Part shown: positions 1-64,000 of the stretch, piece by piece | Position numbering within the stretch: position 1 is the stretch's first letter | Layout of the letters: each line of letters opens with the position of its first letter | Origin: a virus | DNA length: 64,000 nucleotides | Virus record (IMG/VR): IMGVR_UViG_3300035190_000147 | Location: 1-64,000 of that record | Reading direction: 5' to 3' (one strand) | The notes under the pieces: model-generated | Seen by the model: the letters and a program-made list of their open reading frames with translations, nothing else | What the model was told of the DNA's origin: nothing | The model's database searches: none | Position numbers and translations under genes: made by a program

Positions 1-92
1 TCATCATCCCAAAGTGCTTCTTGGACTGGCTGTTCTAATGAACTACCGTTTTCAACAATCATCGCATATTTTTTTAATAAGTCTGAACTCAT
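1..92 (-). CDS. Partial hypothetical protein (N-terminus only)
   Basis: Only the first 30 codons are in the window; the rest lies beyond the left edge. The start is set by a 4-base ATGA overlap with the stop codon of the 694-residue gene, the usual arrangement for translational coupling. The visible peptide begins MSSDLLKKYAMIVENG and then turns acidic. No family is recognised. Being in the same late-type operon as head and tail genes suggests a virion or assembly role, which is inference only. Confidence 0.6.
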   Translation of the reverse strand, partial: MSSDLLKKYAMIVENGSSLEQPVQEALWDD

Positions 93-2173
93 TTTAATAA
101 TCCTTTTAACATGCCTGTGTATTTTTTCCATAAGTTGCTGTCTTCTCTAACAGCCATCGGATTGTCACCTGGGTATTCTTTGCGGAATTGTTCCTTGCTA
201 CGATGTAAATCATCACCGCTAGGAATAGCAGCACTTACTGGGCCAATTTTTTCGTTTGGTGTATTAGTATATTCAATATCACGTTCTTCATCAACTTCTA
301 CTTCAACAGGTTCAACAATGCCTTGTGCGATCGCTGTTTCTGCGTCATGCGGCAATTCAACCGCAAGTGCTGTTGGAGCTTCTACTTCTTCCATGCCTGC
401 TAACTTACGGAATAAGTTAAGCGCATCTTCTTGACCATTAGCAGTAATGCTAACGTTGATATCTTCTTTAACTGTGTAACGTTTACCGTCAACTTCAAAC
501 TCTTTAGCACCGCTGGCTTTAGCAGCCGCTAATGCGCCTGAAAATTCGTTGCCTTCTGCCATATCAGCTTCATTAACAACATCTGCGGCAGCATAGAATT
601 TATCATGGCTGAAGCGTGGGTTTTGTTGTTTAAATATATCAGCGTGATGTTGTGCTAACTCTTTACGTTTAGCCTCATCTGGAATATTTTTAATTAAATC
701 TGCTACCATACGGAAGTCTTTACGGCTTGCGGCCTCTTCAATGGTACTAGTGTCAGTAAACTCCTTGGTGCCTAGCTCAAACTTTTCGCCCTGTGGTGTG
801 GCAGCTAGTTTACCAGTAAACGCATTACCTTCATCCATCACGTCATCTGATTGTTCTAATCCTGTAGATTGCTCTACTGTGGGAGCAGTTAAGCCCGCTA
901 GTTTAGCAATCTCATCTAACTCTTCTACACCGCCTAAATGACTATTCATTGGAGCACCACACTCTGCTACATCTTTACAATAGTGACCGTATGATGTTGC
1001 TACGTCACCTAAGAAATCTTCGTCCATTAATAGAATGTTTCTAGCTTTATTAGGAGCAATACCTTGTGCTACCATTTCTTTACGTACGGCATCAACAAAC
1101 TCAGGACCTGCTGTGTCTAAATGTGGATTTACACCAGCCAATGCTTTAGCAATTTGTTCGTAGAAGTAATCGGTTTCTTCCATAACACGTGCTTCTTTAA
1201 GTTTAGCTAGTTTAGATTTTTTCATCTTAGGAGCAGAGTTTTCAATGGTGTCACCAAATTTACAGCCTTCTTCTACATGTCCGGCTTTTTTAGCTTTCCA
1301 CGCGGTAGCATAAGCAATGCCTTTTTCTTTCTTAGATAGATTACCGTCTTTAGCATAACCTTTCTTAATGTGTTTAACCATACGTTCGGCTTTCTTGCCC
1401 GGAGGTGCCACTTCATCTAAATCACTAACATCATCTTTTTGTGCAGCGCCACCGTAGGCTTTACCAGCAACTTTACGGATTGGGGTGTTTGTATTGCTAC
1501 CACCACGCTCAGCACGTTCGTCTTCTTGACGGTCTTTTAGTGCTTGTAGACGTTTACGTTTAGCAATGGCATCAGCATTTGGCGCTTCTGGTTCATCGTA
1601 GGCCGCTTCGCTAAGATTTTTTTCTTTCTTCTTCATAGCCGCAACAAAGTCTGCCAGTTTACAGTCAGGGTTGGATTTTTTAAATTTTTCGTAGTTTGCT
1701 TTGAACTTAGGGTGCTTAGGATCATCAAGTGTATATGGACCTTGACCTTCTTTAATTTTTAGTTTGCTGGTTAGATCTTTTGCGTCACCGCCAAACATAT
1801 CTTTAAACGCACCTTTGGCATTGTTTTTATCTTTAACTGCTTTCTTAGGTGGTTGATTAAAAGATGAGGAGTGACGTACACCGTATTCATCGTAGTCGTC
1901 GCTACTAAACGGTTTAGCTTTTTTTTCCTTAGCGGCTTTCTTCATTGGCTCTTTCTTGTCGCCGTCTTTGTCCATATCTAAGAAGTCTGGTTTAGCAGAT
2001 TCTTTAAAAGTTTGAAATTTAGATTCCAGGCTTCGAACAGCCTCCATAATATCGCCTTTGGCTTCTACACTCTCATAGATTTTTTCTACCGGTGTTTCTG
2101 GTGTTAAGGCCGCAGTATCAGTGATACCTTTTAATTTGCCTAAGATGTTATAGATGTTGTTACTGTTGCTCAT
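89..2173 (-). CDS. Large lysine-rich modular protein, likely virion-associated
   Basis: A 694-residue soluble protein without signal peptide or membrane segment. The N-terminal half is highly charged and lysine-rich, with an acidic metal-type loop DMDKDGDKKE near residues 66-75 and a KKAERMVKHIKKGYAKDG stretch near 260-277. Two related segments begin EGNAFTGKLAA (about 448) and EGNEFSGALAA (about 540); between them lies a helical HHADIFKQQNPRF module. These pieces look like modules recurring in proteins of T4-like phages of aquatic bacteria, but no function is known to me. It lies downstream of small terminase and gp4 genes in one operon, so a head-related or internal virion protein is plausible. 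Family assignment is uncertain; the reading frame itself is secure. Confidence 0.75.
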   Translation of the reverse strand: MSNSNNIYNILGKLKGITDTAALTPETPVEKIYESVEAKGDIMEAVRSLESKFQTFKESAKPDFLDMDKDGDKKEPMKKAAKEKKAKPFSSDDYDEYGVRHSSSFNQPPKKAVKDKNNAKGAFKDMFGGDAKDLTSKLKIKEGQGPYTLDDPKHPKFKANYEKFKKSNPDCKLADFVAAMKKKEKNLSEAAYDEPEAPNADAIAKRKRLQALKDRQEDERAERGGSNTNTPIRKVAGKAYGGAAQKDDVSDLDEVAPPGKKAERMVKHIKKGYAKDGNLSKKEKGIAYATAWKAKKAGHVEEGCKFGDTIENSAPKMKKSKLAKLKEARVMEETDYFYEQIAKALAGVNPHLDTAGPEFVDAVRKEMVAQGIAPNKARNILLMDEDFLGDVATSYGHYCKDVAECGAPMNSHLGGVEELDEIAKLAGLTAPTVEQSTGLEQSDDVMDEGNAFTGKLAATPQGEKFELGTKEFTDTSTIEEAASRKDFRMVADLIKNIPDEAKRKELAQHHADIFKQQNPRFSHDKFYAAADVVNEADMAEGNEFSGALAAAKASGAKEFEVDGKRYTVKEDINVSITANGQEDALNLFRKLAGMEEVEAPTALAVELPHDAETAIAQGIVEPVEVEVDEERDIEYTNTPNEKIGPVSAAIPSGDDLHRSKEQFRKEYPGDNPMAVREDSNLWKKYTGMLKGLLK

Positions 2174-2174
2174 T

Positions 2175-2771
2175 TTATTGTCCTTTTACCGCTGATGGGA
2201 TTTTATTTTTTGTGCTGCCAACTGGGCTTGTGTTGCCTGTTGGAATATCATTTAAGGTTTGTGACTTAGTTTCATCGTTGCCGGCTATATCAAATGTTAC
2301 TTTGCTTAGTTCTTTTAACAAGGTACCTGCTTCTGCGTATGATTTACCAGCACCATTAGAAGTTTCCTCAAGAGGTTTATCTAATACTGCTTCGCCTTTT
2401 TTAAATTCACGAAGTTCATTACCCTCTAAGTTCCAGCGCCAGGCTTCTTCCGGATGGTTAGTAGGAACTACAACTATATTAGCTGACGGGTATCCGGCAC
2501 GTTCTGCAATTATAGCACGTAATTGTTGATCAGTTACTGGATATGTTAACACCGCATCCATTAGATAAATTTGACAATTTTTCATGCTAGGGAAATCGAT
2601 ATCACTTTCCATTATTGGTAAGCGTTTAGCTTCACTAAGACTTTCTAAACCATACGAATCTAACGCAGTTTTTAAACGATCTACTGTTTCTGCTGGATCG
2701 ATATTGGCTAGTTTAATACGAAATTCGTATGTTTTTTGTGATTGAGTTAAATGTTCTAAAAAGTTTTTCAT
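2175..2771 (-). CDS. Conserved-type phage protein, unknown function
   Basis: A 198-residue protein starting MKNFLEHLTQSQKTYEF. Residues 1-110 look like a compact alpha/beta domain (predicted strands around YEFRIKLAN and IYLMDAVLTYPV); the C-terminal 80 residues are polar and probably flexible. The ATG is preceded by CAGGA and by a late-type octamer at 2793-2800, so this gene probably heads the short transcript that continues into the 694-residue gene one base downstream. No catalytic motif is seen. Operon position points to a virion or morphogenesis role; I cannot name it. Confidence 0.7.
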   Translation of the reverse strand: MKNFLEHLTQSQKTYEFRIKLANIDPAETVDRLKTALDSYGLESLSEAKRLPIMESDIDFPSMKNCQIYLMDAVLTYPVTDQQLRAIIAERAGYPSANIVVVPTNHPEEAWRWNLEGNELREFKKGEAVLDKPLEETSNGAGKSYAEAGTLLKELSKVTFDIAGNDETKSQTLNDIPTGNTSPVGSTKNKIPSAVKGQ

Positions 2772-2792
2772 ACCTATAGGTCCTGTATAGTG

Positions 2793-2800
2793 TTATTTAT
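2793..2800 (-). promoter_or_regulatory. Late-type promoter octamer
   Basis: On the minus strand the sequence reads ATAAATAA, close to the T4 late consensus TATAAATA, 22 bases before the ATG of the 198-residue gene and inside the only intergenic gap here. Confidence 0.6.
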
Positions 2801-2815
2801 GCTAATTTGACAACT

Positions 2816-3319
2816 TTACTTCTTAGTGTTGTTTAATAATATTTGCTTCAGTAGTTCATTTCGGTCAATGACTACGCCTTGCCCATCTTCTGCATCTAGC
2901 AACTTATCACCGTCATTTTTGTTAGCATCCTTGGCGGCCTGCTGATCTAAACGCATTTTTTTAAGTTGTAGATCAATAGTACGCATCTTGCGATCTAGTT
3001 TAGCTTGTTTAGCTGTAATAGCATGGCCTAGTAATGTGCCAGCAGTGGCTAATATGTGCCCACTAAAGCGTGCCTCTACATTCATACCCAAGTCAATTAA
3101 GTCTTGGAACTTTTCTTTAGCTAAGTCGCTTAGTTCATCAAGCTCTTTATCACCGACGTCCAAATCATGAACAAACGGTAAAGCAGCATCAATTTTATCA
3201 ATAGCAGTATCCACAGCTTCGATCATCTCACGATTTTCTTCAATGGTTGTTTCTGCTTCTTCTACTGTAGTTTCTTCCTCAGTAGGAAGGTTAAAAAGTT
3301 CGGATAGTTTTTGTGTCAT
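2816..3319 (-). CDS. gp16: Small terminase subunit-like protein (gp16-like)
   Basis: A 167-residue, largely helical protein: an acidic N-terminus rich in glutamate (TEEETTVEEAETTIEEN), a central helical core around HILATAGTLLGHAITAKQ followed by a basic coiled-coil stretch, and a C-terminal tail ending DRNELLKQILLNNTKK. The plan (acidic start, helical oligomerisation core, flexible end) and the place beside gp4 fit the T4 gp16 small terminase family, which regulates the large terminase and recognises DNA for packaging. Identification rests on overall pattern rather than a diagnostic motif. No clear Shine-Dalgarno sequence precedes the ATG. The large subunit is not in the window. Confidence 0.6.
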   Translation of the reverse strand: MTQKLSELFNLPTEEETTVEEAETTIEENREMIEAVDTAIDKIDAALPFVHDLDVGDKELDELSDLAKEKFQDLIDLGMNVEARFSGHILATAGTLLGHAITAKQAKLDRKMRTIDLQLKKMRLDQQAAKDANKNDGDKLLDAEDGQGVVIDRNELLKQILLNNTKK

Positions 3320-3326
3320 AGTAATA

Positions 3327-3334
3327 CTATTTAC
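3327..3334 (-). promoter_or_regulatory. Late-type promoter octamer before gp16-like gene
   Basis: Minus-strand GTAAATAG lies in the 26-base gap between gp4 and the gp16-like gene. The gap has no good ribosome binding site, which is unusual for this window. Confidence 0.45.
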
Positions 3335-3345
3335 ACTATTATAGA

Positions 3346-3777
3346 TTATCGTTTAAGATTTTTAAAGATATCGTATTCTGTGATTACACGAAATCGTATA
3401 TTGTTAGCACGACACCAGGCATCAGCAGCGGCCCACTTGGCCATATTAATAGCTACGCTTAGTTTATCGCGATAGCTTTTAGCTGATTCCATTGTAGTTT
3501 GTGTACTTGGTTTGATTTCTACTAGTTCTGTATGCTTACGTTGATTTTTGTCTACGTATACTACCAAAAAGTCAGGCACATAGATTGTTTGTTTACCGCT
3601 AACTGGATTAAAGTATGGGATCTGAATAGCTTCACTAGCCCAGCTAACTACAGCAGGATTATTATCACAGAAATTACAAAAAGTAAATTCCCAACTACTA
3701 CGATACGTGGGTGACCTTTTACCTATGTACTTTTCTATGTTCTTTATTTGATATTTGCCGTTGGCGTATTTGCTCAT
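3346..3777 (-). CDS. gp4: Head completion protein (gp4/gp50 family)
   Basis: A 143-residue homologue of T4 gp4, which finishes the DNA-filled head before tail joining and has a fold related to TnsA/Holliday-type endonucleases. The family pattern is clear: YRSSWEFTFCNFCDNNPAVV early, then VPDFLVVY and VEIKPSTQTT in mid-protein, which supply the acidic and lysine residues of the nuclease-like site, then a helical AKWAAADAWCRAN segment before the end. Length is normal for the family. It overlaps the upstream gene as TAATG, so the two are probably translationally coupled. Confidence 0.88.
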   Translation of the reverse strand: MSKYANGKYQIKNIEKYIGKRSPTYRSSWEFTFCNFCDNNPAVVSWASEAIQIPYFNPVSGKQTIYVPDFLVVYVDKNQRKHTELVEIKPSTQTTMESAKSYRDKLSVAINMAKWAAADAWCRANNIRFRVITEYDIFKNLKR

Positions 3778-4406
3778 TATGGTAAGATGGCACGTTGAAT
3801 GTATTTGTTAGTTTTTGGGCTGTTGTTAATTCCTAATAGGCTAGTATTAACACGATCTAAATTCAAAAACATACATAGGTAAGCATTAAGTTCATTTTCT
3901 TCAAAATTGTATTGAACTTCATAATAATTGTATATAGGGTCTTCTATTTGAGGACCAGTAACTAACTCTGCCTTATATTTTGTAGAGGCTATTAGTCTAT
4001 AGTTTTCAGTTAATTCATAAAACACATTTAATAGAGGGATATAAAACAACTGGCCTGCTGTATAGTTAGTTCTATCAGCATTAGCAGTTTGGTAAGAAGT
4101 ATAACTACTAATAAACATTTCTGAATCAACAGGGGTTTTAACTTCAGTCTTTCTACCTGTTTTTAGGCGGCGCAATTCATCGATGATTGACATAGGATCT
4201 ACACCCCGTGTAGATGCTGTATAGACTACAGATGCTGCGAGCAATTTGCCTGTTTCTTTATCGCCAGTAAATGCCTGAAAGAATCCGATTACAGCTTCGT
4301 TAGCATTAGGATCAATACTCACTTCTGATTTGAAAAAATTAGTAAAATAGTCATCTGTAACGTTGTTTACAGTAACAACGGGTAAATTTCCAACAACTGC
4401 GGCCAT
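3777..4406 (-). CDS. Virion structural-type protein with a display-like insert
   Basis: A 209-residue protein between gp4 and tail genes, preceded by AAGGATC, which overlaps the stop codon of the gene before it. Residues 30-90 and 160-209 look like one helical domain interrupted by residues about 111-140 (NYTAGQLFYIPLLNVFYELT). That insert closely resembles a segment of gp6 in this window (near residue 880). The C-terminus LNLDRVNTSLLGINNSP and the operon context suggest a baseplate, tail or neck component of T4-like phages; no T4 name can be given with confidence. Confidence 0.7.
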   Translation of the reverse strand: MAAVVGNLPVVTVNNVTDDYFTNFFKSEVSIDPNANEAVIGFFQAFTGDKETGKLLAASVVYTASTRGVDPMSIIDELRRLKTGRKTEVKTPVDSEMFISSYTSYQTANADRTNYTAGQLFYIPLLNVFYELTENYRLIASTKYKAELVTGPQIEDPIYNYYEVQYNFEENELNAYLCMFLNLDRVNTSLLGINNSPKTNKYIQRAILP

Positions 4407-4415
4407 ATTTGATCC

Positions 4416-5516
4416 TTATAAATCTATTCTACCTAACCCAATCGACGGTATTAATGAATCCGCTGAATTCATATTAAGTACTTTATTGGCACTAGCGGCC
4501 TTGGGTATACCATAAATTGATGTAGATCTACCGTTTTGCGCTGATGCTTGAGTTGGTACAAATATTGTACTTTGTGTATTTTGCCCACGGATAACATCTT
4601 TTGCTAATTGATTAAATTCTTGGGTAGCAATAGTTTTAAGATTTGCTCCTTTAAAATTTGTACCCATTCTAGCCGCTGTTACTGCTGCTGTAGCAAAATT
4701 ACCACTTTGTAAATTAGTAAGAATGCCGCCCACCCCTTCAACCAGGCCGCCGGGACCTAGTATACTTTGTGTACCCCCACCCAAAGCAGTCAGTGGACTA
4801 GGACTATTGTCATAGTGACCCATATTAAAGCCTCTAACTGTGCCATCAGTTACTGGACCGTACTCGTACTGTACAGCTTCGTACGCCAATGACATCGAAT
4901 GTTCTAGGGTATTATATTCACCTTGTTGGTGTTGCCCATGTTGAAAACTTGTAATAGTAGGATTTATCAATATATATGAACTAAAACTTTTTTGATGTAG
5001 GCTGTAAATTCTAATACTGTTTATATAATTTGGCGCATCCGTACCCAACGGAGTGTATCCCCACGAGGTTGCCTGACGTGTTGTGTATTTGTGAGCTTGA
5101 TGATATAATTCCTCTGAGTGGTCAGAGTCTCTATAGTAATACGAATAATAGCCGTACCAAAAATTACGAACGATATCACTACTATCATCATGAAACGTTA
5201 ATGTTATTGGATCGTATGTAATTCTTTCTTGTATTATATTTTTTCTATTGTAGGCATTTAGTACTTTATTCTGTACTGTAAATTTCGGCAAGGTTGCTGT
5301 TTTTGCTAGTAGTCCTATTTCATACAATGTACTAGGATTGGCATTGTCTTGTTGGTAAATTTGAGGGTTAACATCAATGAACACATGGAACATTGCCCCA
5401 GATTTTGGGCCCAAACGATACAAACCATCAACAAAGGTACGGGCTGCATGCTGATAATCTTTTAGATCAGTCCCGGTGCTTACCCCTTGAAAGAATTGGT
5501 TTAAAAAACCAGCCAT
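4416..5516 (-). CDS. Tail tube/baseplate-associated structural protein
   Basis: A 366-residue protein directly downstream of the tube gene. The first 240 residues carry motifs I associate with a structural protein found beside gp19 in T4-like marine phages: ARTFVDGLYRL, YDPITLTFHDD, FWYGYYSYYYRDSDH, a conserved IRIYSLHQKSFSSYILINP block, and SPLTALGGGTQSILGPGGL. The aromatic-rich beta-strand blocks resemble tube-like domains, so a tube initiator or terminator role (gp54-like) is possible but not shown. It has its own late octamer and follows a terminator that separates it from gp19. Confidence 0.72.
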   Translation of the reverse strand: MAGFLNQFFQGVSTGTDLKDYQHAARTFVDGLYRLGPKSGAMFHVFIDVNPQIYQQDNANPSTLYEIGLLAKTATLPKFTVQNKVLNAYNRKNIIQERITYDPITLTFHDDSSDIVRNFWYGYYSYYYRDSDHSEELYHQAHKYTTRQATSWGYTPLGTDAPNYINSIRIYSLHQKSFSSYILINPTITSFQHGQHQQGEYNTLEHSMSLAYEAVQYEYGPVTDGTVRGFNMGHYDNSPSPLTALGGGTQSILGPGGLVEGVGGILTNLQSGNFATAAVTAARMGTNFKGANLKTIATQEFNQLAKDVIRGQNTQSTIFVPTQASAQNGRSTSIYGIPKAASANKVLNMNSADSLIPSIGLGRIDL

Positions 5517-5534
5517 ATATTAATCCTGTTTATA

Positions 5535-5542
5535 TTATTTAT
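5535..5542 (-). promoter_or_regulatory. Late-type promoter octamer for the 366 aa gene
   Basis: Minus-strand ATAAATAA lies just downstream of the terminator at 5549-5576 and 19 bases before the ATG, with AACAGGATT as ribosome binding site. Confidence 0.65.
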
Positions 5543-5548
5543 CGAGAT

Positions 5549-5576
5549 AAAAAAGCCCGGGTTTTAACCGGGCTTT
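5549..5576 (-). terminator. Rho-independent terminator after gp19
   Basis: A 9 bp GC-rich stem (AAAGCCCGG / CCGGGCTTT) with a 7-base loop is followed on the minus strand by six T residues. It ends the gp18-gp19 transcript before the next late promoter. The symmetric A/T flanks could let it work weakly in the other direction. Confidence 0.88.
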
Positions 5577-5601
5577 ACTATTATTATATTTTTCGTCTGG
5601 A

Positions 5602-6243
5602 TTAACCAGTAATAGAACCTACGCCTTTGACTGATTTCACAGCTTCTTGACCTATCGCAAAGCCAACGCCATCTACTTTGCCTTCTTTGTACTGGATTGC
5701 GTTATCATAACGAATAGTTAGTTGGATTGTCATAGGGTCGTTTGAACTATATTCAGCATTAGCATAATCAACACTAGTCAAGAAACAACCGTACATTTCC
5801 CACGTTTCTAATGTTAATGGAGTATCTGCTCCGTTGCCGCCGTCTAATACTTCAAACCGTGTTAAGAATTTATAGTCAACACCAGTAGCGGCGCTAGATT
5901 GTTCCATAAAGTCAAATTGTTTTTGTAGTTGCTCGCCAACACGACGAGTAACTTCGCCACCTGCATCATCGCGTAGTTGACAAGTAACTGTTTCCCAAGT
6001 TGGTTTACCAGCATAGTAAACTCTGCTGTTGTAAATTGGGATCTCGATAGGATCAAATGTTAGTGTTGGACGTTTAAAATCCATAACTTGTTTTGTTAGT
6101 TCAGTACTCGGTGAACTAACGCCAAAGCTCTCAAATGTCACGCGGAAGCGGAATTTAAGTTTAGGCATCAACAAACCTTGTGCGCTTGCGCTTTGGTTTG
6201 TACTCAACGGTACTGTAAATTTATTTAATGACGCTGTTGCCAT
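5602..6243 (-). CDS. gp19: Tail tube protein gp19
   Basis: A 213-residue tube subunit that stacks as hexamers around the tape measure to form the inner DNA channel of the contractile tail. The T4 gp19-type pattern is visible: LMPKLKFRFRVTFESFG near the start, KQVMDFKRPTLTFDPIEIP, then VYYAGKPTWETVTCQLRDD, and a late strand LTIRYDNAIQY. The length and its position just downstream of the sheath gene support the call. AAAGGAA precedes the ATG, with a CTAAATA octamer further up. Confidence 0.92.
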   Translation of the reverse strand: MATASLNKFTVPLSTNQSASAQGLLMPKLKFRFRVTFESFGVSSPSTELTKQVMDFKRPTLTFDPIEIPIYNSRVYYAGKPTWETVTCQLRDDAGGEVTRRVGEQLQKQFDFMEQSSAATGVDYKFLTRFEVLDGGNGADTPLTLETWEMYGCFLTSVDYANAEYSSNDPMTIQLTIRYDNAIQYKEGKVDGVGFAIGQEAVKSVKGVGSITG

Positions 6244-6261
6244 TTTGTTATTCCTTTTATA

Positions 6262-6268
6262 TATTTAG
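6262..6268 (-). promoter_or_regulatory. Late-type promoter before gp19
   Basis: Minus-strand CTAAATA precedes the tube gene by 18 bases and lies just after the hairpin at 6277-6303. It would let tube protein be made in excess of sheath from its own start. Confidence 0.6.
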
Positions 6269-6276
6269 CCATTTTA

Positions 6277-6303
6277 GCAGATAATGGCGTGGCCATTATC
6301 TGC
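6277..6303 (-). other. Perfect 12 bp stem-loop between gp18 and gp19
   Basis: Arms GCAGATAATGGC and GCCATTATCTGC enclose a 3-base loop. No U-tract follows on either strand, so a processing site, RNA-stability element or weak terminator is more likely than a standard terminator. Confidence 0.6.
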
Positions 6304-6315
6304 GTACTTAATTGA

Positions 6316-9300
6316 TTATAGTCCAGCAGCTATCTCGCCAGTACCTTTAATGCGAACTGGGATATAGATGAATTCGATTGCTTTAACTGGTTCAATAGCA
6401 ATATCAACATACAACTCATTACGATCGATACGATCTGGTGTGTTGTTTGTTTCATCACATTGCACTACGTAGTCGTAGATACCACGTTTAGCAACTAAGT
6501 CATTTAACACTGCTTCGAATGATGATTTAACTTGATTACGTGTAATCGTGTCATTTGGTTCAAATATATACGGACGAGCAGTTTTATCAAGCACTAGACG
6601 TAAATAACAAACTAAACGGGCTACGTTAATACGATCTAACGCAGTAGTTGAACTAGCACGTGTTTTTTGACCGTATGCCACTAAACCAACACCTGGTAAT
6701 ACTGTTAACGGGTTAACATTGTTTTCATACAATGTATCACGCAGGCCTACTGTTACGCCAATGCTCTTAAATGTAAAGTTATCAAGAACATCTACATAAC
6801 CAATAGCTGTAATATTATCCAATACGCCACGACGCACACCTGCTGGAGCAAACCACGGATAGCTTTGATTGTCGCTACGGATAATAGCACGTAACATTGC
6901 GTGGCTTGGAGGAACAACTACGCTGTTGCCGTCTAAGTTAGTAGCTAAACCACTTGGGTAGTAAACACCCAAGTATTCGCTACGACTTACAAGACCAAAT
7001 AAACCATTTTCAGCAGCTAAGCCGGCATTAGTGGCCCAATTAGTGATTTCTGTCGAGTTACTTTGTAACGTCATTGGACTATCACCAATAACAAATGCTG
7101 TTTGTTTACGATCGTTATTTAAAGTAATCATGTTTTGAATTAGTTCTGGGTAACCCGGAGCACAAATTAAGTTAAATTCGACACGCTCTTCACGTACATT
7201 TGTACTTGATTCAACTGACGCTTTTAATGCTTCGACTACTGTATTACGTTGAGCAAATCCGCCAAAGTACGGAACACCTGTAGTAGTATTAACACCACTA
7301 TGAGTTACCCAAGTAGCCGCTACAAAATTAGCGCCAACACTTGCGTGGTCTGTTAAGTAATTACCCTCGAAACGTTTAACATTGAAACCGCTACGACGTG
7401 TATTAAACAATAGGCCGCCACGTGGTGATAATGCGTAATCAGGAGCATCACTGTCGATGTAAGATGAATTTAGTAAATCTGAAATTAGTGGTAAAGTATC
7501 AACGATCGGATCTTCTGTTCCATCAACACCCCAACGAACATCAGCAAATGTAATTCCGTTTGAACTAATTTGATCTGTGTTATCAACTAGATTCCATTCC
7601 GCGCCATCATAGCGATAAATTACAGGGAAAGCAAATAGGTTACTTGTATCAATCCACAAGTCACCAGCAACAATCGGATTACCATTACTTTGTACTGTAG
7701 GAGCAGAAGTACTAATAATAGGACCTGCTGAGTCAGTAGCAGTTAGATCATAACCACGAGCATCGTTATTTACTGTGCTATATCCTTTCCATCCTGCGCC
7801 ATCATTAATCATAATATCTACTTCTGTAGCATCATTATAATACCATAATGTACCATTGTTTGGGTCGCTATATGGAGCAGATGAAGAGAATGTGTAGGTT
7901 AGTGGAATAAATGGGCTTGCCAAATATTCTTTAGTGCCAACTAGTGTAACATTACTGTCATTATTCCAACCAGCAGTAGCTACGGTAGTTCCTGAGCCAA
8001 CATCAGTAAGTCGAATAGTACCACCAGCTAGGTGTGTTAAACTAATTGCGCCAGTCGACTCTACGTTAGCTACTAGATTAGGCAAATTAGCGGCTAAAAT
8101 ATCTGCCACTAAACTCTGTGCTGTAGTACCGCTTAAATTGATAGTAGCACTTGATGTTGATACTGTACCCGGAACCGAAACTTCAATAGTAAGATCATGA
8201 CTAGCGTTAAATGTTGGGCTAGTAGCTGTACCTGTAATTTTTAGTAAACCGGCCACGTCTTTTACATAGGCTGTAAATTTAGCTGTGTTGTTCTCTGCTG
8301 TGTCGTATCTTACATACACAGCACCTACTGAAATTTGTGTGCCGCCACCTGTTGGATCTAGTCCTAATATAGCAGCGTTATCATTTGCGTATAGCGGAGC
8401 ACTAACTGAACCGAACGCAGAAGCAGAAGAATTGTATTGTTTAAATGCCCAATTGGCGCCGTTGCCAATTGCCGTTGTTTTAAACCATACACTACCAGTT
8501 GGTCTTGGTAAAGCATCTGTAGCTAACCATGCTGGTGTATCGCGATAATCGCCATATTGGATTGTTGGTGTTGCTATAGTTTTACCTGATATGTGAATAT
8601 TAGCAGTAACTTCAGCAGTAGTAAACAATCCCAATTTAACAGCACAATCGGAAGTTAAATCTGATTTAATACGAACATTACCATCAGGTGTAGCTGAAAC
8701 GTTACCTGTAGTAATAGCAGCCGCATTAGCACGAATTTCTAAGTAACCAGCAGCATCAACTGTAGCAATAACACCTTTAATGTGTGCGGCTGTAATATCT
8801 GCGGCTACATCTGCTACTGTTGTACCTGAAATAGCAACCTGAGCATTATTAATCCACAAAGCGTCACCAATTTGTAACGCAGTACCACCACTAGGGATAC
8901 TAGTACCTGTAATTGTTGATTGAGACAACTGCCATGGAGCAGAACCAACTAGTGTCCATGTATTGTCGTATCGTTTATAGTATAAAGGATTTGTTCCGTC
9001 TGTACTATTAATAGCGTAGTCGCCAATAGCACCGTATGAACTAATTGGTGTTGCCCCTGACAAGTATGCTGTATCAGTAATAGGTGTAACTGTAGTATTT
9101 GTAAATCCGCCAGTCGACGCATCGAATTCAAATAGACCTAGTGTAGTTAATGATTGATCTAACCAATAAACTCCATCAGATGGTTCTCCTGTTGGACGAA
9201 CGCTTGTGCCTGTTAGTTGATTTAAATCAACATTAGCACGTTGTACATAAACACGATTGGCCACGCCCAATGCGCTGTAAGCGGCCAATAAACCATATTC

Positions 9301-9567
9301 GTTAAGTTCACTAGCATTGATTGGGTTGCCATTCGCATCTAATTGGAATGATGGGTAACCAAATGTACTAATAAGTTCTCGTTGACTTGTAATAGTAATT
9401 AATTTATCAGAGTTAACTGTTGTAGTGCCCGTGGCTAGTGTGCCACTGGGATTAAATTTGTCTTGCGCTGTTGCAAGAAGAATTAAAGGTATAGTACCAG
9501 CTGCAGTTGGTTGGTATTGACTTTCGTCAGTAACTGTAACTTGTACGCCTGGGGAAATTAGTGCCAT
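6316..9567 (-). CDS. gp18: Tail sheath protein gp18 (enlarged)
   Basis: A 1083-residue contractile sheath subunit; T4 gp18 has 659. The N-terminus (ALISPGVQVTVTDESQYQP, then ITSQRELISTFGYP) and the C-terminal third (from about residue 720: LTDHASVGANFVAATW, the aromatic SYPWFAPAGVRRG, LLYL-like ending with FIYIPVRIKGTGEIAAGL) are typical sheath. Residues about 130-680 are a long insertion rich in Ser, Thr and Gly, containing several short units of the type GDLWID...YRYDGAEW. Such insertions sit on the outside of the sheath in known structures, so this may decorate the tail surface. Start chosen from AAAAGGATA upstream of the ATG. Confidence 0.93.
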   Translation of the reverse strand: MALISPGVQVTVTDESQYQPTAAGTIPLILLATAQDKFNPSGTLATGTTTVNSDKLITITSQRELISTFGYPSFQLDANGNPINASELNEYGLLAAYSALGVANRVYVQRANVDLNQLTGTSVRPTGEPSDGVYWLDQSLTTLGLFEFDASTGGFTNTTVTPITDTAYLSGATPISSYGAIGDYAINSTDGTNPLYYKRYDNTWTLVGSAPWQLSQSTITGTSIPSGGTALQIGDALWINNAQVAISGTTVADVAADITAAHIKGVIATVDAAGYLEIRANAAAITTGNVSATPDGNVRIKSDLTSDCAVKLGLFTTAEVTANIHISGKTIATPTIQYGDYRDTPAWLATDALPRPTGSVWFKTTAIGNGANWAFKQYNSSASAFGSVSAPLYANDNAAILGLDPTGGGTQISVGAVYVRYDTAENNTAKFTAYVKDVAGLLKITGTATSPTFNASHDLTIEVSVPGTVSTSSATINLSGTTAQSLVADILAANLPNLVANVESTGAISLTHLAGGTIRLTDVGSGTTVATAGWNNDSNVTLVGTKEYLASPFIPLTYTFSSSAPYSDPNNGTLWYYNDATEVDIMINDGAGWKGYSTVNNDARGYDLTATDSAGPIISTSAPTVQSNGNPIVAGDLWIDTSNLFAFPVIYRYDGAEWNLVDNTDQISSNGITFADVRWGVDGTEDPIVDTLPLISDLLNSSYIDSDAPDYALSPRGGLLFNTRRSGFNVKRFEGNYLTDHASVGANFVAATWVTHSGVNTTTGVPYFGGFAQRNTVVEALKASVESSTNVREERVEFNLICAPGYPELIQNMITLNNDRKQTAFVIGDSPMTLQSNSTEITNWATNAGLAAENGLFGLVSRSEYLGVYYPSGLATNLDGNSVVVPPSHAMLRAIIRSDNQSYPWFAPAGVRRGVLDNITAIGYVDVLDNFTFKSIGVTVGLRDTLYENNVNPLTVLPGVGLVAYGQKTRASSTTALDRINVARLVCYLRLVLDKTARPYIFEPNDTITRNQVKSSFEAVLNDLVAKRGIYDYVVQCDETNNTPDRIDRNELYVDIAIEPVKAIEFIYIPVRIKGTGEIAAGL

Positions 9568-9600
9568 AGTATAGTATCCTTTTATAATAATACTTTAAAC

Positions 9601-9608
9601 TATTTATT
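9601..9608 (-). promoter_or_regulatory. Late-type promoter before gp18
   Basis: Minus-strand AATAAATA stands 34 bases before the sheath ATG, followed by a good AAAAGGAT ribosome binding site. Confidence 0.6.
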
Positions 9609-9655
9609 TTATATTATCAAAATCGGTGCTGTTAGGTGCCCTTTAAAAGGTTCAA

Positions 9656-9663
9656 CTAAATAG
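9656..9663 (+). promoter_or_regulatory. Late-type octamer at the HNH-like gene
   Basis: CTAAATAG ends only 4 bases before the ATG at 9668. With T4 spacing the transcript would start at or inside the start codon, implying a leaderless message, or else the match is fortuitous. Confidence 0.35.
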
Positions 9664-9667
9664 ATGT

Positions 9668-10018
9668 ATGCAATGGCGAAAATTATGTGAGGTTTGCGGC
9701 AAAAAACCCGCAGCGATCAACTATAAACGTGAAGGCGTAACCTATTATAGGACTCGTTGTGACAGTTGTATACGTAAAAAGAAAAATAAAGCCGCACCTG
9801 TGCCAAGTTGGCACAAGGCAGGTTACAAAAAGAAACCGCACTGTGAAAAGTGCGGCTTTAAGGCAAAATATAAAGAGCAACTATTTGTTTACTACACTGA
9901 TGGTAATCTTAACAATAATAGTCTATCCAATTTAAGAACAATATGTGCCAACTGCCAATACGAAGTAGCTCGTGACGGGCTAGGCTGGCGCCAGGGCGAC
10001 CTCGTTCCCGACTTTTAA
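9668..10018 (+). CDS. Small HNH-like zinc protein
   Basis: A 116-residue basic protein with four CxxC pairs: CEVC (8-11) and CDSC near 31, then CEKC near 59 and CANC near 94. The second pair frames a YYTDGNLNNNSLSNLRTICANC segment, which has the Asn-rich form of the HNH nuclease fold (a histidine is absent where many HNH enzymes have one, so activity is uncertain). Proteins of this shape are common near tail genes in aquatic T4-like phages. It is a single plus-strand gene whose last 39 bases overlap the convergent dNMP kinase gene. The usual ribosome binding site is missing. Confidence 0.75.
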   Translation: MQWRKLCEVCGKKPAAINYKREGVTYYRTRCDSCIRKKKNKAAPVPSWHKAGYKKKPHCEKCGFKAKYKEQLFVYYTDGNLNNNSLSNLRTICANCQYEVARDGLGWRQGDLVPDF

Positions 10019-10642
10019 TAGTGCTTCTACCTGCGCATACAACTCTTCGATGGTTCCATCATTTTCAATAACTCGATCAAACTTACTGCCCACCCAACTG
10101 TACTCGCTGGCATGAACATTAGCTTTTTCTAATACATCCTTGCCTATTGCCCAGCCAATACGCTTCATTCCTTTATTATAGTTCTTAGCATGCTCATACC
10201 ATTCGGGTTCTACTCCACGTTTGACTCTAAGCACCTTAGCACCAATGTTTTTAAGGGCTTTAATTTCATTTGGAAAACGGCAGTCAGTAATAACAATATC
10301 GTCTTTGCTGTTAAGTAGCCTATTTTCTAAGCTCGCTACCCACATATCATTGTGGAAGCCCCTACGTACTACTTCTGTGCCCCAATATTGTAAAATATAT
10401 CGCGGTGTGATGTCTTGCTTTAAGCGAGCACTCCACCACTCGTCTCGAGTTTCTCGCCATTCTCTAGATTGTTTAGTACGGCCTTCTAATAGCTCACGGT
10501 CCCATCCAAATATCACACTTATAGCATCTTTGAGGCTGTTAGCAAAGCTCTCGCGTTTGTAACCGTGGAAATTAACTAGATAATCGGCTATAGTATCTTT
10601 GCCAGATCCCATAAAGCCGCAGATAGCGATGATAGAACTCAT
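9980..10642 (-). CDS. gp1: Deoxynucleoside monophosphate kinase (gp1)
   Basis: A 220-residue homologue of T4 gene 1 dNMP kinase, which phosphorylates dNMPs to dNDPs for phage DNA synthesis. The P-loop GFMGSGKD lies at residues 8-15, followed by TIADYL. The segment LQYWGTEVVRRGF and VITDCRFPNEIKAL (acidic base-binding and Walker B-type region) match the family. Length is close to T4 gp1 (241). A clear AGGAG precedes the ATG. Its 3' end overlaps the HNH-like gene tail to tail, with no terminator between the two. Confidence 0.9.
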   Translation of the reverse strand: MSSIIAICGFMGSGKDTIADYLVNFHGYKRESFANSLKDAISVIFGWDRELLEGRTKQSREWRETRDEWWSARLKQDITPRYILQYWGTEVVRRGFHNDMWVASLENRLLNSKDDIVITDCRFPNEIKALKNIGAKVLRVKRGVEPEWYEHAKNYNKGMKRIGWAIGKDVLEKANVHASEYSWVGSKFDRVIENDGTIEELYAQVEALLKVGNEVALAPA

Positions 10643-10691
10643 AAAAACTCCTAATTGATATGTATATTTTATTACAAAAATATCACAAAGT

Positions 10692-11954
10692 CTAGCTATT
10701 TTGGAATTCTTTTATTTCTTTTTGAATCCATTCTGGTAATGTGTTGATTTTATCTTGTTCACAAAACTTTGGCCAGTTTTCTCCTTTTACCGAAGAATAA
10801 AATATTCGCCAGTTGATCATATCATCATAGATACGGTGGGTTTGATTATTTTTTTCTATTAGAGTCTGTAGCTTATCTAAATTGTTGTAGTAATATAATG
10901 CTTTGCTATGTAAAAGTTCTATTATAGATTTATTATCTAGCAAAGTACTAATATTCGTTTCATTAATTGTTGCCGCTAGCTCTGCTCGATTATTAAGTAC
11001 CAATTCTGCGAATATATTAAAGTTATGCTCTGCGTCTTGTTTAAGCGGTAAAAATTCGTCATCAGACATATCTAATATGCCTTGGACATTTTTTACAATA
11101 GCTGTTAATCTTAGATTAGGATCAGTTATTGAATCATAATCCGATACAGGCAAGTAATTTTCAAAAGTCCTAAATCCCATTTTTTTAAGTGTCGATAGCA
11201 CACCAACATTGGCAGCTAACACAAACGGATGCTTATTAACTATAGCCTTAAATGTTTTTTCTGAAATAAATTGTTTGTTATTAGTATTAAATTCAGTTTC
11301 AGCAATTAAACTAAATTTAGTCTTTTTATGAAGATCAACAGCTAAATCAAAATATGAAAACTTCTTGTCTAAATATTCGGTCGATTTAAAAGAAGTTAGA
11401 TGATTTATGAATTTGTTAAAGTCAATGTCTGCCGCAACAAACAAAGCAAGGTCCAATGATAGTTGTTGCGTAGAAATTTTTATTTCACCGTATCTATCAT
11501 CTATTAGATTATGTTTATACAGTTCTGACAACAATCCTATCCTGTTAAATTTATCTAACTTACCGGGTAGAAATAAAAATTTATTTTTGTATTCGATTCG
11601 ATTGGGTGTCGGTATAATTGGATTGTAATAATCTATCATTGAGATGACACTGCTGAGATATATTACATTGTAAGCACTTAGCTCTGATCTAAAATCTTTC
11701 GCCAAGTCACTAACAGTAAAGATTAAATCTGTGATGCCAATAGAAGCAAATTTAATTGTAAATTTTTCTAACGTATACGGAACAGTGTAAAAAAATTCTG
11801 TATTAAAATCATGATGCCATAATAAGACTACACGATCGGGCTGAGAAGTTTGATTTGCTCTATAATTATCAAATATTGAATCTATACCTATATCTAAATT
11901 AGGCTGGTATAACCCCGAAAATAGCTCATACAAATCTATGACATGCGTAGTCAT
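10692..11954 (-). CDS. Glycosyltransferase-like protein
   Basis: A 420-residue protein. The diagnostic stretch is around residues 215-260: FSLIAETEFN, then FISEKTFKAIVNKHPFVLAA and LKKMGFRTFENY. The order (acidic EK followed by K/H-P-F and a later F-x-TF) recalls the donor-binding part of GT10/fucosyltransferase-like enzymes, and similar proteins occur in T4-like phages of aquatic bacteria. Substrate is unknown; decoration of virion proteins or host glycans is an inference. It lies between gp13 and gp1, seven bases after the gp13 stop, with only a weak ribosome binding site, so it may depend on gp13 translation. Confidence 0.55.
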   Translation of the reverse strand: MTTHVIDLYELFSGLYQPNLDIGIDSIFDNYRANQTSQPDRVVLLWHHDFNTEFFYTVPYTLEKFTIKFASIGITDLIFTVSDLAKDFRSELSAYNVIYLSSVISMIDYYNPIIPTPNRIEYKNKFLFLPGKLDKFNRIGLLSELYKHNLIDDRYGEIKISTQQLSLDLALFVAADIDFNKFINHLTSFKSTEYLDKKFSYFDLAVDLHKKTKFSLIAETEFNTNNKQFISEKTFKAIVNKHPFVLAANVGVLSTLKKMGFRTFENYLPVSDYDSITDPNLRLTAIVKNVQGILDMSDDEFLPLKQDAEHNFNIFAELVLNNRAELAATINETNISTLLDNKSIIELLHSKALYYYNNLDKLQTLIEKNNQTHRIYDDMINWRIFYSSVKGENWPKFCEQDKINTLPEWIQKEIKEFQNS

Positions 11955-11961
11955 GCCATCA

Positions 11962-12882
11962 CTAGCCCATAAACCAGGTTAAGGGTGTTCCCCCATCAGC
12001 ATAATTTTTAACGTCTTCATCTAATCGCTCTAACAAGGCAGCGCCTTCTGTTTTAAGTTGTGTACCATTTAGAGTGGTACCTCCTTGTGGGCCAGCAATT
12101 TGCGCAAACTTTTCGCGAGCATTACCGATACTAATCATGACAAATGCTAGAGCGTAGTCTTGGATCCAAGGCAATGCGTGTGTGTCATTAAACAACATAA
12201 TATCGGGTTTATAGTTATCTACATGTAGTAGAACGCTTTCACTGATATTTTCATTATAGTTTTGTCCAAAATTTGGAATTTTACGAGTTAGTACTAATTT
12301 TTTAGTAGTGCGATTAAATGAAAACTGAATAAATCCACCAAACATACGCATAGCTAGCTTTTGATAGTCTACAAATAATTCGTAGTTCACCAAACCACCA
12401 ACACGACCTGCTACTAGCATATAAGTGTTTAGATACCCACTAGCAAATGGTTCAAACTGACTAGCAGTCGTGCCTGTAACTGATCCAATACCACGACGGT
12501 ACATAGCACGTACATTCATAATTTCTTTAGGAAGAATATATTCTTGCGTTTCAGGATAGACATCTAAGAAAGCGTAACTTTCTTCTACTGAGTTAGAACT
12601 CTTCTGACGATAGCGCAATAATGCCTGGGTAATCCCCATATCAAAGTGCTCTTTGTCTGCTTCAACATCAACCATACCATCACCCAATCTAAAGCGAATA
12701 TAGTCAATGATATCGTTCCGTTGTTTAGCTACTGTCTCAAGCTGATCTTGTAAATTTTGATCAAACGCGATATGGCCAGCACCTGTACCTGCGACTGGGT
12801 CAAATAAAGATTTAGTAGTTAGACTGAGATGAGATGTTAAATCAGTTGTTGCTGTTACATTTGCTGGTAAGTCGGCCATCAT
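11962..12882 (-). CDS. gp13: Neck protein gp13
   Basis: A 306-residue head-neck protein; T4 gp13 has 309. It joins the portal to gp14 and the tail. Recognisable parts are IIDYIRFRLGDGMVDVE, then QALLRYRQKSSNSVEESYAF, YILPKEIMNVRAMYRRG, and a C-terminal ENISESVLLHVDNYKP / WIQDYALAFVMISIG region. Two ATG codons stand in tandem (12882 and 12879); the second has better spacing to AGGAT. Both the ribosome binding site and the first start lie in the 3' arm of a long hairpin (12881-12926) whose loop holds a late promoter. Confidence 0.85.
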   Translation of the reverse strand: MMADLPANVTATTDLTSHLSLTTKSLFDPVAGTGAGHIAFDQNLQDQLETVAKQRNDIIDYIRFRLGDGMVDVEADKEHFDMGITQALLRYRQKSSNSVEESYAFLDVYPETQEYILPKEIMNVRAMYRRGIGSVTGTTASQFEPFASGYLNTYMLVAGRVGGLVNYELFVDYQKLAMRMFGGFIQFSFNRTTKKLVLTRKIPNFGQNYNENISESVLLHVDNYKPDIMLFNDTHALPWIQDYALAFVMISIGNAREKFAQIAGPQGGTTLNGTQLKTEGAALLERLDEDVKNYADGGTPLTWFMG

Positions 12883-12926
12883 ATTATCCTATTATTGTGT
12901 ATTTATGTCCAACAACAGGATAATAT
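12881..12926 (-). promoter_or_regulatory. gp13 hairpin switch with late promoter in the loop
   Basis: In minus-strand RNA a 17 bp stem (12910-12926 with 12881-12897, including two G.U pairs) closes a 12-base loop that contains the late octamer ATAAATAC (12899-12906). The 3' arm contains AGGAU, the gp13 ribosome binding site. RNA read through from upstream would hide the site; RNA started at the late promoter lacks the 5' arm and leaves it free. Confidence 0.75.
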
Positions 12927-12931
12927 TAGGT

Positions 12932-14125
12932 TTATGCTACTCTGAGTAAGATAGTGTCTTGATTGATACGTCCGTTTAATTTAATATCAGTTGCTTTGAT
13001 ATCATCTAAGAACTTACGTAATTGGATCTTTCCTGCGGCCATAAACTCTTTTAACTGTAGCTCTGGCTTACGTAAAGTTTTTTGTACGCTTGTAGACTCG
13101 TTAAAACCTGTTATAGCAGTACCTTTAACGCCTAGTGCTCCACCCATTGCTTCCGCCACGTACTTGCCTAGTTTGCGTGTCTTGGTATTATATACCCAAA
13201 GCTCTTGTGCGCCGATGATATCAACTGGGCTAATACTTACTAATTTAGTAGTAGGGTCATTTTTAAGATACTTAAGTTTAGCGACTAATTTCTCTTTTTG
13301 TGGCGGCTTACGTACTGCCGCTTTCTTAGTTGCCTTCTTAACTTGTCCGTACTGTGTTAGTCCCTCAAACAGTTTTGTATAAAACGCATCATAGCGTTTC
13401 CAATCTGCTGTTTTCATATAAGCATAAGCATCTTTAAGATCTTCGTCTTTAGTTGTTTTGGCTTCTGTAATTTCAGCATACCGGCGTTCAAACACAGCCT
13501 GTATTTTACCCAGCATTGCCTGTGGTACGCTTTTACCGCTTAGATAATCGTATGCTTTAGGGTCAATTGTTTCACCCTCGTATAGTTTATCTTCAAGTTC
13601 TTCAAAGTGTAGGATATGAGTCTTCATGATATCATTCATACGGTCTTGAATTGTAATAACTTTAACAGCTGGTTTAGTTTTATCGGCTACTTCCTCAACT
13701 ACTTTTTCATCTGCGTCATCTAACGCTAGTGTTTTATGTACCGTATCAACGATGTATTTGATGTGTCTGGCCAACAACGGCATACCTTTAGTGTGTGCTT
13801 TAATTAGTGCAGGAGCAGTTAATGGAGTATACCCGTCTGTGCTTTTAGCAAAGCGTGTAATAGTTGCCGCATCTAGTTTATGGGCAATACCCGCTGTTTG
13901 TTTTAACCAATCTACCAAATACTTTTTAAGTTCTTTGCTAGAATAGAAATAGTTATAATAGCGCAGACTTTCGCGCATATGATGGTCAAAATCTGCTTCA
14001 TCCATTTTAAGAGCACGCTCAGTATCCCAAACTGGTTCACCGCCCATCGCTTTCTCATCAGCAAAAATAGGATCACGTGTTGCTGTTTTAGCTTTTTTCT
14101 TTGCGCCATCTACTTTAATTGCCAT
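12932..14125 (-). CDS. Basic helical protein of unknown function
   Basis: A 397-residue, lysine-rich soluble protein. Residues 35-70 carry WDTERALKMDEADFDHHM and RESLRYYNYFYSSKELKKYL; the middle is helical and charged (LHFEELEDKLYEG), with a strongly basic patch KKATKKAAVRKPPQKEK near residue 275. The C-terminal 100 residues appear alpha/beta (ELWVYNTKTRKLGKYVAE). No catalytic motif is evident. It is the main product of the transcript that starts at the host-type promoter near 14.6 kb, so it is probably expressed earlier than the virion genes around it; that makes a non-structural or assembly role possible. Confidence 0.7.
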   Translation of the reverse strand: MAIKVDGAKKKAKTATRDPIFADEKAMGGEPVWDTERALKMDEADFDHHMRESLRYYNYFYSSKELKKYLVDWLKQTAGIAHKLDAATITRFAKSTDGYTPLTAPALIKAHTKGMPLLARHIKYIVDTVHKTLALDDADEKVVEEVADKTKPAVKVITIQDRMNDIMKTHILHFEELEDKLYEGETIDPKAYDYLSGKSVPQAMLGKIQAVFERRYAEITEAKTTKDEDLKDAYAYMKTADWKRYDAFYTKLFEGLTQYGQVKKATKKAAVRKPPQKEKLVAKLKYLKNDPTTKLVSISPVDIIGAQELWVYNTKTRKLGKYVAEAMGGALGVKGTAITGFNESTSVQKTLRKPELQLKEFMAAGKIQLRKFLDDIKATDIKLNGRINQDTILLRVA

Positions 14126-14303
14126 TTGTTATTTCCTTTTCTAACTCGCGTTTAACCATTTTATAGGCTGTTTTTGTGTGGGTGTCTATGTCATCCCATT
14201 CAGTTTCGATTGCCTTAAGTGCCGCCCACAGGTTACAGACACCGCTCATTTCTCCAAACCCTTGTACTTCTGCGTATGCTTCTTCTATTGTCATAATTAA
14301 CAT
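14115..14303 (-). CDS. Small acidic protein
   Basis: The frame is open from 14330 but the ATG at 14303 (MLIMTIEEAYAEV) is chosen because AAAAGG precedes it by 9 bases; a second ATG is at 14294. The product is about 62 residues, acidic and helical, with no known motif. It overlaps the next gene by 11 bases and follows a small helical gene, forming a three-gene early-type operon. Confidence 0.65.
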   Translation of the reverse strand: MLIMTIEEAYAEVQGFGEMSGVCNLWAALKAIETEWDDIDTHTKTAYKMVKRELEKEITNGN

Positions 14304-14326
14304 TATATAGCCTTTTTGGTAATTTG

Positions 14327-14596
14327 TCAACCTGTTAATAATACAGCAAACGTTATCATGCGTTCATAGTTTGCTATCTCTTCATTGACTTTGTCAACTA
14401 ATTCTTTATGTAGTCTAGTTTGCTTTTGATGCCTGCGACAATTGATTTCTTCTTTACTTATATCTTTAACCATTAAGCCAATATTATGACTGATGTTCCA
14501 CATTTCGTGTGTATACTTTTTCATACGGTGTAGTGGAGCTTCAAGTGCTGTTTGTACAACAGGCCAATCTAAACTTGTCTGTATTTGATGTTTCAT
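14327..14596 (-). CDS. Small helical protein, first gene after a host-type promoter
   Basis: An 89-residue protein with a helical centre (MKKYTHEMWNISHNIGLM and the basic INCRRHQKQTRLHKEL). No family assigned. A consensus-like sigma70 promoter (14606-14634) is so close that transcription should begin about three bases before the ATG, giving a leaderless or nearly leaderless message. An internal ATG at 14524 is an alternative start but has no ribosome binding site either. Confidence 0.65.
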   Translation of the reverse strand: MKHQIQTSLDWPVVQTALEAPLHRMKKYTHEMWNISHNIGLMVKDISKEEINCRRHQKQTRLHKELVDKVNEEIANYERMITFAVLLTG

Positions 14597-14605
14597 AGTT
14601 TCATA

Positions 14606-14634
14606 AGTATACTATCATTTCTTCTAGTTGTCAA
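14606..14634 (-). promoter_or_regulatory. Host sigma70-type promoter
   Basis: Minus strand: TTGACA (14634-14629), 17 bp spacer, TATACT (14611-14606). The -35 box is perfect and the -10 has 5 of 6 consensus bases. It should drive the three small/unknown genes and read through toward gp13. Confidence 0.8.
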
Positions 14635-14638
14635 TCAG

Positions 14639-14646
14639 CTAAATAC
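14639..14646 (+). promoter_or_regulatory. Late-type promoter before gp14
   Basis: CTAAATAC lies 19 bases before the gp14 ATG, with AGGATATAGT as ribosome binding site. It is divergent from the host-type promoter at 14606-14634, separating late and early units within 70 bases. Confidence 0.65.
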
Positions 14647-14665
14647 TAGATAATAGGATATAGTA

Positions 14666-16096
14666 ATGCCACGTCTTTCACTTTATCGTCCAAATAAGGG
14701 CAATGACTACAAGTTCTTTGATCGAAGAATTAGTGAAATGTTCACCACTGGTGGTACTGACATTAATCTTCACAAATACTTAGGTCCTGTAGATCAGGGA
14801 TTTACTAGCAACACCGAACCCGGTGGCACTAGTGTTACTACTATTCAAGACTTATTATTCTTAGAAAATCGCGATCGCAAGTACGACACTAGTGTATATA
14901 CTATGCGTACTATCTATCGCATGAACGATAATGATTTTGATCTAACACAATTCGGTCTATTCCTAACTGGCGATACTATATTCATGGTATTCCATTTAAA
15001 TGACATGGTTGAGAACTTAGGGCGCAAGATTATGATAGGTGATGTGTTAGAATTGCCGCACCTTAAGGACTTTTATCCACTAGACGAGGGAATTGCCGCA
15101 GCACTTAAACGCTACTATGTAGTACAAGATGCTACTCGTGCTGCCGAAGGATTTGCTCCGACTTGGTACCCACACCTATGGCGTGTTAAAGTTGCTCCGC
15201 TAGTAGATAGCCAAGAATACAAAGATATTCTTAATAACATTCCAGGAGTTGATACCAATGGTAACGGTATACTCGATCCAGGTGAACCGTCGTTAGGAGA
15301 GTTATTAAGTACCTATAACAAATATATTGATATTAATGATGCGGTGGTAGCACGTGCTGAATCAGATGTTCCGGCTAGTGGGTATGATACTAGCTTTATC
15401 TACCACGAACCTGTACAGGATGCCTCCGGCTACCCGGGCGATCCCGGTGCTTTAGATGCTAGTAATGCCACTGAAGATGCCAGCGAAAGCATCAGTGATG
15501 CTAGTGCTATTACTACAACCTCGTCGAGTAAAGTACAGGGGTATTTAACCAGTGACGGTCAATTACCTAATGGCGGTGTAGTAGCCGCTGGTGTCGCTTT
15601 TCCTAATACACCAACTGTTGGTGACTATTACCTACGTTTAGATTATATCCCCAATCGACTATTCCGTTACGATGGACGTCGATGGATTAAAATTGAGGAT
15701 AACGTGAGAACAAATCTTACACCCGGTGCTACAAATACAACACAACGTAGTGGCTTCGTTAATAATACAGATGCTAACTATAAAAATGCGCTAGGGTGGG
15801 ATGCTATTAAAGTTGCAAGTCCATATACTCCGTCCACCGGAGCTCACACAAATTCATTCACATTGAGTAACAAAACTGTAATTACAAAAACACCGTATGT
15901 TAGTACCTATGGCGTTAAAACTGTGCTTAATAGCTTAATTATTACCAATACCATAGCCAATACTGGTGGTAATTTGTCATTTACAGTGTCTAATACACTC
16001 AATACTAACGATGTATTAGAATACACAGTATATGCTAATGTAACATACCAGCGTCAAAGTTTAAGTGACGCACTAAGACCTTCGGCGGATAACTAA
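14666..16096 (+). CDS. gp14: Neck protein gp14 (enlarged)
   Basis: A 476-residue protein; T4 gp14 has 256. The N-terminal half follows the gp14 plan: an early IQDLLFLENRDRKYDTS segment, an IYR strand, TGDTIFMVFHLNDMVE, IMIGDVLELPHLKDFYPLDE and WYPHLWRVKVAPL. It works with gp13 to complete heads for tail joining. Near residue 195 is a calcium-type loop DTNGNGILDPGE. The C-terminal half is an extra, Thr/Ser-rich beta region with a YYLRLDYIPNRLFRYDGRRW unit like those in the sheath. It overlaps gp15 as TAATG. Confidence 0.75.
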   Translation: MPRLSLYRPNKGNDYKFFDRRISEMFTTGGTDINLHKYLGPVDQGFTSNTEPGGTSVTTIQDLLFLENRDRKYDTSVYTMRTIYRMNDNDFDLTQFGLFLTGDTIFMVFHLNDMVENLGRKIMIGDVLELPHLKDFYPLDEGIAAALKRYYVVQDATRAAEGFAPTWYPHLWRVKVAPLVDSQEYKDILNNIPGVDTNGNGILDPGEPSLGELLSTYNKYIDINDAVVARAESDVPASGYDTSFIYHEPVQDASGYPGDPGALDASNATEDASESISDASAITTTSSSKVQGYLTSDGQLPNGGVVAAGVAFPNTPTVGDYYLRLDYIPNRLFRYDGRRWIKIEDNVRTNLTPGATNTTQRSGFVNNTDANYKNALGWDAIKVASPYTPSTGAHTNSFTLSNKTVITKTPYVSTYGVKTVLNSLIITNTIANTGGNLSFTVSNTLNTNDVLEYTVYANVTYQRQSLSDALRPSADN

Positions 16097-17511
16097 TGGC
16101 TCAACAATTTTTTTATGATGCGCAAATCGAACGCTTTTTAGCGCAGTTCATTCGTATGGTGTCAGGGTTTCAAGTAGAGTTCGGTAAGGACCGTACTGGT
16201 ACTACTACCTTACAGCGTGTGCCTGTTTACTGGGGTGACGGCAGTCGTCAGGTAGCAAGTATATTACAGAATAACTCAGCAGGTAACGCACTACCCCCTG
16301 TCCCTGCTATGACTGTGTATATCAACGGATTAACCTACGATCGCGACCGTGTTCAAGATCCTACGTTTGTTGGTAAGATGAATATTCGCCAACGCTACTA
16401 CAACGAGTCTACGCAAGAGTACGAACAACGTCAAGGAAACGCATTTACTATTGAACGTATGATGCCTGTTCCATATACGTTAGAACTTAAGTTAGATATA
16501 TGGACTAGCAATACTAAACAAAAATTACAGTTAATTGAGCAACTTCAGGTATTGTTTAATCCGGCATTAGAAATACAAAGTACCGACAATTATATCGACT
16601 GGACTAGCTTGAGTGTAATTTATTTAGAAAATGTTAACTGGACTAGTCGATCAGTACCCATTGGTACCACTGATCCGATTGATGTTGCTACGCTAACATT
16701 TAAGTTACCTGTATGGATTAGTCCGCCCGCTAAAGTTAAAAAACTTGGAGTGATTCAAAAAATTATTTCTAGTATACACGATGCGCAAGGCGATTTAAAT
16801 TCAGCATTGTTTAGTGAAGCTAACCTATTGGGTAATAGACAATATTTTACTCCCATGGATTATGCTGTATTACTAATTGGTAATACCTTAACTTTACTTA
16901 AAGTGAGCGAAGTAGAAGCTCCTAGAGATGATCACGGACAGGTGTTAATCGAAACCCCTGTTAAGATCGGTACTAGAGATATTTGGCGTAATTTAATTAA
17001 TGTCTACGGTGTGATAGAAAATGGCATTAGCCAAGTGCGGTTAACTAGCACAGATGGTATAAATGAAATTGTTGGTACTGTGAGTTATCACCCGACTGAT
17101 GATAGTCTATTAATATTCAACGCAGATATAGATACATATCCAGCAAATACATTAAATCCTATAGATGCGATCATTGACCCGAGAAAAAACACTGCGGTTG
17201 CTATGGCAGCATCTGCTACCAATGGATCTAGATTTTTGATATTAAATGACATTGGCAGCTGGGATACTGCGCCTGGTGATGGGCCTAGCGTATGGCGAGG
17301 AACAGACGGGCAAGATCTAGTGGCACGAGCAAATGACATCATTGAATACAATGGTACACATTGGGCCGTTTCATTTGACAACCAACAGGCAACTAGTGTA
17401 GAATATGTAAGTAATCTCAATACTGGGACTCAATATAAGTGGGATGGTGTTCAATGGGTGAAAAGCTGGGAAGGCGAATACAAAAACGGACTGTGGACTC
17501 TAGTGCTATAG
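16096..17511 (+). CDS. gp15: Tail terminator / sheath stabiliser gp15 (enlarged)
   Basis: A 471-residue protein; T4 gp15 has 272. It caps the tail and joins it to the neck. Core features are FIRMVSGFQVEFGKD at the start, RVPVYWGDGSRQVA, IERMMPVPYTLELKLDIWTS and IEQLQVLFNPALEIQ, all in the family order. Residues about 240-471 are an extra region ending in two WDG-type units (IIEYNGTHWAVS and YKWDGVQWVK). gp14 and gp15 are overlapping and surely co-transcribed from the late octamer at 14639. Confidence 0.85.
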   Translation: MAQQFFYDAQIERFLAQFIRMVSGFQVEFGKDRTGTTTLQRVPVYWGDGSRQVASILQNNSAGNALPPVPAMTVYINGLTYDRDRVQDPTFVGKMNIRQRYYNESTQEYEQRQGNAFTIERMMPVPYTLELKLDIWTSNTKQKLQLIEQLQVLFNPALEIQSTDNYIDWTSLSVIYLENVNWTSRSVPIGTTDPIDVATLTFKLPVWISPPAKVKKLGVIQKIISSIHDAQGDLNSALFSEANLLGNRQYFTPMDYAVLLIGNTLTLLKVSEVEAPRDDHGQVLIETPVKIGTRDIWRNLINVYGVIENGISQVRLTSTDGINEIVGTVSYHPTDDSLLIFNADIDTYPANTLNPIDAIIDPRKNTAVAMAASATNGSRFLILNDIGSWDTAPGDGPSVWRGTDGQDLVARANDIIEYNGTHWAVSFDNQQATSVEYVSNLNTGTQYKWDGVQWVKSWEGEYKNGLWTLVL

Positions 17512-17921
17512 AAGGTGTTGGCACGTTCATCTATTGTGTAACTACACATCGTTACTTATTCTTATTAAGAAATACTAAAAAATACGCAGGTACATGGGGT
17601 CTAGCAGGTGGCACCATCGAACACAACGAAAATCTTTTAGATTCACTATATAGAGAGTTAACTGAAGAGTTAGGAGTAGATTTTTCTGGAGTTAAACTTA
17701 TTCCGATAGAAAAATTTACCAGCGATAAGAATAATTTTTCTTATCATACATTCATATTGCCAATCACTGAAGAATTTATTCCGCAATTAAATCACGAACA
17801 TCGCGGATACTGCTGGGTTAAATTAGATGATCATCCCAAACCACTACACCCTGGCGTTTGGCGAACTATTAATTTCAAAGAAGTTATTGCTAAGATTAAA
17901 ACCTTAGAATCTATACTATAA
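17454..17921 (+). CDS. Nudix hydrolase
   Basis: The Nudix box is complete: G-x5-E-x7-REL-x-EE-x-GV is met by GTIEHNE, NLLDSLY and RELTEELGV in mid-protein. Such enzymes hydrolyse nucleoside diphosphates linked to another group (for example damaged dNTPs, ADP-ribose, NAD or capped RNA); the substrate cannot be read here. The start is uncertain: an ATG at 17454 is given, but a GTG at 17439 or a GTG after about 17490 would also leave the domain intact, and all overlap the gp15 end. It overlaps the convergent next gene by six bases. Confidence 0.85.
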   Translation: MGEKLGRRIQKRTVDSSAIEGVGTFIYCVTTHRYLFLLRNTKKYAGTWGLAGGTIEHNENLLDSLYRELTEELGVDFSGVKLIPIEKFTSDKNNFSYHTFILPITEEFIPQLNHEHRGYCWVKLDDHPKPLHPGVWRTINFKEVIAKIKTLESIL

Positions 17922-18656
17922 ATCTGCTTCTAACGCAAATGTGTTATGGTTTATCGCACGCACATTTGTTAAGTCTGCCCACTCTGCGGGCAAAGGATGT
18001 CCTGCTTTTGTATAAACAAAAGCAAAATTTACATCGTTGTATATCTGCATTAACTGTTTAAGATTAGTTTTCCACTTTTGGTCTAAGACAGTTGTCGTCA
18101 ACGAATCGTAGTGTGCTGTTCCGGCATAGACGTTATAGTTGTGGCCAGGAGTGTCTTGCCAATCAAATCCTAGCATATAGATATTTTTATGGCCGTCAAA
18201 CGCAGCAAGATATGCAGCAGTAGTGCCAGCATCAGCATACGGGTCATGTGGAATTAAATAAAATTTTCCAGGGTATTCTAGTGTGTGTATACTATTTGTA
18301 TAAACTATGTTCTCATCAGTATATCCGCTAGTGGCTATTTCGTTAATTAAATTAACATTGCCAGTAGCTACTAAAAAGTTAGGTTGAAAATCTCTGTATA
18401 GCGCATTACATCCGTAACTTTGCAATGCCCTAGATCCTAGTAGACCACCACGATGATTCTTAATTAAATTAAGATTAAACGCTAATCTGCTAGGACCATT
18501 TCCGAGTACTACTGCTTGGTTAGATATCTGATTATTAATGATAGCGTTTGGTACTACCTCTGTAGTGTCGTGCCAAACTCCGTCAGAGTAGTTACGCTCA
18601 ACTACAATATTTTCGCCTTGATAAAACTTTCTATATAGTTTATTGATCTTTAACAT
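17916..18656 (-). CDS. Phage protein with a nucleotide-sugar-type glycine motif, unknown
   Basis: A 246-residue alpha/beta protein. Near residue 50 it has QAVVLGNGPSRLAFNL, a strand-GNGPS-helix turn like that in DUF115/MptE-like proteins, which include glycosyltransferase-related enzymes. Later segments FLVATGNVNLINEI and HKNIYMLGFDWQDTPGHNY continue alternating strands and helices. Function is not established; modification of a sugar or virion component is a guess from the motif and from the fibre gene next to it. The ribosome binding site AAGGAC sits in the loop of a short ATTGT/ACAAT hairpin. Confidence 0.6.
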   Translation of the reverse strand: MLKINKLYRKFYQGENIVVERNYSDGVWHDTTEVVPNAIINNQISNQAVVLGNGPSRLAFNLNLIKNHRGGLLGSRALQSYGCNALYRDFQPNFLVATGNVNLINEIATSGYTDENIVYTNSIHTLEYPGKFYLIPHDPYADAGTTAAYLAAFDGHKNIYMLGFDWQDTPGHNYNVYAGTAHYDSLTTTVLDQKWKTNLKQLMQIYNDVNFAFVYTKAGHPLPAEWADLTNVRAINHNTFALEADL

Positions 18657-18664
18657 GATTGTCC

Positions 18665-21600
18665 TTAAACAATATAAGTAGTAGCAACTTTAACATTGCT
18701 ATTAGTCAACGACGAGCTAGTGTAGTATAGTCGAACATTACCGCTAACTACGTTGGCTGTTAATGTACCTAATGAACCATTAGTATCAACTACACCGTAG
18801 GTTGATACATACGCATTACTACTGTCGTGAACTACTAACGCTTCCATTATTTGTACGTTAGCACTACTTTGTTTAATTTGTACAATGTATTTTGCGCTTG
18901 AGTAAGCAGTTGTCGCAAATTGATCCACTATTACTGGAGCACTTGCTGAACTAACTGTGGTGGCAGTTACATCATACGCTGTTTTAGTACTGTCTTGGTA
19001 TGTCCATACTCCCGGCTCGGTCATTGTAACACGAAGTATTTTTGAGCTTGAACCTGAATATATCGATGAACCTACACCGTCTGCTGGACTGAATGTATTA
19101 AACCCGCTTGAGCTAGATACTTCTTGGCCCGCTGTTTGTGTAGTTGTTAATATACGAACATCAATTAAGTCGCCGTCTGCTGGATTTTCACTGAATGTTA
19201 GTGTGGATCCTGTAATGCTATAAGCAAGTGTTGGAATCTGTACGATACCGTTGATACTAACTACAGTACCGTTAGTGGTTGTATTTGAGCCTAATGCGTA
19301 AACATTAGCCAGGCCGTTGCCTGTAAACTGTTCACTTGTAATAATAGTAAATGTACTGTCACTACCAGCAACTGCCCAATCAGTACCATTATAAAACTCA
19401 AGTGATGAGTTTGTAGTGTTAAAACGCACCATACCAGCAACATCAACATTGCCTGTATTACTTGGGCGATCAGCAGTGCTACCCACCGGAACTCGGATAG
19501 AATCTGAGCTGTTAAATTTAACCACAGCACCTAATGTAGGTGTTGCGTTACTGCCGCCGATAACTACTGCTCCGTAATTGCTATCAGCATGTATTAATGT
19601 TGTAGTGTTAACACCTTTGACTGTGAAGTTTCGAGGAGTCGACTGTTCATTAAACACTGCGCCTCTGGCTACGTATAAGTTGCCGCCAACACCAATACCA
19701 CCCGCTGTTGTTATAGCACCCGATAGTGGCGATACTGATTCAGCTGCTGACAATACTGAAAGGTTACCGTGTGTGGCATCAAATCTTGCTATTATTTTTT
19801 CGTCAGATACTCCGCCGGCAGTAATTACTACATCAGCTGAACCAGCACCTATTACTAAGTTGCCTGTGTAGGCTCCAGTAAATACATACCCGTCAGTGGC
19901 TTTAATGGCACTGTTATTGTTAAATCCGGTACTGGCTATCCCAACTGATATATACCCGCTGGCATTTGAACCTGTATTATTAATAGCAGTGAACTCAGAC
20001 GCTGCTCCTGGGCCACTACTTAGATTTTGTATACTTACGCTACTGTGTAAATTAGCGTTGCTGGTGAATTGTGCTACACTTTCTGGATAAACTCCGCTAG
20101 CAATATCCTTGCCAACGGTTAATACTTTAGTAGAAGCAATGTGAGTGTTACCACCGATGTAGGCATTTTTAGCTATACCCACGCCACCGGCTACAATTAA
20201 TGCACCTGTATCAGTTGATGTACTTTCTGTTGATGCTAATATGCTTGTATTACCTAAGATATTAGTAGTTGCATTACGTATGTTTGCTGTGCCTGTAGTA
20301 GCACCAAGTATCATTGTAGTTGCAGCACCAAATGCGTTTACTGTAGTAGCCGTTGTATTAAACACTGCCTGTGTTGTTTGTGAGCCAACTACGGTTGGGT
20401 TGTTAATAGTTAACGTACCGCTAGTAGCACCAAACTCTAAGTCAGTTGCAGCTTTAAATGCGTCTACTGTGGTAGCATTAGTATTAACTAAATTAAAAGT
20501 ACTAGCAGTAGTTGTTATATCACCACCATTAACTGCTAAATCATCAGTTAATGTTGCCGCGCCTGTAACTCCTAGCGTGCCACTTAATGTAACATCACCT
20601 GTTACACCTAGTGTACCACCAACTGTGGCATTACCAATGATGTTTGTAGTTGCGTTGCGGATGTTTGCTACACCAGTAGTAGCACCAACTATTAATGTAG
20701 AGGCTGCACCAAATGCATTTACAGTTGTAGCAGCTGTGTTGAATACATCTTGAGTAGTTTGACTACCTACAAGTGATGGGTTATTAATTTTAAATGTACC
20801 GCTGGTAGTACCAAATTCAATATCACTTGCTCCACCAAACATATCCACTGTGGTTACGTTTGTGTTGAATAATGATACTGTTGCCTGGCTACTAAAGAAT
20901 GTTGTAGCATTAGGGAAAGCAACGTTAGCATTGCGTATAGTTGCTGTGCCTGAAGTAGCACCTAATGTTAATGCTGTAGCCGCTCCAGCAAAGTTTAATG
21001 TTGTTGCTGCTGTGTTGTATAGGTCTTGACTGGCTTGCGTACCGACTACGGTCGGATTATTAAGGGTTAATGTACCAGTAGTAGCACCAAATTCTAAGTC
21101 AGTAGCAGATTTAAATGCGTCTACAGTAGTTGCGTTTGTGTTAAACACAGTAGCAGTTGTAGCAGTAGTAGTTATATCACCACCGTTAACAGCTATATCG
21201 CCCGCTAATGTAACATCACCTGTCAGACCTAATGTTCCGCCTACTGTGGCATTGCCTAAGATATTAGTAGTTGCGTTACGAATATTTGCTACACCAGTAG
21301 TAGCACCAACGATAAGTGTAGTAGCGGCACCAGCAAAGTTAAGGGTAGTTGCTGTGGTATTATATAGGGCTTGTGTTGCTTGTGTACCAACTACGGTTGG
21401 GTTGTTAATTGTTAATGTACCGCTAGTAGCACCAACGTTAATTGTTGTCGCAGCGCCACCTAAGTTTAGAGTAGTTGCATTTGCGTTTAATAAATCAAAT
21501 GTGCTCGCCGACGTGGTTAACCCGCCACCATTAACTGCTAAATTGGCAGTAAGGGTGGTATCACCTGTTACTCCTAACGTAGTACTAAATTGCGCAGATG

Positions 21601-24202
21601 TGCCTATTAAATGTTTGTTTAAATTCCAGCTAGTAGTCGCATGTGTGTATAATATTGTAGCACTAGCTCCATCGACTGTTAAGCCAGCACCATCAGCTGC
21701 CGAACTGCTACTTGCGCCTTTGGCTACTGTAATGTTTAAATCTTCGACATCAAGTGTTGCTGTATTAACTGTAGTAACAGCACCGTCAACTTGTAGGTTA
21801 CCTGTAATTACTACATCACCACCTACGTTTAAGTTTTTAGCAACACCAACACCGCCATCTACAATTAATGCGCCTGTAGTTGAGTTTGTACTCTGTTCAG
21901 TACTGTCAATATTAATATTTCCAGTTGCTGTTAAATTATTTCGAACTGTTGTTGTACCAGTAGTGGCAGCAATTGTTATAGTAGTAGCAGCACCAAACGC
22001 ATTAACTGTTGTAGCAGTTGTGTTGAATACCGATTGTGTTGTTTGTGTGCCAACAACCGTTGGATTGTTAATAGTTAATGTGCCGCTTGTGGCACCAATT
22101 TCTAAATCTGTAGCGGCTTTAAAAGCATCTACTGTAGTTGCGTTAGCATTGGCTAGGTTAAATGTGGCACTAGTTGTAGTGATATCTCCACCGTTAACTG
22201 CTAGGTCGCCAACTAATGTAACATTACTAGCAACATGTACTGACCCGTCTACTGCTACATTACTAGCTAAATTATCAACAGTAACAAAACCACTGTATAA
22301 ACTTGTTGTATTAGCATCAATAGCAAATACACTTACAGCATCTACGTTGGCTGTAATTATACCCGGATTTGTACCATCATCAGTAATAGTAATATCACTA
22401 TCGTCGCTTTGAATGTTAGTAACACCACTGTTAATTTGAGTTTGTAAGTAACTTAGTGTTACCGCATCTTGAGCATCAACCGGATCACTAACACTGACAA
22501 GGCGTGATGTATCTAAGCTAACTACTCCAACCCCGTTTGGGCTTAATACTAAATTGGCGTCAGCGGTTGTTGTTTTGATAATAGCGTTACCGCCATCAAA
22601 TTGAAGGCCGTCTACATCTAAAATATTACTTACATTATCAAAAGTAAGTGATGTACTGTCTGTTAAAACATTGGCTGCGCCTACAAACGGAATACGAGTT
22701 TCTGTTAGTGCTGTATCATAGATATTAGTAAACTTACCAGTTGCTGGTGTAACATTACCAATTACAGTGCTGTTGATGTCTCGAGCATTTAATGTTAGGT
22801 CAACATCTAAATTGTTTTTAATATTTGTGGTACCGCTTACGGCACCAATATTAACAGTTGTTGCCGCGCCAGCAAGGTTTACAGTAGTAGCATCAGTGTT
22901 TACTAAGTTAAATGTTGCAGCAGTAGTTGTTAAATCACCACCGTTAACAGCAACATCACCCACAGTGGTAAAGTTACCAGTACCCGATAAGTTTGCTACT
23001 AGAGTTTCAGCACCATACCATTTAAAGTTAAATGAGCTGCCATTTTCTGGCACGCTAGACCACATAGTTGCGGCGTCGATACCAATAGCATAATCAACTG
23101 TACTACCACTTAGTGCCGGGTAAAGAACTACTTTAGTACCAGCAGTTCTTGTAGTAAATGCCGGAGCACCTGTACCTGCGGCTGCCCAATCAATACGATT
23201 GCTAGTGCTACCGTTTAAGAAGATCTGTCCATCACCAGTTATAGCACTACCAGCACGTGTGCTAACTATCTGTCCAGGTGTTGTAACTGTAGCGTTACGT
23301 AATGTTAATGTACCAGTAGTAGCACCAAGAACAAACGCAGTAGCCGCTCCACCAATAGTTAATGTAGTTACATTTACGTTAGCAATATCAAGTGTCGATT
23401 GGCCGCTGTATAATGTAGTGGCATTTGGCAAGTACACGTTTGCGTTACGAATATTAAATGTACCGGTAGTAGCACCAGCAACTACGCTAGTTGCTGCTCC
23501 AGCGAAGTTTAACGTTGTAGCAGTTGTATTGTACAATGCTTGAGTTGTTTGTGAACCAACTACTGTTGGGTTATTAATTGTTAATGTACCGGTAGTAGCA
23601 CCAAATTCTAAATCTGTTGCCGCTTTAAATGCGTCTACTGTGGTCGCATTGGCATTTAATAAATTAAATGTTGCTGCTGTAGTAGTAATGTCGCCACCGT
23701 TAACTGCCGCATCACCGCTCAAAGTCAACCCGACCGCAGTAAGATCACCAGTGGTTGATAGACTACCAACAGTAGAAATACCTGCTACAGTAATGTTACC
23801 AACTTTTAAGTTAGCATATCCGCTGTTATTAATAGTGCCGTAACCAGTACCGTCATCAGTGGTATAGGTTAATTCGAATTGGTTAGTGTCTTCGTTCCAG
23901 ATAAGCGCAGTAGTTGCTTGATTGCCACGATTAAATAGCAGACCGACGTCGTAGGTGTTAGTGCCACTAAACGCATTGTTTAAGACTAATAATGGATCGT
24001 TAACGTAGGTGTTAGTAGAAGCTACTGTTAGGTATGTACTTGACCCTTGTACTGTCAAGTTACCAGTAATAGTAACATCACTGGTCATCGTTAGGCTAGC
24101 ATTGAATAAGCTACCTACAATAGATCCCGGAACAATCTTGGTATTAGCAAGGATCGTTGAATCCGTAATCTGATTATTCTTAATTCTGGTTAGATTCGCC
24201 AT
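18665..24202 (-). CDS. Giant repetitive fibre-type protein
   Basis: An 1845-residue, Thr/Ala/Gly/Asn-rich beta-structured protein, the longest gene here. The N-terminus (ITGNLTVQGSSTYLTV, ALIWNEDTNQFEL) starts the modular shaft. Six copies of a segment containing GTLTINNPTVVG or a close variant alternate with NGGDITTTAATFNL and TTVDAFKAATDLEFGAT units. The C-terminal 350 residues hold GMVRFNTTNSSLEFYNGTDW and a VSINGIVQIPTLAY domain also present in other fibre genes here. It probably forms a trimeric tail or whisker-like fibre. A late octamer (24296) is about 90 bases before the ATG, giving a long leader. Confidence 0.75.
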   Translation of the reverse strand: MANLTRIKNNQITDSTILANTKIVPGSIVGSLFNASLTMTSDVTITGNLTVQGSSTYLTVASTNTYVNDPLLVLNNAFSGTNTYDVGLLFNRGNQATTALIWNEDTNQFELTYTTDDGTGYGTINNSGYANLKVGNITVAGISTVGSLSTTGDLTAVGLTLSGDAAVNGGDITTTAATFNLLNANATTVDAFKAATDLEFGATTGTLTINNPTVVGSQTTQALYNTTATTLNFAGAATSVVAGATTGTFNIRNANVYLPNATTLYSGQSTLDIANVNVTTLTIGGAATAFVLGATTGTLTLRNATVTTPGQIVSTRAGSAITGDGQIFLNGSTSNRIDWAAAGTGAPAFTTRTAGTKVVLYPALSGSTVDYAIGIDAATMWSSVPENGSSFNFKWYGAETLVANLSGTGNFTTVGDVAVNGGDLTTTAATFNLVNTDATTVNLAGAATTVNIGAVSGTTNIKNNLDVDLTLNARDINSTVIGNVTPATGKFTNIYDTALTETRIPFVGAANVLTDSTSLTFDNVSNILDVDGLQFDGGNAIIKTTTADANLVLSPNGVGVVSLDTSRLVSVSDPVDAQDAVTLSYLQTQINSGVTNIQSDDSDITITDDGTNPGIITANVDAVSVFAIDANTTSLYSGFVTVDNLASNVAVDGSVHVASNVTLVGDLAVNGGDITTTSATFNLANANATTVDAFKAATDLEIGATSGTLTINNPTVVGTQTTQSVFNTTATTVNAFGAATTITIAATTGTTTVRNNLTATGNINIDSTEQSTNSTTGALIVDGGVGVAKNLNVGGDVVITGNLQVDGAVTTVNTATLDVEDLNITVAKGASSSSAADGAGLTVDGASATILYTHATTSWNLNKHLIGTSAQFSTTLGVTGDTTLTANLAVNGGGLTTSASTFDLLNANATTLNLGGAATTINVGATSGTLTINNPTVVGTQATQALYNTTATTLNFAGAATTLIVGATTGVANIRNATTNILGNATVGGTLGLTGDVTLAGDIAVNGGDITTTATTATVFNTNATTVDAFKSATDLEFGATTGTLTLNNPTVVGTQASQDLYNTAATTLNFAGAATALTLGATSGTATIRNANVAFPNATTFFSSQATVSLFNTNVTTVDMFGGASDIEFGTTSGTFKINNPSLVGSQTTQDVFNTAATTVNAFGAASTLIVGATTGVANIRNATTNIIGNATVGGTLGVTGDVTLSGTLGVTGAATLTDDLAVNGGDITTTASTFNLVNTNATTVDAFKAATDLEFGATSGTLTINNPTVVGSQTTQAVFNTTATTVNAFGAATTMILGATTGTANIRNATTNILGNTSILASTESTSTDTGALIVAGGVGIAKNAYIGGNTHIASTKVLTVGKDIASGVYPESVAQFTSNANLHSSVSIQNLSSGPGAASEFTAINNTGSNASGYISVGIASTGFNNNSAIKATDGYVFTGAYTGNLVIGAGSADVVITAGGVSDEKIIARFDATHGNLSVLSAAESVSPLSGAITTAGGIGVGGNLYVARGAVFNEQSTPRNFTVKGVNTTTLIHADSNYGAVVIGGSNATPTLGAVVKFNSSDSIRVPVGSTADRPSNTGNVDVAGMVRFNTTNSSLEFYNGTDWAVAGSDSTFTIITSEQFTGNGLANVYALGSNTTTNGTVVSINGIVQIPTLAYSITGSTLTFSENPADGDLIDVRILTTTQTAGQEVSSSSGFNTFSPADGVGSSIYSGSSSKILRVTMTEPGVWTYQDSTKTAYDVTATTVSSASAPVIVDQFATTAYSSAKYIVQIKQSSANVQIMEALVVHDSSNAYVSTYGVVDTNGSLGTLTANVVSGNVRLYYTSSSLTNSNVKVATTYIV
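20240..23720 (-). repeat. Diverged tandem repeats in the 1845 aa fibre gene
   Basis: Six imperfect copies of a 60-100 residue unit are centred near 20390, 20780, 21040, 21390, 22050 and 23570. Each contains an (I/L)NNP(T/S)(V/L)VG core; copies differ by synonymous and conservative changes and carry unique inserts between them. Confidence 0.75.
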
Positions 24203-24295
24203 TTTAGGTTAAAACTCCGCATATTATAATTGTTAATTTATACTACTGGGTAGCGGCGGTTCCATATTCCCCTGAGCTGGCACAGTTTGTTATAT

Positions 24296-24303
24296 GTATT
24301 TAG
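24296..24303 (-). promoter_or_regulatory. Late-type promoter of the 1845 aa fibre gene
   Basis: Minus-strand CTAAATAC, followed by a leader of about 90 bases that contains a second weaker match (TATAAATT) and GCGGAG before the ATG. Confidence 0.6.
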
Positions 24304-24333
24304 CTGAGGCGGCAAGAAATGATGTGTGCTATT

Positions 24334-24936
24334 TTAGCGAAATGCAGGTCCTACACACCACATAACTAAGGTTTTTCTTATTCCACTAGTTACTGGTGTT
24401 ACTCGGTGTAGCATACAACTAGGGAATGCTACTACTAGTCCCTTTTCTTTGCGGACCTGCGTAGGTTGTGCACTGTAGTACAATTCTAAATCGCCGCCTT
24501 CGTATTCGCTAGGGTCACTTAACTGTAAAACTAAACTGAATTTTCTAGGAGCAGTTGATTTAGTTCCACTGTCAAGATGCCAAGTATAGTGATCTTGATT
24601 GGTACTATCATAGACCGTATATTGAAAATGCTCATGAAATCCATATAAGTCGTACTTGTAGTATTGGCCATTTAGGGTTGATGCTATATGTGATAGTCTA
24701 TCATAGAGCCATTGGCTGTCGGCTTGTAGATCAATCCAGGAAATTTTTGATCTACGAATTTCCTCAATTAACTCATTATTTTCAGCAGTGCCTACATTAC
24801 CATCTTGAGCAGGTCTTGCTTCGCCGATGTTAATGATATTCGCAACATCTTCGTCGTTGAATCCACCTTCCCACATTACGAAAGGTTCTTCGCCGACACC
24901 AAAAGCAGGCGGGGGTGTAAAAATATAGTTTGACAT
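24334..24936 (-). CDS. 2-oxoglutarate/Fe(II)-dependent oxygenase
   Basis: A 200-residue prolyl-4-hydroxylase-type enzyme. The metal site is visible: H120 and D122 in HYTWHLDSG, H177 in CMLHRVTP, and R187 in GIRKTLVMW for 2-oxoglutarate. YEGGDLELYYS precedes the second half as in PKHD-type hydroxylases. Length is near the family minimum, so no extra domains. It would hydroxylate a protein side chain or small substrate in the cytoplasm. Being transcribed from its own late octamer between fibre genes suggests a virion fibre protein as a substrate; that is inference. Confidence 0.85.
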   Translation of the reverse strand: MSNYIFTPPPAFGVGEEPFVMWEGGFNDEDVANIINIGEARPAQDGNVGTAENNELIEEIRRSKISWIDLQADSQWLYDRLSHIASTLNGQYYKYDLYGFHEHFQYTVYDSTNQDHYTWHLDSGTKSTAPRKFSLVLQLSDPSEYEGGDLELYYSAQPTQVRKEKGLVVAFPSCMLHRVTPVTSGIRKTLVMWCVGPAFR

Positions 24937-24956
24937 TACATGTGCTCCAAGATACA

Positions 24957-24964
24957 GTATTTAA
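24957..24964 (-). promoter_or_regulatory. Late-type promoter of the oxygenase gene
   Basis: Minus-strand TTAAATAC, 21 bases before the ATG, with TTGGAGC as ribosome binding site. Confidence 0.6.
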
Positions 24965-25010
24965 CTGAGAGGATTGGCTGAGAGAGAAGTTTTTGAGTTT
25001 GGTGGTATGT

Positions 25011-25235
25011 TTAGATTACTGTGATTGCTTTTAGATCATCTAATGTTTCTGCTGTATCGGCTAATTTTGTAATGTCACGTAATCTTTCTTTTTCAGCTAC
25101 AATAGCAGAAGTATCAGCGCCTGTTTCTAACGCACGTTGAAATGCCACATCTTGTGCGGCTAATAAAGGCACACGTTCTTCACGTAATCGTGCTTTAGTA
25201 ATTTCTTGAGCTTTGGCAAAGTTTATTGTAATCAT
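25011..25235 (-). CDS. Small fibre-associated helical protein
   Basis: A 74-residue helical protein starting MITINFAKAQEITKARLREE and ending with a TAETLDDLKAI helix. Similar proteins are found downstream of tail fibre genes in phages and prophages and are thought to be fibre accessory or assembly factors. The frame is open further upstream only from a TTG; the ATG at 25235 is chosen because it overlaps the preceding stop as ATGA. Role in fibre assembly is inferred from position. Confidence 0.7.
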   Translation of the reverse strand: MITINFAKAQEITKARLREERVPLLAAQDVAFQRALETGADTSAIVAEKERLRDITKLADTAETLDDLKAITVI

Positions 25236-25426
25236 GCTGTATACTCCCAAGCATCTCTAAATGTTCTATCTGAAGGTATGTCTGATTCTTCTACAATTTT
25301 GTACTCTGCGCCGGCGGGCACATCTTTAGCTGCTAGTTCTTCTATTGTATGTGTGGCTAAATATTCAGCAGTAGGAACTAGTATTGCTACTCCGCCGTCT
25401 TCTTTTTTATATATAATTCTTTTCAT
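25232..25426 (-). CDS. Small fibre-associated protein
   Basis: A 64-residue protein: MKRIIYKKEDGGVAILVPT, then AAKDVPAGAEYKIVEESDIP and SDRTFRDAWE. The DGGV...IP.DRTFRDAW pattern is one I associate with small genes at the ends of tail-fibre operons in many phages; function unknown. It is coupled to the next gene by an ATGA overlap and follows the 266-residue fibre gene by nine bases, with AAGGATAA before its ATG. Confidence 0.72.
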   Translation of the reverse strand: MKRIIYKKEDGGVAILVPTAEYLATHTIEELAAKDVPAGAEYKIVEESDIPSDRTFRDAWEYTA

Positions 25427-25435
25427 ATTTTATCC

Positions 25436-26236
25436 TTACTCAAAAATAGATACCATAACCCAGGCTGCATCCATCACGCCGCCTTGGTCATGACAGGTAA
25501 ATATCGCTTGAGCAGTGGTAGTAGGATCAGTTAAATAATTTGATATCTCATTTGGCATAAGGGCAGCTTGTCCTCGCCCGGGAATTGCCGAACAACAGCC
25601 CACGCAGGTATAGGTAGTAGAAGACATTGCTGTAATGAAGTTTACTACATACCTACCAGTACCGTTATCAGTGATAGAACTGACATTTTGACTTGCTCTT
25701 ATTGCCACTGTACCTTGTCCGTTAAAGTTAACAAACGCTCTAGCTGAATACGACGGCGCACTACCCGAAGCGGATGTTAGTTTTGTGGCTGTTGTAGCTG
25801 AACCAGCAGTAGATGCTGATCCCGCGCTAGTAGCATAGTCAGCAGTCGATGCTGATCCAGCAGTAGATGCTGATCCAGCACTAGAAGCGTAACTTGCTGA
25901 TCCTGCGCTAGACGCATAACTAGCCGAGCCGTCAATATTTACACCCGATAGTGTTTGTCCGGCTGATGTACGATTTAATGCTATCGATGTTGTTCCAACA
26001 TATAGCACATCTGTTGAGTTTGCTTTGCTGGCTATTGCGCCAGCTTGTACTGCGGCATTGCTTGTAAGAGTTGCTATGGCACTAGTAATTGGAGTTGTTA
26101 TGCTAACACCATTTGCGTAGTTGTAGTTTGTACTGGAGATATTACCCGAGACTGTTAGATTACCTAAGGTACCTACGGTGGTAATATTGCCTTGTGTGTT
26201 ATGTAATACGTCTGGTGTTACCTGTGTTAATGCCAT
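25436..26236 (-). CDS. Tail fibre protein with Ala/Gly/Ser shaft and C-terminal head domain
   Basis: A 266-residue fibre. N-terminal residues 1-70 contain ITTVGTLGNLTVSGNISSTN and NYNYANGVSI, matching segments of the 1406-residue fibre. Residues about 98-155 are a low-complexity shaft (SASYASSAG, SASTAGSASTAD). The C-terminal 110 residues (YSARAFVNFNGQGTVAIRAS, ITDNGTGRYVVNFITAMSS) form the beta-rich terminal domain seen on many phage tail fibres, a likely receptor-binding part. It has its own late octamer and is followed by two coupled accessory genes. Confidence 0.8.
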   Translation of the reverse strand: MALTQVTPDVLHNTQGNITTVGTLGNLTVSGNISSTNYNYANGVSITTPITSAIATLTSNAAVQAGAIASKANSTDVLYVGTTSIALNRTSAGQTLSGVNIDGSASYASSAGSASYASSAGSASTAGSASTADYATSAGSASTAGSATTATKLTSASGSAPSYSARAFVNFNGQGTVAIRASQNVSSITDNGTGRYVVNFITAMSSTTYTCVGCCSAIPGRGQAALMPNEISNYLTDPTTTAQAIFTCHDQGGVMDAAWVMVSIFE

Positions 26237-26255
26237 ATTAATTCTCTGTTATAGT

Positions 26256-26263
26256 GTATTTAA
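26256..26263 (-). promoter_or_regulatory. Late-type promoter of the 266 aa fibre gene
   Basis: Minus-strand TTAAATAC overlaps the stop codon of the upstream adhesin gene and lies 19 bases before the fibre ATG. Confidence 0.6.
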
Positions 26264-27159
26264 CTTATTACCCCAGTAACTGTTCCGTTTACTATGAAGG
26301 TTGCTGTGCGCCCATTTAGCGTAATAGCTTTACCTACTGCGCCACCAGTACCGGCTGCTCCACCTGCCCCACCTGTTACTGAGATACTGTTGGCTCCTCG
26401 ACCTCCGGCAGTTCCATTATTACCTGCTAGCCCGGCTACTCCTACTCCGCCAACTGCTCCGGGTGCTCCAGCTAAACCAACTGGATCTCGGTTTATAACA
26501 TTAATACTGTTACCACCCGTACCACCACGACCACCATTACCTGTAGGCACCGCACCGGCCACGCCGGAATAATTTCCAGTATCTGTATTGCCAGCGCCGC
26601 CACCCCCGCCACCACCACCACCGCCGCCGCCGCCGCCGGCAATAATAGTAGCTCCGGTGTTATCTATCGAAACTGAATAATTCAGGGTTATTGCTGTACC
26701 ACCAGCACCACCGTTGCCGCCGGTACCACCGGGTTTACCGGTAACGGCCGAGTTCGCTGGTAATCCGCCAGCTCCAGCAGTACCACCTGTACCAGCTGTT
26801 CCAACAATTGTGCCTCTATTGTTAATGCGGACAGTGTCACCAGAAGCAAATGCAGCAATAGTTAATCCAGTTAGTGTTACTCCGGAAGAAATCGCCAATG
26901 TAATATCAGTTAAACCTGCAGAATAACCAGAAACTGCGGCTGTATTAAGGGTGTAATTTGCTGTATTTGACGCTATAGTAATTGTTCTTGCTACACGATT
27001 TGCTTTACCATAGCCAACGTTCATAGCTATAGCACCACTAGCCACTCCAAACAATGTACGCACAGCTGAGTCATTTAATGATATCTGTGCTGTGGCGGTT
27101 AAGCCAAGTTCTACGTTGATTGCGTTAAATGATATCGCACCGCTTGCTGGTAAGGCCAT
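26260..27159 (-). CDS. Glycine-rich fibre-tip adhesin
   Basis: A 299-residue protein. The first 55 residues (ALPASGAISFNAINVELG, ISLNDSAVRTLFG, VGYGKA) are a known-type phage fibre N-terminal module. From residue about 118 to 290 the chain is dominated by glycine, with GGTGGNGGAGG-type stretches and one run of 14 Gly. This resembles the polyglycine-II sandwich of T-even gp38-type adhesins that bind receptors at the fibre tip. Exposed loops between Gly blocks (NYSVSIDNTGATI, NTDTGNYSGVAGAV, NVINRDPVGLAG) would be the recognition surface. AAAGGGC precedes the ATG; the gene follows the S74 fibre gene by one base. Confidence 0.78.
   Translation of the reverse strand: MALPASGAISFNAINVELGLTATAQISLNDSAVRTLFGVASGAIAMNVGYGKANRVARTITIASNTANYTLNTAAVSGYSAGLTDITLAISSGVTLTGLTIAAFASGDTVRINNRGTIVGTAGTGGTAGAGGLPANSAVTGKPGGTGGNGGAGGTAITLNYSVSIDNTGATIIAGGGGGGGGGGGGGGAGNTDTGNYSGVAGAVPTGNGGRGGTGGNSINVINRDPVGLAGAPGAVGGVGVAGLAGNNGTAGGRGANSISVTGGAGGAAGTGGAVGKAITLNGRTATFIVNGTVTGVIS
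26596..26637 (-). repeat. Poly-glycine triplet tract
   Basis: Fourteen consecutive Gly codons: five GGC, four GGT, then GGC, GGG, GGT, GGC, GGC. A GC-rich triplet run in an AT-rich genome, prone to slippage in whole codons. Confidence 0.95.
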
Positions 27160-27160
27160 G

Positions 27161-30100
27161 TTACTTGCCCTTTATTTGTTGCTCTAGCAATTGGACCTGT
27201 TGTTGTAGTTCTTTAATAGCCGCAAACGCTAGGGCGCACATTTTTTCATAGTCAACTGCTAGATAGCCATCATCACGGGTGCGCACTGCTTCAGGTAATA
27301 CCTGCGCAACATCTTGTGCTATAACACCAAAGTCTGCTTTACGCATAAAATAGTCATCTAGGCCACCGTGATCGGCAATGTATTCATCAGTCCAATCAAA
27401 TAGTTTACCACCAATGGCAGTAACTTTATCTAGTGCGTCGGGTATGTCACGCACATTTTCTTTTAAGCGTGAGTCTGAACTGTAGTAAGCAGTAATGTTG
27501 TTTGTAGCACGTATTTCACCAGTGGTTCCACTTGCGGCTGTACCTACTCCTAAACTGCCGAACTGTACACTAGACGATGTAGCTACTGCTTGTCCAATAC
27601 TAAACGTAACTGCTCCTGTGCCTGCACTTACACTAACTCCTGTGCCAGCCACTGCACTGGTCACTGCTGTTGATAAGTATCCACTTGGATTAGTTGCATT
27701 ATATGGTGTAAATCCTAGTGCAGTAGTAACTTGACTAGAAGTAATTGCTCCAGCTAAATTTGTAGCACTCACATTGCCGGCTGTGATATTACCTGTAAAG
27801 GTTGCTGTTCTACCAACGTAGGTATTAGCATAGAATGTACTCCACCAAGCTGATGTGCTACCTAAGTTTACGCTTACGTTGGCATTAGGTACAGGAGCAC
27901 CACTTACTGTTAAACCAGTTAATGTGCCAACACTGGTAATGTTAGTCTGTGCTGCAGTTGTTAGTGTTCCAGTTAAATTAGTAGCACTTAGGTTACCTGC
28001 ACTTACATTACCTGTAAATGTTCCACCAACTGATGTTAGGTTACCGATACGTAAGTTACTGTAGTTAGCATTAGTAAAGTCAACTGTTGTAGTAGGTTCT
28101 CCTACTACATTAGCAAATAGTTTCCAAACGCCATCTGTAGCATCACGAACAAATCCAGTATGTTGATAACTAGGATTAGTAAACGAACTAATAAACCCAA
28201 TATCTAATACATCACCGGTGTTATCATCGGCTAGGTAAATCATAGCATCGTTGAATGTAACGTTGTTACTGTCAAAATATGTTACATTACCTGCAACCTG
28301 TAAGTTTCCGCCAATGTATAAGTTACCGCCTATGCCTACACCACCAGTTACTACTAGTGCGCCCGTTGAACTTGAACTACTACGCAACGTGCTAGTTATA
28401 GATACATTGCCAGTAGTAGTTACATTGCCCGTAAATGATGCTCCTGTAAGTGCAGCTTTTTCAGTATCTAATTCTGCTAAGGCATCTTGTACATTAGTAG
28501 CCGATATTCCGCCAACATTACTAAACACTACATCACTGGCATATGATGTAAAGTCAGTATAGGCATCGACTTCAGCCAATAATACTGTACCAGAACTTAC
28601 CCCAGTCGATAATGTAACAGCCGAGCTGTTAGTTTCTGTATAAGCACTGTCAAACTGTCTAACACCGTTGATATATATGCGTAATTGTCCTGCCCCGGGT
28701 GTATAGGTGCCTAATCCTGTAAATACTGTTTGTCCTGCTGTAGCTGTTTTATAAGTACGGCTAGTACTAATTGTAGTACCTACCGTGCTACTAGCACCTG
28801 ATTCAGCAGCCCAATAATAACTACCCGGTCCAGATGTTTTTAATACATATCCACTGGTTTCACCGCTTGGAAATAGATTGTTTAACGCTTCACTTGAGCT
28901 CGTTGCTCCTGTACCGCCCGACGTTATTGCTAATGCCGCCGTCAGCGTTATGTTTGGTGCAACTACAGCACCTGTGAATGTTGCTCCTGCCAATTGCGCA
29001 TAGGTACTTTGTATAGTTGCTAGTGTACCGGCCTGTGCTGCGGCATTTGATGTTAATGTTGATACTTGACCATCAACATATCCTTTCATTGCGGTATTAG
29101 CTGTCGACAGTTGTCCGTCAACATAGCCTTTCATAGCAGTATTAGCTGTGGTGATGGCTGTTGTTGCGCTGGCGATAGCACCTGACTGAACTGCGGCGTT
29201 GCTGTACACCGCATCTAATATACTCACACCGTTAGCATAGTTAAAGTTGTTTGCTGATATGTTTCCGTTAACTTCAACAGTGCGTGTAATAGATACTGCG
29301 TTAGCACCAATTGTAGCAATATTTGATCCATCAACCGCAATAACAATATTACCAGCACTAGTACCGCTGTCTATAATTTGTATGCTAGAATCATCTGCTT
29401 GAATAACAGTAGTATCAATCCCACTTAATTGTGTTTGTAAATAATTTAGTGTAACAACATCCTGTGCCAATGTCGGGTCAGCTGATTGTAGCACTGTTAA
29501 GTTACCGTTGACTGTAGATGTTAATACTCCATTATTATTTGTAATTGCCATCCCACCGAGATAGATAGAATTACCACTTAAGTACAAATCCTTCCACCAA
29601 TGAGTTGGGCTACCTAGATCGTAGGTAACATTAGCTACTGGAACTAAATTTCCTGTTATTTCAACATCAGTAGCAGTAGCTTGTACTTTAGTATTACCGT
29701 ATTGTAGAGCAGTAACAGTTACACCTGCTGCAAAGTGGCGAACTTCAATTACGTCTGTGTCGTGCGGTACTTCAGTAAATGTTATTTGGTTATCGTCGTG
29801 GACGTTATATGCGGTTACTGGTTGTTGTACTGTACCGTTAATGCTAACGAATACGCCGTAAGTGGTTGTATTTGAACTTAGGACAAATGTGTTAGCACTA
29901 CCGTCTGGATTTATAGTTTCGCTGGTTACTGTTGAAAATCCAGGTACAGCCCAATCAGTTCCGTCCCAGTATTCGATACTACCTGCTTCTGTATTAAAGC
30001 GTGTATAACCTATTTCAGGATACCCTGGGCGGCTAGCAGTATCACCTGCTGGAATACCGATAGCGTCGGAACCTATAATCTGTACTACGCCTGTTCCTTG

Positions 30101-31381
30101 TGCATCAAGTACAATGTTTCCGTTAGAGGCAGTAAACGTCATGCCCGTTCCTGACGATATAGTTGTATTAGACACTGTTAAGTTACCGATGGTGCTAGAG
30201 ATAGCCAAGTTAGCTGCGTAGGTTACCCGTCCTTTGTCGTCAACAACAATTTGCGGAATAGTGCCACTGCTACCGTAGGTGCCTGCTGTCACACCAGTGG
30301 TCGTTAACCCAACATAAACATTACTGTTTGCGCCATACCCAACAACATCGCCGTTAACAATAATGTTGCTGTTACTAGTTAATATTTCAGCACCTAATAC
30401 ATCTATACTTGACGCAGAAATTTGATTTGCGATAATAATATTAGATGTTATTGAATTAGTAACTGCTATACTGTTAACATTACTACCAATATTTAAATCT
30501 CCGCTGAGTGGCGTGATTGTGGTACCAACTACACTTAGATTTCCAACTTGCTCAAGAGTTAAATTATTAGCCGAAGTTATTCTACCGGCAGAGTCAACTG
30601 CTAATTGAGCTATATTTGTGTTTGACCCGTAGGTTCCTGCCAATACGCCAGTACTGCTCAGTGCTACATAAACATTAGTATATGTGCCTGTCCCGACTGC
30701 GTCGCCGTTAACTGAAATGATTGAATTAGCTGTTAAAACTCGATAGTTTGCTTCGTACAATTCGTCAGCATTAATAACACCGCCGTTAGTATTACCTGTG
30801 ATAGAAATATTTCCACCAATGGTGATACTATCAACATTAATATTACCAAGGTTGCTGATATAGGGTTGATTTGAAGTTAATACTGTTCCATTGATATTTA
30901 AGGCAGTGATCGTATTAGCATACAAAGTATTCCACCATAAACTAGTATTGCCTATCGAACCAGAGGCATTTGATGCCGGCAATAGTTGACCCGATACTAT
31001 TACATTGCCGCTTACATCCAATGATATCAATGAACCTAAGCTAGTTATGTTTGGTTGTGCGTTGGTTAACAGAACACCTGATAAAGTTGTTGACACAAAG
31101 CTGCCAGCAACTATACTGTTTGCGTATACAGTATTCCACCAATTGGCGGGACTGCCTATGTTGTGTAATAGATTGCCGGATGTTAGTAAGTCACCACTGG
31201 TAATTAATATATTACCAGCAACTTCTAATTCTTGTGATGGGGACTCTGTGTTAACGCCTAAACGGAAATTGGCAAAGTCCATGTAGACTAGGGCATTACC
31301 AGTCGTGGTAAACTGTAGATCTATGCCTTGTCTATCTAGATCGGGTAATAGTGAATATCCCGGAACACGACTAATTGCCAT
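27161..31381 (-). CDS. Large tail fibre with C-terminal S74 chaperone domain
   Basis: A 1406-residue trimeric-type fibre. Four units of the form GSPxxWWNTVYAN recur (near residues 76, 142, 590 and 1180), separated by glycine/asparagine-rich beta repeats. The last 105 residues are an intramolecular chaperone of the S74 (endosialidase) family: SSDSRLKENVRDI, FGVIAQDVAQVLPEAV, GYLAVDYEKMCALAFAAI and a terminal coiled coil of glutamines. In that family the chaperone cleaves itself off at the serine of the SDxRLK motif after the trimer folds. Its ribosome binding site lies in a hairpin with a late octamer in the loop. Confidence 0.88.
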   Translation of the reverse strand: MAISRVPGYSLLPDLDRQGIDLQFTTTGNALVYMDFANFRLGVNTESPSQELEVAGNILITSGDLLTSGNLLHNIGSPANWWNTVYANSIVAGSFVSTTLSGVLLTNAQPNITSLGSLISLDVSGNVIVSGQLLPASNASGSIGNTSLWWNTLYANTITALNINGTVLTSNQPYISNLGNINVDSITIGGNISITGNTNGGVINADELYEANYRVLTANSIISVNGDAVGTGTYTNVYVALSSTGVLAGTYGSNTNIAQLAVDSAGRITSANNLTLEQVGNLSVVGTTITPLSGDLNIGSNVNSIAVTNSITSNIIIANQISASSIDVLGAEILTSNSNIIVNGDVVGYGANSNVYVGLTTTGVTAGTYGSSGTIPQIVVDDKGRVTYAANLAISSTIGNLTVSNTTISSGTGMTFTASNGNIVLDAQGTGVVQIIGSDAIGIPAGDTASRPGYPEIGYTRFNTEAGSIEYWDGTDWAVPGFSTVTSETINPDGSANTFVLSSNTTTYGVFVSINGTVQQPVTAYNVHDDNQITFTEVPHDTDVIEVRHFAAGVTVTALQYGNTKVQATATDVEITGNLVPVANVTYDLGSPTHWWKDLYLSGNSIYLGGMAITNNNGVLTSTVNGNLTVLQSADPTLAQDVVTLNYLQTQLSGIDTTVIQADDSSIQIIDSGTSAGNIVIAVDGSNIATIGANAVSITRTVEVNGNISANNFNYANGVSILDAVYSNAAVQSGAIASATTAITTANTAMKGYVDGQLSTANTAMKGYVDGQVSTLTSNAAAQAGTLATIQSTYAQLAGATFTGAVVAPNITLTAALAITSGGTGATSSSEALNNLFPSGETSGYVLKTSGPGSYYWAAESGASSTVGTTISTSRTYKTATAGQTVFTGLGTYTPGAGQLRIYINGVRQFDSAYTETNSSAVTLSTGVSSGTVLLAEVDAYTDFTSYASDVVFSNVGGISATNVQDALAELDTEKAALTGASFTGNVTTTGNVSITSTLRSSSSSTGALVVTGGVGIGGNLYIGGNLQVAGNVTYFDSNNVTFNDAMIYLADDNTGDVLDIGFISSFTNPSYQHTGFVRDATDGVWKLFANVVGEPTTTVDFTNANYSNLRIGNLTSVGGTFTGNVSAGNLSATNLTGTLTTAAQTNITSVGTLTGLTVSGAPVPNANVSVNLGSTSAWWSTFYANTYVGRTATFTGNITAGNVSATNLAGAITSSQVTTALGFTPYNATNPSGYLSTAVTSAVAGTGVSVSAGTGAVTFSIGQAVATSSSVQFGSLGVGTAASGTTGEIRATNNITAYYSSDSRLKENVRDIPDALDKVTAIGGKLFDWTDEYIADHGGLDDYFMRKADFGVIAQDVAQVLPEAVRTRDDGYLAVDYEKMCALAFAAIKELQQQVQLLEQQIKGK

Positions 31382-31387
31382 TTATTG

Positions 31388-31414
31388 GTCCTCTTTTAAT
31401 ATTTATCTGAGGAC
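31388..31414 (-). promoter_or_regulatory. Hairpin with late octamer in loop and SD in 3' arm (S74 fibre gene)
   Basis: Minus strand: arms GTCCTC and GAGGAC (6 bp) enclose a 15-base loop that contains ATAAATA (31406-31400). The 3' arm is the ribosome binding site of the fibre gene. Confidence 0.6.
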
Positions 31415-31845
31415 TAATTGACTATCGTATTACCATAATTATGAACGATTGTTATAGCTGCCCCTGGACTAGGTGCACTTGAAAATTTAATAGCAGTGTT
31501 ACCTAAAAACTCATAGTTAGTAGACGGTATCTGATATACTGTACCTACATGAACTAATACCTCTGCTTCGCGGCCGGCAGCGTAGCTAACTGTCATTGAA
31601 TTGATAACCGTGTTAGCGCCATCACCTATAGCACTGTTATCCACAAATATATTAGATACACCTTCGCGTGCCACTGCTTGCCACGTTGATCCGTTTGGTG
31701 TGTATTCTAATTTACTTGTACTAGAATTCCATCGAACTTGGCCAGCTACCGCATGATCAGGAGTAATTGTTGACGAACCTTTGTTAGGTAACCCTATCGC
31801 ATAACTGCCAGTTTTAATAACTGTGTTCTTTAGCATGTGTCCCAT
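31414..31845 (-). CDS. Small fibre-related beta protein
   Basis: A 143-residue protein. Residues 35-60 (AGQVRWNSSTSKLEYTPNG, STWQAV) are a display unit of the type seen in the two large fibres. Residues about 70-143 (NTVINSMTVSYAAGREAEVL, VHVGTVYQIPSTNYEF) are a copy of the VSINGxVQxP domain of the 1845 and 1406 residue fibres. It therefore looks like a free-standing version of fibre parts, perhaps a cap or connector. GTGGGA lies before the ATG, two bases after the preceding stop. An internal ATG at 31836 is possible. Confidence 0.68.
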   Translation of the reverse strand: MGHMLKNTVIKTGSYAIGLPNKGSSTITPDHAVAGQVRWNSSTSKLEYTPNGSTWQAVAREGVSNIFVDNSAIGDGANTVINSMTVSYAAGREAEVLVHVGTVYQIPSTNYEFLGNTAIKFSSAPSPGAAITIVHNYGNTIVN

Positions 31846-31846
31846 A

Positions 31847-32158
31847 TTAGATTCCCACGTAGCTTACTGTAGCAGTAACTGATGTTCCAGAATCGATATT
31901 AGCTTTAATTTGGTCATCGTGACCTAATACTAATTTTTCCATGTCTACTACAAATGTGTCACCGCTGGCAATTTGTACATTGTTATATACTATCACCGTA
32001 GCATTAGCTGCTAGCCCCGGTGCTGGAATAACCCATAGCGAAAGATTTCTAGCTGTCGCGTCAGTATTACAAAAGTACATTGTTGATACTACTGTATTAC
32101 CTGAACTAGCATAGATATTTGCTGGGGATGTTGATAATGTTGTATTTCTTACTGACAT
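31847..32158 (-). CDS. Small beta-sandwich-like virion protein
   Basis: A 103-residue protein of alternating short strands: RNTTLSTSPANIYASSGNTV, STMYFCNTDATARNLSLWV, and a C-terminal VTATVSYVGI. It looks like a compact surface beta-sandwich and resembles small structural proteins near fibre genes in aquatic T4-like phages; function unknown. It is packed tightly between two other fibre-region genes, with AGGAAT before the ATG. Confidence 0.65.
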   Translation of the reverse strand: MSVRNTTLSTSPANIYASSGNTVVSTMYFCNTDATARNLSLWVIPAPGLAANATVIVYNNVQIASGDTFVVDMEKLVLGHDDQIKANIDSGTSVTATVSYVGI

Positions 32159-32167
32159 GGTTTATTC

Positions 32168-32716
32168 CTATAAAATTAAACTGAGACCAAATGCCCTAGT
32201 TTTTGTAATTAATTCCTGGTTCGCTACTACTTCGTTCACTACATATAATCCACTTTGGCCACCGCTGACTGAACCGCTATATAGATTAACTTTACCTGTA
32301 ACACCTGTTGGTAGGTAAGTAGGAGCATTAAATTGAATATTAAAACTATTTGTTTCTAAGTTGCCGCCTAGTTGCGGACTAGTATCTTGTACTACCTCTG
32401 AAATTCCGCCACCAGTTAAGGCACTGTAGCCCACGTCGATGTTGCTAGAAATTTCCCAAGAGTCCGATGTTTCATTCCATCGAATGGCTGCGTTGCCGAG
32501 TGTACCTCTATCTATATAAAGATGAGCGTCGACCGGGCTAGCGCCACCAACCCCTGCTGCTGTTTCACCAGCATTAAGGGTGATGTCTCTATCCTCTACA
32601 TTTGTATTAGTTACTGTGGTTGTATCGTATACACCTTTAACGTGTAAATTACCAGTAAGATATACGTCGGTAGTATCGATTGTATATGATGAATTAAGTT
32701 TTTTAACTGTTGCCAT
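32168..32716 (-). CDS. Fibre-related protein with shaft module
   Basis: A 182-residue protein. VYLTGNLHVKGVYDTTTV and the later AAIRWNETSDSWEISSN repeat the module that opens the 1845-residue fibre (ITGNLTVQG then ALIWNEDTNQFEL). The C-terminal 80 residues (DTSPQLGGNLETNSFNIQF) are the common phage fibre phrase PQLGGNL. It is likely a short fibre segment or adaptor. It starts a new late transcript after a terminator, with CTGGAT before the ATG. Confidence 0.7.
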   Translation of the reverse strand: MATVKKLNSSYTIDTTDVYLTGNLHVKGVYDTTTVTNTNVEDRDITLNAGETAAGVGGASPVDAHLYIDRGTLGNAAIRWNETSDSWEISSNIDVGYSALTGGGISEVVQDTSPQLGGNLETNSFNIQFNAPTYLPTGVTGKVNLYSGSVSGGQSGLYVVNEVVANQELITKTRAFGLSLIL

Positions 32717-32736
32717 TCTAATTTATCCAGTTTTTA

Positions 32737-32744
32737 TTATTTAT
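32737..32744 (-). promoter_or_regulatory. Late-type promoter of the small fibre gene set
   Basis: Minus-strand ATAAATAA, preceded by GC, lies between the terminator at 32769-32800 and the 182-residue gene. Confidence 0.65.
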
Positions 32745-32768
32745 GCTATATGTCTGAAGTGTGTATTC

Positions 32769-32800
32769 AAAAAAAATAGCACCCAAAGGTGCTATTTTTA
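32769..32800 (-). terminator. Rho-independent terminator after the 317 aa gene
   Basis: Stem AAATAGCACC / GGTGCTATTT with a 4-base loop, followed on the minus strand by eight T residues. Confidence 0.85.
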
Positions 32801-32812
32801 CTTTGACTAAAA

Positions 32813-33766
32813 TTAGTCGTTTGATGAAATTTTAACTGTTGTGCCTGCTACTGCAGCACCGGTTGAAGTCCATCTAGCATGGCTGTTTGCAGTAAACTGT
32901 ACACCTGCGGTACCACCAATTGCAGCTGGGAATAATAGAGCAGTACGTGATTCTAATTTACCAACTAAGTAAACTCCACCATCACTGTCTGTAGCAAGTA
33001 ATGTCATTTCACCTGCGGCTGTTGGGCCACCTGCAGCAATAACTTGCGCTACTGTTGGACTATTAACACCATTAACCCCTGTTGGAACTAAACGAACTAC
33101 CGCAGTACCGTCAGTATTAGTAACTCTGTAACGACGTGAACTACGTTGTGATACAATGTCTGCTTGTGAGCCGATAGTGCCGTTAGTTGTCCATGCGTTA
33201 GCTTGGATTGTGTTAGCAGTAGTAATTACACTAGCGCGAACTGCTGTTAAACTACCGCTTACACCGTTATCCCAGAATGTAATACCTGCTGCAGATTTAG
33301 CCGCATTGTTTGTGGCACTCATTGTAACAACGCCTGTACCGTATTGTTCAATTGCTACAATTGTTGTACCTGCTGTGAATCCTGTATTAGCAGTCATACC
33401 AACATATAACCCTGCCACGCTTGAAACTGTAACGTTAGCGTTTGCTGGATATGCTGTTGTACCAGTAACTACAACGTTACCTGGTTTAACTAAACTAATA
33501 ACAGGTGCTGTTGTATAGCCTGTGCCTGCTTCAGTGATTGATGTTGTGTCAATACGACCATTGGCTGTACTTATACCAACAGTAATTGTAGCGCGAGTGC
33601 CACCAATTGGACTAACTGCTACTGTAGCCGTTAAACCTTGTGAATAAGCTGAACCACGATTTGTTAATGTAATGCTTGATAGACCTTCACCACCAGCATC
33701 ACTGTAGGTTAGACTGTCATTAACATTATCTGAACCAAAAAACTTTTTCTTAATAGGACGTCCCAT
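32813..33766 (-). CDS. Structural protein, capsid-proximal, unknown role
   Basis: A 317-residue protein beginning MGRPIKKKFFGSDNVND, a start seen in structural proteins of aquatic T4-like phages. The rest is beta-rich: a GSAYSQGLTATVAVSP / GTGYTTAPVISL pair typical of fibre beta-units, then a VTVSSVAGLYVGMTANTGF module also found in the gp7-like protein at the right end. The C-terminus (SRTALLFPAAIGGTAGVQF) is small and hydrophobic. A decoration or fibre-base protein is plausible. It is a one-gene transcript: late octamer upstream, strong terminator downstream, and an 80-base leader with two small hairpins. Confidence 0.72.
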   Translation of the reverse strand: MGRPIKKKFFGSDNVNDSLTYSDAGGEGLSSITLTNRGSAYSQGLTATVAVSPIGGTRATITVGISTANGRIDTTSITEAGTGYTTAPVISLVKPGNVVVTGTTAYPANANVTVSSVAGLYVGMTANTGFTAGTTIVAIEQYGTGVVTMSATNNAAKSAAGITFWDNGVSGSLTAVRASVITTANTIQANAWTTNGTIGSQADIVSQRSSRRYRVTNTDGTAVVRLVPTGVNGVNSPTVAQVIAAGGPTAAGEMTLLATDSDGGVYLVGKLESRTALLFPAAIGGTAGVQFTANSHARWTSTGAAVAGTTVKISSND

Positions 33767-33787
33767 TTGTTTCTCCTTTTATAATTA

Positions 33788-33817
33788 GCGTTCTAACGCC
33801 TACGCGGTGGGGACCGC
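33788..33817 (-). other. Two tandem hairpins in the 317 aa gene leader
   Basis: GCGTT-CT-AACGC (33788-33799) and GCGGT-GGGG-ACCGC (33804-33817) lie in the leader between the late octamer and the AAAAGGAG ribosome binding site. They may stabilise the message. Confidence 0.55.
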
Positions 33818-33844
33818 ATAAACTCTCATTCAAGAGCGAACAAA

Positions 33845-33852
33845 GTATTTAT
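33845..33852 (-). promoter_or_regulatory. Late-type promoter of the 317 aa gene
   Basis: Minus-strand ATAAATAC, 79 bases before the ATG; it lies back to back with the host-type promoter on the plus strand. Confidence 0.6.
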
Positions 33853-33858
33853 CGTATA

Positions 33859-33887
33859 TTGACTTTTACTCTAAAAGATAGTACAAT
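33859..33887 (+). promoter_or_regulatory. Host sigma70-type promoter of the 109 aa gene
   Basis: TTGACT (33859-33864), 17 bp spacer, TACAAT (33882-33887): 5 of 6 in both boxes. It is the clearest host-type promoter on the plus strand. Confidence 0.82.
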
Positions 33888-33911
33888 AGCACTTCGTTAG
33901 TTAAGGAGAGT

Positions 33912-34241
33912 ATGATGACTTGGTATAATGCAAAATACAAAGGAATTAAGCCCGCTTTTAGAGGCGGAGATACAAACTATAACACTATTAATGCTACTAA
34001 GAAATATGTAGAGTATTTTTTAGACATACAAGATATGAACGACTTACTTAGAACTACTAAAAGTTTTGATATTAAGATGGATTTGTTATATTGTTTAGAC
34101 AAAGCAGAAAGCAAGCGTGCGTGGAATTTTAAGCATCCTAACTTTTGTCAAACAGATGCTAACACGTTACTACAAGCTGTAAGAAATGCTAAACGTAAGG
34201 ATGGTTACGATATTACAGAGCGGTTTGAATATTATGCGTAG
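33912..34241 (+). CDS. Autonomous small gene inside the late block, unknown function
   Basis: A 109-residue basic protein (MMTWYNAKYKGIKPAFRGGD ... ERFEYYA) with helical middle, no cysteine pattern or membrane segment and no recognisable family. It stands alone on the plus strand between capsid and fibre genes that run the other way, with a sigma70-type promoter, a strong AAGGAG ribosome binding site and a terminator directly after its stop. This is the layout of a moron-type cassette: expression independent of the phage late programme. An early host-takeover or defence function is possible but nothing in the sequence proves it. Second ATG at 33915 is equally usable. Confidence 0.75.
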   Translation: MMTWYNAKYKGIKPAFRGGDTNYNTINATKKYVEYFLDIQDMNDLLRTTKSFDIKMDLLYCLDKAESKRAWNFKHPNFCQTDANTLLQAVRNAKRKDGYDITERFEYYA

Positions 34242-34246
34242 CCAAC

Positions 34247-34273
34247 AAAAAAGCCCCTTGCGGGGCTTTTTTT
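34247..34273. terminator. Bidirectional terminator between the 109 aa gene and gp23
   Basis: AAAAAAGCCCC-TTGC-GGGGCTTTTTT: a GC stem flanked by A and T runs, so it can end transcription from both sides (cassette from the left, capsid operon from the right). Confidence 0.92.
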
Positions 34274-34297
34274 AATCGTACCTTTAAGGTTTTAATC

Positions 34298-35473
34298 TTA
34301 TTGGAATGATAGGTTGCTTACACCAACTTCTTCTAAGTAGTCAGCTGCGTTACCTAGAGATGAAGCAGTGTTGCTTAACTCTACATAACCATAACGTGTC
34401 ATGAAGCCTACTACTGGTTCAAAAGTAGCTGGATCAAGAACAACACCACTGCTCATTAATGGAACGTATGGGCAGTAGAACGCTGCAGCGTCAGCTTCTG
34501 AAGAACCTTTGTAACCTACTAATACTGGTGTGCTGTCTGAAGCATAACCATCAACGTAGATCTTCATAGCGCCATTCAATGTACCAACAAATTTAGTGTT
34601 TGTTGGAGCTTCAAATGTACCTTCTGTACTACGAGCAAAAGCTGAAGTAGTAGCAGATTGAAGAACTGTTAATGCTGCTGCAGATACAACAGCCCAGTTA
34701 CCAGCGCCACGACGTGTACGTTGAGCGATCAAGTTAGCTGCGCGGTTAATTAAAACAGCAAGAGCAGCGTGCTCGTCACCTACGAATGTAGCAGTACCAG
34801 AAACAGTAGCTTGGTTGTAGCTATATGTTGAGTATGAAAGAGCACGTAGACTAGCTAAGATTTCTTGATCAATTTCAACAGTAATTTCTTGAGCCAAAGC
34901 TGCCATGATTTCTGCTTCAACATCTAAACCGTGCATAGATTGTGCGTCTTGAGCTGCCTCAAAAGTCCAACGTGCGCTTAGTTTACGTGTTTTAGCTTCA
35001 ACAACTTGTTTCAAGATTTGAACGTTGATACGGTTACCTGGAACGCCTTCAAGTGAGCTAGTTGAAGTAGCTTTACCTGTTGATGCGCCTGAGTAAGCAG
35101 TAGCAATGCGGAATGGTGATAATGCTTCATCACCAGCTGTAGTAGCATCAGCACCTGAAGTACCTGCACTTACGCTATCAGCGTAACGTACACGTAATGT
35201 GTGGATTTGTGCTACTGGGCCAGTCATAGGTTGTACACCAACGATTTCGTTAGCGATAACTGTTGGCATAACACGACGAATTACCGGAAGGATTACGCGG
35301 TTTAGTGTAGCAACGTTACCTACTGCAGTTGCGCCACTAGATGCTGTTTCCATCAAGTGCTTCTTAGTGTTTTCTAAAATTACAGCCATTGTGGTTCTTT
35401 TCGAACCTTGTAGACCTTCTAACAGGGCGTCTTTGGTCTCGTTCCAACGGCCTTCTAATAGTTGGGTTGTCAT
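34298..35473 (-). CDS. gp23: Major capsid protein gp23 (short form)
   Basis: A 391-residue capsid protein; T4 gp23 has 521. The conserved block LNRVILPVIRRVMPTVIANE then VGVQPMTGPVAQIHTLRVRY is unmistakable, followed by SARWTFEAAQDAQSMHGLD and a C-terminal FYCPYVPLMSSGVVLDP / MTRYGYVEL. The N-terminus has several L-x-E sites (QLLE-GRW, ALLE-GLQ, HLME-TAS) that fit the gp21 protease rule (L/I)-x-E before a small residue, so the mature protein is probably 20-45 residues shorter. AAAAGGAAG precedes the ATG. The gene follows scaffold and protease genes in T4 order. Confidence 0.95.
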   Translation of the reverse strand: MTTQLLEGRWNETKDALLEGLQGSKRTTMAVILENTKKHLMETASSGATAVGNVATLNRVILPVIRRVMPTVIANEIVGVQPMTGPVAQIHTLRVRYADSVSAGTSGADATTAGDEALSPFRIATAYSGASTGKATSTSSLEGVPGNRINVQILKQVVEAKTRKLSARWTFEAAQDAQSMHGLDVEAEIMAALAQEITVEIDQEILASLRALSYSTYSYNQATVSGTATFVGDEHAALAVLINRAANLIAQRTRRGAGNWAVVSAAALTVLQSATTSAFARSTEGTFEAPTNTKFVGTLNGAMKIYVDGYASDSTPVLVGYKGSSEADAAAFYCPYVPLMSSGVVLDPATFEPVVGFMTRYGYVELSNTASSLGNAADYLEEVGVSNLSFQ

Positions 35474-35503
35474 TTCTTTATCTTCCTTTTATAAAAGTTT
35501 GTA

Positions 35504-36604
35504 TTACTTTAGCCCTGCTAAACGCTTAATGTCAACAACATTGTTGTCGATTACTTGAGCGTCTGTTTTAGCAGATTTATCACCAGTTACTTCTACTTTA
35601 CTTTCAGCAAGCATTGGCTTGTCGGCCTTTGGCTTAGCTGGAGAGTTATTTAGAACTGCTGGTAGATACTTATCGTAAGCAGATCTGAGTTTCTCAGTCT
35701 GTACGTTTTCGAGTAGACTGGTCATTATCGCAGCTTTCTCTTTATTTAGTGGTCCTAATAATTCTGTTAGTGTGTCCTTACGGCCAGCACTTTCAGTGAT
35801 TACACGGATTTCTTTTTCTTTAGATTCAACTAAAGTTTCTTTTTCAGCTATTGCTTTTTTACTTTCAGCAATGATAGCGTCTTTCTTAGCTAACTGTGCT
35901 TGAAGTTTAGCAAATTCTTTGTTCTCATTTAAGTGAGTAACAGCAAATTCACTAGCAAACGCTTCAAATAGGCGACGACCAAACATGTTCTCACGAGCCG
36001 CTTGGATATCTTCTTTTAGTTGGGTCAATTCTGTCCCTAGATTGGTTGCCACTGCTTCCTTAACAAGACGAGCACTACGGCCAATAAAGTCTTGTTGTAG
36101 AGCTGCTAATTTAGTTTTAGCTTCTGCTACAAGTTTAACTTTAGTTGCGATAACATCTTTCTTGTCTTGGTCAAACTCTTTGATCTCTTCAGCTAGCGCA
36201 CGGATAACAAATTTTTCTAACTTAGCAGTTGCTTCGTTTTGAATTTTGCGATCTGAACGTAGTTCTTTGATCTCTTCAGCTAGTTTAGTAACCATAAAGT
36301 TATTAAATTTGCCTGCGCTTTCAACCATGTGACGTTTAAAGTTCACACGATCTTCTGCTAGAGCTTGTTTCTCACTAGCGAACTCTTTAAGTTCGGCAGT
36401 AAGACTTTCAGTGACCATTTTGTCTAGAGCTTCAACCATTACTGTCTTGTCGTGATTGTAGCGACGAGCGAACTCTTCACGCAATTCAGCGCGAACAGTC
36501 TCACGTGCTTCATTAATTTGACTTTCCCAAGCTTCTGTAATAGCTTCTTGGGTAGCTTCATTAATGATGCCACTTTCTAACAATGGTTTGATAGCATCTA
36601 ACAT
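35504..36604 (-). CDS. gp22: Prohead scaffold (core) protein gp22
   Basis: A 366-residue, highly helical, charged protein forming the prohead core that is degraded on maturation. Long coiled-coil stretches contain recurring (I/V)(R/T)(A/K)LAEEIKE phrases. Position between gp21 and gp23, helical content and lack of cysteine are all typical. The C-terminus ends VVDIKRLAGLK. AGGAG lies before the ATG, overlapping a TTAAATAG late-like octamer. T4 gp22 has 269 residues, so this core is longer than the T4 one. Confidence 0.88.
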   Translation of the reverse strand: MLDAIKPLLESGIINEATQEAITEAWESQINEARETVRAELREEFARRYNHDKTVMVEALDKMVTESLTAELKEFASEKQALAEDRVNFKRHMVESAGKFNNFMVTKLAEEIKELRSDRKIQNEATAKLEKFVIRALAEEIKEFDQDKKDVIATKVKLVAEAKTKLAALQQDFIGRSARLVKEAVATNLGTELTQLKEDIQAARENMFGRRLFEAFASEFAVTHLNENKEFAKLQAQLAKKDAIIAESKKAIAEKETLVESKEKEIRVITESAGRKDTLTELLGPLNKEKAAIMTSLLENVQTEKLRSAYDKYLPAVLNNSPAKPKADKPMLAESKVEVTGDKSAKTDAQVIDNNVVDIKRLAGLK

Positions 36605-36613
36605 TGTGATCTC

Positions 36614-37252
36614 CTATTTAATTTTTAGATCTTTGATCAAGCGAGTAACTTGCTCTTTCAAATACTTCTGTACCTTTTGATCTGCGCTGGCTTCTTTTGC
36701 CATTTCGAATACCTTAGCACCACCACGCATATTCATCAGTCCTTCGTAAATCGCTGTTGGATACGCATTAGGTGCGCTTGGTTGCGCAACTACATCTACA
36801 GTGACTATTTCAAAATCACTGACTTTACCGTCACCTTCAACGTTGCCTGAGCCACGTGAACTAACGCCAAGTTTAACACCACTATCCAACATAGTCTGAA
36901 CTAACTGACCCATTGGAGTAGGTAAAATCTTTAATTTGCCGAAGCCGTTAGGACCGTCCATCCACATATCTGTAATCATGTGACTTACGCGGTCTAGATT
37001 AATCTTCAAATCATCAGGGTGATCTACTTCGCCTAAGACGCTGTAGCCACCCTTGATTTGTTCCATAATGCTAGAAACGGCTTTACCAATCTCATTTACA
37101 GGATATACTCGCTCATTGTGATTTTTGACACCACCTTGAATGAATATACCTTTCATGTAAAGATCTTTACCTTTACCGTCGTGACGGTCTTCTGTTAGAA
37201 CTTCCATTCTAGCAGCATCAAAGGTTAAGTTTTCTTTAAGATATAAAGCCAT
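36614..37252 (-). CDS. gp21: Prohead protease gp21
   Basis: A 212-residue serine protease, the same length as T4 gp21, that cleaves scaffold and capsid precursors inside the prohead. The catalytic His is in GEVDHPDD (H78) and the Ser in LGVSSRGSG (S131), with a later FEIVTVDVVAQPSAPNA strand-loop typical of the herpesvirus-type/gp21 fold. It lies between scaffold and core proteins, with AGGATA as ribosome binding site. Confidence 0.92.
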   Translation of the reverse strand: MALYLKENLTFDAARMEVLTEDRHDGKGKDLYMKGIFIQGGVKNHNERVYPVNEIGKAVSSIMEQIKGGYSVLGEVDHPDDLKINLDRVSHMITDMWMDGPNGFGKLKILPTPMGQLVQTMLDSGVKLGVSSRGSGNVEGDGKVSDFEIVTVDVVAQPSAPNAYPTAIYEGLMNMRGGAKVFEMAKEASADQKVQKYLKEQVTRLIKDLKIK

Positions 37253-37265
37253 TATATTATCCTAA

Positions 37266-38147
37266 TTAACGTGCTAACGGGCTTTTAGTAGCTACAGGCA
37301 CTTTACCGTCTGTAGTTTGACCTTCGCCTGCTTTTGGTTTGTTTGCTGATGATAATGATTTAGTACCACCAGCTGTGTTTTGTACTTTACCAATTAAATC
37401 GCCTTTTGGTTTAACTGAACGATTAGGTGATTGGCCATCTGGGTTTTGATTTGCGCCGCCTTTAGCGATATTAGCAGATGAACCGCCCATATCAGTTTTA
37501 CCAGCTACAATACCTTTAGTGTTAATTGTTGCTGATTTACCAGCACCAACTTCGCCACCTTCAGTTTTTTGACCTTGATCAGCTACTTTTTCAACGTATT
37601 CACGAACAATAGATTCTTCCAAATCTTCTTCTTCTTCGTCTTCTTCTGTATCACATTCTTCAGCTTCGTAGAATTCTTCTTGAGCAACTTCTTCGCCGCC
37701 CATATCGTTACCCATTTCGTCGCCACCGAACATGTCAGCGTGTTCTGGTTCGTTTTCTTCGCCGGCCATTAAAGCATCAAATTCAGCTTTAAGTTCGTCA
37801 AGTGCTGACTCTAAGTCAGTAATGCGTTCTTCATCACTGGCGTGTTCTTCTTCGTGTGAGTCTAAATCGCCGCTATCATCAAAGTCGTTATCTAATTCTG
37901 AACCTTCTTCAGATCCAAATTCTTCTTCGCCTTCTTCTTCTTCGCTAATGCCTTCTTCGTCGACTTGAATTTCGTCAACTAGACCTTTAACTTGGTTACC
38001 GCCAAGATTTTCATCTAGGTCTGTTTCGTCGATAAGGCTTTCGTAAATGTCACGTGATTTTTCAACAACGATGTTGTGGAATAATTCACGAGCCTTGTCA
38101 GAATCATCATTAATGATGAATTCAATTAACTGTTCGTACTTGTTCAT
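37266..38147 (-). CDS. Acidic prohead core-type protein (gp68 position)
   Basis: A 293-residue protein. Residues 1-45 (MNKYEQLIEFIINDDSDKAR) are helical; residues 60-185 are extremely acidic, with runs of Glu and Asp; residues 200-293 are Gly/Lys/Ser-rich and flexible. T4 has gp67 and gp68 core proteins at this place between portal and protease, so the gene is probably a core component removed or cleaved at maturation. Sequence similarity to T4 gp68 is not evident to me. It has a 110-base leader with an 8 bp hairpin and a late octamer, and AAGGAG before the ATG. Confidence 0.72.
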   Translation of the reverse strand: MNKYEQLIEFIINDDSDKARELFHNIVVEKSRDIYESLIDETDLDENLGGNQVKGLVDEIQVDEEGISEEEEGEEEFGSEEGSELDNDFDDSGDLDSHEEEHASDEERITDLESALDELKAEFDALMAGEENEPEHADMFGGDEMGNDMGGEEVAQEEFYEAEECDTEEDEEEEDLEESIVREYVEKVADQGQKTEGGEVGAGKSATINTKGIVAGKTDMGGSSANIAKGGANQNPDGQSPNRSVKPKGDLIGKVQNTAGGTKSLSSANKPKAGEGQTTDGKVPVATKSPLAR

Positions 38148-38170
38148 GTGAACTCCTTAATATTAAGTTT

Positions 38171-38192
38171 ATAATTGTCGATATACAATTAT
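38171..38192 (-). other. Hairpin in the core-protein leader
   Basis: ATAATTGT and ACAATTAT pair (8 bp) around a 6-base loop, between the late octamer and the ribosome binding site. The 130-base gap 38148-38277 otherwise holds only the octamer. Confidence 0.5.
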
Positions 38193-38212
38193 ATAGATAT
38201 ATCTCTGTAATA

Positions 38213-38220
38213 TTATTTAC
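38213..38220 (-). promoter_or_regulatory. Late-type promoter before the prohead core/protease/scaffold genes
   Basis: Minus-strand GTAAATAA. A TATAAT-like box also occurs about 20 bases downstream, so mixed early/late use is possible. Confidence 0.5.
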
Positions 38221-38277
38221 ATATATAAGATAAAATTGTGGTTAAATGCGTTGTTTTTGATTCGTTTTGGGAGATAA

Positions 38278-38502
38278 CTACATACCGGCAGTTGGTTCTG
38301 CCGGTGGTTCGTATTGAGTTTGAACTTTTTCTATCTTCTGTTCTTTTTCTAACTTGCGTACATCATTCATAATGCGTAGGCGATTTAACTGCGCTAGCGT
38401 TAATTTAGTTTTACGCAGGTCATTCAATGACACAGTCGTGTTGTCATCTTTCTCAGTGGAATAACCCGGCAATTCTTTGTCAAAAATTTCTAATAAGTTC
38501 AT
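38278..38502 (-). CDS. Small prohead core-type protein (gp67 position)
   Basis: A 74-residue charged helical protein (MNLLEIFDKELPGYSTEKDD, then LTLAQLNRLRIMNDVRKLEK). The frame extends five codons upstream to a GTG, but the ATG at 38502 is preferred. A GTAAATAA octamer at 38507-38514 is too close to be a normal late promoter for it. In T4 the 80-residue gp67 core protein follows the portal gene here, so a similar role is likely by position and size, not by clear sequence match. Confidence 0.62.
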   Translation of the reverse strand: MNLLEIFDKELPGYSTEKDDNTTVSLNDLRKTKLTLAQLNRLRIMNDVRKLEKEQKIEKVQTQYEPPAEPTAGM

Positions 38503-38523
38503 ATTCTTATTTACCACAAGCTG

Positions 38524-40245
38524 TTAAGAACCGGCCAACGGCGCTGTAGTTGATGGCGCAACGCTACCCATGGCGCTTGGATTTGTGCCGGCGGCAGCCA
38601 TCCCGGGCTCTGTTCCGGGTTCAGTTGGCATAGCTTGTTCTATATTACCTAGGTCAGTGTCAAGAGCTGCTGGAGTAACACCAACGGCACGTAGATTAGC
38701 TTCTTCCGTTCCTTGGTCAGTTTTGCCGCGCTCTTCTGCCCACATTTCGTCATTTTGCTGCATTTCTTCTTCACTTAGATCTAAGTAACGTTGTAGTAAG
38801 AAGCGTTTACTTAGATAGTTAATGGGTTCTAATGCTGTAAACGTAGCTATTCGTGTTTGATCAATCTCAGCTTGGCGATATTTGGCAAAGTTTTGTGGCT
38901 CGTTAAAGCGAAGTTCAAAGAGGCTACCGTCGATGTTTATACCTCTCCAGCGCATAAACATTTTAAATTCTGTATCTAACGGTTCTGCTATTAGAGTTTG
39001 TAAGCGTTTACAGTATTGGTTGAATCGCCATTCTTGAATTAATGCTGTTGTGGTGCGTCCGTCACTGTATGCTGCTGGACTGTCATCAGCTGTTGTTGGC
39101 AAATAGCTACTAGGAATGCGTAGACCACGGAATAGTTTATTAGTAAAAAAGCGTAAGTCTGTAATTTCACCCAGGTTGTTACCGCCCGGCAATACATCTA
39201 CGCTAGATCCTCGACCGTCTGCAGTCACAGGAAAGAAGTAGTCTTCGTTTGTGCTTAATGGATTATAAGTAGCATCCATCATGTTCTGTCCGCCACCTGT
39301 TTGTGTAGGAATACGACGTTGATGAATTTCGTTTTTAATGCGATCAACAAAGGCCATAGCCATATGGCTAGGCATATTACCTACATCAATTTTAAATACA
39401 CGACGTTCTGGAGCACGTTGTATACGGTAGATAATGATAGCGTCTTCTAATAGTTCCTTTTGTTTAAAAATCTTAAACACGCTTTCTAATACGCTGTTAC
39501 CAAATGGCCAATTTATATCTAACCCTTCAGTTAAACTCATGTGTACTACATGTTCAGCATCAATGACTGCTTCGTTTTGCGCATGGCTAAAACGACTGCC
39601 GCCACTATAAGGAGTGTTTGGCTGGGTGTATGCTCCGCTAGGACCGCCAACTTGTGGGTGATTAACATACGTATCACTAGCCGCTACCGCTGTAGCAGTT
39701 AGATTTTGAAAGTTAATATTTAGGTCTTTAATCCAATATTGTTCAGGTTTCTTACCTTCTGCTTCATTAACAATAACTTTAGTTACTTTGTGCATCTCAG
39801 TCCAGTACATCTTGAATGTTTCTGGATCACGTAAGAATACTTGATCGCCATATTTGATAGTGTTGCGTACTAGTTTGAATAGGCGTTTATTTAATTGATT
39901 AAGAGTAACCCACTGTTGTAGTTGCTCTTTAATAATTTTAATTTCATTATCGGTTGGCTTTTCTTTGAAGTATAAATCAAATCCTGTGCCGTTTTCAATA
40001 TTTGGCTGTGTCATAAACTCAGCAAGAATATCAAGGGCAGCATTAACTTCACTGTCCATATCCATTTGCTCGTACTGATTATAACGCTCGGTGCGATTTG
40101 GGTGCCCAATGTACACTTCGGGTAGTTGACTAGCAAAGTTGCGGTATCCCGGATCAATGCCTTGACTGACGCCGCGACCTGCTCCGCTAATGGGACTCAT
40201 TTGTCCGCTTACGTTTGCTGTTTTAAAATGCTTTTTCCATGACAT
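38524..40245 (-). CDS. gp20: Portal vertex protein gp20
   Basis: A 573-residue portal forming the 12-fold DNA entry ring and prohead initiation site; T4 gp20 has 524. Typical blocks are MDMDSEVNAALDILAEFMTQ, the LFKLVRNTIKYGDQVFLRD strand, VVHMSLTEGLDINWPFGNS, then IYRIQRAPERRVFKIDVGN and RIPSSYLPTTADD. The last 50 residues are Pro/Thr/Ala-rich and probably disordered. A late-type CTTAAATA is 22 bases before the ATG. Confidence 0.93.
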   Translation of the reverse strand: MSWKKHFKTANVSGQMSPISGAGRGVSQGIDPGYRNFASQLPEVYIGHPNRTERYNQYEQMDMDSEVNAALDILAEFMTQPNIENGTGFDLYFKEKPTDNEIKIIKEQLQQWVTLNQLNKRLFKLVRNTIKYGDQVFLRDPETFKMYWTEMHKVTKVIVNEAEGKKPEQYWIKDLNINFQNLTATAVAASDTYVNHPQVGGPSGAYTQPNTPYSGGSRFSHAQNEAVIDAEHVVHMSLTEGLDINWPFGNSVLESVFKIFKQKELLEDAIIIYRIQRAPERRVFKIDVGNMPSHMAMAFVDRIKNEIHQRRIPTQTGGGQNMMDATYNPLSTNEDYFFPVTADGRGSSVDVLPGGNNLGEITDLRFFTNKLFRGLRIPSSYLPTTADDSPAAYSDGRTTTALIQEWRFNQYCKRLQTLIAEPLDTEFKMFMRWRGINIDGSLFELRFNEPQNFAKYRQAEIDQTRIATFTALEPINYLSKRFLLQRYLDLSEEEMQQNDEMWAEERGKTDQGTEEANLRAVGVTPAALDTDLGNIEQAMPTEPGTEPGMAAAGTNPSAMGSVAPSTTAPLAGS

Positions 40246-40266
40246 ATGATTATCTCTAAGATACTA

Positions 40267-40274
40267 TATTTAAG
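40267..40274 (-). promoter_or_regulatory. Late-type promoter before gp20
   Basis: Minus-strand CTTAAATA in the 32-base gap between the tape measure and portal genes. Confidence 0.5.
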
Positions 40275-40277
40275 CCT

Positions 40278-42614
40278 TTACAGCGAGTTCTGTAGAATTC
40301 CTGATGTCATTCTATTATTTGTAGACATCGCATCTAATAGACTTCTCAATAACTGAGTTTGTTCTTGAAGTATACCGTTCATTTTGGGCATTTCTTCGGA
40401 TGGCGGAGCACTACTAGGTATAATTTGTGTATCATTCCTTGATTCCATTCGATCAGTTGTTTTAGTTAAACTTGTTACTAGTTGTTCTAATGACTGTGCC
40501 GGTGATGTAATCGACGACATTTTATCTTTAAGGGTTGCTTGACTGTCAATGATGCCTATTAATTGTTCAGTGATATTGTTTGGCACAATAGACGACGGGC
40601 CTACTACTAATTCTGGACCTTGTTCACCTGTAATACCAATTTGGCCTGGTTTGATGTTGCCACCTTTAGCATATCCTTTAGTTTCCGCCGGCACTGCTGT
40701 AGCCGGTTTCCAATCAACTATTCGTCTACCAGCGCGGCCTGCTGTGACATAAACTGGCTCGTATCCTTGTTTGGCTGCTTCTTCAACTGATGGAAAATCA
40801 TGCCCGACTACAGCACCACGGCCAGCTTTCACTTCCCCTCGTTCATTGGTGTTTTTACCAAGTATGTTTTTTGGCTTAGTATCAGTTTCTGTAGTTCCTG
40901 ACTCTAATCCCATAGTCTTTTGAAAAGCTGAAAGATCTCCAGTTTTAGCAAACTCCGCTGCTCCTCGAAGCATTTTACTAGTAGTTTCAACTGTGGCTTT
41001 GACTATGTTAGCATAGTCTTTCATATACGTTCCAGTTAAAGTTTCCATAGCTACTTGAAACTTTTTAGTTTCTTCAGTAGCAGCTTGAAATCCGGTAGTC
41101 AACTCATCCGAGGCTGTTTGTTGTGATTCTGCTCGTTTAGCTGATGCTTCTGCAGCGCCTGGATCTAATAGGTATTTTTCTAAAGCGTTACCGATAGCAG
41201 CAAATTGTTCAGCGCCTTGTACTCCATACACTGCGGCTAAGTCAACTGCTTGTCCGTATCCTTCTCTAGCCGCACGATACTGTTTAGCATTTTCAGCAAT
41301 AAAGTTTTGAGTTTCTGATGTGATATTTTTACTACCAGATTTAACAGCGCCTGAAATGCTGTCAATAATCTGCATAGCTTGTTTATTAGCCACAATACCC
41401 GGTATAGCCACTGCCCCGCCTACCATTTTTTGTACTAGAGCACGTTGATATTCTGGGCCCAATGTTTCTAATTGACTATAAGCCAATTTAAAAGCTTCAA
41501 GTTGATCGCCTGATAATGATGCCATCAATGAAGAACGCATACTTTCATCACGTGCTTTTTCCATAGCAGCTTTAGCATCTTTGCCTGTTATGTCACTCAG
41601 TACTTTTAAGTTAGTAGCATACTCTTGGGTACCTTTAGCCAATTGTGCTTCACTCATGCCGCGCAATCTACCCTCAGACTGACGCTGGGCGGCATATTGT
41701 GCTAAAATCTCACCTTGTTCTTCGTAACCGTAGCCCAACGCTAGTAGTTGATTACGCACTGAATTTGTTCCAGATGCCATTCCCTTAAGACCTTTGCTTA
41801 GTAGCAACGATCCTTCACTAGCACTTAACCCCATACCACGGATGTCTTCTCTTGAATTGCCGACAACTCTGCTAAAATCTGCTATACCTAGTCCGCTTTC
41901 GTTAGCTATAGTAGACATTTCAGTCATACCACCAGCAAAGCTAGCTCCTGCTTTAGTAAACGCAGATAATGCTTCTGTACGTTTTTGTAGTTCGGCCGCA
42001 AATACTTTATTACTTGCTTGTAATATAGTAACGCTGGCTTCTAATACTCCTTTAGATACTTTTCCAGCAGTGTCTGCTAGTCTAGCTGCTCCATCGCCGA
42101 TAACAGGTATCATACCTAATAGGCCGCCAGCAATACCTTTAGTTGTGTCTATGGTTTTTTCAAGGCCTGCTTGTAGAAGTTCTAAACTGGTGTTAATAAG
42201 TTCTGAGCTAGCTTTGATGGGATTTTTAGCTAGATCATCATAGCTAGTTGCCCAATTAGCAGATACACTAGCTGCTGTTAAACTCAAATCCTTGCCAAAA
42301 CTGTAGATATTTGAACTTAACGATGTAACTGCTTGTTTTAGTCCTTGACTAAATTTATCTGCTGACTCTCCAGCAGCATCTAGCGAATCACCAGTGCCAT
42401 CAGCTTGCTCTGCTAGTTGATCGAGCTCAGATCCTAGTTTTTTAGATTTTTTAATTTCTTCTTCTTTGGCTTTAGCTAGTTTCTTTTCTTCAGTCTGTTT
42501 AGTTTTGTCTGATCGATTAACCGCATCCAGGATAGACTTCATGGTGCTTTCTTCAGCTGCACCTTCTACTGTTACTGGTCCATCTAACCCAGGAATTTCA
42601 ATTTTAATAGCCAT
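40278..42614 (-). CDS. gp29: Tail tape measure protein (gp29 equivalent)
   Basis: A 778-residue protein with a long helical body, a small hydrophobic segment (GGLLGMIPVIGDGAARL, near residue 165) and a C-terminal GQIGITGEQGPELVVGPSSI, a phrase characteristic of phage tape measures. It fills the tube and sets tail length; at about 0.15 nm per residue it predicts a tail near 115-120 nm, somewhat longer than T4. T4 gp29 has 590 residues. It stands next to the portal gene and is divergent from the gp26-like chaperone gene, sharing a 58-base region with two opposed late octamers. Confidence 0.85.
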   Translation of the reverse strand: MAIKIEIPGLDGPVTVEGAAEESTMKSILDAVNRSDKTKQTEEKKLAKAKEEEIKKSKKLGSELDQLAEQADGTGDSLDAAGESADKFSQGLKQAVTSLSSNIYSFGKDLSLTAASVSANWATSYDDLAKNPIKASSELINTSLELLQAGLEKTIDTTKGIAGGLLGMIPVIGDGAARLADTAGKVSKGVLEASVTILQASNKVFAAELQKRTEALSAFTKAGASFAGGMTEMSTIANESGLGIADFSRVVGNSREDIRGMGLSASEGSLLLSKGLKGMASGTNSVRNQLLALGYGYEEQGEILAQYAAQRQSEGRLRGMSEAQLAKGTQEYATNLKVLSDITGKDAKAAMEKARDESMRSSLMASLSGDQLEAFKLAYSQLETLGPEYQRALVQKMVGGAVAIPGIVANKQAMQIIDSISGAVKSGSKNITSETQNFIAENAKQYRAAREGYGQAVDLAAVYGVQGAEQFAAIGNALEKYLLDPGAAEASAKRAESQQTASDELTTGFQAATEETKKFQVAMETLTGTYMKDYANIVKATVETTSKMLRGAAEFAKTGDLSAFQKTMGLESGTTETDTKPKNILGKNTNERGEVKAGRGAVVGHDFPSVEEAAKQGYEPVYVTAGRAGRRIVDWKPATAVPAETKGYAKGGNIKPGQIGITGEQGPELVVGPSSIVPNNITEQLIGIIDSQATLKDKMSSITSPAQSLEQLVTSLTKTTDRMESRNDTQIIPSSAPPSEEMPKMNGILQEQTQLLRSLLDAMSTNNRMTSGILQNSL

Positions 42615-42625
42615 GATTTTTCCAC

Positions 42626-42633
42626 TATAAATA
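42626..42633 (+). promoter_or_regulatory. Late-type promoter (exact TATAAATA) before gp26-like gene
   Basis: A perfect T4 late octamer, 40 bases before the plus-strand ATG. Confidence 0.75.
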
Positions 42634-42649
42634 TTAGAATACTATTATC

Positions 42650-42657
42650 TTATTTAT
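42650..42657 (-). promoter_or_regulatory. Late-type promoter of the tape measure gene
   Basis: Minus-strand ATAAATAA, divergent from the octamer at 42626-42633; 35 bases before the tape measure ATG. Confidence 0.65.
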
Positions 42658-42672
42658 GGAGTTCAAATACCG

Positions 42673-43512
42673 ATGGAAAACTCAACTGCTAATAATCCAT
42701 TAGCCAAACACTTTCGCCAACCAGCGATTTATATAACTTTACCTAGTGGCGGTAAATTTTGGCCCGAGGGTTCAATCGACATTCCGTTAACTGGCGAAAT
42801 TCCTGTATACCCAATGACTGTTAAAGACGAAATGCTACTCAAAACACCCGATGCCTTAATGAACGGTGCTAGCATTGTTAATATGATTCATAGTTGCTGT
42901 CCTAATATCACTAATGCCTGGGTATGTCCTGTTGTAGATTTAGATGCTATATTAATCGCTATTAGATTAGCCAGTTATGGTAACAGTATGGAGTTTACCA
43001 GCATTTGCCCGCACTGCCAAACAGTTAACGATAATGCTATTGATCTACGTGTGTTATTAGACAGCGTCAAGCCCGTAACTTACAACAGCACTGCTACTAT
43101 ACAAAATTTAGTATTTCATTTTAAACCGCAGAGTTTTGAAAACTTAAATCAAGTAAGCCAAGTGACGTTCGAGCAACAAAAGTTAGTTAGTTCAATAATT
43201 GACAGTGAGTTACCCGAAGATCAAAAAGCAGAACTATTTCGCGAAGGATTTGCCAAGCTGACTAATTTGAATTTAAACATGCTAGCTAGCTGTATTGATT
43301 CGATCGAAGCCGACGGACAGCATGTAGCCAATGCTGATCAAATCAAAGAATTCTTGGATAATGTAGACTTAAAAAGTTACGAAGACATTAAAACAAACGT
43401 ACAGATGTTAGTTGACCAAAATAAAATAGCACCACTAACACTAACCTGTAGTAACTGCGAATCTACCTATCAAACAAACCTGGAGTTTAATCAATCAAAT
43501 TTTTTCGTCTAA
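42673..43512 (+). CDS. gp26: Baseplate hub/tail chaperone-type protein (gp26 family)
   Basis: A 279-residue protein of the T4 gp26/T4_baseplate type. Typical parts: IYITLPSGGKFWPEGSI near the start, VYPMTVKDEMLLKTPDALMN, IVNMIHSCCPNITN. Two CxxC pairs (CPHC near 116 and CSNC near 263) could hold one zinc ion. In T4 gp26 acts in hub assembly. The 3' end carries a slippery T TTT TTC followed after six bases by a strong hairpin, so part of the ribosomes probably shift into the next frame and make a 354-residue extended form. Confidence 0.82.
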   Translation: MENSTANNPLAKHFRQPAIYITLPSGGKFWPEGSIDIPLTGEIPVYPMTVKDEMLLKTPDALMNGASIVNMIHSCCPNITNAWVCPVVDLDAILIAIRLASYGNSMEFTSICPHCQTVNDNAIDLRVLLDSVKPVTYNSTATIQNLVFHFKPQSFENLNQVSQVTFEQQKLVSSIIDSELPEDQKAELFREGFAKLTNLNLNMLASCIDSIEADGQHVANADQIKEFLDNVDLKSYEDIKTNVQMLVDQNKIAPLTLTCSNCESTYQTNLEFNQSNFFV

Positions 43513-43580
43513 GGCTTTTGAAGCTGTCTGACGAGGAAATTATTAATCTACTAGACTCGTTAGAAAAAGACTCAAAAGCC
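43497..43580 (+). promoter_or_regulatory. Programmed -1 frameshift signal
   Basis: Slippery heptamers A AAT TTT (43497-43503) and T TTT TTC (43500-43506) in the gp26 frame, spacer GTCTAA (includes the stop), then a 9 bp stem 43513-43521 / 43572-43580 enclosing a second 9 bp stem 43527-43535 / 43556-43564. Confidence 0.75.
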
Positions 43581-43736
43581 CTAAGAGAAGAAGCGATACA
43601 GATATGTTGGTATATGCGCGGCTCAGTCAGCTATGACGATTCTATGTTGTTAACTGCCGAAGATCGAAAGATTATTTCAAAATTGATTAAAGATAATTTA
43701 GAAACAACTAAGAAAACTGGAATGCCGTTCTTTTAA
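43506..43736 (+). CDS. C-terminal extension of gp26-like protein made by -1 frameshift
   Basis: A 72-codon frame (43518-43736) follows gp26 but has only a TTG as possible start and no good ribosome binding site. It is in the -1 frame, open back through the slippery site, and would add about 76 residues, including LSDEEIINLLDSLEKDSKAL and a conserved-looking YMRGSVSYDD / LIKDNLETTKK. This mirrors the lambda G/GT tail chaperones, in which a frameshifted C-terminal part recruits the tape measure; here the tape measure gene is immediately next door. Independent initiation at the TTG is the alternative. Confidence 0.7.
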   Translation, partial: RLRLLKLSDEEIINLLDSLEKDSKALREEAIQICWYMRGSVSYDDSMLLTAEDRKIISKLIKDNLETTKKTGMPFF

Positions 43737-43764
43737 GTCGTTATTGTCCTTAAAGTATATAATT

Positions 43765-43789
43765 AAGACTATTTGATATAGTCTTTTTT
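43765..43789 (+). terminator. Rho-independent terminator after the gp26 unit
   Basis: AAGACTA / TAGTCTT stem with a 7-base loop, followed by TTTTA on the plus strand. Confidence 0.75.
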
Positions 43790-43799
43790 ATTGGTTAAC

Positions 43800-44291
43800 T
43801 ACTTAAGATGTCTAACGACATCTGCTTTATCGCTTGCGCTCTAAAGCCTTTTCTTCTATTCTTTTTACTCTAATTTACTTTGATTTACTGTATGCTCTTC
43901 TAATGCTTTATCCAGATGTAAGTCATACTTCACCTATCCGAGGCAAAGTATAAGAGACACTTTATCCGAGTGCTTCCATCATACTAACTAAAAGAGATTA
44001 TTTTCACTAACACGGAAGCGGTTGCCCTGTACTCCCTACTCTTGCTTCTTGCAACGGTAGCATCCATAGCCGTAGTTAGCCAACTATAGTATGCTTGCGG
44101 GTTGTATCTTTTTCACAGTGCCCACATCATTCGGTTTTTACACCTAGGTTTATATTGTTTCGATCGCTTTTTATAGCACAATACGGTTCTTGCCATCAAG
44201 TGTAAGGTCTAGTCCTTACGTTCCACCTGCGGCCATTACGCGAGCAGGATCTCCTCTTGATACAGCGCAGGCTGCAGCAGTGGCTAATATG
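43800..44291 (-). ncRNA. Candidate structured RNA in a 555-base gene-free stretch
   Basis: No credible coding frame occupies 43737-44291. The minus strand can form at least seven local hairpins: 43806-43823 (7 bp), 43824-43847 (6 bp, tandem G.A pairs, then a GCAA tetraloop), 43925-43951 (11 bp), 43958-43972, 44082-44095, 44202-44219 and 44226-44248. G.U pairs in the 43925-43951 stem and the G.A/GNRA motif make sense only on the minus strand, downstream of the GIY-YIG gene. I do not recognise a known RNA family. It could instead be a decayed mobile region. Confidence 0.45.
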
Positions 44292-44726
44292 TTACTTTGT
44301 AATCTTTAAATCTTTTACGGAATTTTTACCAAGTTTTAATTGAATAATGCCGTTGTAGTTGTTTTCACGCAACAAGACATCTTCCTTAAATTGGTAATAG
44401 GCTTCCAAGTAATTAGTTTCGCCTCTTGAGCTACACAGATGTATAATCTCACGAGTAAATTTCTCTTTGCCTAGTTGCTCAATATCTTCTATTAAGCGGT
44501 GTGATGAGCCCCAATAATCTTTCCAGTCTGTTTCTATGACTTCGTGTCGTTTATTTTTCTTGCCTTTTAGAGGTGGTCTCTTTTTGATGGTAGTAAAGTA
44601 TTTGCGGCCGATGTAATCGTGCCCGTTGGTCGTATTTGTTATTCTATATATAAAGCCATAATAAGTTTGAATATCCTCGGAGTCAAATATTACACCATTG
44701 TACGTCCAAGGATATTCGTATGCCAT
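44292..44726 (-). CDS. GIY-YIG-type nuclease
   Basis: A 144-residue protein. TYYGFIYRITNTTNGHDYIG with YIGRK gives the GIY-YIG strands, tyrosine pair and arginine; the catalytic Glu candidate is in NYLEAYYQFKED. Related single-domain nucleases (Seg-type) are common in T4-like phages, often as free-standing homing endonucleases. It has no extra DNA-binding domain, so target preference may be low. It lies eight bases after the small basic gene. An AATAAATA octamer overlaps the previous stop but is too close to the ATG for normal use. It borders the structured stretch at 43.8-44.3 kb. Confidence 0.8.
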   Translation of the reverse strand: MAYEYPWTYNGVIFDSEDIQTYYGFIYRITNTTNGHDYIGRKYFTTIKKRPPLKGKKNKRHEVIETDWKDYWGSSHRLIEDIEQLGKEKFTREIIHLCSSRGETNYLEAYYQFKEDVLLRENNYNGIIQLKLGKNSVKDLKITK

Positions 44727-44734
44727 GATACTAT

Positions 44735-44920
44735 TTATTTCGCAGCCATCGCATTTTTCTTCTCTTGGATTTCTGCACGACGAGCTTTAGCTAATTTAGC
44801 CAAGTCACCTAAAGCGCCACGAGCACGTGCTGCCGCTGCTTTAACGCCCTTGTCTTCAAACTTTGCGCTTTCATCTGTGTATACTGCTACTGCTGCTAAA
44901 ATATCTTCATGAATTGACAT
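44735..44920 (-). CDS. Small basic Ala/Lys-rich helical protein
   Basis: A 61-residue protein (MSIHEDILAAVAVYTDESAK ... KLAKARRAEIQEKKNAMAAK), one amphipathic N-terminal helix then an Ala/Arg/Lys-rich helix reminiscent of small DNA-binding or histone-H1-like proteins. Similar tiny proteins recur in aquatic phages, function unknown. CAGGAG gives a strong ribosome binding site, and a TTAAATAA octamer lies upstream. Confidence 0.72.
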   Translation of the reverse strand: MSIHEDILAAVAVYTDESAKFEDKGVKAAAARARGALGDLAKLAKARRAEIQEKKNAMAAK

Positions 44921-44939
44921 AATTGTCTCCTGTTGTCTG

Positions 44940-44947
44940 TTATTTAA
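44940..44947 (-). promoter_or_regulatory. Late-type octamer before the small basic gene
   Basis: Minus-strand TTAAATAA, 20 bases before the ATG; it starts in the arm of the hairpin at 44946-44965. Confidence 0.45.
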
Positions 44948-44965
44948 CCACCTGTAGTGGTGGTT
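44946..44965 (-). other. Hairpin at the end of gp46
   Basis: AACCACC / GGTGGTT (7 bp) with a 6-base loop just after the gp46 stop. No U-tract on the minus strand, so weak or factor-dependent termination or 3'-end protection is more likely than intrinsic termination. Confidence 0.5.
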
Positions 44966-44968
44966 GAA

Positions 44969-46741
44969 TTATTTTATTTCTACATCGTTGTTATAGGTTG
45001 TAAACCCATTCTCTTTTACTACTGTTAAAATATTGTTTACACGACCTGCTAGTTCATCTTTGTGCGACACTAACCAAATAGATTTGTTATTTTCTCTAGT
45101 CATTTTCTTAAGGATAGCCAGGGCATTTTCAACACCCGACGTATCCATACCCGAATCAACAAGCTCATCGATAAACAATAAGTTAATTGGTTGATATAGG
45201 CTTTCCCACACATCACGGAATGCCCATGACAAGCTAAGGATAAGTCTATTACGTTCACCACGGCTCAAGTTATCAAAATCTAACTCGCGCCCTAGCTCTT
45301 GAATTTCTACACTTAGATCGTTTAGGAACTTAACACTATGCGGTAAGCCAATCTTATCTAAGTAATAACTTAAGCGTGCGTTTAAGTAGCTTAAGTTCTG
45401 GTCAATGATACGTTTACGTATAAACGAATCTTTGTTTGTTAATAGTTTTAATAAGAATTCTTGATGTTCTTTAACACGCATCAGCTCATTCATTACAGTG
45501 TAATCAATTTCAGCTAAAGCTGTGGTCTTCATTTCTTCAATTTGTTCATTGTAGGGATCAGTTTCGGCAACCTTACCTGCTAGCTGTGTTTGTAAGCTAG
45601 CCACAGTACTACGATGATGGATAGCATCTTCTTCTTTATCGTAGAACACCTTAGGCTGTTGACCTAACTCACCTAGCTCTTTTCTAGTTGCTTGGAACAA
45701 TTGTAACTGTCCGTATAATTCAATGTACTGTTTGTGTGCTTCTGCTAAAGTAGCACGTTTACCTGCTAAAACTTCTTCGTGCTTGTTATCATGGAATGTT
45801 TGCCCACAAGCATAACAAGTATGCGCTTCTAAGTCGGCAATTTCTTTTTCCGTTTTGTCTACTAATTTTTGTTCACGAACACAATCACTATCGGCACGCA
45901 AGATAGCCTTGTCTAAGTCACCTAAGTCCTTGCGCTTTTGATTATACGCAGTTAGATCTTTATGTGCTTGAATTTCACTGTCAATATCAATTTTAAGCAA
46001 CTCATCTAAGGCAGTTTGTAGTTTTGCTACATCATCTGCGTACTTAGTAGTCCACATAGTTTGTCGACGTTTTAGGCTGTCAATTTGTTCTTCTATACGC
46101 TTATTTGCGTCAGTTATAGCCTTAATATTGTATTCTTCTTGGGTAATTGCTTCCTTAGTAGCCTTACCCTGTTCTTTAAGTAAATCAGCCTTTTCACTTA
46201 GTAAAGTGATACCAAGTAACTGTTCAATAATAGTGCGTTGGTCGTTGGCCTTAAGACTTAGGAATGGTTCTGTATAGGTGTTAAGTGCGACAATATGTTT
46301 GAACATATCGTGACTCATGCCTAGTAAGCGTTCAATCTCCTGCTGAGTCTCACGGCTATCACCTTGACTATTATCGTCTTTGGCTTCTTGCTCTTGATCA
46401 CCGATGTAAAATTTAAGTACGTTTGACTTGCGTCCACGCTCAATACGGTAGTCAATACCGTTAACTTCAAAATCAATAGTAACTAACATACCCTTAGCAT
46501 TAGTTTTATTAATTAAGTTATCTTTCTTAATGTTGGTAAGTGCTGTACCGTATAAGGCATACGACAGTGCGTTAATGATAGTAGTTTTACCAGTGCCGTT
46601 ACGTGCGCCACTGTCGTCGCCACCTAGGTCAACGTTTTCGCCTAAGACTAAAGTTAAGTCTTGCCGGTCAAAGTTGACAGCCTGTGTAGCATTACCTACA
46701 CTCATAAAGTTTTTAACTGTGAGATATTTTATTTTAAACAT
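44969..46741 (-). CDS. gp46: Recombination endonuclease subunit gp46 (Rad50/SbcC-like)
   Basis: A 590-residue ATPase of the Mre11-Rad50-type complex that resects DNA ends for recombination-dependent replication. Walker A GARNGTGKTT at 45-54, long coiled coil, zinc hook CYACG near 305-312, signature LSRGERNR near 490 and Walker B NLLFIDELVDSGMD near 517. Length is near T4 gp46 (560). It acts with gp47, but three unrelated genes lie between the two here. A sigma70-like promoter overlaps the end of the upstream gene. Confidence 0.94.
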   Translation of the reverse strand: MFKIKYLTVKNFMSVGNATQAVNFDRQDLTLVLGENVDLGGDDSGARNGTGKTTIINALSYALYGTALTNIKKDNLINKTNAKGMLVTIDFEVNGIDYRIERGRKSNVLKFYIGDQEQEAKDDNSQGDSRETQQEIERLLGMSHDMFKHIVALNTYTEPFLSLKANDQRTIIEQLLGITLLSEKADLLKEQGKATKEAITQEEYNIKAITDANKRIEEQIDSLKRRQTMWTTKYADDVAKLQTALDELLKIDIDSEIQAHKDLTAYNQKRKDLGDLDKAILRADSDCVREQKLVDKTEKEIADLEAHTCYACGQTFHDNKHEEVLAGKRATLAEAHKQYIELYGQLQLFQATRKELGELGQQPKVFYDKEEDAIHHRSTVASLQTQLAGKVAETDPYNEQIEEMKTTALAEIDYTVMNELMRVKEHQEFLLKLLTNKDSFIRKRIIDQNLSYLNARLSYYLDKIGLPHSVKFLNDLSVEIQELGRELDFDNLSRGERNRLILSLSWAFRDVWESLYQPINLLFIDELVDSGMDTSGVENALAILKKMTRENNKSIWLVSHKDELAGRVNNILTVVKENGFTTYNNDVEIK

Positions 46742-46748
46742 AATTTAA

Positions 46749-46777
46749 AGTTTACAGGATTAGTAATAATAGATCAA
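46749..46777 (-). promoter_or_regulatory. Host sigma70-like promoter before gp46
   Basis: Minus strand TTGATC, 17 bp spacer, TAAACT: 4 of 6 in each box, so moderate. It lets gp46 be expressed separately from gp47 and the inserted genes. Confidence 0.5.
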
Positions 46778-47457
46778 CGTTTATTTTGCCAATATTGCGC
46801 TTGTATTTTATCAATCTTATCACCGACTCCTAGTGCCAGTGCTTGCTCTATAAGTTTAGCTAATCGGAATTGAAATTCTAAACACGGTACAGAGTTTTGT
46901 TCAGTTGAATCGTGATAAACATAAAATTCATCGCTAACATATTGATCGTATAAACTCTGTTCGTTGTAGATTAATTCTTTAAAACTATCAACAGGTATGT
47001 CGTACCCTTTTAGCACTAACAGTGGAATGTTTTTATGATCGCAATAGAACCTTAGCAACTTAAGTTTTATTTCTAAGTCTTGTAACTCTAGTCTGGGACT
47101 ATACAAATAATCAAACCACATCTGCTTAGAGGGATGTTCTAGGCTATTACTGCTTGGCCAAATGCCATCTACAGTAAAATTTCTTAAAGAATCTGATTTA
47201 ACCAAACTTAATTCTCTAACAGCATTAACCTCTACATCTAATTTGCCTAAAGAACTCAACTGAATAACAACATAGTCAACAGGATTGTTCAACACATAAC
47301 TAATTGCTCGATTTAAGATCCATTGGTTGCTAACAGCAGGCCCGCCTACATCGATAATCTTAAGGCCTGTTAACTTTAGGACATTACCCCAAGTCTTACG
47401 CTTTTGATCACTCCACGTAATACCGCAACCACTAATTAATACTTTTTTGTCTGACAA
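46774..47457 (-). CDS. SGNH-hydrolase-like protein
   Basis: A protein of 228 residues if started at the TTG at 47457, which has AAGGAT 7 bases upstream; a longer ATG start at 47484 lacks such a site. Block I is VLISGCGITWSD (GDS replaced by SGCGIT), followed by DVGGPAVSNQWI and YVVIQLSSLG, the order of SGNH/GDSL esterases. The catalytic Ser would be in or near the GCGIT turn, and is not certain. Esterase or deacetylase activity on a sugar is plausible. It overlaps the radical SAM gene upstream by 26 bases. Confidence 0.6.
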   Translation of the reverse strand: MSDKKVLISGCGITWSDQKRKTWGNVLKLTGLKIIDVGGPAVSNQWILNRAISYVLNNPVDYVVIQLSSLGKLDVEVNAVRELSLVKSDSLRNFTVDGIWPSSNSLEHPSKQMWFDYLYSPRLELQDLEIKLKLLRFYCDHKNIPLLVLKGYDIPVDSFKELIYNEQSLYDQYVSDEFYVYHDSTEQNSVPCLEFQFRLAKLIEQALALGVGDKIDKIQAQYWQNKR

Positions 47458-48256
47458 TGACGTTATCCTTAAGTAAATGATCAAAAATTACAGCTTGTGT
47501 TTGATCAGGACACTGCGCACACACTGACTCTGGTTTTCCTATCAGGCCGATAAATTGTGTTAGGTCGTCTGTGCTAGACAACGCCTGATAAGCAAACCAA
47601 TTCTCACCTGTATAATCTATAGCATTGGCTACAGCTGGGCATTTGTATAGCTTATTTTTATATAACACAGGGGTATTGGGCGCACCACAGATGCGATGTG
47701 CGCCAGCCGGATCGCCGTTAGCAGCCTTAATACTACTGCCTTCAACAGCATACGGTGTTACAAATTCACCAAATTTACTTTTGTAAATTTTAAATCCAGG
47801 GCGATGCCACTCAATTTGTTTGTGGTCACTACCGCCGTATTGCGCCATACGCCAATCTCTGTGATGTGATAATATTTGTTTAATATTGGCATTTATTAGG
47901 TGCTCGTGATCTTTACGATGTACGCTAACCTGCACTTCAAACGGTGTAAATTCGTACCAAGCATCACTGGCAAAGTTGTCTAATAGATACCCGTTGGTAA
48001 TTAGTCGTAAAGTAGCATCAGGCCAATAGAATTTAATTGTTCTACAAACATCTATTAGTTTAGGATGGAGGGTTGGTTCACCGCCGAATAAAGTAATAAT
48101 ATTAGGATGTATAACCTTAGACCATTCTTGACTCCACGATTCTATTTCAGTCAGGCTAGCAACACCTTTACGGTCAAGGTCGCTAAGGCTTACGCAACCT
48201 CGGCAAGCAAGGTTACACGCATACGCAATCATAAAATCAAGACGATCTATTTTCAT
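47432..48256 (-). CDS. Radical SAM enzyme
   Basis: A 274-residue enzyme from the ATG at 48256; the longer frame starts with TTG. The [4Fe-4S] motif is CNLACRGC (C14, C18, C21), followed by LFGGEPTLHP (GGE, SAM binding) and RLITNGYLL. Near the end, AQCPDQTQAV and an earlier CGAPNTPVLYKNKLYKCPA supply extra cysteines like a small SPASM or twitch domain, which binds a second cluster. Such enzymes often modify peptides or proteins; the substrate here is unknown. It overlaps the genes on both sides, so the cassette is translated as a unit. Confidence 0.85.
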   Translation of the reverse strand: MKIDRLDFMIAYACNLACRGCVSLSDLDRKGVASLTEIESWSQEWSKVIHPNIITLFGGEPTLHPKLIDVCRTIKFYWPDATLRLITNGYLLDNFASDAWYEFTPFEVQVSVHRKDHEHLINANIKQILSHHRDWRMAQYGGSDHKQIEWHRPGFKIYKSKFGEFVTPYAVEGSSIKAANGDPAGAHRICGAPNTPVLYKNKLYKCPAVANAIDYTGENWFAYQALSSTDDLTQFIGLIGKPESVCAQCPDQTQAVIFDHLLKDNVIVRQKSIN

Positions 48257-48923
48257 AGTTAGTTTTGTACACAGACAGCTGGTCAATATCTACATCTATT
48301 CCAAATGTATTTAAGATCATTGCTCTAACCTGCGTGGGTTCCTGTATTAGCTGTTCGTATGCTATGGTTAAATTATACTCAGTTGCGGGTTCAGGTTCTC
48401 TAATATACAGCATCTCAATGGCCTTTTGTCTGTTTTCCTCAGTAGGATCTATGTTTTCGGCTGTAAGGATCAATGACAGATTGTCCATTTGATAATTGAT
48501 CATTTTTAAAAAATTAGGATTCTTTGCGGTTCTAGCAAGAATCTTCACTTGGCCGACAAACATATCACCGATTGGCTCTTTTACTAGTAACACCTTAGTC
48601 AATTGTTGATTTTTAAGATATTTCCACAACTGTTCGTCGTGGGGATTTTGAATACGTAGACTTTTAACATCATCTAACATAGATCTAGCAAGCTCTACGT
48701 GCCGATGTGTTGGTACAATTTCGTATAATGTATTATGCGCACGTCGTATCTGCGGATTAGGAATAGGTTTAAGGAACTCTTGCTCAAAACAATCGTTAAC
48801 CTTATACCTACCTGTGCTTGTTTTAAATCCGTTAATGGGGGTACTTTGTGGTGCTTGACTTAAAATATAACTGAGGTATTCTCCGCCTGCCCCTTGATCG
48901 TAGTCAACAAATAAAAATGGCAT
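48237..48923 (-). CDS. P-loop-like / sulfotransferase-like protein, uncertain
   Basis: A 228-residue alpha/beta protein with an N-terminal strand-glycine-turn-helix FLFVDYDQGAGGEYLSYIL, and a later KVLLVKEPIGDMFVGQV. This resembles nucleotide or PAPS-binding sulfotransferase-like proteins of phages, but the signature is incomplete. The first gene of the three-gene insert, it overlaps gp47 as TAATG, so its expression is tied to gp47. Substrate unknown. Confidence 0.6.
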   Translation of the reverse strand: MPFLFVDYDQGAGGEYLSYILSQAPQSTPINGFKTSTGRYKVNDCFEQEFLKPIPNPQIRRAHNTLYEIVPTHRHVELARSMLDDVKSLRIQNPHDEQLWKYLKNQQLTKVLLVKEPIGDMFVGQVKILARTAKNPNFLKMINYQMDNLSLILTAENIDPTEENRQKAIEMLYIREPEPATEYNLTIAYEQLIQEPTQVRAMILNTFGIDVDIDQLSVYKTNYENRSS

Positions 48924-49939
48924 TATAAGTGGCGATAAATGTCTAAAAGTAAATTCGGATCATAGTGATCGCTATTAATATTAGTCAATTGGTTAGTAAC
49001 AATAGTATCAATACTTTCAAAAGCAATGTTACCTAATTGTATGTCTTGCCCGATGTCCATGTTTTTAACAGGAATTAAGGTAAGCTCACGTAGATTGTAT
49101 GTACCAACAAATGTTTCTTTAATAAACGTAGCTTCTTCGTAGGTAATATCAACATCAATATTAACGCGACAGTGCATGTCTGCTAATAATAATGTGTCTG
49201 GCGTGCGCAATACATCACTTAAACTGTATACACGATATTTGGGTTGACCCGGCCAAGCATGGAACTCTGGATCTTCACCCCAAGTAAGTATCATCATACC
49301 ACGTTCATCATCGCCGGCGTCTGCGTAGTTGTGTGGAAACGCATTACCAATATAAGTAACATTCTTACTAGTTTGACGTTTGTGGAAGTGTCCGCTAAAC
49401 ATATGATCGATATGACCAAAGTGCTCTCTACGCAATTCACCATGCTCTGGCATCTGTACCATGGCATTCATAAAGAAGTGTGGTAATTCAAAATGGCCAA
49501 ACATATACTTGGCATTCATTTTAGGAATCTTTTTATAGTCATCGCCTACTAACCACGGCACAATGGCAACATCACCTTCACTATAGAAATCATTTACGAT
49601 TTCAATGTTAGGAATGTGTCTAGCCCATTCAGCTGACTGTATATCACGCTTGTCACGATAATATAAATCATGATTACCTGGAATAAAGATAACACGGTCA
49701 AAGGCTTTGCCCAACAACTCTAATGCTGTTAGGCTATAGTTTAAGGTAACAATGTTGATAGCCGCTCGATTATTATGCCAATCACCTAGCATAAAGCAAA
49801 CGTCGCACCCTTCTTCTTTTGCCTTGGTTATAAACCATTTAACAAAGTTTAAACAATCATCATTGTGTAGCTGACTGTTAGACTTTAAGCCGAAATGGAT
49901 ATCAGTAAGCACTGCTGCTTTTTTAAATAAGTTTGCCAT
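48923..49939 (-). CDS. gp47: Recombination endonuclease subunit gp47 (Mre11/SbcD-like)
   Basis: A 338-residue calcineurin-type phosphoesterase, the nuclease partner of gp46; T4 gp47 has 339. Metal-binding motifs in order: LTDIHFG (13-17), LGDWHNN, PGNHDLYY, GHFELPH and SGHFHKRQ. All are intact, so the enzyme should be active. A sigma70-type promoter overlaps the stop of the upstream gene. Downstream the gene is coupled by TAATG to the inserted P-loop-like gene rather than to gp46. Confidence 0.95.
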   Translation of the reverse strand: MANLFKKAAVLTDIHFGLKSNSQLHNDDCLNFVKWFITKAKEEGCDVCFMLGDWHNNRAAINIVTLNYSLTALELLGKAFDRVIFIPGNHDLYYRDKRDIQSAEWARHIPNIEIVNDFYSEGDVAIVPWLVGDDYKKIPKMNAKYMFGHFELPHFFMNAMVQMPEHGELRREHFGHIDHMFSGHFHKRQTSKNVTYIGNAFPHNYADAGDDERGMMILTWGEDPEFHAWPGQPKYRVYSLSDVLRTPDTLLLADMHCRVNIDVDITYEEATFIKETFVGTYNLRELTLIPVKNMDIGQDIQLGNIAFESIDTIVTNQLTNINSDHYDPNLLLDIYRHL

Positions 49940-49946
49940 AGTAATT

Positions 49947-49975
49947 AGTATAACACTCTATAAAAGTAAAGTCTA
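49947..49975 (-). promoter_or_regulatory. Host sigma70-type promoter before gp47
   Basis: Minus strand TAGACT, 17 bp spacer, TATACT: 4 of 6 and 5 of 6 consensus bases, about 8 bases before the ATG. Confidence 0.65.
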
Positions 49976-51484
49976 CTCATAACCCATAGCTTTGGCTATC
50001 TCGGGGTGTGTCTTAGAGAAATCTTGATTTCTAATTTGGTCTAATCTCTTCATTTGGTTAACAAATTCTTGCCCGTCAGACCCTAATGAAACATTAATTA
50101 TCTCAACTATATCATTGATGTGTGCCTGATGCTTGTGATTATGTATTGCTGTTAGTTTACCTAACACTAATTTTTTAGCATTAGGTGTTAACTTGCTGAT
50201 AGATTGATATTTGGGATCGCTTATATAATAGAAGTAGGTGCTGTCGACATTAATCGAATTAATCCAATCTAAAAACTCGGGAATATAATATACATTTTGT
50301 ATACTTACTACTGTAGAAATACCAATTTTAACTGTGGGCAAACTAATTAGTTGTTGTATATTATTAGCAACATTATCCCACTTTGCCCCATACCGCTCTA
50401 GTTCAAATTTTTCATTGATATTATCAACACTAACTGTTATTTCTAATCTTTCAAATTTATCAGCAAACGGTATAATACCAGATATATCAGTGCCATTGGT
50501 AGTAATGTACAAAATAGTTTGTTGACTTAATTTAGAAGTTACTAAAAAATTTAAGAATTCTATATTTTGTTTTAGTAGTAACGGCTCACCACCTAACAGT
50601 TCAAAATTTTTGATAGTAACGGAATGTTGCTTAAGTTGATCCCAAAATTTAGGATCCATTGCCCATTTACCGGATTCTATTAGAGTATGATATGGCGACC
50701 CTTTTCTATCACTGAGTGGTAATTGCTGTAATTCTTCAGACGCAATAGAAGAACTAAATTCTCCGCTACAAATTCTACATCTTAGATTACATATATTTCC
50801 GGTACCCCCACCAAAATATAATAGCTGACCTTCATTTTCCCAATCTATTAAATCATACACATTTTTTAACTTATACTCTGATAGTGTTCGTCTACTTTCT
50901 AAGCCTGAATCTTCTCTGTTCCAACAAGTGTCACACGCTGTTGGCTTTTGCCCATCTCTAAATTGTTGTCTTAAGTTTGCCATCCAATCACTGCCTAGTA
51001 GTTCAGTTACCGAATGATCTTTGATATTGAGAAATTCCCCAGAGTCAGTTATTTTACTGCTAATATCGCAGCATGGTCCTGCTGTACCATCGGGAAAAAT
51101 ATGTATGCCCACCCAAGCATGGGCACAAAATTGGTTATTTAAATTGAACAACGGTTTTTTATAAGGAATAACAGTTTCAGCATGCTCTACTAAAATAACA
51201 TTTAATTTATTATTTAGATATTCAACAGTGGTTTGCTGATTTGAAACAATTATAATAAAAAAATCTGGGATATCGATGCGTAGCAATGTTTGATACAGGT
51301 GCTCTAAAAGAGCTGTATCTGTTTTTGAGAACGTATAAAATACTAGTCTTTCTGCAGGCAAAAAAATATCTTTTTTGATTGGCTTTAAAAACCGATATAA
51401 AAAAGAGCTAGGTTGCGAGTACAGCTGGTCTAAGTCGTACTCGCATAATACTGTATATTGATTTAAAAAATCAAATTTATTCAT
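49973..51484 (-). CDS. Radical SAM protein with N-terminal twitch-type cysteine domain
   Basis: A 503-residue protein from the ATG at 51484, whose ATGAATAA overlaps the gp55 stop. The cluster motif CNLRCRIC (C232, C236, C239) is followed by LLGGEPLLLKQN and YITTNGTDIS. Ahead of it, residues 115-190 carry HIFPDGTAGPCCDIS and CDTCWNREDSG, a twitch/SPASM-like cysteine set placed before the core rather than after it. Such proteins are known in T4-like phages of aquatic bacteria; the substrate is unknown. It follows gp55 and precedes gp47, in one operon. Confidence 0.85.
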   Translation of the reverse strand: MNKFDFLNQYTVLCEYDLDQLYSQPSSFLYRFLKPIKKDIFLPAERLVFYTFSKTDTALLEHLYQTLLRIDIPDFFIIIVSNQQTTVEYLNNKLNVILVEHAETVIPYKKPLFNLNNQFCAHAWVGIHIFPDGTAGPCCDISSKITDSGEFLNIKDHSVTELLGSDWMANLRQQFRDGQKPTACDTCWNREDSGLESRRTLSEYKLKNVYDLIDWENEGQLLYFGGGTGNICNLRCRICSGEFSSSIASEELQQLPLSDRKGSPYHTLIESGKWAMDPKFWDQLKQHSVTIKNFELLGGEPLLLKQNIEFLNFLVTSKLSQQTILYITTNGTDISGIIPFADKFERLEITVSVDNINEKFELERYGAKWDNVANNIQQLISLPTVKIGISTVVSIQNVYYIPEFLDWINSINVDSTYFYYISDPKYQSISKLTPNAKKLVLGKLTAIHNHKHQAHINDIVEIINVSLGSDGQEFVNQMKRLDQIRNQDFSKTHPEIAKAMGYE

Positions 51485-52358
51485 CAGCACCCCAACCACC
51501 GCCACCCCAATCACCCTGACGAGTGTATGACGGTGTGTAGTTGTTCATTTCTAAAATATCATCACGGATATTTTGATTACGCTTTTCAATGTTTAGGACA
51601 CGTGTAAAGCTATTGGTAATTGCCGCTGTGTAATAGGCAAATGGATTTTGACTTTTAGCTTCGTCAAACTGTAGGCCAATTTGACTTAACTGTAACAATG
51701 CCTGACTGCGCATTTCATCATTGTAGGTATAGCCACGCCAGTTTGATCTAGTAGCATAGCGTTCACATAGTTTAACAAACATGTGTGCTAGCTTAGGAGT
51801 CATTTGTCCGTGATCTTTGCTGAACTCGCCCGGATTAAGTCCGTTAGTCCAATGACTTTTACCGACTACAACTGGTTCAAACTCCTCAGTGACTCGGTAG
51901 TGCAGGAATGGAGGGAAATTCACCTTAACATACTTAGCGGGTGCTTTGACTGCGACAGCCAGCTCGTCGTATTCGGTTTCGAACACGTCGTCATCTTCTA
52001 ATTCTTCCGCTAGTTTAGCATCAGCTTTGCGTTGCTTTGCTTCGTCAATCGGAATATGCTCCCAGGTCATAACACGAAACACCACATCAGTAACAGGAAT
52101 ATTTTCTACAGGAATCGCAAACTCGTCTAGCTTGCGTTTGTTGCCTGCTAGCAACTCAGCTTCCTGAGCCTCTTTGGCTAGGCGCTCAGCACGCAATTTA
52201 CGAGCTTCTGCGACATTTTTCTTAGTAATTGACGAAACATTAGTAACGATAGTGTCGTAACTGGTAACACTTGGATCTATAAAACTACAGTAATTTAATT
52301 TGCTTTTGTGTATTTCTTTTAGTATATCTTTATTGTTTAGATAATTGTGTTTTTTCAC
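51477..52358 (-). CDS. gp55: Late-transcription sigma factor gp55
   Basis: A 293-residue protein; T4 gp55 has 185. The core matches: NYLNNKDILKEIHKSKLNY near the start and HMFVKLCERYATRSNWRGYT, LLQLSQIGLQFDEAKSQNP, YYTAAITNSFTRVLN in the second half. About 120 residues of charged sequence lie between them. It directs host RNA polymerase to the TAAATA late promoters seen throughout. The GTG at 52358 with AAGGA 8 bases upstream is chosen; the frame is open further but would cover divergent promoters. T4's C-terminal clamp-binding SLDFLYE is not seen; the end is DWGGGGWGADE. Confidence 0.85.
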   Translation of the reverse strand: MKKHNYLNNKDILKEIHKSKLNYCSFIDPSVTSYDTIVTNVSSITKKNVAEARKLRAERLAKEAQEAELLAGNKRKLDEFAIPVENIPVTDVVFRVMTWEHIPIDEAKQRKADAKLAEELEDDDVFETEYDELAVAVKAPAKYVKVNFPPFLHYRVTEEFEPVVVGKSHWTNGLNPGEFSKDHGQMTPKLAHMFVKLCERYATRSNWRGYTYNDEMRSQALLQLSQIGLQFDEAKSQNPFAYYTAAITNSFTRVLNIEKRNQNIRDDILEMNNYTPSYTRQGDWGGGGWGADE

Positions 52359-52383
52359 CCTTGGATTCCTTTTAACTACTACT

Positions 52384-52413
52384 ATTATATAGTCTATAAA
52401 TATACTATAGCAA
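52384..52413 (-). promoter_or_regulatory. Host sigma70-type promoter before gp55
   Basis: Minus strand TTGCTA (52413-52408), 18 bp spacer, TATAAT (52389-52384, perfect). It overlaps the divergent late promoter at 52395, so early gp55 transcription and late baseplate transcription share one site. Confidence 0.65.
52395..52402 (+). promoter_or_regulatory. Late-type promoter (exact TATAAATA) of the baseplate block
   Basis: Perfect T4 late octamer inside a 6 bp inverted repeat (TATAGT / ACTATA), 30 bases before the gp48-like ATG, with AAAGGAA before the start. Confidence 0.75.
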
Positions 52414-52431
52414 GAGAAAAAGGAAAAAAAC

Positions 52432-53253
52432 ATGGCAGTCATTCCAGCAATATCGAACATACTAAATCCAAATGGTCCGGGATATAACTCGTCTGACATA
52501 CGTAGATATTTTTCTGGATTGGGTCTTGGTGGCGGGGCGACTAATCTAAACAGAAATGCTGTAAGATTTATGTCAGACTCAACATCACCAACAGCACCCG
52601 AAGACGATTGGCGTGTTCGTATCAGCTTGTCGGACTCGAGCACATTATTTTATAAAAATACTATGGCACATGTTATGCAGCCGCTAGTTGAAACTAACGG
52701 TGTTATTTTTCCGTACACTCCAAGTATTAGTGTAACACACTCAGCAACATATAATAGCCAAACACTAACGCACAGCAACTATGCTATGCAGTTTTATCAA
52801 AGCAGTGAAGTTAATGACATACAAATTACTGGCGACTTTACAGTCCAAGACGCAACAGAAGGTCAGTATTTACTTGGTGCTATATATTTCTTTAGAGCAT
52901 GTACTAAGATGTTTTTTGGAGTAGACGGCCAATCAGGACAAGCATCAGGAAACCCGCCGCCGATGGTATACTTAGATGGTTACGGTGAACATTATTTCCC
53001 TCATGTACCTTGCGTGTTAACAGCATTTTCACATAACTTACCTAGTGATACTGACTATGTTGATGTATCTGTATCATCTACAGTAGATGGAAATGATTAT
53101 GAAACTACCAGCACAAAAACAAGATTACCAACATCTAGTAGTATAAGTATTACGCTACGTCCAGTCTACAGCCGCAAAACACTACATGATAAATTTAATC
53201 TCGATGATTTTGCTGCAGGTAAGCTGCTTAAAGGGAATGGGAGTTTCTTATAA
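52432..53253 (+). CDS. gp48: Baseplate tail-tube initiator-type protein (gp48/gp54-like)
   Basis: A 273-residue protein that should sit at the baseplate-tube junction. The middle has DDWRVRISLSDSS, VIFPYTPSISVTHSATYNSQ and LTHSNYAMQFYQSSEVNDIQ, then AIYFFRACTKMFFG and PPPMVYLDGYGEHYFPHVPC. These phrases match the gene placed before gp53 in T4-like aquatic phages and annotated as gp48-like. It begins the plus-strand baseplate operon, overlapping gp53 as TAATG. T4 gp48 has 364 residues, so this version is shorter; gp54 is the alternative name. Confidence 0.7.
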   Translation: MAVIPAISNILNPNGPGYNSSDIRRYFSGLGLGGGATNLNRNAVRFMSDSTSPTAPEDDWRVRISLSDSSTLFYKNTMAHVMQPLVETNGVIFPYTPSISVTHSATYNSQTLTHSNYAMQFYQSSEVNDIQITGDFTVQDATEGQYLLGAIYFFRACTKMFFGVDGQSGQASGNPPPMVYLDGYGEHYFPHVPCVLTAFSHNLPSDTDYVDVSVSSTVDGNDYETTSTKTRLPTSSSISITLRPVYSRKTLHDKFNLDDFAAGKLLKGNGSFL

Positions 53254-53561
53254 TGGCATCAAAAATTTCATATAGTAAAAGTAGTCCGTATTATACTACG
53301 AAAACATTTGGTTCATTCTTAGATGTAATGGTAGATCGAGTTATTCCTAAGAATGATAGCGACACACATTACGAAATTGATGCTGTATACGAGCATCGCC
53401 CAGATCTATTAGCACATGACATATACGGTAGTGCTAGCCTATGGTGGGTATTTGCAGCTCGCAATCCTGATGAGCTACAAGATCCTATCTTTGATTTTGT
53501 GCCAGGCAATATAATTTATGTGCCTAAAAAAGCAACTATTGTATCAACATTAGGATTATAA
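53253..53561 (+). CDS. gp53: Baseplate wedge protein gp53 (short)
   Basis: A 102-residue protein; T4 gp53 has 196. DAVYEHRPDLLAHDIYGSAS and LWWVFAARNPDELQDPIFD match the gp53 pattern (T4: YGNPQLYWVLL), and the end NIIYVPKKATIV is a LysM-like tail. gp53 clips the wedges together around the hub. The gene overlaps gp48-like by one base and is followed three bases later by the hub gene. Confidence 0.8.
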   Translation: MASKISYSKSSPYYTTKTFGSFLDVMVDRVIPKNDSDTHYEIDAVYEHRPDLLAHDIYGSASLWWVFAARNPDELQDPIFDFVPGNIIYVPKKATIVSTLGL

Positions 53562-53564
53562 TCG

Positions 53565-55535
53565 ATGGCAATAAATGCTGAAGAGGTCACTGCTCCTTAT
53601 AATCGCCCTAACCCCTTACACGAGTATCCGAGTTATACGTATAGTCTTAGTTTACACTTATTAAGTGTTGACGACTATAATGGTATAGTAGACGGCAACG
53701 AGTACACACCCACAAATGTTCTAATATCCAGTGCTGGCCGTTGGAACGAACAATCTGGCGCTAGTGCCTTTAATCGTAATACATATTTTGGAGAAGACTT
53801 TTATTTTCAAAGTTTAGATATTAAATCTTTTATAGGATTGGGTGAAGCAAATCGAAGTACTAATACTGTTGATATTAAATTTAATCTAATAGAACCGTAC
53901 GGTCTTACTTTGTTAAACCGATTGCTGGCCGCGTCAGATGATATAGGACAACCTTGGAATTACTTAGCTAACCCATACCTGTTACAGATTGACTTTTTTG
54001 GTTCCGACGATGATGGAAATTTAATAGCACCAATCCCTAACATTACTAAACGTATACCTATTAGAATATTACAGATTAATACAAAATTATCTAGTAGAGG
54101 GTCAGAATATCACGTAACAGCAATTCCATTTAATCATCAGGCGTTTGATGAAACATTAGTTAGTACTCCTGTGGCAATGGAGATTACTGCTGGTACTGTA
54201 GCAGGATTTTTCAAAGCATCAAGTGAAACTGTACAAATAACACAACCTCCGTCGGTCACCAGAGGTGACGGCACTATTATACCAAGTATATTAATATCAA
54301 ACTATAAAGAAGAGCTTTATAAAGCAAAGTCGTACGCAGATGCTTTAAATGCCTATATGATACAACTAGAAAGAACTAACAAAGTTAAATATGCCAATCG
54401 ATACGACTTTGCCTTTGATCAAACCATTGGAGAAAGTGTTATTTTTGCTGCAGCAGACGATAACAGCCCAAAAACTGTACCGATGGCAGATGTAGCGTCG
54501 GCTCCTATTCTGCGCCAAGGCGGCAAAACAAGTGTATTAAATTTTAATCAACGTATATTGCCTATCAGCTATGCTACTCCTATAGATAATGTTATAGCAA
54601 TGATTATAAGAAATAGTGAGTATGTGCGTAGCCAATTAGCTATACCCGACGGTGAAGTTAACCAAGCAACATATCAAGCCAAACTAGAAGCGAATAAAGA
54701 TAAACCTCTTAATTGGTTTAAAATTATCCCACAGATTAAGTTATTGAACTACGATGAATCTACAAATACCTTTGCTAAATTAATTACCTATAGCATACTA
54801 CCGTACGAAGTGAGTAATGTTCGCATGATAGAAGCACCTCAGGGCAAAGCAGATAGAAAGTATGCGGTAAAATATTATAATTATATCTACACTGGTGAAA
54901 ATGATGATATCATCGAATTAGATTTAGAATTTAATGCTGCATATTACACTGCTAAAACAGCTTATAAAACAACCGAAATGTCGTTATCGGGTGTAGACAG
55001 TTACTACGATACTGGATCGAGTTGTGAAGTAGTTGACCCTAATAATACTAGACAACGGACATTGACTCCAAAAACATTTCATTACAGATTGCCAGACCAA
55101 CGCCAGGTAGCTACGGGCGGAGCGAAATCCGCAGCAGATATTACTGCCGCTGATCTAGCTGCTAGCCTAGCTTCACAAAGTGTCGCTGACATGATTCGTG
55201 TTAGGATGAAAATCATAGGTGATCCTGAGTACATTAAACAAGATGATATTTTTTATAGCGTAGTTTCGGATAACGCGGGCTGGGTCGCTAGAGAATCTAG
55301 AGTAGTTACTGAAAACGGGTCGCTTATAACTGATACTAAAGAAGTACTAGTTGACTTGACCTTTAGAACTCCGGCAGACATGGATGACGAAACGGGCGAG
55401 ATTAAGTATGATGACAGATTTAACTCTGACGGATATACTGGATTATATCATGTAATAGCTGTTGATAGTACATTTGAAGCCGGCAAATTTATACAAACGT
55501 TGGATATGGTTAGATATCCAGATCAAGGTGATTAA
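53565..55535 (+). CDS. Baseplate hub-type protein (gp27 functional equivalent?)
   Basis: A 656-residue protein. The N-terminus YPSYTYSLSLHLLSVDDYNG and STNTVDIKFNLIEPYGLTLL, and the C-terminus YTGLYHVIAVDSTFEAGKFI with QTLDMVRYP, are phrases of phage hub proteins, which carry the gp5 spike. Placed between gp53 and gp5 it is the natural partner of the spike. T4 gp27 has only 391 residues; the extra length is in the centre (residues 200-450). Identification as gp27 is inferred from place and the QTLDMVR end, not from full similarity. Confidence 0.62.
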   Translation: MAINAEEVTAPYNRPNPLHEYPSYTYSLSLHLLSVDDYNGIVDGNEYTPTNVLISSAGRWNEQSGASAFNRNTYFGEDFYFQSLDIKSFIGLGEANRSTNTVDIKFNLIEPYGLTLLNRLLAASDDIGQPWNYLANPYLLQIDFFGSDDDGNLIAPIPNITKRIPIRILQINTKLSSRGSEYHVTAIPFNHQAFDETLVSTPVAMEITAGTVAGFFKASSETVQITQPPSVTRGDGTIIPSILISNYKEELYKAKSYADALNAYMIQLERTNKVKYANRYDFAFDQTIGESVIFAAADDNSPKTVPMADVASAPILRQGGKTSVLNFNQRILPISYATPIDNVIAMIIRNSEYVRSQLAIPDGEVNQATYQAKLEANKDKPLNWFKIIPQIKLLNYDESTNTFAKLITYSILPYEVSNVRMIEAPQGKADRKYAVKYYNYIYTGENDDIIELDLEFNAAYYTAKTAYKTTEMSLSGVDSYYDTGSSCEVVDPNNTRQRTLTPKTFHYRLPDQRQVATGGAKSAADITAADLAASLASQSVADMIRVRMKIIGDPEYIKQDDIFYSVVSDNAGWVARESRVVTENGSLITDTKEVLVDLTFRTPADMDDETGEIKYDDRFNSDGYTGLYHVIAVDSTFEAGKFIQTLDMVRYPDQGD

Positions 55536-55537
55536 TT

Positions 55538-57697
55538 ATGGCAATCGATCGTAGAATAGGGACAAAAGTAGGCAAATCATATCGCAGAGAAGATGCGAGT
55601 GGTGTGCGTGTAGATCCATTTCCCTATATTGGTATAGTTAAAAATAATTTAGACCCCACCTACTGTGGCCGTCTACAGGTATGGATTCCAGAATTGGGCG
55701 GCGATCCTGATGAACCACAAAACTGGCGAACAGTAAGTTATGCTAGTCCATTTATGGGCCAGACTAACATTAAAAAATCAGCTACTACTAAAAATCAATA
55801 TACCGAAGTTCCGCATACATACGGTATGTGGATGGTACCGCCCGACATTGGCGTAGAAGTTATTGTGTTGTTCATCGGTGGCGACCCTATTAAAGGCTAC
55901 TGGGTAGCCTGTGTTAACAGTAGCATCAGTCGCTATATGTTGCCGGCTATGGGCAGCACAACTGATACTGATACTGAACTTGCTAATGATGAAGTTAAAA
56001 AATCGTTAACTACAGGCACACAATATCCAGTGACTGAATTTAACACCAATGATCTAACCAAAGTAACTAATTCTGGTTTTGTTACAAATCCCAAACCTAT
56101 ACACGAACCCCAATTTAATATATTAGTCACACAAGGGTTAGATAGAGACAGTGCCCGCGGCACAATTTCTAGTAGTAGCCAACGCGAAACTCCTAGTATG
56201 GTATTCGGTATTAGCACACCAGGTCGTCCAAAATTTGGCGAAGATCCTGCGGAAGAACCTAAAAAATCAATAATTGCTCAAAAAGTAGCAGACGGCACCT
56301 TAACCGAAGATGACTACGCAATTACTACACGAGTCGGCGGCCACACATTCGTTATGGACGACGGTGATGCCAACACCGGCAAAGATCAATTAATACGGAT
56401 GCGTACAGCAAGTGGGCATCAGATTATGATGCACGATACTAAGAATACGTTTTATGTTAGTAACGCTGACGGTTTAGTCTGGATAGAATTGGGCTTTGGT
56501 GCTGATAAAGGTGGCCTGCTGAATATCTATGCCAAAAACGGAGTCAATATTCGCACAGAAGGCGCATTTAATCTACACAGCGACACTGACATTAATATAA
56601 ATGCTAAAAATAATATTAACTTTAGCGCAGGTAGTAACTATCAAGTAGAAAGCGCCACTACTAATTTCATTACAAAAAACGCATTTGCTGTACAGTCAGG
56701 CACTGACTCTACAATCAAATCGGGCGGCGCATTTAACGTAGACGCAGCAGGTACTATTTCTCTAAAAAGTAGTAGTAAGATGTCTTTGCGCGGTAGCACA
56801 ATAACACAGAACACAGATCCTGGTGCCAGTTTAAAAGATATTAAAAAACTTACAGTAAATCAGCTATCGGAAACTGAATTAAACACCGGCAATCGCTTAT
56901 GGGAAATTAAACCAAAAAAATTATCAACAATTGTTACAATAGCACCCACCCATGAGCCGTATGATCGCTCAGCAATACCAACAGCTTCGGCAACTAAACC
57001 CGGAGTACAACCTAGTGCCTATACAGGAACACAAGATAAAACTAAAAACAATCAAGGCACGGCAGTAACTAATCCAGGATCTACTAAAGATCTAAGCAAG
57101 CAACCAGTAGCCAAAGCTGCTATTGGAAATCTAACTGCTGATCAAACAACGGCCTATTATGCTCAGATGGGCAAGAGTGAAAGCGGTGGATTTGACCCTA
57201 AGAAATTTCCAGATCAATATCACGTGGTTAATGACTACGGTTACGTAGGCAAATACCAAATGGGTTATGAAGCATTGATTGATGGCAAGTTAGTTAAGAG
57301 CTCGTGTAAGTCTAATGCCCAATTAAATAATCCAAATAACTGGATAGGCGGCGAGGGCAAACCTGCTAGCCTACAAGAATTCCTTGACAATGAAGCAGCT
57401 CAAGAACAGCAGATGGCAAACTACACTAGTAGCAATTATAGTGCTATGTTAAAAACTGGCACAATTACTAAAGACATGCCACCGGATCAAGTTGGCGGAG
57501 TGTTAGCTGTGGGTCATTTATTGGGTGCCGGTGGACCTCCTAGCAAAAAATATCCGGAAGGTTCTGGTGCTTGGTTATGGCGTCGAGGTGGTGGCGGCGC
57601 AGATGCTAATCAAACTACTGGTGATACGTACTTCCAAAATGGTAAGTATGCGGTGAGTGTGTTGGGCCCAAAAGTAGCCTCAGCAAACACACAGTAA
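55538..57697 (+). CDS. gp5: Baseplate spike gp5 with C-terminal lysozyme-like domain
   Basis: A 719-residue spike. Residues 25-150 form the OB-fold (PFPYIGIVKNNLDPTYCGRL, then VQVWIPELGG-type). From about 265 to 420 a beta-helix follows (HTFVMDDGDA, HQIMMHDTKNTFYVSNADG, repeated short strands such as NINAKNNINFSAGSN). Residues 540-715 are a glycoside-hydrolase-like domain: KSESGGFDPKKF with a catalytic Glu near 547, then YGYVGKYQMGYEALID. In T4 the lysozyme domain is between OB-fold and beta-helix; here it is last. The enzyme part should open peptidoglycan during infection. Confidence 0.85.
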   Translation: MAIDRRIGTKVGKSYRREDASGVRVDPFPYIGIVKNNLDPTYCGRLQVWIPELGGDPDEPQNWRTVSYASPFMGQTNIKKSATTKNQYTEVPHTYGMWMVPPDIGVEVIVLFIGGDPIKGYWVACVNSSISRYMLPAMGSTTDTDTELANDEVKKSLTTGTQYPVTEFNTNDLTKVTNSGFVTNPKPIHEPQFNILVTQGLDRDSARGTISSSSQRETPSMVFGISTPGRPKFGEDPAEEPKKSIIAQKVADGTLTEDDYAITTRVGGHTFVMDDGDANTGKDQLIRMRTASGHQIMMHDTKNTFYVSNADGLVWIELGFGADKGGLLNIYAKNGVNIRTEGAFNLHSDTDININAKNNINFSAGSNYQVESATTNFITKNAFAVQSGTDSTIKSGGAFNVDAAGTISLKSSSKMSLRGSTITQNTDPGASLKDIKKLTVNQLSETELNTGNRLWEIKPKKLSTIVTIAPTHEPYDRSAIPTASATKPGVQPSAYTGTQDKTKNNQGTAVTNPGSTKDLSKQPVAKAAIGNLTADQTTAYYAQMGKSESGGFDPKKFPDQYHVVNDYGYVGKYQMGYEALIDGKLVKSSCKSNAQLNNPNNWIGGEGKPASLQEFLDNEAAQEQQMANYTSSNYSAMLKTGTITKDMPPDQVGGVLAVGHLLGAGGPPSKKYPEGSGAWLWRRGGGGADANQTTGDTYFQNGKYAVSVLGPKVASANTQ

Positions 57698-57703
57698 ACG
57701 CAG

Positions 57704-57711
57704 GATAAATA
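57704..57711 (+). promoter_or_regulatory. Late-type octamer before gp25
   Basis: GATAAATA overlaps the AGGA ribosome binding site in the 19-base gap after gp5, so a start here would lack that site; perhaps not used. Confidence 0.35.
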
Positions 57712-57716
57712 TTCAT

Positions 57717-58097
57717 ATGGCAAACATATATCGCGGATTTAGTACTGTAGGTAGAACTAACAAGTTCCGCATTACAGACATGGAGTTGATTAAACAAGAT
57801 CTACTAAACCACTTCAACATCCGCAAAGGTGAGAAGTTGATGAATCCGGAGTTTGGCACTATTATCTGGAATACTCTATTCGATCCGTTAACTGAAGAGC
57901 TCAAAAGCGTTATTATCAATGATGTTAACAGCGTGATTAAGTATGACCCGCGTGTGGCTATAGAAAATGTAATCATTACCCAGTACGAACAAGGCCTTCA
58001 ACTTGAGATTGAACTAAAATCAGTACAGACGAATCAACTAGTCACTATGCTATTACAGTTCGATAAGACACTTCAAACAACCTCAGTCCTACAATAA
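57717..58097 (+). CDS. gp25: Baseplate wedge protein gp25
   Basis: A 126-residue protein; T4 gp25 has 132. Typical features: NIYRGFSTVGRTNKFRITDM, DLLNHFNIRKGEKLMNPEFG, TIIWNTLFDPLTEELKSVII and DPRVAIENVIITQYEQG (the conserved acidic-Pro-Arg core). It nucleates sheath assembly on the baseplate. Shape and order after gp5 and before gp6 match the conserved contractile-tail cassette. Confidence 0.94.
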   Translation: MANIYRGFSTVGRTNKFRITDMELIKQDLLNHFNIRKGEKLMNPEFGTIIWNTLFDPLTEELKSVIINDVNSVIKYDPRVAIENVIITQYEQGLQLEIELKSVQTNQLVTMLLQFDKTLQTTSVLQ

Positions 58098-58118
58098 ACT
58101 ACGTACTTTTTTCCTAAA

Positions 58119-58126
58119 ATAAATAC
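58119..58126 (+). promoter_or_regulatory. Late-type promoter before gp6
   Basis: ATAAATAC lies in the loop of a weak hairpin (TTTCC 58110-58114 / GGAAA 58136-58140, extended by ACT/AGT) whose 3' arm holds the GGGAAA-type ribosome binding site of gp6. Confidence 0.5.
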
Positions 58127-58145
58127 ATTATAATGGGAAATTAGT

Positions 58146-61100
58146 ATGGCTATCACCACAAGACAAACCAGTTTATTAGTTGCTGAAGATTGGACTAAGA
58201 TATATCAAACCTTCCGTAATGCGGACTTTCAAAGCTACGACTACGAAACACTTCGTAAGTCAATGATTGATTATTTGCGTACATATTATCCAGAAGACTT
58301 TAACGACTTTACTGAAAGCTCAGAATTTATTGCTCTAATTGATCTTATTGCGTTCTTGGGCCAAAGCCTAAGTTTTCGTACAGATTTAAATGCTCGCGAA
58401 AATTTCATTGATACAGCGCAACGTCGTGATAGTATCTTTAAACTGGCTAAACTTATTAGCTATACACCAAAGCGTAATTTGCCTGCTACTGGTTTCCTTA
58501 AAATTGAAAGCGTAAGTACGACAGAAACTATCTATGACAGTAACGGAGTTGATCTGGCTGGTATATTAATTAGTTGGGCCGACGCCGGAAACGACAACTG
58601 GCTAGAACAATTTACTGCGGTAGTTAATGCTAGCCTTAGTAACAATCAAGTAGTTGGCAAACCTAGTAATAGCCAGTTAATCAATGGTATTCAAAACGAT
58701 GAATATCAAATTAATTTAATTCCTAATGTGGTAGCCACTTATACATTCCAAAGCGCCATCGAAGGATCAGCAATGACCTTCGAAACAGTAAGCCCTACTA
58801 GCGCAGGTGAATCGTATGTATATGAAACTGCTCCTAAACCAAGCAATCCGTTTAATGTTCTATACAAAAACGATAACCTAGGCAACAACAGTTCTAATAC
58901 CGGATTCTTTGTGTATTTCAAACAAGGCGAAATGCAGAGTGCCGACTTTAACCTACAAGAAAGTATCCCGAATCGTGTGTACAGTGTTAACACTAATAAC
59001 ATTAACAATACTGATGTTTGGTTGTATAGCTTAGACTCAAACGGCAATCCGGATGTATTATGGACTAAAGTACCAGCAGTGGGTGTTACTAACGTAATTT
59101 ACAATAAATCAGCTGACAAAAATGTCTATCAAATTAGCACTCGTGCCAACGATCAAATTGATCTAATATTTGGTGACGGATCATTCGCTAATATTCCGCA
59201 GGGTAATTTTAGAATCTACTATCGTGTAAGTAATGGCCTTAGCTATAAAATTACACCTAATGAGATGAATAAAGTAGTAGTGCCTATTAACTATGTAAGT
59301 CGTGGTGGTCGTATTGAAACTATAACACTTACTGCTAGATTGCGCTACACAGTCGCCAATGCCAGCGCACGCGAAACTATTGATGAGATACGTCAAAAAG
59401 CACCTCAGCAATACTATACACAGGATCGTATGGTAACAGGTGAAGACTATAATATCTTACCTTACACATTGTTTAGTAATGTACTAAAAGCCAAAGCTGT
59501 TAATCGTACTAGCTCTGGTGTAAGTCGTTACTTGGATGTTATTGATACCACAGGTAAGTATTCATCGACTAATATTTTCTGCCAAGATGGTATCTTATAC
59601 CGCGACCCATATGAAAATTCGTTTAGTTTTGATTATTCAACTAAGAATGACATCTATCGCGTTATCTACAATCAAGTTAAACCTATTGCTAGTGCTAAAG
59701 AAACACTTCAATATTTTTATTCATTCTATCCAAAGATTTCTGTATTTGATGTTTATTGGAATAGAGCTAGTTCTGTAGCCAATGGTAGTACCGGCTACTT
59801 CACTAATAGTCTTGGCTCGATATTACAAATCGGCGATTATGTTAGCAACAACAACAGTTACATTCATCCGGGTAGTATTATTAAATTCTCGGCAGGCACG
59901 GGCAATTATTTTGATGCGCAGAACACTATTCAAACAGGTATAGTGAGCAATCCTGGTGATAAGCAGTATATCTATGCCGCTGTGGTAAAAGTTGTAGGAG
60001 ATGGCACCAATAGTGGGCTAGGCATATTTGATAATGGCTCAGGCGCTATTACTATTAACCAAATTGTTCCTAGTACTGCTATTATTGCTGAAATATACGC
60101 AGTATTTAACAATGATTTTAAAACAAGTCTTGTTGAAAGCATGGTCGGTTATATCCAAGCCTACGAAGAATTTGGCCTACGCTACGATGTAGATGCTAGT
60201 GAATGGAAATTAATTCTACCCGGTGATATTAACACCGGTGAATTTAGTCTTAATCAAACTGGCGATACTAGCGGACAAGGCGCAGACCGCAGTTGGTTAA
60301 TTTATTTCCAAACTGTGGGTCAAACGTATACTGTGGTATACCGCGGATTGAACTATGTATTCGAAAGTGTAAAAGAAACTAATTTTTACTTTGATAATGA
60401 TGTTAAGATCTTTGACCCAAAAACAGGATTAACCATTAACGACCAAATTAAAGTATTGAAAATTAATCATTTGCCGGACGATGTAAGCACAGGATTGGCA
60501 CTCGATTATACCTGGTATGTTTATAAAAATATCGTCGACGTTGACGGCTACGAAAATCCTAATAAAATGTTAATCACATTCCCGGATGCAGATAATGATG
60601 GCGCTCCGGACAATCCAGAATTGTTTGAATTGTTAGTGGCCCCTGGCGTCAATACAACTAAAAAATATGTATACTTTGAACAAACTGCCGATTACGAGAA
60701 TTATATCACAGAAACTCCAGTAAGTAATGCGTTAGTAGTGTCTGAATATACAAATCTTACTGAAATTAACACAAATAAAACAACATACGTTGATGGGCAA
60801 TTGTTCTATGTGCCAGACACTAATACATTTTATCAATTGACAGTAACAGGCGCTAGCTATGTAGTTACTGAAGTAACTAATTATGTTGCTAAAACCGGAC
60901 GTCAGGACATTTACTTTCAATATAGACATAATAGCCCAAACTATCGTCGTATTGACCCGAGTCCAAACAATATTATTGACCTGTATATGTTAACTAAACA
61001 GTATGCTACGGACTATGTTGCGTGGGTTCAAGACAGCAGTAATAAAGTTGCTGAACCTGAAAAACCAACCGGTGAGGATTTAATTATTGAATTTGGCGGC

Positions 61101-61523
61101 TTAGAAAAATATAAAGCAATCAGTGATACATTAATTTATAATCCTGCTAAATTTAAACCAATCTTTGGATCTAAAGCGGAATTGTCTTTGCAGGCTATGT
61201 TTAAAGTAGTTAAGAATCCTAGTGTAATTGTCAGTGACAATGATATTAAGACCAGCGTAATCGCAGCAATTAATGCTTATTTTGACATAGCTAATTGGGA
61301 CTTCGGTGAAACTTTTTACTTTAGTGAATTGAGCGCATATTTACATCAAACTTTAACACCAAACATTGCTAGTATAGTAATAGTGCCTGCTAATTCAGCA
61401 ACACCGTTTGGCAGTTTAATGCAGATCAATGCTGAATACAATGAAATTATTATAAGTGCCGCAACAGTGGATAACGTACAGGTTATCAGCGCCATTACTG
61501 CCGCACAATTGAACCAGATTTAA
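58146..61523 (+). CDS. gp6: Baseplate wedge protein gp6 (enlarged)
   Basis: An 1125-residue protein; T4 gp6 has 660. The N-terminus is clear gp6 (EDWTKIYQTFRNADFQSYDY, LIDLIAFLGQSLSFRTDLNA, RENFIDTAQRRDSIFKLAKL), followed by the VKTIPTY-like core and, at the C-terminus, the FSELSAYLHQTLTPNIASIV block. Residues about 810-910 include a calcium-type loop DADNDGAPD and an insert GQLFYVPDTNTFYQLT like that of the 209-residue protein near 4 kb. gp6 dimers join neighbouring wedges. Confidence 0.9.
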   Translation: MAITTRQTSLLVAEDWTKIYQTFRNADFQSYDYETLRKSMIDYLRTYYPEDFNDFTESSEFIALIDLIAFLGQSLSFRTDLNARENFIDTAQRRDSIFKLAKLISYTPKRNLPATGFLKIESVSTTETIYDSNGVDLAGILISWADAGNDNWLEQFTAVVNASLSNNQVVGKPSNSQLINGIQNDEYQINLIPNVVATYTFQSAIEGSAMTFETVSPTSAGESYVYETAPKPSNPFNVLYKNDNLGNNSSNTGFFVYFKQGEMQSADFNLQESIPNRVYSVNTNNINNTDVWLYSLDSNGNPDVLWTKVPAVGVTNVIYNKSADKNVYQISTRANDQIDLIFGDGSFANIPQGNFRIYYRVSNGLSYKITPNEMNKVVVPINYVSRGGRIETITLTARLRYTVANASARETIDEIRQKAPQQYYTQDRMVTGEDYNILPYTLFSNVLKAKAVNRTSSGVSRYLDVIDTTGKYSSTNIFCQDGILYRDPYENSFSFDYSTKNDIYRVIYNQVKPIASAKETLQYFYSFYPKISVFDVYWNRASSVANGSTGYFTNSLGSILQIGDYVSNNNSYIHPGSIIKFSAGTGNYFDAQNTIQTGIVSNPGDKQYIYAAVVKVVGDGTNSGLGIFDNGSGAITINQIVPSTAIIAEIYAVFNNDFKTSLVESMVGYIQAYEEFGLRYDVDASEWKLILPGDINTGEFSLNQTGDTSGQGADRSWLIYFQTVGQTYTVVYRGLNYVFESVKETNFYFDNDVKIFDPKTGLTINDQIKVLKINHLPDDVSTGLALDYTWYVYKNIVDVDGYENPNKMLITFPDADNDGAPDNPELFELLVAPGVNTTKKYVYFEQTADYENYITETPVSNALVVSEYTNLTEINTNKTTYVDGQLFYVPDTNTFYQLTVTGASYVVTEVTNYVAKTGRQDIYFQYRHNSPNYRRIDPSPNNIIDLYMLTKQYATDYVAWVQDSSNKVAEPEKPTGEDLIIEFGGLEKYKAISDTLIYNPAKFKPIFGSKAELSLQAMFKVVKNPSVIVSDNDIKTSVIAAINAYFDIANWDFGETFYFSELSAYLHQTLTPNIASIVIVPANSATPFGSLMQINAEYNEIIISAATVDNVQVISAITAAQLNQI

Positions 61524-61528
61524 AACGC

Positions 61529-61536
61529 TTAAATAC
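61529..61536 (+). promoter_or_regulatory. Late-type promoter before the gp7-like gene
   Basis: TTAAATAC lies 26 bases before the ATG; TTAGGAT gives the ribosome binding site. Confidence 0.55.
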
Positions 61537-61562
61537 TATATACTGCTTAGGATCAAGTTATA

Positions 61563-64000
61563 ATGGCCGCAAGAAAAACTAATAAATTTTTACCAGGGAT
61601 ATTTCAATCAGACGTTAACGATAAGTTTTTGTCTGCTACCTTAGACCAACTAATTGCTGAACCCAATCTTAAAAATATCTATGGTTATATCGGCCGTAAA
61701 TTTGCGCCAACGTACAAAGCCAAAGATAGTTACATTGTTGAAGACTCAGCCGACCGCCAACACTATCAACTCGAACCAGGTATAGTTGTTCGAGATGATC
61801 AGCAAGAGATTACATTTTTCTCAAGCTATGTAGATCTGTTAAACAAGATCGAATACTATGGTGGGATTGTTGACAATCAAAGTCGATTATTTGACAATGA
61901 ATATTATAGTTTTGATCCAAGACTTAGTTACGATAAGTTTGTTAATTTTACACAATACTATTGGTTACCTAAAGGGCCTGATGCTGTAGATGTTTACACT
62001 GGCTCTGTAGAATTAGCTAAAGATTTTGTAGTTAGCAGAGATCCGGCCACTAATCGATATGTTTTTACATCAGATGGTGCCACAGTTAATACGCTAATAT
62101 TGGCTAGAGGCGGGAAGTATACATTCCAAGTAACTCAGTCAGGTTATCCGTTCTGGCTACAAACAGAATTGGGGGTAGATGGTAAATTAAATGCTACTCC
62201 CACAGTATCTACTCGTAGTGTATACGGTGTAGAAAACAATGGCGCCGACAGTGGCACAGTTACTTTTTATGTACCGCAAACTGATGCTCAGGATAGATTT
62301 AACGCTATGCAGACAGTCTACAATGTAGACTACGCTACCCCGTTGCCTTACACAGAATTACACAATCAATTGCTGAGTAGGTTCTTAGCAGATCATCCAG
62401 AGTACGGCGGAATAACAGGTAGCCTAGATGGAAAAACATTAATCTTTGTTGATGTCTCAAATTGGACTAGTCTTGGAGAAGGTGCTTGGTTAAGCCGCGG
62501 CATATTTGACGAGAATGGGCTACAAATCGACGGCTTTGACAACGGCGAAGTGGTACCAGATGCTCAACGTTATGGTGTGTGGAAAGTAAAATTCATTGAT
62601 ACAAATGGCAGCGGTGATCCAATTATCAAATTGATATATGTACAAGATGTTGCCTATAATGAAAAAGTCTTTATTAAGTACGGAATTCAAAATGCTAATA
62701 AAGAATTTTATAAAGAATATACAGGACTCTTTGAGCGTGTGCCTGTTATTTCAAGTATACAAAATAAAATTTATTATCAGGATGGTATTGATGCTGATAT
62801 CTATGGTGAACTTAACCTAGTAGACCCTGCTGGTTATACTATCGATGTAGACGCAGATATTTTGGGCAAAGCCAACTATACTAGTCCTAACGGTATAGAT
62901 TTCACCAGTGGACTTAAGATTCGTTTTGCTACAGATGTAACCCCAACAAGTTACCAAAACAAAGAATTTTATGTTGAGGGGGTAGGCGATAGTATTAAAC
63001 TAGTTGATGTGGAGTTGTTAGTTACTCCGGAATCATACAATGATGAGATAGCAACAAACTACCCACTACAAAAAATAGTAGTAAGCAAAGCCGCAACAGA
63101 TGTAATTCTAGCTGGTGCTACTATTACTATAGGCACTAGTACTATTATAGTTGATACAGAAGTACCAGCCGGCAAAACATCCATTATTACACTATCATCT
63201 GTAGCGGACATTACTAAAGGTATGACTGTTAGCGGAACTAATATTGCTAGCGGCACTGTAGTCAACGATGTATTGCCTAACGAAGTTTTTCCAGAATACA
63301 TCACTATTGTTCGTTCTAGCCAAGATTTAAACGCATGGACTCGTAATAACCGTTGGTTTCACTCGGATGTAATTACTAAAACAGCAGAATATAACAATAC
63401 TGTTCCATTCTTTGATCAAGTACTGCGTGCGCAACGCCCTATTGTACAGTTTGAGTCTAACTACCAGTTGTTTAATTACGGTCGCATAGGCAAGCAGGCG
63501 ATTGATATTCTTGACACCACTACTAATAATGCGTTTAATGAACTAGAAGGCAAATATTATACAACAGCATTTGGTGAAGATCTAACAGCATATCCTAATG
63601 GGTTGCGAGTTTTATTTGCTAACGACATTGACCCATTGGTGCGTGATAAAATTTATGTAGTGAGTTTAGTTTATACTGAAGCTAGTCCTACTACAGGTCT
63701 GCCAACAGGTGACCCGCAGATCAAATTGACTGTAGCAGACGATGGTGACAGCAACGTATACGATACGTTGGTGGTTAAATTAGGACGATATAAAGGTAGC
63801 CAATGGTGGTATACAGGTAGTCAGTGGTTAGAATGCCAACAAAAAACAGAGCTTCAGCAAGATCCTTTGTACGACATTGTTGATAGTAACGAAGTTAGTT
63901 TTGCTGACTATACTGCTAGTACATTTGCGGGTACACGGGTAATTGGTTATAAGAGAAGTTCTACTAGTACAGCAGATACTGTATTAGGTTTTGGGTTAAG
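61563..64000 (+). CDS. Large baseplate wedge protein, gp7-like (partial)
   Basis: Open to the right edge: about 812 residues visible, C-terminus missing. It begins MAARKTNKFLPGIFQSDVND and continues with YDKFVNFTQYYWLPKGPDAV, which occurs in the very long wedge or fibre-bearing protein that follows gp6 in aquatic T4-like phages. T4 has gp7 (1032 residues), the wedge initiator, at this place. Inside is a VTLSSVADITKGMTVSGTNI module also seen in the 317-residue structural protein. T4 gp7 identity is inferred from order and size. Confidence 0.62.
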   Translation, partial: MAARKTNKFLPGIFQSDVNDKFLSATLDQLIAEPNLKNIYGYIGRKFAPTYKAKDSYIVEDSADRQHYQLEPGIVVRDDQQEITFFSSYVDLLNKIEYYGGIVDNQSRLFDNEYYSFDPRLSYDKFVNFTQYYWLPKGPDAVDVYTGSVELAKDFVVSRDPATNRYVFTSDGATVNTLILARGGKYTFQVTQSGYPFWLQTELGVDGKLNATPTVSTRSVYGVENNGADSGTVTFYVPQTDAQDRFNAMQTVYNVDYATPLPYTELHNQLLSRFLADHPEYGGITGSLDGKTLIFVDVSNWTSLGEGAWLSRGIFDENGLQIDGFDNGEVVPDAQRYGVWKVKFIDTNGSGDPIIKLIYVQDVAYNEKVFIKYGIQNANKEFYKEYTGLFERVPVISSIQNKIYYQDGIDADIYGELNLVDPAGYTIDVDADILGKANYTSPNGIDFTSGLKIRFATDVTPTSYQNKEFYVEGVGDSIKLVDVELLVTPESYNDEIATNYPLQKIVVSKAATDVILAGATITIGTSTIIVDTEVPAGKTSIITLSSVADITKGMTVSGTNIASGTVVNDVLPNEVFPEYITIVRSSQDLNAWTRNNRWFHSDVITKTAEYNNTVPFFDQVLRAQRPIVQFESNYQLFNYGRIGKQAIDILDTTTNNAFNELEGKYYTTAFGEDLTAYPNGLRVLFANDIDPLVRDKIYVVSLVYTEASPTTGLPTGDPQIKLTVADDGDSNVYDTLVVKLGRYKGSQWWYTGSQWLECQQKTELQQDPLYDIVDSNEVSFADYTASTFAGTRVIGYKRSSTSTADTVLGFGL

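Follow-up and report, generated by a model that had tools for sequence, protein, structure and literature searches.

Resemblances to the locus described here are found in two groups of T4-like phages. The Campylobacter phages CP220 and CPt10 carry interchangeable cargo clusters of radical SAM (rSAM) genes together with a putative glycine amidinotransferase, and in the aquatic pelagimyophages rSAM cassettes have been gained near glycan genes in the host recognition cluster, according to the available portions of the two papers (PMC2853527; PMC7029224). The same portion of the latter reports that rSAM proteins are absent from freshwater SAR11 phages. In our search of the literature on phage radical SAM, amidinotransferase, sulfotransferase and SGNH proteins, the study of the Campylobacter phages was the one relevant result, and the open-access literature searched held no described function for the gene set reported here, in line with the first-pass annotation of this DNA.

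The window, a stretch of 64,000 nucleotides of a lake phage from the IMG/VR virus record IMGVR_UViG_3300035190_000147, carries this set between the DNA-repair genes gp47 and gp46, which match SbcD-like and SbcC-like phage families, respectively (PHROG E = 3e-59 and 6e-102). The minus-strand order is gp55-like sigma factor, rSAM protein with an N-terminal twitch domain (N-twitch rSAM), gp47, P-loop-like protein, rSAM enzyme, SGNH-like protein, and gp46 (Table 1). Open reading frame coordinates and the PHROG matches of the flanks confirm that three overlapping genes separate gp47 from gp46, as initially described, and that their starts are coupled: the gp47 stop and the P-loop start overlap by 1 nt as TAATG, the P-loop and rSAM genes by 20 nt, and the rSAM and SGNH genes by 26 nt (the TTG start of the last was set by comparison with relatives). 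Upstream, the gp55 and N-twitch rSAM genes overlap by 8 nt, a gap of 33 nt lies between the latter and gp47, and 32 nt lie between the SGNH gene and gp46. A search for RNA elements and tRNAs at the cassette site found none.

Table 1 Features of the gp55–gp46 region in the window, in minus-strand order.
Feature	Position	Strand	Evidence or remark
gp55-like sigma factor	ends 51477	(-)	upstream of N-twitch rSAM
N-twitch radical SAM protein (NF033640)	49973..51484	(-)	286 bits; adjacent cargo gene, judged outside module
Promoter-like site before gp47, TAGACT-17-TATACT with TG	49947..49975	(-)	promoter scan
gp47, SbcD/Mre11-like nuclease subunit	48923..49939	(-)	left flank of insertion
P-loop-like protein, 228 aa, sulfotransferase-superfamily-like	48237..48923	(-)	ORF, alignment, AlphaFold2 model
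Radical SAM enzyme, 274 aa, ATG start	47432..48256	(-)	Pfam Radical_SAM, alignment, PDB profile matches
SGNH-fold protein, 227 aa, TTG start	46774..47457	(-)	alignment, fold matches, profile alignment
gp46, SbcC/Rad50-like subunit	44969..46741	(-)	right flank of insertion

The promoter scan located a site before gp47, and most relatives examined show similar promoter-like sites just 5' of gp47 when inspected by eye; this site presumably drives gp47, the cassette and gp46. Judging from the sequence, the trio would most likely be co-transcribed with gp47 and gp46 from there and translated via the coupled starts. A separate promoter for gp46 at the junction, claimed previously, is not supported: the scan had no match there, inspection by eye gave an 8/12 match at most (TTGATC-17-TAAACT), and the region as a whole contained 27 sites compared to 29 expected in shuffles.

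The three genes form a true module, with an arrangement that recurs far beyond chance, because independent scans that started from each of the three proteins returned largely overlapping phage contigs and all 33 distinct rSAM loci uncut by a contig end keep the set. In every one of these loci the rSAM gene is directly flanked by the SGNH gene, and a P-loop gene is found close by: 25 have a type 1 P-loop gene upstream, three a diverged type 1 gene downstream, and five a second P-loop type, which replaces the first in L113, L116, and L120–L122. The profiles of these two P-loop families did not match each other convincingly overall. The arrangement recurs in dozens of phages at 35–66% identity and, across freshwater and marine phages, occupies at least four positions in the genome, among them the gp47–gp46 junction, tail genes, the UvsX region, and the vicinity of a DNA ligase-like gene. 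Both the gp47–gp46 and the gp55–gp47 junctions host many unrelated genes and homing endonucleases, and three unrelated cargo genes could therefore share a hotspot by chance, without a common function. However, such a coincidence is extremely improbable given a set that is kept across this range of sites and deep divergence, with the P-loop type swapped but never lost. Absence of co-occurrence had been named beforehand as the outcome that would speak against a common set, and the opposite was found.

The trio is phage cargo, located in the variable gp47–gp46 site and in several others. Our survey of gp46/gp47 junctions in related phages recovered the same set in 17 of 63 gp47 lineages, the remainder being empty (15) or occupied by other cargo (31), and the gp47 tree implies at least eight changes. 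For example, in an empty-site relative (L022; gp47 95% identical), gp46 directly follows gp47 as TAATG. The N-twitch rSAM gene, which the first-pass annotation had counted as part of the set, was rejected as a fourth member. Its protein exceeds the Pfam radical SAM cut-off and matches NF033640 ('twitch domain-containing radical SAM') over its full length (286.5 bits; cut-off 170). Its sole ortholog at the same junction (L072; 49%) belongs to a phage without the triad, the other triad phages with a visible gp55–gp47 junction have no N-twitch rSAM there, and at other places in these phages the family forms tandem arrays of 4–8 genes, whether or not the triad is present.

Cellular genomes nearly lack the trio. 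A scan of 84,980 genomes found no relatives of the P-loop protein in cells, and the rSAM scan of cellular genomes yielded one archaeal MAG contig (L190) with the trio in a diverged marine order, which is probably a misbinned phage because its genes match those of phage contig L129. Among cultured phages, neither the P-loop protein nor the marine SGNH protein had a match, and the rSAM enzyme had two distant ones.

The rSAM enzyme of the trio scores above the Pfam Radical_SAM cut-off (PF04055; 31.4 vs 29.5 bits), with a CxxxCxxC cluster motif that is invariant in 12 aligned sequences and a GGE motif present as GGEP. Four invariant C-terminal cysteines (190, 206, 246, and 249) follow the core, a sequence pattern typical of the one-cluster twitch-like domain and indicative of a predicted twitch/SPASM enzyme; a Pfam search for a separate twitch/SPASM domain model gave no match. 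PDB profile matches include 7wzv (E = 4e-12), YydG, MoaA, and NifB, and the varied substrates of these solved relatives (peptide for YydG, GTP for MoaA, a cluster for NifB) mean that the sequence is no pointer to sugars. Both rSAM proteins of the region also match prokaryotic viperin models below threshold, as might suit viperin-like antiviral or anti-defence nucleotide chemistry. We consider this very improbable, because the match scores 32 bits where the cut-off is 180 and covers the radical SAM core alone, the same score is reached by MoaA and others, and the four conserved cysteines of the trio enzyme have no counterpart in viperin, which lacks a four-cysteine accessory cluster.

The P-loop-like protein had no match in Pfam, and its sole PDB profile match was the CurM sulfotransferase (E = 0.66). 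Its N-terminus, MPFLFVDYDQGAGGE, is almost invariant in the alignment of the freshwater family, which has no Walker A lysine, and its conserved 5' loop reads DQGAGGE, a non-canonical form that is not of the K/R-S-G-T-T 5'-phosphosulfate type. The best solved-structure matches of the AlphaFold2 model (pLDDT 93.3) are sulfotransferases (E = 3e-3), with tyrosylprotein sulfotransferase among the fold matches; this weak fold match (TM 0.38) and the motifs suggest that the protein is most like sulfotransferases. One member of the second P-loop family (L040) has a match to Pfam Sulfotransfer_3 that stays below the cut-off (E = 7e-4), and in L154 the gene directly next to a distant rSAM relative encodes a predicted sulfotransferase. 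The sulfotransferase likeness had been overlooked in the first-pass annotation.

P-loop kinases and a radical SAM isomerase are part of known phage thymidine hypermodification, and the flanking gp46 and gp47 work in DNA metabolism. The trio could accordingly be imagined to hypermodify DNA or nucleotides, the P-loop protein phosphorylating or activating a modified base or nucleotide and the rSAM enzyme rearranging it, which would shield phage DNA or counter defence. A 5-hmdU DNA kinase does appear in the viral fold list for the P-loop model, but far down (E = 0.04, prob 0.14), whereas the leading matches are sulfotransferases. Together with the missing Walker A lysine and a gp46/gp47 location that is one of several sites, this makes DNA modification quite improbable.

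The model of the SGNH-like protein (pLDDT 77.8) matches TesA and other SGNH enzymes (E = 8e-4, prob 1.0), which places it in this fold. We do not class it as a hydrolase, because the catalytic Ser of block I and the His of block V are missing: the Ser position is an invariant Gly (SGCG) in the alignment, and block V reads N-x-V-P in a profile alignment onto canonical SGNH cargo. Their loss had previously escaped attention.

An arginine:glycine-amidinotransferase-like gene (AGAT-like) lies within 6 kb in 11 of the 33 rSAM loci, a frequent partner that had also been missed. This family matches human AGAT (2jdx, E = 5e-10) and inosamine-phosphate amidinotransferase, and its GHxDG motif and catalytic Cys are invariant, in agreement with an AGAT-type fold and His-Asp-Cys residues. 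Sugar genes lie near the triad or near relatives of these enzymes. In L104, the triad is followed at 0.5–2 kb by genes for a GDP-mannose dehydratase and a sugar C-methyltransferase. In L184, NDP-sugar epimerase and DegT aminotransferase genes overlap those of amidinotransferase homologs, which in L185 have a NodU carbamoyltransferase as their neighbour. The rSAM relative of Synechococcus phage S-SCSM2R has glycosyltransferases, an AHBA-synthase-type gene, and also an inosamine amidinotransferase around it. A Pfam ADI search of the window's own record gave no amidinotransferase match, and no glycosyltransferase or sugar gene lies beside the trio in the window. Genome-wide NDP-sugar genes were rejected as a discriminator, since relatives that lack the triad often have NDP-sugar epimerases too.

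Among the peptide, sugar or lipid substrates originally envisaged for the pathway, a sugar fits these neighbours best. We tentatively favour a module, housed in a cargo hotspot, that tailors a carbohydrate of the amino-sugar or aminocyclitol type, and we infer the sugar, the chemistry, and the destination of the product. The rSAM enzyme would abstract hydrogen from the sugar ring, leading to oxidation, epimerisation or deoxygenation, and the sulfotransferase-like protein would transfer a group from, or bind, a PAPS-like nucleotide. The SGNH-fold protein, with its hydrolase residues lost, may keep the substrate in place, present it, or act as a scaffold for its two partners, and in about a third of the modules an amine of the same product would receive a guanidino group from the amidinotransferase encoded nearby. 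This product may be destined for host envelope glycans (excluding competing phages) or for virion fibres.

If the trio instead modified a peptide or protein, in a RiPP-like manner or in the maturation of virion proteins, the rSAM enzyme would modify a phage protein, the sulfotransferase-like protein would act on tyrosines, and the SGNH-fold protein would serve as a substrate carrier. The best solved rSAM relatives include the peptide epimerase YydG, peptides are substrates of many twitch/SPASM radical SAM enzymes, marine phages and L101 have the trio in the midst of tail sheath/tube genes, and the tyrosylprotein sulfotransferase match points the same way. However, with its genes overlapping, the cassette has no space for the small precursor gene once suspected beside the rSAM gene, and the site varies between phages, which implies no constant protein partner; we therefore judge this explanation unlikely.

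It is possible, if doubtful, that the trio constitutes a biosynthetic system essentially exclusive to phages, in which a divergent sulfotransferase-like protein, a twitch-type rSAM enzyme and a catalytically dead SGNH-fold partner make a new chemical group, and which has stayed together as it moved from site to site in both freshwater and marine phages. An SGNH partner that is conserved yet devoid of catalytic residues would also be a case of this fold serving biosynthesis without hydrolysis.

The twitch rSAM enzyme BtrN, the amidinotransferase StrB, the sulfotransferase NodH, and the carbamoyltransferase NodU are of the same enzyme types and have aminocyclitol or sugar substrates. The likeness of the trio to such aminoglycoside and nodulation-factor tailoring enzymes is one of analogy only, the complete pathway being absent here. 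The nearest rSAM relative in a cultured phage (25%) is that of S-SCSM2R (PQ898602.1, 226–237 kb), which has an amidinotransferase in the same cluster; however, no SGNH or P-loop partner is annotated beside it. Compared to the trio, the rSAM cassettes of pelagimyophages lie in the tail-fibre island, and the available portion of that paper does not describe the three-gene set (PMC7029224). The clusters of CP220 and CPt10 are larger (10–12 genes, five rSAM each), and the available text mentions neither an SGNH or sulfotransferase-like partner nor the gp47–gp46 site (PMC2853527). T4-like phages have been known since 2010 to carry radical SAM cargo, still without a function, and the trio offers a tractable unit to learn what such cargo makes, as it is small and complete, is strictly conserved, and hardly occurs in cellular genomes.

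The record behind the window is an IMG/VR phage fragment of 66.8 kb, of which the window covers 64 kb. A TAATG overlap joins gp47 to the P-loop-like gene, which overlaps the radical SAM (rSAM) gene by 20 nt, and the rSAM and SGNH-like genes overlap by 26 nt. Further upstream, the gp55-like and N-twitch rSAM genes are coupled (8 nt overlap), and 33 nt separate the latter from gp47.

Features of the gp55-gp46 region and its downstream flank, in window positions
Feature	Positions	Strand	Remark
gp55-like sigma factor		minus	first in order
N-twitch radical SAM	51484-49973	minus	
gp47	49939-48923	minus	
P-loop-like	48923-48237	minus	
Radical SAM	48256-47432	minus	
SGNH-like	47457-46774	minus	TTG start inferred from relatives
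gp46	46741-44969	minus	
Small histone H1-like Hc1 protein	44735-44920		Pfam 42 bits; just downstream of gp46, same place in many relatives
SegE-type GIY-YIG protein	44292-44726		Pfam E 2e-37; best PHROG phrog_447, whose name 'NAD synthetase' seems to be an annotation mistake

The P-loop protein, gp47, an rSAM profile and an SGNH profile each served as the starting point of a separate search for relatives, and the P-loop, rSAM and SGNH searches returned sets of contigs that mostly coincide. Excluding proteins marked as truncated at a contig end, 33 of 38 distinct rSAM proteins were counted as loci; in all 33, an SGNH gene adjoins the rSAM gene and a P-loop gene lies nearby, which bears out the first-pass annotation's proposal that the three genes between gp47 and gp46 belong together. 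Gene order is P-loop, rSAM, SGNH in 25 loci and rSAM, SGNH, P-loop in three (all marine), and the P-loop gene belongs to a second family in five. In freshwater phages the module occupies the gp47-gp46 junction; it also occurs beside tail genes in contigs L101 and L136-L151, near UvsX-like genes in L104-L106, and in L128-L130 in the vicinity of ClpP and DNA-ligase-like genes. The set is kept at differing genomic sites, and the triad therefore moves between them as one unit. Cellular genomes were without the trio, except for one contig titled as a Pacearchaeota MAG (L190; NZDU01000042.1), which carries rSAM-SGNH-P-loop, has genes matching phage contig L129, and is probably phage sequence that was misbinned.

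Of the 63 distinct gp47 lineages in which the gp47-gp46 junction is visible, 17 have the triad there and 15 have nothing inserted. The junction of the remaining 31 is occupied by different cargo, namely SGNH proteins that retain an intact active site, sulfotransferase-like proteins, amidinotransferases, a short-chain dehydrogenase, a methyltransferase, N-twitch rSAM, and homing endonucleases. Triad state changes at least eight times on the gp47 tree (a quick-method tree with many open forks), five of these changes being forced by well-supported branches. In L022, whose gp47 is 95% identical to that of the window, gp47 and gp46 are joined directly as TAATG. The junction is a cargo hotspot, adjoining a second one at gp55-gp47. 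At this second site, directly upstream of gp47 (L010, L024, L027, L030, L038, L051, L058, L065), the genes, as identified from their sequences, are those of homing endonucleases and SGNH proteins, together with a sulfotransferase-like protein and a radical SAM-like protein of the B12 type.

The first-pass annotation had also included the N-twitch rSAM in the cassette and given gp46 an acquired promoter. The sole same-place ortholog of the N-twitch gene (49%) is in L072, a phage without the triad, and the gene is absent from other triad phages with a visible gp55-gp47 junction, which places it outside the module. Among the 16 larger phage records searched, 12 passed the NF033640 family cut-off, and in most of these the genes form arrays of 4-8, whether or not the triad is present; G007, near-identical to the window, has four such genes in a row. 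Examination of the junction and a promoter scan gave no support for the gp46 promoter; most relatives examined have a promoter-like site before gp47. Tandem arrays of 4-8 NF033640 genes are present in most larger records of the window's T4-like clade (L191, 7-12 kb; L192, 7-13.5 kb; L193, 6-13.3 kb; also G002, G004, G006, G013, G015, G016), following tail-fibre-like genes in L191 and close to NodU carbamoyltransferase and SGNH genes in L192 and L193. Cultured counterparts were found only in Vibrio phages K566/K567 (about 22-24%).

The P-loop protein model is confident (pLDDT 93). Its nearest solved folds are sulfotransferases at low TM, and its only PDB profile match, not significant and via the C-terminal YEDL segment, is CurM sulfotransferase; its loop DQGAGGE is conserved, yet non-canonical. 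In the rSAM protein, core motifs and four C-terminal Cys are invariant, and the nearest solved structures are 7wzv, YydG, MoaA and NifB. An SGNH fold was recovered with confidence for the third protein, which would be a non-hydrolytic partner because Gly takes the place of the catalytic Ser in 12/12 aligned sequences as well as in the marine form, and no His is present in block V. Separately, a divergent radical SAM gene in L193 (15452-17028) overlaps an SGNH gene whose GDS motif is intact, which suggests that the pairing is older than the loss of the SGNH active site.

An AGAT-type amidinotransferase lies within 6 kb in 11 of the 33 loci. It has homologs in related phage records: in L184 they overlap genes for an NDP-sugar epimerase and a DegT aminotransferase, and in L185 the adjoining gene encodes a NodU carbamoyltransferase. 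GDP-mannose dehydratase and sugar C-methyltransferase genes stand beside the triad in L104, and the nearest cultured relative lies inside a cluster of glycosyltransferase genes that also includes an inosamine amidinotransferase. Marine virus AG-345-D19, a single-cell virus, has an rSAM relative next to a NodU-like carbamoyltransferase gene that is split (L157, 4528-6005), and another of its contigs (L160) groups two SGNH-like genes with an amidinotransferase, NodU and a gene read by eye as sulfotransferase-like, with no Pfam match. Enzyme types and neighbours point, tentatively, to an amino-sugar or aminocyclitol; what keeps this reading tentative is that the rSAM sequence gives sugars no preference and that sugar genes occur commonly in these phages in any case.

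No description of the trio was found in the open-access literature. Its known relatives include the radical SAM clusters with glycine amidinotransferase of Campylobacter phages CP220/CPt10 (PMC2853527) and the rSAM cassettes of pelagimyophages (PMC7029224).
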